From positions 378,529 to 395,558 of the forward strand of contig LS998015.1 of the NCBI GenBank assembly GCA_900498245.1: DNA of 17,030 bases. The letters are read 5' to 3'. The DNA is from Candidatus Zixiibacteriota bacterium (GTDB lineage: Bacteria; Zixibacteria; MSB-5A5; GN15; PGXB01). This document shows, in pieces, positions 1 to 17,030 of this stretch. Under the pieces are notes generated by a model, which worked only from the letters and a program-made list of their open reading frames with translations, was not told the origin of the DNA and ran no database searches. The translations under genes were made by a program, and so were the position numbers. Every line of letters begins with the position of its first letter. Position 1 is the stretch's first letter.

Positions 1-122
1 TTCCGCAAAATATATCGTTTTCATTCTTGGCGCGGGAATTTTAAAGGCAGAAATTTCTTGATAATCAGCCGTTGGGAGTCGATATTGAAAAAGAATCGGC
101 CGTTAATAATAGGGAATTATAT

Positions 123-602
123 ATGCGTTTTAAGATATATATTCACGCCCTCGGCATCTGGTTTATTTTCCTCATCTTCGCCATTTTCAACGGGATCATT
201 CGGAATATTTTCCTGGAGCCGATACTGGGCGGCTACCCGGCCCATCTTATTTCGGTGGGAGCGCTCGCGGGGTTTGTGCTTATAGTCACCTATATTTTTA
301 TCAAGCACTCCCGCTTAAGAATTCCGGCTGTCGACCTTTACCTGATCGGCCTTTTATGGGCGCTAATTACAGCGCTCTTCGAATTCGGCTTTGGGCATTA
401 TGTTATGGGGAATTCCTGGGATTCTCTTATCGCCGATTATGATATCGCCCGGGGCCGCCTCTGGGTGCTGATCCTTCTTTGCGAACTCCTGGCGCCAGCG
501 GTCTTTTCGATGACAATCAAGAAGCATTCGCATCAAAAAAGAAATTCATTGGAGCCGAAAGAACCACAGCCCCCGATTCATACCCCGCGTCACGACATAT
601 AG
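123..602 (+). CDS. Small four-helix integral membrane protein of unknown function
   Basis: The reading frame is open from a TTG at 72, but I chose the ATG at 123 because AGGGA at 111-115 gives a well-spaced ribosome binding site and the first membrane helix follows at once. The 159-residue product has four hydrophobic segments at about residues 7-26, 40-60, 71-91 and 112-131. It ends in a hydrophilic tail rich in Lys, His and Pro. The stretch between helices 3 and 4 (residues 86-114, with FEFGFGHYVMG, then SW, then DY, then GRLW) has the look of a conserved motif seen in small bacterial membrane proteins of unknown function; that resemblance is from memory. It probably sits in the cytoplasmic membrane. 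No partner is evident: the next gene is convergent. I see no clear promoter in bases 1-122. The gene call is firm; function is unknown. Confidence 0.82.
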   Translation: MRFKIYIHALGIWFIFLIFAIFNGIIRNIFLEPILGGYPAHLISVGALAGFVLIVTYIFIKHSRLRIPAVDLYLIGLLWALITALFEFGFGHYVMGNSWDSLIADYDIARGRLWVLILLCELLAPAVFSMTIKKHSHQKRNSLEPKEPQPPIHTPRHDI

Positions 603-665
603 CACATTTTATTGTAGTTCCCGATAGCCAGATATCAAGATATTGATGCAATTTTCGCGGGTATT

Positions 666-1175
666 TCAAATGGAAAAGCGCCAGCCGCAATAATAGTCGC
701 GTTCTCCGGGGTCGGGCGGGCAGGCGATGCATTCGGTTTTGACACGGGGATCAATCGTCCGGGCGAATTCCGTATATTCGACTATTCCGACCGATTTGCA
801 GGGGAAAAGAGGGAGATTTTTTCTTCGCCGCGCCGACTGCACCCGGCAATCGACCATTCTGAAAATAAAAGAAGATTCTGTCTCATCGGTAATAATTTGT
901 TCATTGAGAAACGCATAAAGGCGGTAACCGAGGGCAATTTTGAGAGCCGGAAGGCCGCCGTCGGGAGCGATCTGGTGCCGTTCCATGATCCGTTTGGCCT
1001 CGATTCGGGTGAAATCCCGCCAGGCCTCGGTGTCGAGTCTGATCGCGGTCTCCATGCCGCACTCTTTCTCCACCGCCTGGAACCAGAGACCGTCATGAGC
1101 CAGCCAGTTCTTGGCGAAATCGATGAGCATCGCTTCGAGTGTTTCCCGCGGGATATTTTTCAATCGGTCGTTCAT
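666..1175 (-). CDS. DUF6125-like cytosolic protein with C-terminal cysteine cluster
   Basis: A 169-residue soluble protein with no signal peptide or membrane helix. The N-terminal half (METAIRLDTEAWRDF, then IEAKRIM around residues 41-64) and the C-terminal cysteines match my recollection of the DUF6125 family, whose biochemical role is unknown. Cysteines at 110, 126, 149, 152 and 163 include a CxxC pair (ECIAC) and could bind a metal or an Fe-S cluster; this is inference. The start ATG at 1175-1173 is preceded on the minus strand by AAGGAAA, a fair ribosome binding site. It is divergent from the septum-protein gene across a 91-base gap and convergent with the upstream membrane protein gene. 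A distant relation to L-2-amino-thiazoline-4-carboxylate hydrolase-like proteins is possible but not shown by any residue I can identify. Confidence 0.8.
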   Translation of the reverse strand: MNDRLKNIPRETLEAMLIDFAKNWLAHDGLWFQAVEKECGMETAIRLDTEAWRDFTRIEAKRIMERHQIAPDGGLPALKIALGYRLYAFLNEQIITDETESSFIFRMVDCRVQSARRRKNLPLFPCKSVGIVEYTEFARTIDPRVKTECIACPPDPGERDYYCGWRFSI

Positions 1176-1266
1176 ATTATTTCCTTATCAGATAATTCAT
1201 CGTTTTCCGGCAATTTATAAAAAAATTATCTTGCGAAAAAGAGCCAAATTAATTAAATCGTGCACC

Positions 1267-1650
1267 ATGCCACGAAGAAAGAGAAAATCGCTTTTCTCGC
1301 TGTTCCGCCGCGATAAAAACCGCCCCTCCGACAGGGGCGATCTGCTCAGCCGCCTCTCCAACAGCGATCAGAAATTCCGCCGGATTCTTTTCCGTGTCAC
1401 CGCCGTTATGGTAATTATCTTTATGGGGTATGCCTTTTTCAGCGGGACCTTCGGCTTTATCCATATCGCTAAACTGCGCGCCCACAAGCAGGACCTTATC
1501 GATGAAAATCAGCGTCTGCTGGTGAAACTGATCGACGCGGATATCGCCCGGGATCGGCTCCAGCACGACTGGTACTATATCGAATATATCGCCCGCACCA
1601 AGCATCTTCTCTCCCGCCCCGGCGAGGTTATTTACCGCTTCAAAGAATAA
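1267..1650 (+). CDS. FtsB/DivIC-like septum formation initiator
   Basis: A 127-residue bitopic protein of the FtsB/DivIC family, which in other bacteria joins FtsL and FtsQ/DivIB in the divisome. It has a very basic cytoplasmic N-terminus (MPRRKRK onward, residues 1-40), one membrane helix at about 41-66, a periplasmic coiled coil at about 66-100 (ENQRLLVKLIDAD), and a closing IEYIARTKHLLSRPGEVIY segment that resembles the typical FtsB/DivIC C-terminal motif. I chose the ATG at 1267 although no good Shine-Dalgarno precedes it; an in-frame TTG at 1231 would add 12 residues. It ends 15 bases before recO, so the two are probably co-transcribed. Length is normal for the family. Whether it is the FtsB or the DivIC equivalent cannot be decided here. 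Confidence 0.85.
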   Translation: MPRRKRKSLFSLFRRDKNRPSDRGDLLSRLSNSDQKFRRILFRVTAVMVIIFMGYAFFSGTFGFIHIAKLRAHKQDLIDENQRLLVKLIDADIARDRLQHDWYYIEYIARTKHLLSRPGEVIYRFKE

Positions 1651-1665
1651 TCCTGCGGTGTTCCG

Positions 1666-2469
1666 ATGCCCCAGGTCAAATCAGAAGGGATCATCTTAAA
1701 GGCGATCGACTGGAAAGAAAATTCCCGGATCGTCACCTTTTTCACCGATAATTTCGGTCGCCAGACCATAATCGACCGCGGCGGCCGCTCGATGAAATCG
1801 AAGCGGGGACGGCTTCTGACATTCAGCCGTCTGGAGATCGAGTATTTCAAATCGGAAAAGACAGGAACCGGGTATCTTTCAGAAGTCGAGATTCTGGAAG
1901 CCTTCTCTCTGGAGAAAGAGGGGACCCTGGGGCGGTTGACATTCGCGTCGGCGTCGCTGGAACTTCTTTATGACCTTCTGGCCGAAGAAGACCCGCAGCC
2001 GGAGTTGTATTATTTGACGGTCCAGTTTCTTCGCCTGACCGATACCGCTCCCCGAGAGTCGCTTCTGCCTTTATTTCTGGCCTATTTTATCAAGGCGATG
2101 TCATTTCTGGGATACCGCCCCAATTTCGCCGGGTGTGTCGGATGCGGCAAAGGGCGCGAAGAGTCAGCCCTGACCGGCGCCGAGAGTACGAATGGTAAGT
2201 TTTATTTCTTCACGCCGGAGCGGGGCGGCCTGGTCTGTCCGACTTGCCAAATAATGGGAGAGTATTATATTAAACTCCAATCGGAACGGCTGGATCGGAT
2301 TTACTCCCTGCAGACGGCGTCGCTGGCCGAAGCGAGCGCTGTCAGGATGAATATGAAAGAGGGCGACGAGATTCTGGAACTTCTGACCGCCTTTCTGAGA
2401 TACCAGACCGAGGCGAAAGAGTTGAATTCGCTGAAGTTTCTGGAGAAACTGCGGAAGGCGCAAGTATGA
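1666..2469 (+). CDS. recO: DNA repair protein RecO
   Basis: RecO acts with RecF and RecR to load RecA on SSB-coated single-stranded DNA and anneals strands during gap repair. The 267-residue product has the family length. The N-terminal OB fold covers about residues 1-80 (KSEGIILKAIDWKENSRIV, GRGG-like turn at 38-41, KSKRGRLLTF). A helical middle follows, then a zinc site with CxxC pairs at Cys157/Cys160 and Cys191/Cys194, and a C-terminal helical domain. The start ATG at 1666 has only a weak ribosome binding site, consistent with coupling to the septum gene 15 bases upstream. The stop overlaps the next start in an ATGA arrangement (2466-2469). In many genomes recO neighbours a glycyl-tRNA synthetase gene; here an AlbA_2 gene separates the two. 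Confidence 0.95.
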   Translation: MPQVKSEGIILKAIDWKENSRIVTFFTDNFGRQTIIDRGGRSMKSKRGRLLTFSRLEIEYFKSEKTGTGYLSEVEILEAFSLEKEGTLGRLTFASASLELLYDLLAEEDPQPELYYLTVQFLRLTDTAPRESLLPLFLAYFIKAMSFLGYRPNFAGCVGCGKGREESALTGAESTNGKFYFFTPERGGLVCPTCQIMGEYYIKLQSERLDRIYSLQTASLAEASAVRMNMKEGDEILELLTAFLRYQTEAKELNSLKFLEKLRKAQV

Positions 2470-3686
2470 ATCCGTCAGCAGGGACTCCTGACGGCGCAAA
2501 GAAAAGATGCATGGAAAACGATAATTTACAAATTGACAAATATTTCAGGGAAGTTGAGGAATTGGTCAAAAATGACACACCTGAATCATATTTATTAGAA
2601 TATAAACGGGAATTGAATATCGAAGCGGACAAGGAAAAAAAGGAATTTCTTGCTGATATTTCGGCTTTTGCGAACAAATTTGGCGGCCGAATTATTTTTG
2701 GAGTACAGGAAAAAAGAGATAAAGAAGGTAAGAGCACTGGTCGGCCTGAAAAAATAGTGGGTATTGGGTCCATAAATGAAGATGAACTGAAAAGCAAGAT
2801 TGAAAGCATTCTTGATACCGGTATTCAACCTAAAATTACTCAAAAGCAAGTACATATTGTTCGGTCGGGGGACGTTAGTATTGTTATAATAGACATTGCA
2901 CGTAGCCTTTATGGCCCGCATTGCATTTGGTTCAAGCAATCTGGTAGGTTTTATAAAAGAACAAGCGTTGGGAAAATTCAAATGGATGTTATTGAATTAA
3001 GAGAAGCTTTTATGCAGGCCAATGAATGGAAAAAACAGGCCGACAATTTTCGTGATGATAGATTTGAGGAAATTCTTTCTGAGCTTTCGGAGGATGTAAA
3101 AAATGCGGAAGCGATATTTGTCTTGCATATTGTGCCCCTAGGCGTCGCACGGGAATCTATTGATTTTAAATTAATCCAAAAATATGCAGTAGAGATCTTT
3201 TCAAGATACTTTGGGATGTATAATTTTAGAAATACTTTAGACGGATTTATTGTCTGCAAATTAGGACAGAAGGGTATTCTTTTTCTCAGAAATGGTGCCC
3301 TTGAAGGTTTCCAGCAACTGCCCCTAAATCCAAAGAAATGTGAGGATATAAAATTTCTGCTTCTTGATGGTCATTATATTGAAAATCTGATAGATGAATT
3401 GCTCAAGAAATACATTGATTTCGCCAGGATAACTAAAATTCAACCGCCAATAGCGTTATATTTAAGCATGATGGTGCCAGATGATTGTATCCTAGATATT
3501 TCCGGAAAGGGAAACGGAATTGATTTCATTGATGAATTTCGCGAAAAGCAGTTTGATAGACGTAAATTGAAATTTGGCGGCATTGTTATTGATAATTATG
3601 ACATTGATACTAAAAAGAACTTGTGTGGATTATATGATATTTTATGGCAATCAGGAGGATGGCCGGAGCGCCCTTATAAGAATTAG
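2466..3686 (+). CDS. AlbA_2 (Schlafen-like) domain protein, AT-rich accessory gene
   Basis: A 406-residue protein whose residues 38-180 form an AlbA_2 domain: ESYLLEYKREL, then FLADISAFANKFGGRIIFGV, then IGSINEDELKSKIES and a YKRTSVGKIQM segment. This domain is found in Schlafen-like proteins, transcriptional regulators and some defence proteins and is thought to bind nucleic acid. The C-terminal half (about 195-406) is not a family I recognise; it lacks the usual helicase or winged-helix extension I would look for. ATG at 2466 has GGAAGG at 2453-2458 and overlaps the recO stop by 4 bases, but its first 15 codons lie over a palindrome; the ATG at 2511 (391 residues) may be the original start. 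Base and codon use is much more AT-rich than recO and glyS, which suggests horizontal acquisition. Confidence 0.85.
   Translation: MNPSAGTPDGAKKRCMENDNLQIDKYFREVEELVKNDTPESYLLEYKRELNIEADKEKKEFLADISAFANKFGGRIIFGVQEKRDKEGKSTGRPEKIVGIGSINEDELKSKIESILDTGIQPKITQKQVHIVRSGDVSIVIIDIARSLYGPHCIWFKQSGRFYKRTSVGKIQMDVIELREAFMQANEWKKQADNFRDDRFEEILSELSEDVKNAEAIFVLHIVPLGVARESIDFKLIQKYAVEIFSRYFGMYNFRNTLDGFIVCKLGQKGILFLRNGALEGFQQLPLNPKKCEDIKFLLLDGHYIENLIDELLKKYIDFARITKIQPPIALYLSMMVPDDCILDISGKGNGIDFIDEFREKQFDRRKLKFGGIVIDNYDIDTKKNLCGLYDILWQSGGWPERPYKN
2472..2494. repeat. Palindrome at recO end / AlbA_2 start
   Basis: CCGTCAG at 2472-2478 is the perfect reverse complement of CTGACGG at 2488-2494, with a 9-base loop (CAGGGACTC). 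It begins immediately after the recO stop codon and lies under codons 3-10 of the longest AlbA_2 reading frame. It looks like a dispersed intergenic hairpin (REP-like) rather than coding sequence; no second copy is seen in this window. Confidence 0.6.
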
Positions 3687-3690
3687 TTAG

Positions 3691-3711
3691 CGCCACCCCT
3701 CGGGGTGGGCG
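3691..3711. repeat. Imperfect palindrome after the AlbA_2 gene
   Basis: CGCCACCCC at 3691-3699 pairs with GGGGTGGGCG at 3702-3711 apart from one bulged G. It starts 4 bases after the AlbA_2 stop codon. There is no run of T on either side, so it does not look like an intrinsic terminator. Together with 2472-2494 it brackets the AlbA_2 gene. Confidence 0.5.
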
Positions 3712-3754
3712 ATGATACGAATAATAATATAACCGGAGATAGACAGGCAACATT

Positions 3755-5068
3755 ATGGCGAAAAAGACTGACGACAAGATGGATCGACTGGTATCACTGT
3801 GCAAACGGCGCGGATATGTATTTCCGTCATCGGAAATCTACGGCGGCCTCAATTCCTGCTGGGATTATGGGCCGCTTGGGGCGGAACTGAAACGGAACAT
3901 CAAGACTTTCTGGTGGGAGGCAATGACGGCCCGGCGCGATGATGTCGAGGGGCTCGACGCCGCTATCCTGATGCACCCGCAGGTCTGGGTGACCTCGGGG
4001 CATGTGGCGGAATTCCACGACCCGTTGATCGACTGCAAGACCTGCAAGGCCCGGTTCCGGGCGGATGATTTGGCCGGGAAGACCAAATGTCCCAACTGCG
4101 GCAATGAGACGCTCACCGAATCGCGGCAGTTCAACCTGATGTTCAAGACCTTCATGGGGCCGGTGGAAGATTCGACCGCGGTGGTGTACCTTCGCCCCGA
4201 AACGGCGCAGGGGATCTATGTCAATTTTCTCAACGTGAAAAATTCCTCGCGGCAAAAAATCCCGTTCGGTATCGCCCAGATCGGCAAAGCGTTCCGCAAT
4301 GAAATCACCCCCGGCAATTTCATTTTCCGCACCCGGGAATTCGAGCAGATGGAAATGCAGTTCTTCATTCAACCGTCGGAGGATGAAAAATGGTTCGAAT
4401 ACTGGCGGCAAGAGCGCTGGAACTGGTATCTGGAACTCGGTATCAAGCCGGACAAAATCCGCTGGCACGAGCACGGTAAAGGAGAACTGGCGCACTACGC
4501 CAAGAAGGCGTACGATATCGAATATGAATTCCCGTTCGGGTGGAAAGAACTCGAGGGTGTCCATAACCGGACCGATTTCGATCTCTCGCGCCATCAACAG
4601 GCGACCGGGAAAGATTTGCAGTATTTCGACGAGCGTTTTCCCCAGAAGTTTGTACCGTACATTATCGAGACCTCGGCGGGATGCGACCGCACCCTTCTGA
4701 CGGTGCTGGTTGATGCTTACGATGAGGACCCGTCGCGGGGCGAGAAATCCTCGGTTTTGAGATTATCCCCCAAAATTGCGCCGATCAAGGCGGCCATATT
4801 TCCGCTGGTAAACAAAGACGGGATGCCGGAGATTGCCGAGAAGGTTTATCATGATCTCAAGAAGAAATTCAAGGTGTTCTATGACGACGGCGGCTCGGTA
4901 GGGCGGCGCTACGCCCGGATGGATGAGGCCGGGTGCCCGTTCTGTATCACTATCGATGGGCAGACCAAAGAGGATGATACGGTTACCATCCGCGACCGCG
5001 ATAGCATGGCGCAAACGAGGCATAAGATCGGGGAATTGGAAGCGATAATTGCGGAAAAGATAAAATAA
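3755..5068 (+). CDS. glyS: Glycine--tRNA ligase, single-chain (alpha2) class II type
   Basis: Charges tRNA-Gly with glycine using ATP in the cytoplasm. The 437-residue protein is the dimeric, eukaryote/archaeal-like GlyRS also found in many bacteria, not the alpha2beta2 form. Visible parts: motif 1 around residues 38-54 (YGPLGAELKRNIKTFWW); a zinc-ribbon insertion with Cys94, Cys97, Cys112 and Cys115; RPETAQGIY at 147-155, a GlyRS signature; motif 2 at about 181-205 (FRNE then FRTREFEQMEMQ); motif 3 at about 304-320 (IETSAGCDRTLL); and an anticodon-binding domain from about 339 to the end. Length fits the bacterial family. The ATG at 3755 is preceded by CCGGAGA and CAGG, neither ideally spaced. 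It lies 68 bases after the AlbA_2 gene, and its GC-rich codon use contrasts with AT-rich genes on both sides. Confidence 0.97.
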   Translation: MAKKTDDKMDRLVSLCKRRGYVFPSSEIYGGLNSCWDYGPLGAELKRNIKTFWWEAMTARRDDVEGLDAAILMHPQVWVTSGHVAEFHDPLIDCKTCKARFRADDLAGKTKCPNCGNETLTESRQFNLMFKTFMGPVEDSTAVVYLRPETAQGIYVNFLNVKNSSRQKIPFGIAQIGKAFRNEITPGNFIFRTREFEQMEMQFFIQPSEDEKWFEYWRQERWNWYLELGIKPDKIRWHEHGKGELAHYAKKAYDIEYEFPFGWKELEGVHNRTDFDLSRHQQATGKDLQYFDERFPQKFVPYIIETSAGCDRTLLTVLVDAYDEDPSRGEKSSVLRLSPKIAPIKAAIFPLVNKDGMPEIAEKVYHDLKKKFKVFYDDGGSVGRRYARMDEAGCPFCITIDGQTKEDDTVTIRDRDSMAQTRHKIGELEAIIAEKIK

Positions 5069-5200
5069 TTGGCACCGACAATTGAGTGTATACCAATATT
5101 TTGACAAAAAAAACAAATATTCCGCATTTAAGCATGGCGCGGGATGGTGTTCACTCGCATACTAATGATGTCACGATAATGAATTAGATCTAGTTTTTTG

Positions 5201-5230
5201 TTGCCAATTGAGATGAGAATTTCCTATTTT
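5201..5230 (+). promoter_or_regulatory. Candidate promoter upstream of the AT-rich gene pair
   Basis: TTGCCA at 5201-5206 and TATTTT at 5225-5230 are 18 bases apart, a sigma70-like layout. The predicted start would give a leader of only about 13 bases before the ATG at 5251, which has no Shine-Dalgarno. The surrounding DNA is AT-rich, so chance matches are likely. The rest of the 182-base gap after glyS shows only an imperfect AT-rich dyad near 5094-5121. Confidence 0.25.
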
Positions 5231-5250
5231 TCGGTAATTATTTCTCCAAG

Positions 5251-5907
5251 ATGGAGCCCATTTTGCTGGGATACGGAAAAATTAAAAGCTCTCTTTTTTT
5301 AATTTTATTATTGAATTTGATGATTGCTATTTGTTTGTCAAGTGCATTCGCCAATCAAAACTCTGATACAAATTCAATCTCCGATACTGCAATAAAACAT
5401 TTAGGCATTTGGAATATCGTGGATACATTTGTATTTAAGCAGCAACATTGGATTACTGCCTGTGGTTTTATTTTGACAATCGTAGGCTTAGTCTTAGGAT
5501 ATTTCAAGGTGAAAACAAGAATTGACAAGTTTCGAAATCAGGCGAAGGCGAATATTTCAATTGCTAATCTTGCTACCACGAAGGCATTAGTTGAAGAATT
5601 AATTACCGGCAAAATAGCAGCTAACGTTCCACTTCTTCAGAGAAAAACCATCGATTTGTGTAATATGCTGATTCAACTTAGTCAGCTAATTCCTTTTGAA
5701 AATGAAGAGTCGCATAGTCAACTTAAAAACTATATTGGTGTAATACGAGTTTTCGAGAGGCAAATTACCAATGATATGCAGCTTGGAAGCAAAAGCCTGG
5801 ATATAAAGAGATATTTCAGTAATCTTATGGCAATTAAGGTCTTTTTATTAGAAACTCAAAATGCGATGAATATTTTGAATAGAGGTAGGATAAATGATTC
5901 CAAATGA
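5251..5907 (+). CDS. Membrane-anchored protein of unknown function
   Basis: A 218-residue protein in AT-rich DNA that I do not recognise. Residues 13-33 are strongly hydrophobic and end in SAFA-NQ, so they may be a cleaved signal peptide or a first membrane helix. Residues 67-85 (ITACGFILTIVGLVLGYF) form a clear membrane helix, followed by a positively charged stretch (KVKTRIDKFRNQAK) that predicts a cytoplasmic C-terminal domain. Residues 90-218 appear all-helical. The ATG at 5251 has no convincing ribosome binding site, so the start is uncertain. Its last 14 bases overlap the next gene, which argues for a two-gene unit. Composition is like that of the AlbA_2 gene and unlike glyS. Confidence 0.7.
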   Translation: MEPILLGYGKIKSSLFLILLLNLMIAICLSSAFANQNSDTNSISDTAIKHLGIWNIVDTFVFKQQHWITACGFILTIVGLVLGYFKVKTRIDKFRNQAKANISIANLATTKALVEELITGKIAANVPLLQRKTIDLCNMLIQLSQLIPFENEESHSQLKNYIGVIRVFERQITNDMQLGSKSLDIKRYFSNLMAIKVFLLETQNAMNILNRGRINDSK

Positions 5908-6325
5908 TTACCTGAAAATCTTCTGGGGTATGTACAAAAAAACAAAGGAAAATAAGCTCAATTGGAGCAAGGGCACGAAGGCTAATGAATTCATAGCAGC
6001 AGTTGGCTTCTACATAGCAGTAATTCAAAAAAATATTGAATCTGTCGATTACAATGAATATGAGCGGATTTATTTTTCCTTGCGAGAACAAGAGGGCGAT
6101 GAGATTGATTCTTTTGATATTACCGATGACGAGAAAGGTTTTAAGGAGGCAAATGAGTTATTTCTTGGCGCTCGAAGGAGTGCTTTGAAAATCAATGAAG
6201 CGGTCAAAGAATTGGAGAAGGAACTGGGAGTTGACGATGAGATTCTTGAACCGCCTGAATTAACACCGCCACCGGATAGTGAACATCCACCGGAAATAAA
6301 AGAAGATGATGACTTGCCTTTTTAA
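5894..6325 (+). CDS. Small acidic protein with an SSB-like C-terminal peptide (DDDLPF)
   Basis: A 143-residue protein of unknown family. Residues 1-112 look mostly helical and contain no OB-fold pattern that I can see. Residues 113-136 are a Pro/Glu/Asp-rich linker (EPPELTPPPDSEHPP). The last residues are EDDDLPF followed directly by the stop. This terminal peptide is nearly the same as the conserved acidic tip of bacterial SSB (DDDIPF in E. coli, DDDLPF in B. subtilis), which docks RecO, RecG, PriA, RecQ, exonuclease I and other genome-maintenance proteins. I infer that the protein may borrow that docking site. AGAGG at 5881-5885 and AGG at 5887-5889 give good translation signals for the ATG at 5894, and the gene overlaps its membrane-protein neighbour by 14 bases. 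The DNA is AT-rich and the gene is probably acquired. Confidence 0.75.
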   Translation: MIPNDYLKIFWGMYKKTKENKLNWSKGTKANEFIAAVGFYIAVIQKNIESVDYNEYERIYFSLREQEGDEIDSFDITDDEKGFKEANELFLGARRSALKINEAVKELEKELGVDDEILEPPELTPPPDSEHPPEIKEDDDLPF

Positions 6326-6443
6326 TGCGCAATAAACCAAATGAAATGTCGAATCTTTTGGAACTGCTGTTATAACGTATTATTTCATATAAATGTCCAT
6401 TCTTTTGTTGCAATCAATCATTTTTGATATCATAGTGACGTAG

Positions 6444-6477
6444 GGCAGAACCCCTGACAAAGTCTTGCGGTTCTGCC
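6444..6477. repeat. Nine-base-pair intergenic hairpin
   Basis: GGCAGAACC at 6444-6452 is the perfect reverse complement of GGTTCTGCC at 6469-6477, with a 16-base loop. It sits in the 186-base gap after the SSB-tail gene, 34 bases before the next ATG. No T-run follows, so it is not a standard terminator. The loop-to-stem junction contains TCTTGCG, a word also found in two hairpins near 15.3 kb. I see no other feature in this gap. Confidence 0.6.
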
Positions 6478-6511
6478 GTTCTGTCTACTTCGGGCAATCG
6501 AAAGGAATTTT

Positions 6512-7048
6512 ATGAAGTCAAAATTAATCAGTCTAATAGTTATTATCGGCATTCTGTTTGGCTATGTCATGACGGTCTCCGCACAGGAAGCGAAGAAGGC
6601 CGAGGGGCTGGAGCAGTTGAAATTTCTCGAAGGAGAATGGATCGGCGAAGGGGGCGGCCAACCGGGGCAGGGGACAGGCGGATTCAGTTTCGAAAGCGAC
6701 CTCCAGGGGAAAGTGCTGATTCGGAAGAATTACGCCGAGTATCCGGCCACCAAAGAAAAACCGGCGTACCGTCACGATGACCTGATGGTCATCTCTCAAC
6801 AACCGGGCGACACCATGCGGGCGGTTTATTGGGACAACGAGGGGCATGTCATCAATTACACCGTTCATCCGCAACCGGATTCGGGGAGTGCTGTCTTTGT
6901 AAGCGAACCGTCACAGAACTCGCCGCAATTCCGTCTGACTTACAAAATGGAAGAAAACGACCGTTTGGCCATCATCTTCGAGATTGCCCCTCCCGGCCAG
7001 CCGGAGGCCTTTTCCCGTTATATCGAAGCGGCGGCGCACAGGAAATAG
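6512..7048 (+). CDS. Secreted DUF1579-like / lipocalin-like beta-barrel protein
   Basis: A 178-residue exported protein. Residues 1-24 form a Sec signal peptide (MKSKL, then a hydrophobic core, ending VSA-QE). The mature part starts with LEQLKFLEGEWIGEG (residues 33-47), typical of small lipocalin-like or DUF1579-like proteins that are often called putative exported proteins or heme-binding-like beta barrels. Further strands follow: FSFESDLQGKVLIRKNY, a middle RAVYWDNEGHVINYT, and a closing RLTYKMEENDRLAIIFEIAPP. No catalytic residues are evident and the ligand is unknown. AAAGGA a few bases before the ATG at 6512 is a good ribosome binding site. Base composition returns here to the GC-richer style of the core genes. 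It is convergent with the lipoprotein gene; the 173 bases between them hold nothing I can identify. Confidence 0.8.
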   Translation: MKSKLISLIVIIGILFGYVMTVSAQEAKKAEGLEQLKFLEGEWIGEGGGQPGQGTGGFSFESDLQGKVLIRKNYAEYPATKEKPAYRHDDLMVISQQPGDTMRAVYWDNEGHVINYTVHPQPDSGSAVFVSEPSQNSPQFRLTYKMEENDRLAIIFEIAPPGQPEAFSRYIEAAAHRK

Positions 7049-7221
7049 ACAAATTTTGCCAGTAAATTCGTTAAGAGAGGAATTATCCCTTCACCGTCAT
7101 TCGTCTTTACACTCGCGCCTGAATCTCGGCCCCGTGACGGCAGAAATATGTATGGCGGAAGTTCCCGGGAATCTTAAACTCCAGGCCAAGAGCCGCTTAC
7201 ATCGCCACTAATGATATTTTA

Positions 7222-7962
7222 TTACCAGAAACAATAATAGGCCCCATGCGGATAGGCCGAAATATTTTTCGGAAATTCCATGTTATACATGCCGAGGTAT
7301 TCATTGGCTTTCTGCGCCACAAAGCCAAGATGATAACTCTCTCGATGTATTGGAATGTAATATCTGATGATGGCGTACGGCGGTTCACTGGAAGGCGCGA
7401 TATAAACGGTTCTCCATGAAAGCGGAATATCGCCGTTGTTGATATTCATCATCTCCCCAATAATCTGATTCAGCCGGTTGATCCAGTGTTTCTCCGAATC
7501 GTAGCCAAGAGAATCGGCGGCGTCAGTATAGAAATACTCAATTACCAGAGTATCGGAACAAAGGAAATCAAGAAGAAAATCGAGGTCGATCGTGGTATCT
7601 CGATTTATGCTTACATCCTTAATGGTATCCGGGGGCCAATTGAAGGGGGTTTCCACAATAATATCATAGACGCCTTCGACAATGGACCAATCATATGACG
7701 AAGAGTCGTCTGTGGAATCGGAGTAATAGACCCCGTTCTTGGGAAGAAACGTGACTCTGGCTCTTTCATTCGTGGCTTCGGTTACGGGAACGCCGCCATT
7801 CAAATTATTGTTGGGGTCGTGCACAGCACACATCCAGGAGTAAACTGTGCCGCTGACATTCACACGCGGCATAGTGCCATTAACAATGGTATCGTCATCA
7901 CTGCAGGATAGAGCCACAAAGAATGCCAATCCCAGAAAAATAAAAACGAATCGCGCCTTCAT
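7222..7962 (-). CDS. Putative lipoprotein of unknown function
   Basis: I chose the ATG at 7962-7960 because GGAGG (7971-7967) stands at the right distance; an in-frame start at 7977 would add five residues before it. The 246-residue product begins with a lipoprotein-type signal (MKARFVFIFLGLAFFVALS-Cys20) followed by SDDD, as often seen in surface lipoproteins; the lipobox has Ala rather than Leu at -3, so lipidation is likely but not certain. Residues 32-130 resemble a beta-sandwich of the carboxypeptidase-regulatory-like type (VNVSGTVYSW, then GVYDIIVETP, then NRDTTIDLDF). The remainder, including a helix near 158-175 and an aromatic C-terminus, matches nothing I know. It is monocistronic and divergent from the permease gene. 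Confidence 0.75.
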   Translation of the reverse strand: MKARFVFIFLGLAFFVALSCSDDDTIVNGTMPRVNVSGTVYSWMCAVHDPNNNLNGGVPVTEATNERARVTFLPKNGVYYSDSTDDSSSYDWSIVEGVYDIIVETPFNWPPDTIKDVSINRDTTIDLDFLLDFLCSDTLVIEYFYTDAADSLGYDSEKHWINRLNQIIGEMMNINNGDIPLSWRTVYIAPSSEPPYAIIRYYIPIHRESYHLGFVAQKANEYLGMYNMEFPKNISAYPHGAYYCFW

Positions 7963-8042
7963 AGTGCCTCCAATCAAAGTTTATTTCAAAGATTCCCTGT
8001 TTCCAGAACGAACTAATGATAAAAAATGTGCAATATAATATT

Positions 8043-8071
8043 ATAATAATGCGAAATCTCATCGGTGCCAA
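8043..8071 (-). promoter_or_regulatory. Candidate promoter for the lipoprotein gene
   Basis: On the minus strand TTGGCA (8071-8066) and TATTAT (8048-8043) are 17 bases apart, which would start transcription about 75 bases before the lipoprotein ATG. This is a match to sigma70-type sites by eye only, in an AT-rich divergent gap of 249 bases. Confidence 0.3.
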
Positions 8072-8073
8072 TA

Positions 8074-8086
8074 ACAATTTAATTGT
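8074..8086. promoter_or_regulatory. Dyad in the divergent gap, possible operator
   Basis: ACAATT (8074-8079) and AATTGT (8081-8086) form a perfect 6-1-6 inverted repeat just upstream of the candidate minus-strand promoter, in the gap shared by the lipoprotein and permease genes. It could bind a dimeric regulator, but AT-rich dyads of this size also arise by chance. Confidence 0.25.
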
Positions 8087-8211
8087 CGAGAATCTGGGCC
8101 CAAATTGCCAGCCGGGTAATTCCGATTTGAATCCCTTTATATCAAATAAAATTCGGGCCGGGTAAATTTTCGTTTTGCCTTTTGGCCATTAATTGCCAAT
8201 TATAAAATGCC

Positions 8212-10482
8212 ATGGGCAAATTCACATCGGAAGTAAGACTGAGTCGGGAAATGACCCTCATGGATACGACCCTAATCGGGGTCGGGGCCATGATCGGCGC
8301 CGGCATTTTCGTTTTGACCGGGATTGCTGCCGGGGTGGCCGGCCCCGCCCTGATTCTGGCATTCGCTCTCAACGGGATAATTGCCGTTTTTACCGCCATG
8401 TCATATGCGGAACTCGGCTCCTGTTACCATGATGCCGGGGGCGGTTATCTCTGGGTGAAGGAGGGTCTCCCGCGATGGAACGGCTTTCTGTCGGGGTGGA
8501 TGAGCTGGTTTGCTCACGCGGTCGCCTGCAGTCTTTACGCTCTTGGTTTTGGGGCCTATTTTGACCTGGTCCTACATGAGTTCGGCTGGTCGCTTCCTCA
8601 CTGGGGCGTCCTCTCACCGCAAAAACTCCTGGCCGCCGCGGTCGCCCTTCTTTTTGCCTATATAAATTATCGCGGCGCCTCCGAAACCGGCAAAATAGGT
8701 AATCTGGTAACTATCGCAAAACTGGTGATACTGGCGGTCTTTATTGCATTCGGGCTCTCCATCGTTTACAATCGCGGCGATTTTTCCTCTTCCCTTACCC
8801 CTTTCATGCCGCATGGCTGGGACGGCGTATTCAAGGCGATGGGACTGACTTTTATCGCTTTCCAGGGATACGAAGTGATTGCGCAGTGCTCCGAAGAAGT
8901 GCGGAACCCGCGAAGAAATATCCCCCTGGCGACTTTTTTGGCGCTTTTAATTGTCGTTCCGATTTATATTCTGGTGGCGATCGCCGCCCTCGGCACCGTG
9001 CAAGTGCAGGGGATGACGCCGTGGGATTACCTGGCCGCCAACAAAGAGACGGCGTTAGTCCTGGTGGCCAAAGGATTCTTTGTCGGCGGGGGTGTCATGC
9101 TTCTGGTCGGCGGTCTGATTTCGACCATGTCGGCCCTCAATGCCACCGTCTATTCGTCATCCCGCGTTGCCTTCGCCATGGGGCGGGATAGAAATTTCCC
9201 CACTTTTTTCAGTTCTGTCAGCAAGAAGAAATACACTCCCCATTGGGCCATCCTGATTTCTATCGTAATCGTTGTTCTCATGGCGGTCTCTCTTCCGATA
9301 GAGGATGTCGCCAGTGCCGCCGATATAATGTTTCTTCTTTTGTTCCTTCAGGTCAATATTGCCATGATTCGTCTGCGCAGGAAACGCCCCGATTTGGATC
9401 GGGGTTTTATCGCGCCCCTGTTCCCGTGGCTGACTATCGCCGGAATATTGCTTCTGCTCTTTCTGGCGATCTATATGTTCAATTACAGTGTCACGGCGTG
9501 GATTGTTACCGGTATCTGGGTTGTCCTCGGGCTCAGCACCTATCGATTCTACGCCGCCCATCGAGAAGTCGAGCACGCCCGAAAAATCAGCGCCTTGACT
9601 CGTCTGGAACAGAAGCAATTCCGGATACTGGCCTGCATTTCCAGCCCCAAGACGGCCGCGGCTCTTTCGCATATCGCGATCGCCCTGGCGAAAAAACATA
9701 ATTCCGAAATAAAATTTCTTCATGTAATAGAGGCCCATGAAGGGCAAAAACTCTATGCCGGAGCGCTGGAAGCCGAACGGGCGATCCCGATTCTTAACGA
9801 AGCCGCCGCCCTGGCCGAAACCGAAAGCGTCCCCGCCGATACTATCATACAGGTTTCTCACCGGATATCGTACGGCATTGTCGAGGCCGCCGATGAGGAG
9901 CGGTGCAATTTATTGGTATTGGGACGCCAGAAGCAACCGAGCTTTGTCGATCGGGTTTTTTCATCTCTGGTTGATACCGTGGTTAATAAATCGGCCGCTG
10001 AAGTGGCGGTTCTGCACGGTTCTTTCGAAAAAGAAAAGGTCAAGAAGATCATCCTACCCTTGGGCGCCAATGTCCATACTCGTCTCGCGGTCGAAATGGC
10101 CCCCGCACTCGTGCAATACTTCAATGCCGGGCTCTTTCTGGTTCAGGTTGCCGATAAAGCCTCGGATATATCCCAAGTCGAGCGGGTGGGCGAGGAAGCG
10201 GCGCAGGAACTGGTCAAGAACGGAGTTACGCCAAGCTTTATTTCCGTGAAAGGGACATCCATCATCAATGGAGTCATCTATGCCTCCCGCGATGCCGACC
10301 TCCTGCTCATGGGTGGTCGCTCCGGAGACCTGTTCGAACTTCTCCTGGCGCGATCGCTTTCGGAAGAAATTACCCTTCGCGTCAGTTGCCCGGTCCTGTG
10401 GGCCCGTGAATATGTCGAAAGAAAATCTTTCTGGGGCTCCCTCCTGAGCCGCCAAAGTATGGAGGTGACAAGCCATGAATGA
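8212..10482 (+). CDS. APC-superfamily amino-acid permease fused to two UspA domains
   Basis: A 756-residue transporter. Residues 1-450 are an APC-type permease with about 12 membrane helices; the first carries the family signature (GAMIGAGIFVLTGIAAG, 25-41), followed by AELGSCYHDAGGGYLWVKE at 67-84 and the FQGYEVIAQCSEEVRNPRRNIP loop around 217-238. The likely substrate is an amino acid or similar cationic metabolite, with ions as co-substrate; specificity cannot be read. Residues 468-602 and 607-732 are two universal stress protein folds (RILACISSPKTA and KKIILPLGANVHTR starts; LLVLGRQ and LLLMGGRSGD near their ends). Their glycine-rich nucleotide motif is degenerate, so ATP binding is doubtful. 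The cytoplasmic Usp pair probably regulates transport. The ATG at 8212 has no clear ribosome binding site. It overlaps the next gene by 8 bases. Confidence 0.92.
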   Translation: MGKFTSEVRLSREMTLMDTTLIGVGAMIGAGIFVLTGIAAGVAGPALILAFALNGIIAVFTAMSYAELGSCYHDAGGGYLWVKEGLPRWNGFLSGWMSWFAHAVACSLYALGFGAYFDLVLHEFGWSLPHWGVLSPQKLLAAAVALLFAYINYRGASETGKIGNLVTIAKLVILAVFIAFGLSIVYNRGDFSSSLTPFMPHGWDGVFKAMGLTFIAFQGYEVIAQCSEEVRNPRRNIPLATFLALLIVVPIYILVAIAALGTVQVQGMTPWDYLAANKETALVLVAKGFFVGGGVMLLVGGLISTMSALNATVYSSSRVAFAMGRDRNFPTFFSSVSKKKYTPHWAILISIVIVVLMAVSLPIEDVASAADIMFLLLFLQVNIAMIRLRRKRPDLDRGFIAPLFPWLTIAGILLLLFLAIYMFNYSVTAWIVTGIWVVLGLSTYRFYAAHREVEHARKISALTRLEQKQFRILACISSPKTAAALSHIAIALAKKHNSEIKFLHVIEAHEGQKLYAGALEAERAIPILNEAAALAETESVPADTIIQVSHRISYGIVEAADEERCNLLVLGRQKQPSFVDRVFSSLVDTVVNKSAAEVAVLHGSFEKEKVKKIILPLGANVHTRLAVEMAPALVQYFNAGLFLVQVADKASDISQVERVGEEAAQELVKNGVTPSFISVKGTSIINGVIYASRDADLLLMGGRSGDLFELLLARSLSEEITLRVSCPVLWAREYVERKSFWGSLLSRQSMEVTSHE

Positions 10483-11149
10483 ATTCTCGCTTAAAAATCA
10501 GCTTCTGGGAATGTTCCAAAACGTCGTGGCATTTTTGCCAAACCTGCTCGCCGGAATTGTCCTGATCCTGATCGGCTGGCTGCTGGCCTGGTTGGCCAAG
10601 AGGATCGCAGTGAGGATCGCCATCGTGCTCCGGCTGGAGCGCTATTTGACCAGTTTTCGCTGGGGTGATGATTTCGCTCGGGCCGATGTCCGTTACGGTT
10701 TATATAATTTTCTTGGCGGAATAGTCGCGGCTGTCATTTTCCTGATATTCCTTGAAAACGCTTTCGAGGCCTGGAATTTAAAACTTCTCTCCCGGATGAT
10801 TGAGAAGGGGATAGCGATCTTCCCGCGCCTCTTTTCGGCCGCCATTGCTATCGGAGCCGGCTGGCTGATCTCCCTCTGGTCGGCCAAATCGATCCAGCGG
10901 ACCCTTCTCCGGGAGCATGTTCCCGGAGCGACCCTGATGGCTCGATTGGTTAAAATGGTGCTGGTCGTTTTTTTCTCGGCAATTGCTCTCTACGAACTTG
11001 AGATCGGGCGTCAGATTGTCCTGATCGGATTCGGCGCCTTTGCCGTCACTATAGGAGCGTTCATAATAATCATCGCCGTAATCGGCGGTCGGGATGCCCT
11101 CAAAGAGATTATCGATTCGGTCCGCAAGTCGGGTAACGCGCCGGAATGA
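10475..11149 (+). CDS. TM-helix repeat membrane protein, MscS-related
   Basis: A 224-residue integral membrane protein. Residues 8-57 match the conserved TM-helix element of small-conductance mechanosensitive channel relatives (FLPNLLAGIVLILIGWLLAW followed by AKRIAVR). A second similar unit occurs at about 105-160 (IAIFPRLFSAAIAIGAGWLI). Further hydrophobic segments lie at about 78-95, 158-173 and 181-203. The beta-domain that forms the cytoplasmic vestibule of true MscS is absent, so channel activity is uncertain. GGAGGTGA at 10461-10468 is a near-perfect ribosome binding site inside the end of the permease gene, and the 8-base overlap implies translational coupling. The protein may therefore act with the permease, for instance in osmotic or turgor sensing; that role is inference. 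Confidence 0.82.
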   Translation: MNEFSLKNQLLGMFQNVVAFLPNLLAGIVLILIGWLLAWLAKRIAVRIAIVLRLERYLTSFRWGDDFARADVRYGLYNFLGGIVAAVIFLIFLENAFEAWNLKLLSRMIEKGIAIFPRLFSAAIAIGAGWLISLWSAKSIQRTLLREHVPGATLMARLVKMVLVVFFSAIALYELEIGRQIVLIGFGAFAVTIGAFIIIIAVIGGRDALKEIIDSVRKSGNAPE

Positions 11150-11302
11150 AACCGGAAAATATTTAATTCAATTAATAATGACATTGTGGGACGGGTCAGC
11201 CGATTTGATTTCCAAAAATTCGCTTCTAAAGATACCCGTCTTTTTGCGCACTCGTACGGTAATTTAGCCGATCTTCAAGTGCTCCCGAACACCGGGGATG
11301 AC

Positions 11303-11311
11303 TGATATAAT
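11303..11311 (+). promoter_or_regulatory. Extended -10 promoter candidate
   Basis: TGATATAAT at 11303-11311 contains a perfect TATAAT with the extended TGn element. No -35 box is visible at the usual distance. It lies in the 304-base gap (11150-11453) before the outer-membrane-like gene and would give a leader of roughly 135 bases. The same octamer ACTGATAT recurs 20 bases downstream (11321-11328). No gene or terminator is visible in the gap. Confidence 0.3.
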
Positions 11312-11399
11312 CCCGTGGTAACTGATATTTGGGGGAAATATATATTCCGCTTTCCAAAAATAGAGGAAAAAAGGTTCGATCCAATGAACAATATGGGAC

Positions 11400-11427
11400 T
11401 TGAAATGGGGCGGGTTTATCGTATATT
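11400..11427 (+). promoter_or_regulatory. Candidate promoter for the outer-membrane-like gene
   Basis: TTGAAA (11400-11405) and TATATT (11422-11427) are separated by 16 bases, placing a start near 11434 and a leader of about 20 bases that contains the AAGGAAG ribosome binding site. Read by eye only. Confidence 0.35.
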
Positions 11428-11453
11428 AATTCACGCAGAAGGAAGCTTATAAA

Positions 11454-12242
11454 TTGTCTCAATCGTTAGGGAAAACGATTTTCCAAATCGTCTTTTCTCT
11501 GTTTCTCGTCATGTCGCCGCTCGTCACGCACGGGCAGGGGTCTCATTTGCCCGACGGAACATTAGGGAAGCCGAATGGATTGATTTATGCCCAATATGCT
11601 TCCATGACCACCGGTGGAACGGTCATGGTTACCGATCAGAAAAGCGCCGGTATCGAAATAACTCTTCCGGCATTTCGGGAATTGACATTTTCCGCGGCTT
11701 ATTTTGCCCGCAAAGGGGACTCGGTATATCATAACTACTTCGCCGAAATGAAAATCTATCTGGCCGGTCCCATTCGGGAGCCGGGGAAATGTAATCCCGA
11801 CGGGAAGATATTCACGCCGGTTTTTTCATTCGGCTATGGCGGCGAATTTCCCGATCAGAATCCGCCGGCGAATAAGTACCGTGCCGGGATTCAGGCACTG
11901 GTTCCGCTATCGCCCCATTTCAGTCTAGGGGCGGGAGGGAATTACTATCAGGACAAAATTACCCGTCATGCCGATAAGGTGTACGGTGTCCTCAATATTT
12001 TCCCCCGGGCCTATTCGGCAAGCGACCTTTATCTAAATCCTGACGGCATCGAAGGGGTCCCGTCGCTGAGTCTTTCCGGTGGCGGATCGGAAAAAGGTTT
12101 TTTTGGTCAACTTGACGTCTTGATCCCTCTGAATGCCGGGACGACTTTGACCTTCTATACCCGCGGGGAGCGGTATCCCAAACCGTATCTGCGCACGGCC
12201 ATTCTTGGCTGCCGCGTAAGTATTTATCCTTCAAGCAATTAG
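11454..12242 (+). CDS. Exported outer-membrane beta-barrel-like protein
   Basis: Translation probably starts at the TTG at 11454, since AAGGAAG lies about 8 bases upstream and the signal peptide follows directly. The 262-residue product has a signal sequence at about 1-28 (KTIFQIVFSLFLVMSPLVTHGQ-GS). The rest is rich in alternating hydrophobic and polar residues, glycine and aromatics (GIEITLPAFRELTFSAAYF, FTPVFSFGYGGEF, HFSLGAGGNYYQDK, TTLTFYTRGERY), as expected for an outer-membrane beta barrel, and ends VSIYPSSN without the usual terminal Phe. I cannot assign a named family or substrate. It precedes the PDZ protein by 141 bases on the same strand; no terminator separates them, so they may share a transcript. 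Confidence 0.75.
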   Translation: MSQSLGKTIFQIVFSLFLVMSPLVTHGQGSHLPDGTLGKPNGLIYAQYASMTTGGTVMVTDQKSAGIEITLPAFRELTFSAAYFARKGDSVYHNYFAEMKIYLAGPIREPGKCNPDGKIFTPVFSFGYGGEFPDQNPPANKYRAGIQALVPLSPHFSLGAGGNYYQDKITRHADKVYGVLNIFPRAYSASDLYLNPDGIEGVPSLSLSGGGSEKGFFGQLDVLIPLNAGTTLTFYTRGERYPKPYLRTAILGCRVSIYPSSN

Positions 12243-12383
12243 GCGATTCGTCGTTTATCCGGCGCACATTTTCTGAACTTGTATCGGCCCGGTCTATATT
12301 CATCTCCAAAATTCGGGAACTGCAACGGGTGACCTCTTGTAGAATAAATTACAAATATTCAAGCGATGCACAAGGAGGCAGCG

Positions 12384-13364
12384 ATGAAAAGAAATTTGAT
12401 GATTGTCCTGGCGGTGGCGCTTCTGGCGATACCGTTCACGGTTTTGACCGCTATCGCGGACAACGGCAACGGCTGGCTGGGGCTTTATACCCAGACGATC
12501 GACAAGGATTTGAAAGAGGCCTTTAATCTTGGCAGTGATCATGGTGTTGTTATAAACCGGGTGATACCGAACTCTCCGGCCGACAAAGCCGGTCTTAAGG
12601 CGGGCGATATTATTCTCAGTCTCGACGGCACCGATCTGACCACCTCGGAGCAGTTGGCGGATCTGGTCGGCGAGCATAATTCCGGCGACAAGGTGAAACT
12701 GGACGTGATGCATAAGGGGAACAAAGAGACTTTGTCGATCGCTCTCGGCGAGCGGCAGAATAGCCCCACCAAGATGTTTAGCGATCAAATGGGCATGCCG
12801 TCGGCCCCATCGGCCCCGCATGTCTATTCCAAGGTTTACCGTTTCAATCAGAGTGAGATGTCGGATACCTATATCGGGGTGAGTCTTCAGAGTCTTAACA
12901 CCCAGTTGGGCGACTATTTCGGCGTAACGGACGGGAAGGGGGCGTTGGTGGCGGAAGTGATGGATAACTCCCCGGCGCAGAAGGCCGGGATCAAGGCCGG
13001 CGATGTGATCACATCCATTGACGGGCAGGCGATCGACGGCCCGAGCGATGTGCAAAAAGCGGTGGCCGACAAGAAGAAGGGGGAGAAATTGGAAATGACG
13101 GTCCTTCGAAATAAGGGCAAAATGGATTTTGCCCTCGAAGTGGCCGAAACGCCCCCCGATCTGGCCGGTCTCGGCAATATGACCCCCGGTATGGATCAGT
13201 ATTTCAACATGAATATGCCCAAAATGCACGGCCTGTTCCACGGCAATATCGGCAACAGTTTCATGGATCTCGATTCGATGCAGCAGTCGATACAGCAGTT
13301 GCAGGAACAGATGCAAAAGTTGCAGGAGCAGTTGAATCAGACGCAACCGGCTCCCAAAAAGTAA
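12384..13364 (+). CDS. Secreted two-PDZ-domain protein without protease domain
   Basis: I chose the ATG at 12384 because AAGGAGG at 12372-12378 precedes it; an ATG at 12366 lies upstream of that site. The 326-residue product has a signal peptide at about 1-25 (LMIVLAVALLAIPFTVLTAIA). PDZ domain 1 spans about 30-123 (GWLGLYTQ; VIPNSPADKAGLKAGDIILSLDG). PDZ domain 2 spans about 163-254 (YIGVSLQS; VMDNSPAQKAGIKAGDVITSIDG). A Met/Asn-rich stretch (265-295) leads to a Gln-rich coiled coil at 298-319 (MQQSIQQLQEQMQKLQEQL). The domains resemble those of HtrA/DegP, but there is no trypsin-like catalytic domain, so it is likely a periplasmic adaptor or peptide-binding protein rather than a protease. 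Transcription ends at the strong hairpin 58 bases downstream. Confidence 0.9.
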   Translation: MKRNLMIVLAVALLAIPFTVLTAIADNGNGWLGLYTQTIDKDLKEAFNLGSDHGVVINRVIPNSPADKAGLKAGDIILSLDGTDLTTSEQLADLVGEHNSGDKVKLDVMHKGNKETLSIALGERQNSPTKMFSDQMGMPSAPSAPHVYSKVYRFNQSEMSDTYIGVSLQSLNTQLGDYFGVTDGKGALVAEVMDNSPAQKAGIKAGDVITSIDGQAIDGPSDVQKAVADKKKGEKLEMTVLRNKGKMDFALEVAETPPDLAGLGNMTPGMDQYFNMNMPKMHGLFHGNIGNSFMDLDSMQQSIQQLQEQMQKLQEQLNQTQPAPKK

Positions 13365-13422
13365 AGGTTTAAGTGACGATTTAACCTCCTATCTGAAAAC
13401 CCGTAAGGGTTGAAATAGAAAA

Positions 13423-13458
13423 CCCCGGCCGACGGCAGAAGCGGCCGGGGCTTTTTTT
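13423..13458 (+). terminator. Rho-independent terminator of the PDZ gene
   Basis: CCCCGGCCG (13423-13431) pairs perfectly with CGGCCGGGG (13442-13450), a 9-bp GC-rich stem with a 10-base loop, followed by C and seven T (13452-13458). A smaller hairpin, AACCC-GTAA-GGGTT at 13398-13411, lies just before it. Confidence 0.92.
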
Positions 13459-13520
13459 GTTTGCCTTGTAAGAAACGCTCCCTTAAATTGGAGTATTAAA
13501 AATCTAAACAGGATGTCCCT

Positions 13521-14489
13521 ATGCCGGAACTGACGGTAGAAAAACTCTTTAAGGACCGCAAAGATTATTTTGACCTGACCCTCCTCAACTCCGAGGGGGG
13601 GCTGAAGAAAAAAATCACCACCGCCGAGGTTCATCGCCCGGGGCTGGCGCTGGCCGGGTTTCTGGATCGTTTCGCCAACCACCGCATTCAGGTTCTCGGC
13701 GAAACCGAAATGGCCTATGTCAATCAAATCGAACATAAGACTCTTTTGGAGATCGCCAAAAAAATATTCGGCGTCGGAATTCCCCTGATGATCATTTCCA
13801 AAGGGATCACCCCGCCCTTGGATTTTCTGCAGATTGCCGATAGTTACGGGACCGCCGTGTTTTCGTCGCGCCTGACCACCTCCGAATTGACCAACCGTCT
13901 CTCCGGCTATCTCGATGTAAATTTCGCGCCGGTGATTACGATGCACGGGACGCTGGTCGATGTCTACGGGGTCGGCCTGCTTTATACCGGGAAATCGGGG
14001 ATTGGCAAATCGGAAATCGCGCTCGACCTGGTGGAACGGGGGCACCGGCTGGTGGCCGACGATGTCATCAAGGTGATCCGCAAATCGCCCGACCTGATTG
14101 TCGGCACCGGCTCGGAAATGCTGGGGCATCATATGGAAATCCGCGGTATCGGCATTATCGACGTGGAAAAACTGTTCGGAATTCGGGCCATCCGGATTCA
14201 GAAGCGGATCGAAGTCGAGGTGCACCTGGCGCTCTGGTCGGAAGACCTGGAGTACGAGCGGCTGGGAATCGAGGAGACCGAGACGACTATTCTGGGGGTT
14301 TCGATACCCCAGGTGATTGTCCCGATATCGCCCGGGAAAAATATCACGGTTATTTCCGAAGTGATCGCGATGAACCATATGCTCAAAGTCTATGGCGAGA
14401 ATTCGGCGGCGGAATTTTCGAAACGTCTGTCGGAACGGTTGCACCGTCAGGCGATGACCAAAGATTATCTCGAATCGGATTACGAGTAA
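13521..14489 (+). CDS. hprK: HPr kinase/phosphorylase
   Basis: HprK uses ATP or pyrophosphate to phosphorylate HPr on Ser46 and also reverses this by phosphorolysis. In Firmicutes this drives carbon catabolite control; in many Gram-negative and candidate phyla it occurs with an incomplete PTS. The 322-residue protein has the N-terminal MurF-like domain (1-130) and the catalytic domain. Visible residues: His142 in MHGTLVDVYG, the Walker A GKSGIGKS at 157-164, the acidic pair Asp180/Asp181 (LVADDVI), the signature EIRGIGIIDVEKLFG at 206-220, and a C-terminal SPGKN loop at 270-274. Length is normal. AGGA a few bases before the ATG at 13521 is an acceptable ribosome binding site. It stands alone between two terminators; no HPr, enzyme I or PTS gene is in the window, so its partner must be elsewhere. 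Confidence 0.96.
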   Translation: MPELTVEKLFKDRKDYFDLTLLNSEGGLKKKITTAEVHRPGLALAGFLDRFANHRIQVLGETEMAYVNQIEHKTLLEIAKKIFGVGIPLMIISKGITPPLDFLQIADSYGTAVFSSRLTTSELTNRLSGYLDVNFAPVITMHGTLVDVYGVGLLYTGKSGIGKSEIALDLVERGHRLVADDVIKVIRKSPDLIVGTGSEMLGHHMEIRGIGIIDVEKLFGIRAIRIQKRIEVEVHLALWSEDLEYERLGIEETETTILGVSIPQVIVPISPGKNITVISEVIAMNHMLKVYGENSAAEFSKRLSERLHRQAMTKDYLESDYE

Positions 14490-14511
14490 GATCAAAGAAG
14501 ACAGTTTGCAG

Positions 14512-14540
14512 GGGCGGACCGGCGCGTCCGCCCTTTTTTT
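14512..14540 (+). terminator. Rho-independent terminator of hprK
   Basis: GGGCGGAC (14512-14519) and GTCCGCCC (14526-14533) form a perfect 8-bp stem around a 6-base loop (CGGCGC), followed by seven T. The same stem recurs at 15466-15485 in the opposite orientation with a one-base different loop, so this terminator appears to belong to a repeat family. Confidence 0.9.
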
Positions 14541-14595
14541 GCCCGACACAAATTCCCCCAAAGGCGGGGAGAAAATTCCTGTCCTCCGCCAGGGA

Positions 14596-14615
14596 GCCGG
14601 ACAAGAATGTCCGGC
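14596..14615. repeat. Hairpin, 8-bp stem (GCCGGACA)
   Basis: GCCGGACA (14596-14603) is the perfect reverse complement of TGTCCGGC (14608-14615), loop AGAA; read as a 7-bp stem the loop is six bases. Geometry is like the hairpins at 14512 and 15.3-15.6 kb. No T-run follows directly. Confidence 0.65.
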
Positions 14616-14633
14616 CCACCGATTTTTTGTCCC

Positions 14634-14651
14634 TGTCGCGATCCAGCGACA
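14634..14651. repeat. Hairpin, 6-bp stem (TGTCGC)
   Basis: TGTCGC (14634-14639) pairs with GCGACA (14646-14651) around a 6-base loop (GATCCA). Six T lie just upstream (14623-14628). Small enough to be chance, but the 6-nt loop matches its neighbours. Confidence 0.4.
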
Positions 14652-15009
14652 ACCTGGCCCGCCCGCTTTTTTCTCGCCGCAACTTCTTGTCCCGCAATGT
14701 GTGGTAAAAGGCAAAGACAACTGATTTTCCCTGTAATTGCATTACCGGTATAAGGTTGCCGGGGATTTGGGTTCGCTTTTCTGATACAAAAGGGGGCCCC
14801 ATTTTTTGCGTCTTTTCATGCAACCGATTGAACAGGATTGGATTACAGCAATATTTTGGCGCAATATCGCGCGATAATTTCCCGGCGCAAGGACCGAACG
14901 GCATTTGATAATATATAGACATAATTATAGACCTCTCAGTACCTATCCCTCCTTCCGACCGATGCACATCAAATTGACATCGAATTTGTACGGGAAACAA
15001 TAATAAGAT

Positions 15010-15055
15010 GTCGGGTTTCTCGCCTGTTCGCTATGCTCACGTCTCGAGACCCGAC
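15010..15055. repeat. REP-like hairpin beside the RAYT remnant
   Basis: GTCGGG (15010-15015) pairs with CCCGAC (15050-15055), and TCTCG (15018-15022) with CGAGA (15045-15049), giving an 11-bp stem interrupted only by a two-base TT bulge, with a 22-base loop. It lies 6 bases beyond the stop codon of the transposase fragment, the usual place for a REP partner of a RAYT gene. Confidence 0.6.
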
Positions 15056-15061
15056 CTACCG

Positions 15062-15258
15062 CTACCGGGTTTGATCAATTTCCAATTTGAGAGGGTTATT
15101 GGCCATATAGGCTCGTCTCTTATTAAGGTCATTTTCATCGCGGATGATGTGGTCATAGAAGCCGCGTTGCCAAAATTTTCCGGGGCCGTTCATAAGATTC
15201 ACGGATTTCAAATAGATTAGCCAATCACGAATGCAGAGAGATTTGAAATCATCAATAA
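15062..15258 (-). pseudogene. RAYT (REP-associated tyrosine transposase, Y1/IS200-like), C-terminal fragment
   Basis: The minus strand from about 15258 to a TAG stop at 15064-15062 encodes DDFKSLCIRDWLIYLKS, then GKFWQRGFYDHIIRDENDL, then RAYMANNPLKLE. The FWQRGFYDHIIRDE and YMANNP segments are the well-known C-terminal signature of RAYT transposases, single-strand-specific Y1 (HUH) enzymes that mobilise REP palindromes. Upstream the frame meets a TGA stop near 15264, and the catalytic HUH histidines and tyrosine-bearing region are missing, so this is a dead remnant of about 65 codons. It directly adjoins a REP-like hairpin on one side and a cluster of palindromes on the other. No start codon or ribosome binding site is present. 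Confidence 0.8.
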
Positions 15259-15299
15259 CATCTCACGATCGCCCCCGATGAGGGTTGAATTTTGACGCA

Positions 15300-15322
15300 G
15301 GGGCTGGTCTTGCGCCAGCCCC
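15300..15322. repeat. Hairpin, GGGGCTGG stem
   Basis: GGGGCTGG (15300-15307) pairs perfectly with CCAGCCCC (15315-15322); the 7-base loop is TCTTGCG, the exact reverse complement of the loop in the next hairpin. Confidence 0.7.
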
Positions 15323-15345
15323 GGACGGCTCTATTTTAATCATCC

Positions 15346-15366
15346 GGGCGACCGCAAGAGTCGCCC
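15346..15366. repeat. Hairpin, GGGCGAC stem
   Basis: GGGCGAC (15346-15352) pairs perfectly with GTCGCCC (15360-15366); loop CGCAAGA (7 bases). It is followed by CCTAC, also the ending of the 28-base palindrome at 15640. Confidence 0.7.
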
Positions 15367-15437
15367 CTACAATCAGAATACCGGGTCATGGCCGGAATGA
15401 CAATATGGGGACAGCCGGGCCGCGCACGGGATGTGGG

Positions 15438-15457
15438 GGTCGACCTGTGCGTCGACC
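15438..15457. repeat. Hairpin, GGTCGAC stem
   Basis: GGTCGAC (15438-15444) pairs perfectly with GTCGACC (15451-15457); loop CTGTGC (6 bases). Confidence 0.7.
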
Positions 15458-15465
15458 GGGAAAAG

Positions 15466-15485
15466 GGCGGACGCGCGGGTCCGCC
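15466..15485. repeat. Hairpin, GGCGGAC stem, relative of the hprK terminator
   Basis: GGCGGAC (15466-15472) pairs perfectly with GTCCGCC (15479-15485); loop GCGCGG. Read on the minus strand the stem is the same as at 14512-14533, the loop CCGCGC differs by one base from CGGCGC there, and CTTTT follows the right arm. Confidence 0.75.
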
Positions 15486-15499
15486 ATTATAACCGCTCG

Positions 15500-15519
15500 G
15501 GCAGATGTGGACATCTGCC
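15500..15519. repeat. Hairpin, GGCAGATGT stem
   Basis: GGCAGATGT (15500-15508) and ACATCTGCC (15511-15519) form a perfect 9-bp inverted repeat with two central bases; as a folded hairpin this is a 7-bp stem with a 6-base loop. Confidence 0.7.
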
Positions 15520-15542
15520 GCGCACGGATCGCAAACAAAGAG

Positions 15543-15560
15543 GGCACGGCGCGCCGTGCC
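15543..15560. repeat. Perfect 18-base palindrome
   Basis: GGCACGGCG (15543-15551) is followed directly by its reverse complement CGCCGTGCC (15552-15560). Folded, this gives a 7-bp stem with a CGCG loop. Confidence 0.7.
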
Positions 15561-15639
15561 GCTACGTAAGACAGAAAAAGCGGAACCACGGGGGTTTGAG
15601 CCCTGCAAAAACTACGAATGTATGATGATGCATAGAATA

Positions 15640-15667
15640 GTAGGGGCGTATTGCAATACGCCCCTAC
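15640..15667. repeat. Perfect 28-base palindrome
   Basis: GTAGGGGCGTATTG (15640-15653) is followed directly by its full reverse complement (15654-15667). Every base pairs. It is the longest perfect palindrome I see in the window. From memory, sequences of this type recur in genomes of uncultured bacteria; that cannot be checked here. Confidence 0.8.
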
Positions 15668-15678
15668 GAGATTGCGAT

Positions 15679-15719
15679 GTCGGGTTTTTCATCCGGCGTT
15701 GCCGGATTCAGAACGCGAC
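15679..15719. repeat. Nested REP-like hairpin at the 3' end of the PNP gene
   Basis: An inner perfect hairpin, ATCCGGC (15691-15697), GTT, GCCGGAT (15701-15707), is enclosed by GTCGGGTT (15679-15686) and AACGCGAC (15712-15719), which pair with one mismatch. It lies 11 bases beyond the stop codon of the minus-strand PNP gene but lacks a T-run on that strand, so any terminator role is doubtful. It begins with the same 12-mer, GATGTCGGGTTT, as the hairpin at 15010. Confidence 0.6.
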
Positions 15720-15730
15720 CTGCAAATTCG

Positions 15731-16552
15731 TTACAACTTGGCGACACAGCCGGCGATCAGTTCGCGGAGTTTGGGTTCGGCTTTGTTGGCCGTCGCGATA
15801 ATCTCATCGAGCGAACAGGCGGTCAGAGCATCGGGCAGACCCATATCGGTGATAATCGAAAACGCCAGCACCTTAGTATGCTGGTGACGCGCCGCGATAA
15901 CTTCGGGCACAGTGGACATCCCGACGACATCGGCGCCGATGGCGCGCAGGAAACGGTACTCGGCGGCGGTTTCCAGGTTCGGCCCGGCGACGGAAACATA
16001 GACCCCTTTTTTCACCGGCAGTTTCTGCTCCAAAGCGACCTGCTCGGCCAGTTTGACCAGATCTTTATCGTAGCAGTTGTACATATCGGGGAAGCGATCG
16101 CCGACGGAATTATCGTTGGGGCCGATGAGGGGATTGTTCCCGAGCAGATTGATATGATCGGTGATAATCATGATGTCGCCGCGATTGAAGAGCGGGTTGA
16201 GACCGCCGCAGGCATTGGAGACGATGAGCGTCTTGATACCGAGTTCTTTCATCACGCGGACGGGGAAGGTGACCTGTTGCAGAGAATACCCTTCGTAGTA
16301 ATGGAACCGTCCCTGCATGGCGACCACCTTTTTCCCTTGGAGAGAGCCGAAGAGGAGCCGTCCGGCATGGGACTCGACCGTTGAGACGGGAAAGTGCGGG
16401 ATGGTGCCGTAATCGACTTTAGCGGCGATTTCGATGCCATCGGCCAGCGAGCCCAACCCGGTGCCGAGGATGATGCCGATTTCCGGGGAGAGTGTGGTCT
16501 TGGTGCGGATGAAAGAAGCCGCTTCGTTTATCATCGTTTTCAAATCAGCCAT
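15731..16552 (-). CDS. punA: Purine nucleoside phosphorylase, class I trimeric type
   Basis: Cleaves purine (deoxy)ribonucleosides with phosphate to a free base and (deoxy)ribose-1-phosphate in purine salvage. I chose the ATG at 16552-16550, which has AAGGA about 8 bases upstream. The 273-residue product matches family length. By alignment from memory to human PNP: GIILGTGLG at 26-34 (phosphate loop), GRFHYYEGY at 81-89 with Arg82 and His84, NACGGLN at 113-119, GPNLETAAE at 190-198 with Glu194 for the purine ring, and GMSTVPEV at 211-218 with Ser213. The human Asn243 position, which selects 6-oxopurines, is Asp236 here (FSIITDMG), as in MTA phosphorylases, so adenine nucleosides could be accepted. 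The start overlaps the upstream DivIVA-like gene by 8 bases, implying an operon. Confidence 0.93.
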   Translation of the reverse strand: MADLKTMINEAASFIRTKTTLSPEIGIILGTGLGSLADGIEIAAKVDYGTIPHFPVSTVESHAGRLLFGSLQGKKVVAMQGRFHYYEGYSLQQVTFPVRVMKELGIKTLIVSNACGGLNPLFNRGDIMIITDHINLLGNNPLIGPNDNSVGDRFPDMYNCYDKDLVKLAEQVALEQKLPVKKGVYVSVAGPNLETAAEYRFLRAIGADVVGMSTVPEVIAARHQHTKVLAFSIITDMGLPDALTACSLDEIIATANKAEPKLRELIAGCVAKL

Positions 16553-17030
16553 TGGGATTTCCTTCCGTGTTGCCGGTATCGCGACGGAACTGGTCGACAA
16601 TTTTATCGATATCATCGCCGGACTCAGGGGGATTCTTGTATTCTCGCGGGCGGTTTTCGGGCAATTCGGGATTCATCGAATCCAGCAGGCGCATGTGCGA
16701 CTCGATATCGGCGCGCAGTTTGGCGTAGAACGACCGCCGAGCGAATTGAAATTCCTCGATTTTGGCGTCGAGTTCGGCCAGACGGCGGCGCCTTTGCTCC
16801 AGGGCCTCGTCGCGGACCCGGACGGCCTCAGCGATGACCAGTTCGGCTTCGCGCTTGGCGTTGGAGAGAATGATCTCGGCGCTTTTCTGGGCCTCGATCA
16901 CGGCGGCGCGGATGGTATCCTCGAGTCCTTTCAGGTCATTATAGTGCTGTTTGAGTGTTTCGCGTTCTTCGTTGAGTTTGAGAATTTCGACTTTGGCTTC
17001 TTCGAGGGCCGAGGCGGCCGCCTCTTTGAA
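16545..17030 (-). CDS. DivIVA-like coiled-coil protein, partial (N-terminus outside the window)
   Basis: The reading frame is open from the window edge (FKEAAASALEEAKVEIL) to a TGA at 16547-16545, giving the last 161 residues. Nearly all is predicted coiled coil: KLNEERETLKQHYNDL, then IEAQKSAEIILSNAKREAELVIAEA, a typical DivIVA-family segment, then a charged REALEQRRRRLAELDAKIEEF-like stretch. A hydrophilic C-terminal tail (about the last 45 residues) ends GNPNG. DivIVA proteins bind curved membrane and organise division or polar growth; an equivalent role here is inference because the membrane-binding N-terminus is not visible. The stop overlaps the PNP start by 8 bases, so the two genes are probably co-translated. 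Confidence 0.82.
   Translation of the reverse strand, partial: FKEAAASALEEAKVEILKLNEERETLKQHYNDLKGLEDTIRAAVIEAQKSAEIILSNAKREAELVIAEAVRVRDEALEQRRRRLAELDAKIEEFQFARRSFYAKLRADIESHMRLLDSMNPELPENRPREYKNPPESGDDIDKIVDQFRRDTGNTEGNPNG

Follow-up and report, generated by a model that had tools for sequence, protein, structure and literature searches.

We have analyzed a small gene whose protein product ends in EDDDLPF, the same seven residues that close the tailed SSB of its host. The gene lies in a 17,030-nucleotide stretch of contig LS998015.1 from a Candidatus Zixiibacteriota bacterium, hereafter called the window. Judged by sequence comparison, it is the second gene of a conserved two-gene module, in which a membrane-anchored helical protein is followed by a small acidic alpha-beta4-alpha protein, and the tail that carries the tip is a private 31-residue addition to this module in the window lineage. 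The most likely explanation, to which we give about an even chance, is that the small domain holds the membrane partner while the tail docks on SSB-interacting enzymes; the partner binding, the docking and its consequence are what we infer from the observations presented here.

The small gene and its tip in the host genome

The features of the module in the window are as follows.

5251..5907, + strand: upstream partner, 218 aa (ORF; leave-one-out HMM, E 2.3e-5; low-confidence all-helical model)
5882..5889, + strand: GAGGTAGG, Shine-Dalgarno-like, 4 nt before the ATG of the small gene (read in the sequence)
5894..6325, + strand: small soluble protein, conserved alpha-beta4-alpha domain with private SSB-type tail (ORF; leave-one-out HMM; model)
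5894..6229, + strand: family domain, residues 1-112 (AlphaFold2 model, block pLDDT mostly 69-91; alignment)
6230..6322, + strand: tail, residues 113-143, Pro/acidic disordered linker and SSB-type tip (pLDDT 45-61, no secondary structure; C-terminal ends of other members)
6302..6322, + strand: tip EDDDLPF, the same seven residues that end the host SSB (sequence comparison)

The original prediction described an AT-rich gene that overlaps a membrane-protein gene, lies near recO and ends in EDDDLPF with the stop immediately after. The reading of the gene itself was accurate: the ORF begins at an ATG that matches, in the alignment, where the other family members begin, encodes 143 aa and ends ...KEDDDLPF, directly followed by TAA. 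It overlaps the upstream membrane-protein ORF by 14 nt. Its GC content is 38.9% (GC3 37.5%) and that of the membrane-protein gene 33.6%, as against 53-55% in recO, glyS and most window neighbours. The AT-richness of both module genes relative to these neighbours suggests acquisition from outside, and the module DNA was probably acquired; a search around the module for direct or inverted repeats marking an insertion gave none that was convincing. The end of recO (position 2469) is indeed 3.4 kb from the small gene, but the proximity looks incidental, since an AlbA_2/Schlafen-domain gene and glyS lie in between and none of the read flanks of other members contains recO. The AlbA_2/Schlafen gene (window 2466-3686, 36.5% GC), which overlaps the recO stop by 4 nt and precedes glyS, is another AT-rich acquisition.

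The host genome (3.5 Mb, one contig) encodes two SSBs above the Pfam cut-off for PF00436. The tailed one (L005, C1:1756095) ends SEDDDLPF, and over the 24 nt of tip codons including the stop it differs from the small gene at four positions, all synonymous. The second SSB (L006, locus 1333-1836 on the - strand of C1:3217877-3221188, identified by Pfam match) lies beside an rpsF-like gene, the usual place, and ends DYEENSL, without an acidic Pro-Phe tip; the tailed SSB sits elsewhere in the genome. The small protein has no match to PF00436, although the same model detects both true SSBs. It thus carries the acidic Pro-Phe tip and disordered linker of an SSB and lacks the OB fold; the proposal of an SSB-type tip on a non-OB protein is upheld by this result and by the alpha-beta4-alpha model described below.

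The pattern [DE][DE]xPF-stop occurs at only three sites in the genome, all of them in-frame gene ends: the small gene, the tailed SSB and a third gene (L008). The reversed control pattern occurs at two sites, so that the count of sites alone is not decisive and it is the in-frame placement and the identity with SSB that tell. The L008 locus (829-2300, host genome about C1:473 kb) encodes a phrog_22961-like protein of 229 aa that ends PAEEVPF, an SSB-like tip. Its gene shares 4 nt with a PD-(D/E)XK, phage-exonuclease-like gene, and a gene for an Mrr-type nuclease lies upstream; this may be a recombination cassette in which the first protein uses the SSB-like tip.

The end of the small protein could also be fortuitous, a functionless extension that arose when the 3' end of the gene drifted to a downstream stop and happened to spell EDDDLPF. 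We regard this as possible, though on balance doubtful. D, E and P already abound in the tail, and when its 31 residues were shuffled an SSB-like end ([DE]3[ILVMF]PF) appeared with a frequency of 1.2e-4 and DDDLPF itself in 4.5e-6, figures that are weakened because the tip features were chosen for being striking. The first figure and the two reversed control sites favour chance; the second speaks against it, as do the exact identity with seven residues of the host SSB and the position of the tip, exactly at the C terminus and behind an SSB-like Pro/acidic disordered linker.

A two-gene module with a private tail

The first relatives were reached with probes written to resemble a possible family consensus, which served as leads only and not as evidence. 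Family membership was decided by a leave-one-out test on real sequences only, which avoids circularity. Against an HMM built from the other real members the window protein reaches 62 bits (E 8.4e-17), with shuffled decoys absent from the table. In total the family has 12 distinct members including the window, eight with the partner gene and four without. The loci, by presence of the partner, are these.

With partner gene: the window, L018, L019 (the same member as L024, from a Calditrichota genome), L021, L022, L026, L027, L031
Without partner gene: L011, L012 and L013 (same phylum as the window), L020

Of the members L018-L022, L026, L027 and L031, one belongs to the same class as the window and the others come from other phyla. 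On this evidence the family is an undescribed one that is present in other bacterial phyla. In Pfam and PADLOC there is no accepted match to either the small family or the membrane-protein family, and the two module proteins of the window have none in NCBIfam or PHROGs. When the small protein was used as single query against genome contigs, viral contigs, plasmids and phages, nothing was found outside its own genome. Two weak matches within the phylum (L002 and L003) were a peptidyl-prolyl isomerase-like protein and an oxidoreductase, both unrelated. With other members or the probes as queries, viral contigs, plasmids and phages likewise gave no members, and a match to phrog_6599 (E 0.1) was confirmed in no genome. 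A 272-aa ORF of another genome (L023, - strand, 3-818) has a weak part-match to the small-domain profile (E 0.005); it could be a larger, distant relative.

In eight of the 12 members the small gene directly follows the membrane-protein gene, with a spacing between -14 and +24 nt (-14 in the window). The partner proteins of these loci are 158-218 aa long, and each has a helical domain and a charged stalk together with a transmembrane segment close to its N terminus. The window partner matches the profile of the other seven with an E value of 2.3e-5 in the leave-one-out test, the best shuffled decoy reaching 0.024. Its 218 residues include a transmembrane segment at about residues 66-88, a stalk helix and a helical bundle; the model of this protein, like that of the small one built on two sequences (the window and L024), is all-helical and of low confidence. 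It also has an extra N-terminal hydrophobic, signal-like segment (window 5251-5450, about residues 12-34) that the other members do not have. The flanks of the pair, read by eye from translations, vary among genomes and include tyrS, mutS2, an RbsC-like transporter, ATP synthase genes, cysC and scpA; the pair therefore has the character of a self-contained cassette and does not look like part of a fixed locus or of a recognisable defence island. L018 and L027, from two genomes of one small phylum, share their location: in both, the module comes immediately behind a gene for an RbsC-like transporter, which suggests vertical inheritance there.

These results bear on the speculation that the gene belongs to a membrane-linked accessory or anti-host/defence module. 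The membrane link is supported by gene order, as the overlapping gene proves to be an operon partner that is conserved. There is no direct support for a role in defence or against the host: the small family has no match in PADLOC-DB 2.0.0, and elsewhere the module stands beside ordinary genes. Single members of the membrane-protein family gave the only PADLOC matches (E 0.002-0.03), and we attribute these to chance resemblance between long helices.

The acidic Pro-Phe tail is missing from all 11 other members. Their C termini lie no more than a few residues from the last helix (for example ...LNELENNV, ...DALLSALG and ...IFKELESL), which indicates that the tail was added in the window lineage. 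The original prediction had named relatives with the N-terminal part and no such tail as the finding that would count against it, and at the level of the family this is what we observe. The tail is thus not the defining function of the family, and it is not tied to the ancestral function of the module; it could be fortuitous, but a private tail is still compatible with docking specific to this lineage. No close homologue that would show selection on the tail was found.

Predicted fold of the small domain

An AlphaFold2 model of the small protein was obtained from a two-sequence alignment (the window and L024), with a mean pLDDT of 75 and a pTM of 0.62. It contains a helix (residues 4-18), four strands (32-37, 40-51, 54-65 and 70-75) and a long helix (80-111), while residues 112-143 are unstructured. 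The expectation of a helical N-terminal part was therefore wrong, this part being predicted as alpha-beta4-alpha. Its boundary at 112 residues and its lack of an OB fold were both correctly foreseen, the latter in agreement with the absence of a PF00436 match. The Pro/acidic linker before the tip, likened to that of SSB, is confirmed as well, since the model has the tail disordered and clear of the domain (pLDDT 45-61). In the alignment W24 is conserved, and most members carry an ARR motif (R94, R95 in the window protein) on the last helix. No fold search produced a match that could be relied on (best PDB E value 0.16, best VIA Z score 4.6). The best viral fold match, with an E value of 2.9e-3, is an uncharacterised phage protein; absence from such fold lists excludes nothing.

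The four-strand meander followed by a helix recalls PC4- and PUR-like proteins, and one could imagine that the sheet binds ssDNA and that the tail makes the protein a second kind of SSB. We consider this explanation very improbable. PC4 and PUR repeats do occur among the weak structural matches, with Z scores of 3.0, but a Z of 3 is within the noise and unrelated folds score equal or higher. Moreover, the domain is acidic, with a pI of 4.88 here and 4.6-5.4 in most other members, which argues against nucleic-acid binding and makes an ssDNA-binding role of the sheet unlikely.

Proposed docking on SSB-interacting enzymes and its alternatives

The tail resembles the SSB-Ct of bacterial SSB (PF00436) in its last seven residues, in its Pro/acidic disordered linker and in the Phe, Pro and Asp that partners read; the two proteins differ in that the small protein lacks an OB fold, is predicted as alpha-beta4-alpha and is encoded with a membrane protein. 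Compared with the other modules of a transmembrane and an alpha-beta4-alpha protein, in Calditrichota and other phyla, the window module agrees in both genes, their order and spacing and the alignment of the domain, whereas those modules end at the last helix and lack an SSB-type tail. In SSB partners the terminal Phe is buried in a hydrophobic pocket, the carboxylate is held by a basic lip and Asp is read by a basic ridge (PMC10164576). The SSB tip binds weakly or not at all once the Phe is lost or the Pro changed, and the tip alone accounts for the full affinity of SSB for RecG, 3-4 uM (PMC10164576). The small protein has the terminal Phe, penultimate Pro, Asp cluster and sufficient linker that an SSB-Ct mimic requires (requirements from PMC10164576); its linker, at about 25 residues, is longer than the 11-20 that have been discussed as a minimum for SSB (PMC10164576). 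A search of the literature for mimics of the SSB tip found no example.

The same C terminus could instead serve as a degradation signal, through which ClpXP or a similar protease would keep the small protein short-lived, like the labile partner of a toxin-antitoxin-like pair. The LPF at the end of SsbA suffices for degradation by ClpXP in some Streptococcus mutans strains, and GFP-DDDLPF is degraded there (PMC5143411). The small protein shares the C-terminal LPF after DDD and is encoded in a tight two-gene operon. It is a candidate only, however, as recognition of LPF is limited to some S. mutans strains and is absent in several others and in E. coli (PMC5143411). The identical end of the host SSB also argues against a degron, and other members of the module lack LPF, so that lability by this route would not be general. 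We consider the degron reading improbable.

Under the docking reading, the small domain would bind the membrane partner, as the operon suggests, and the free tail would dock in the SSB-Ct pocket of at least one SSB-interacting enzyme, such as RecO, RecG, PriA, RecQ, RecJ, DnaG and the like. As the tip is identical to that of the host SSB, any pocket in which the host SSB-Ct fits should also take the peptide of the small protein. The alignment of host RecO to E. coli RecO covers residues 9-166 only. The docked enzyme would then be brought to the membrane complex, or SSB would be competed off it. With a micromolar affinity of the SSB-Ct, a low-copy membrane protein would compete poorly with abundant SSB, and local recruitment seems a better guess than simple competition.

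A further step, which we think rather unlikely, is that a membrane complex with a copied SSB tip captures replication-restart or repair enzymes, to the membrane or off SSB, on a signal sensed by the module, possibly in phage defence. If true, this would be a new way to control SSB partners. The family libraries used contain no description of the module; with the alignment, predicted fold and operon signature obtained here it has become testable. In E. coli about twenty proteins of DNA repair and replication are directed by the SSB tip, which acts as a hub signal (PMC10164576). A protein other than SSB that bears exactly this tip, and whose gene shares an operon with that of a membrane protein, would be a natural candidate to compete at this hub or to re-route it.
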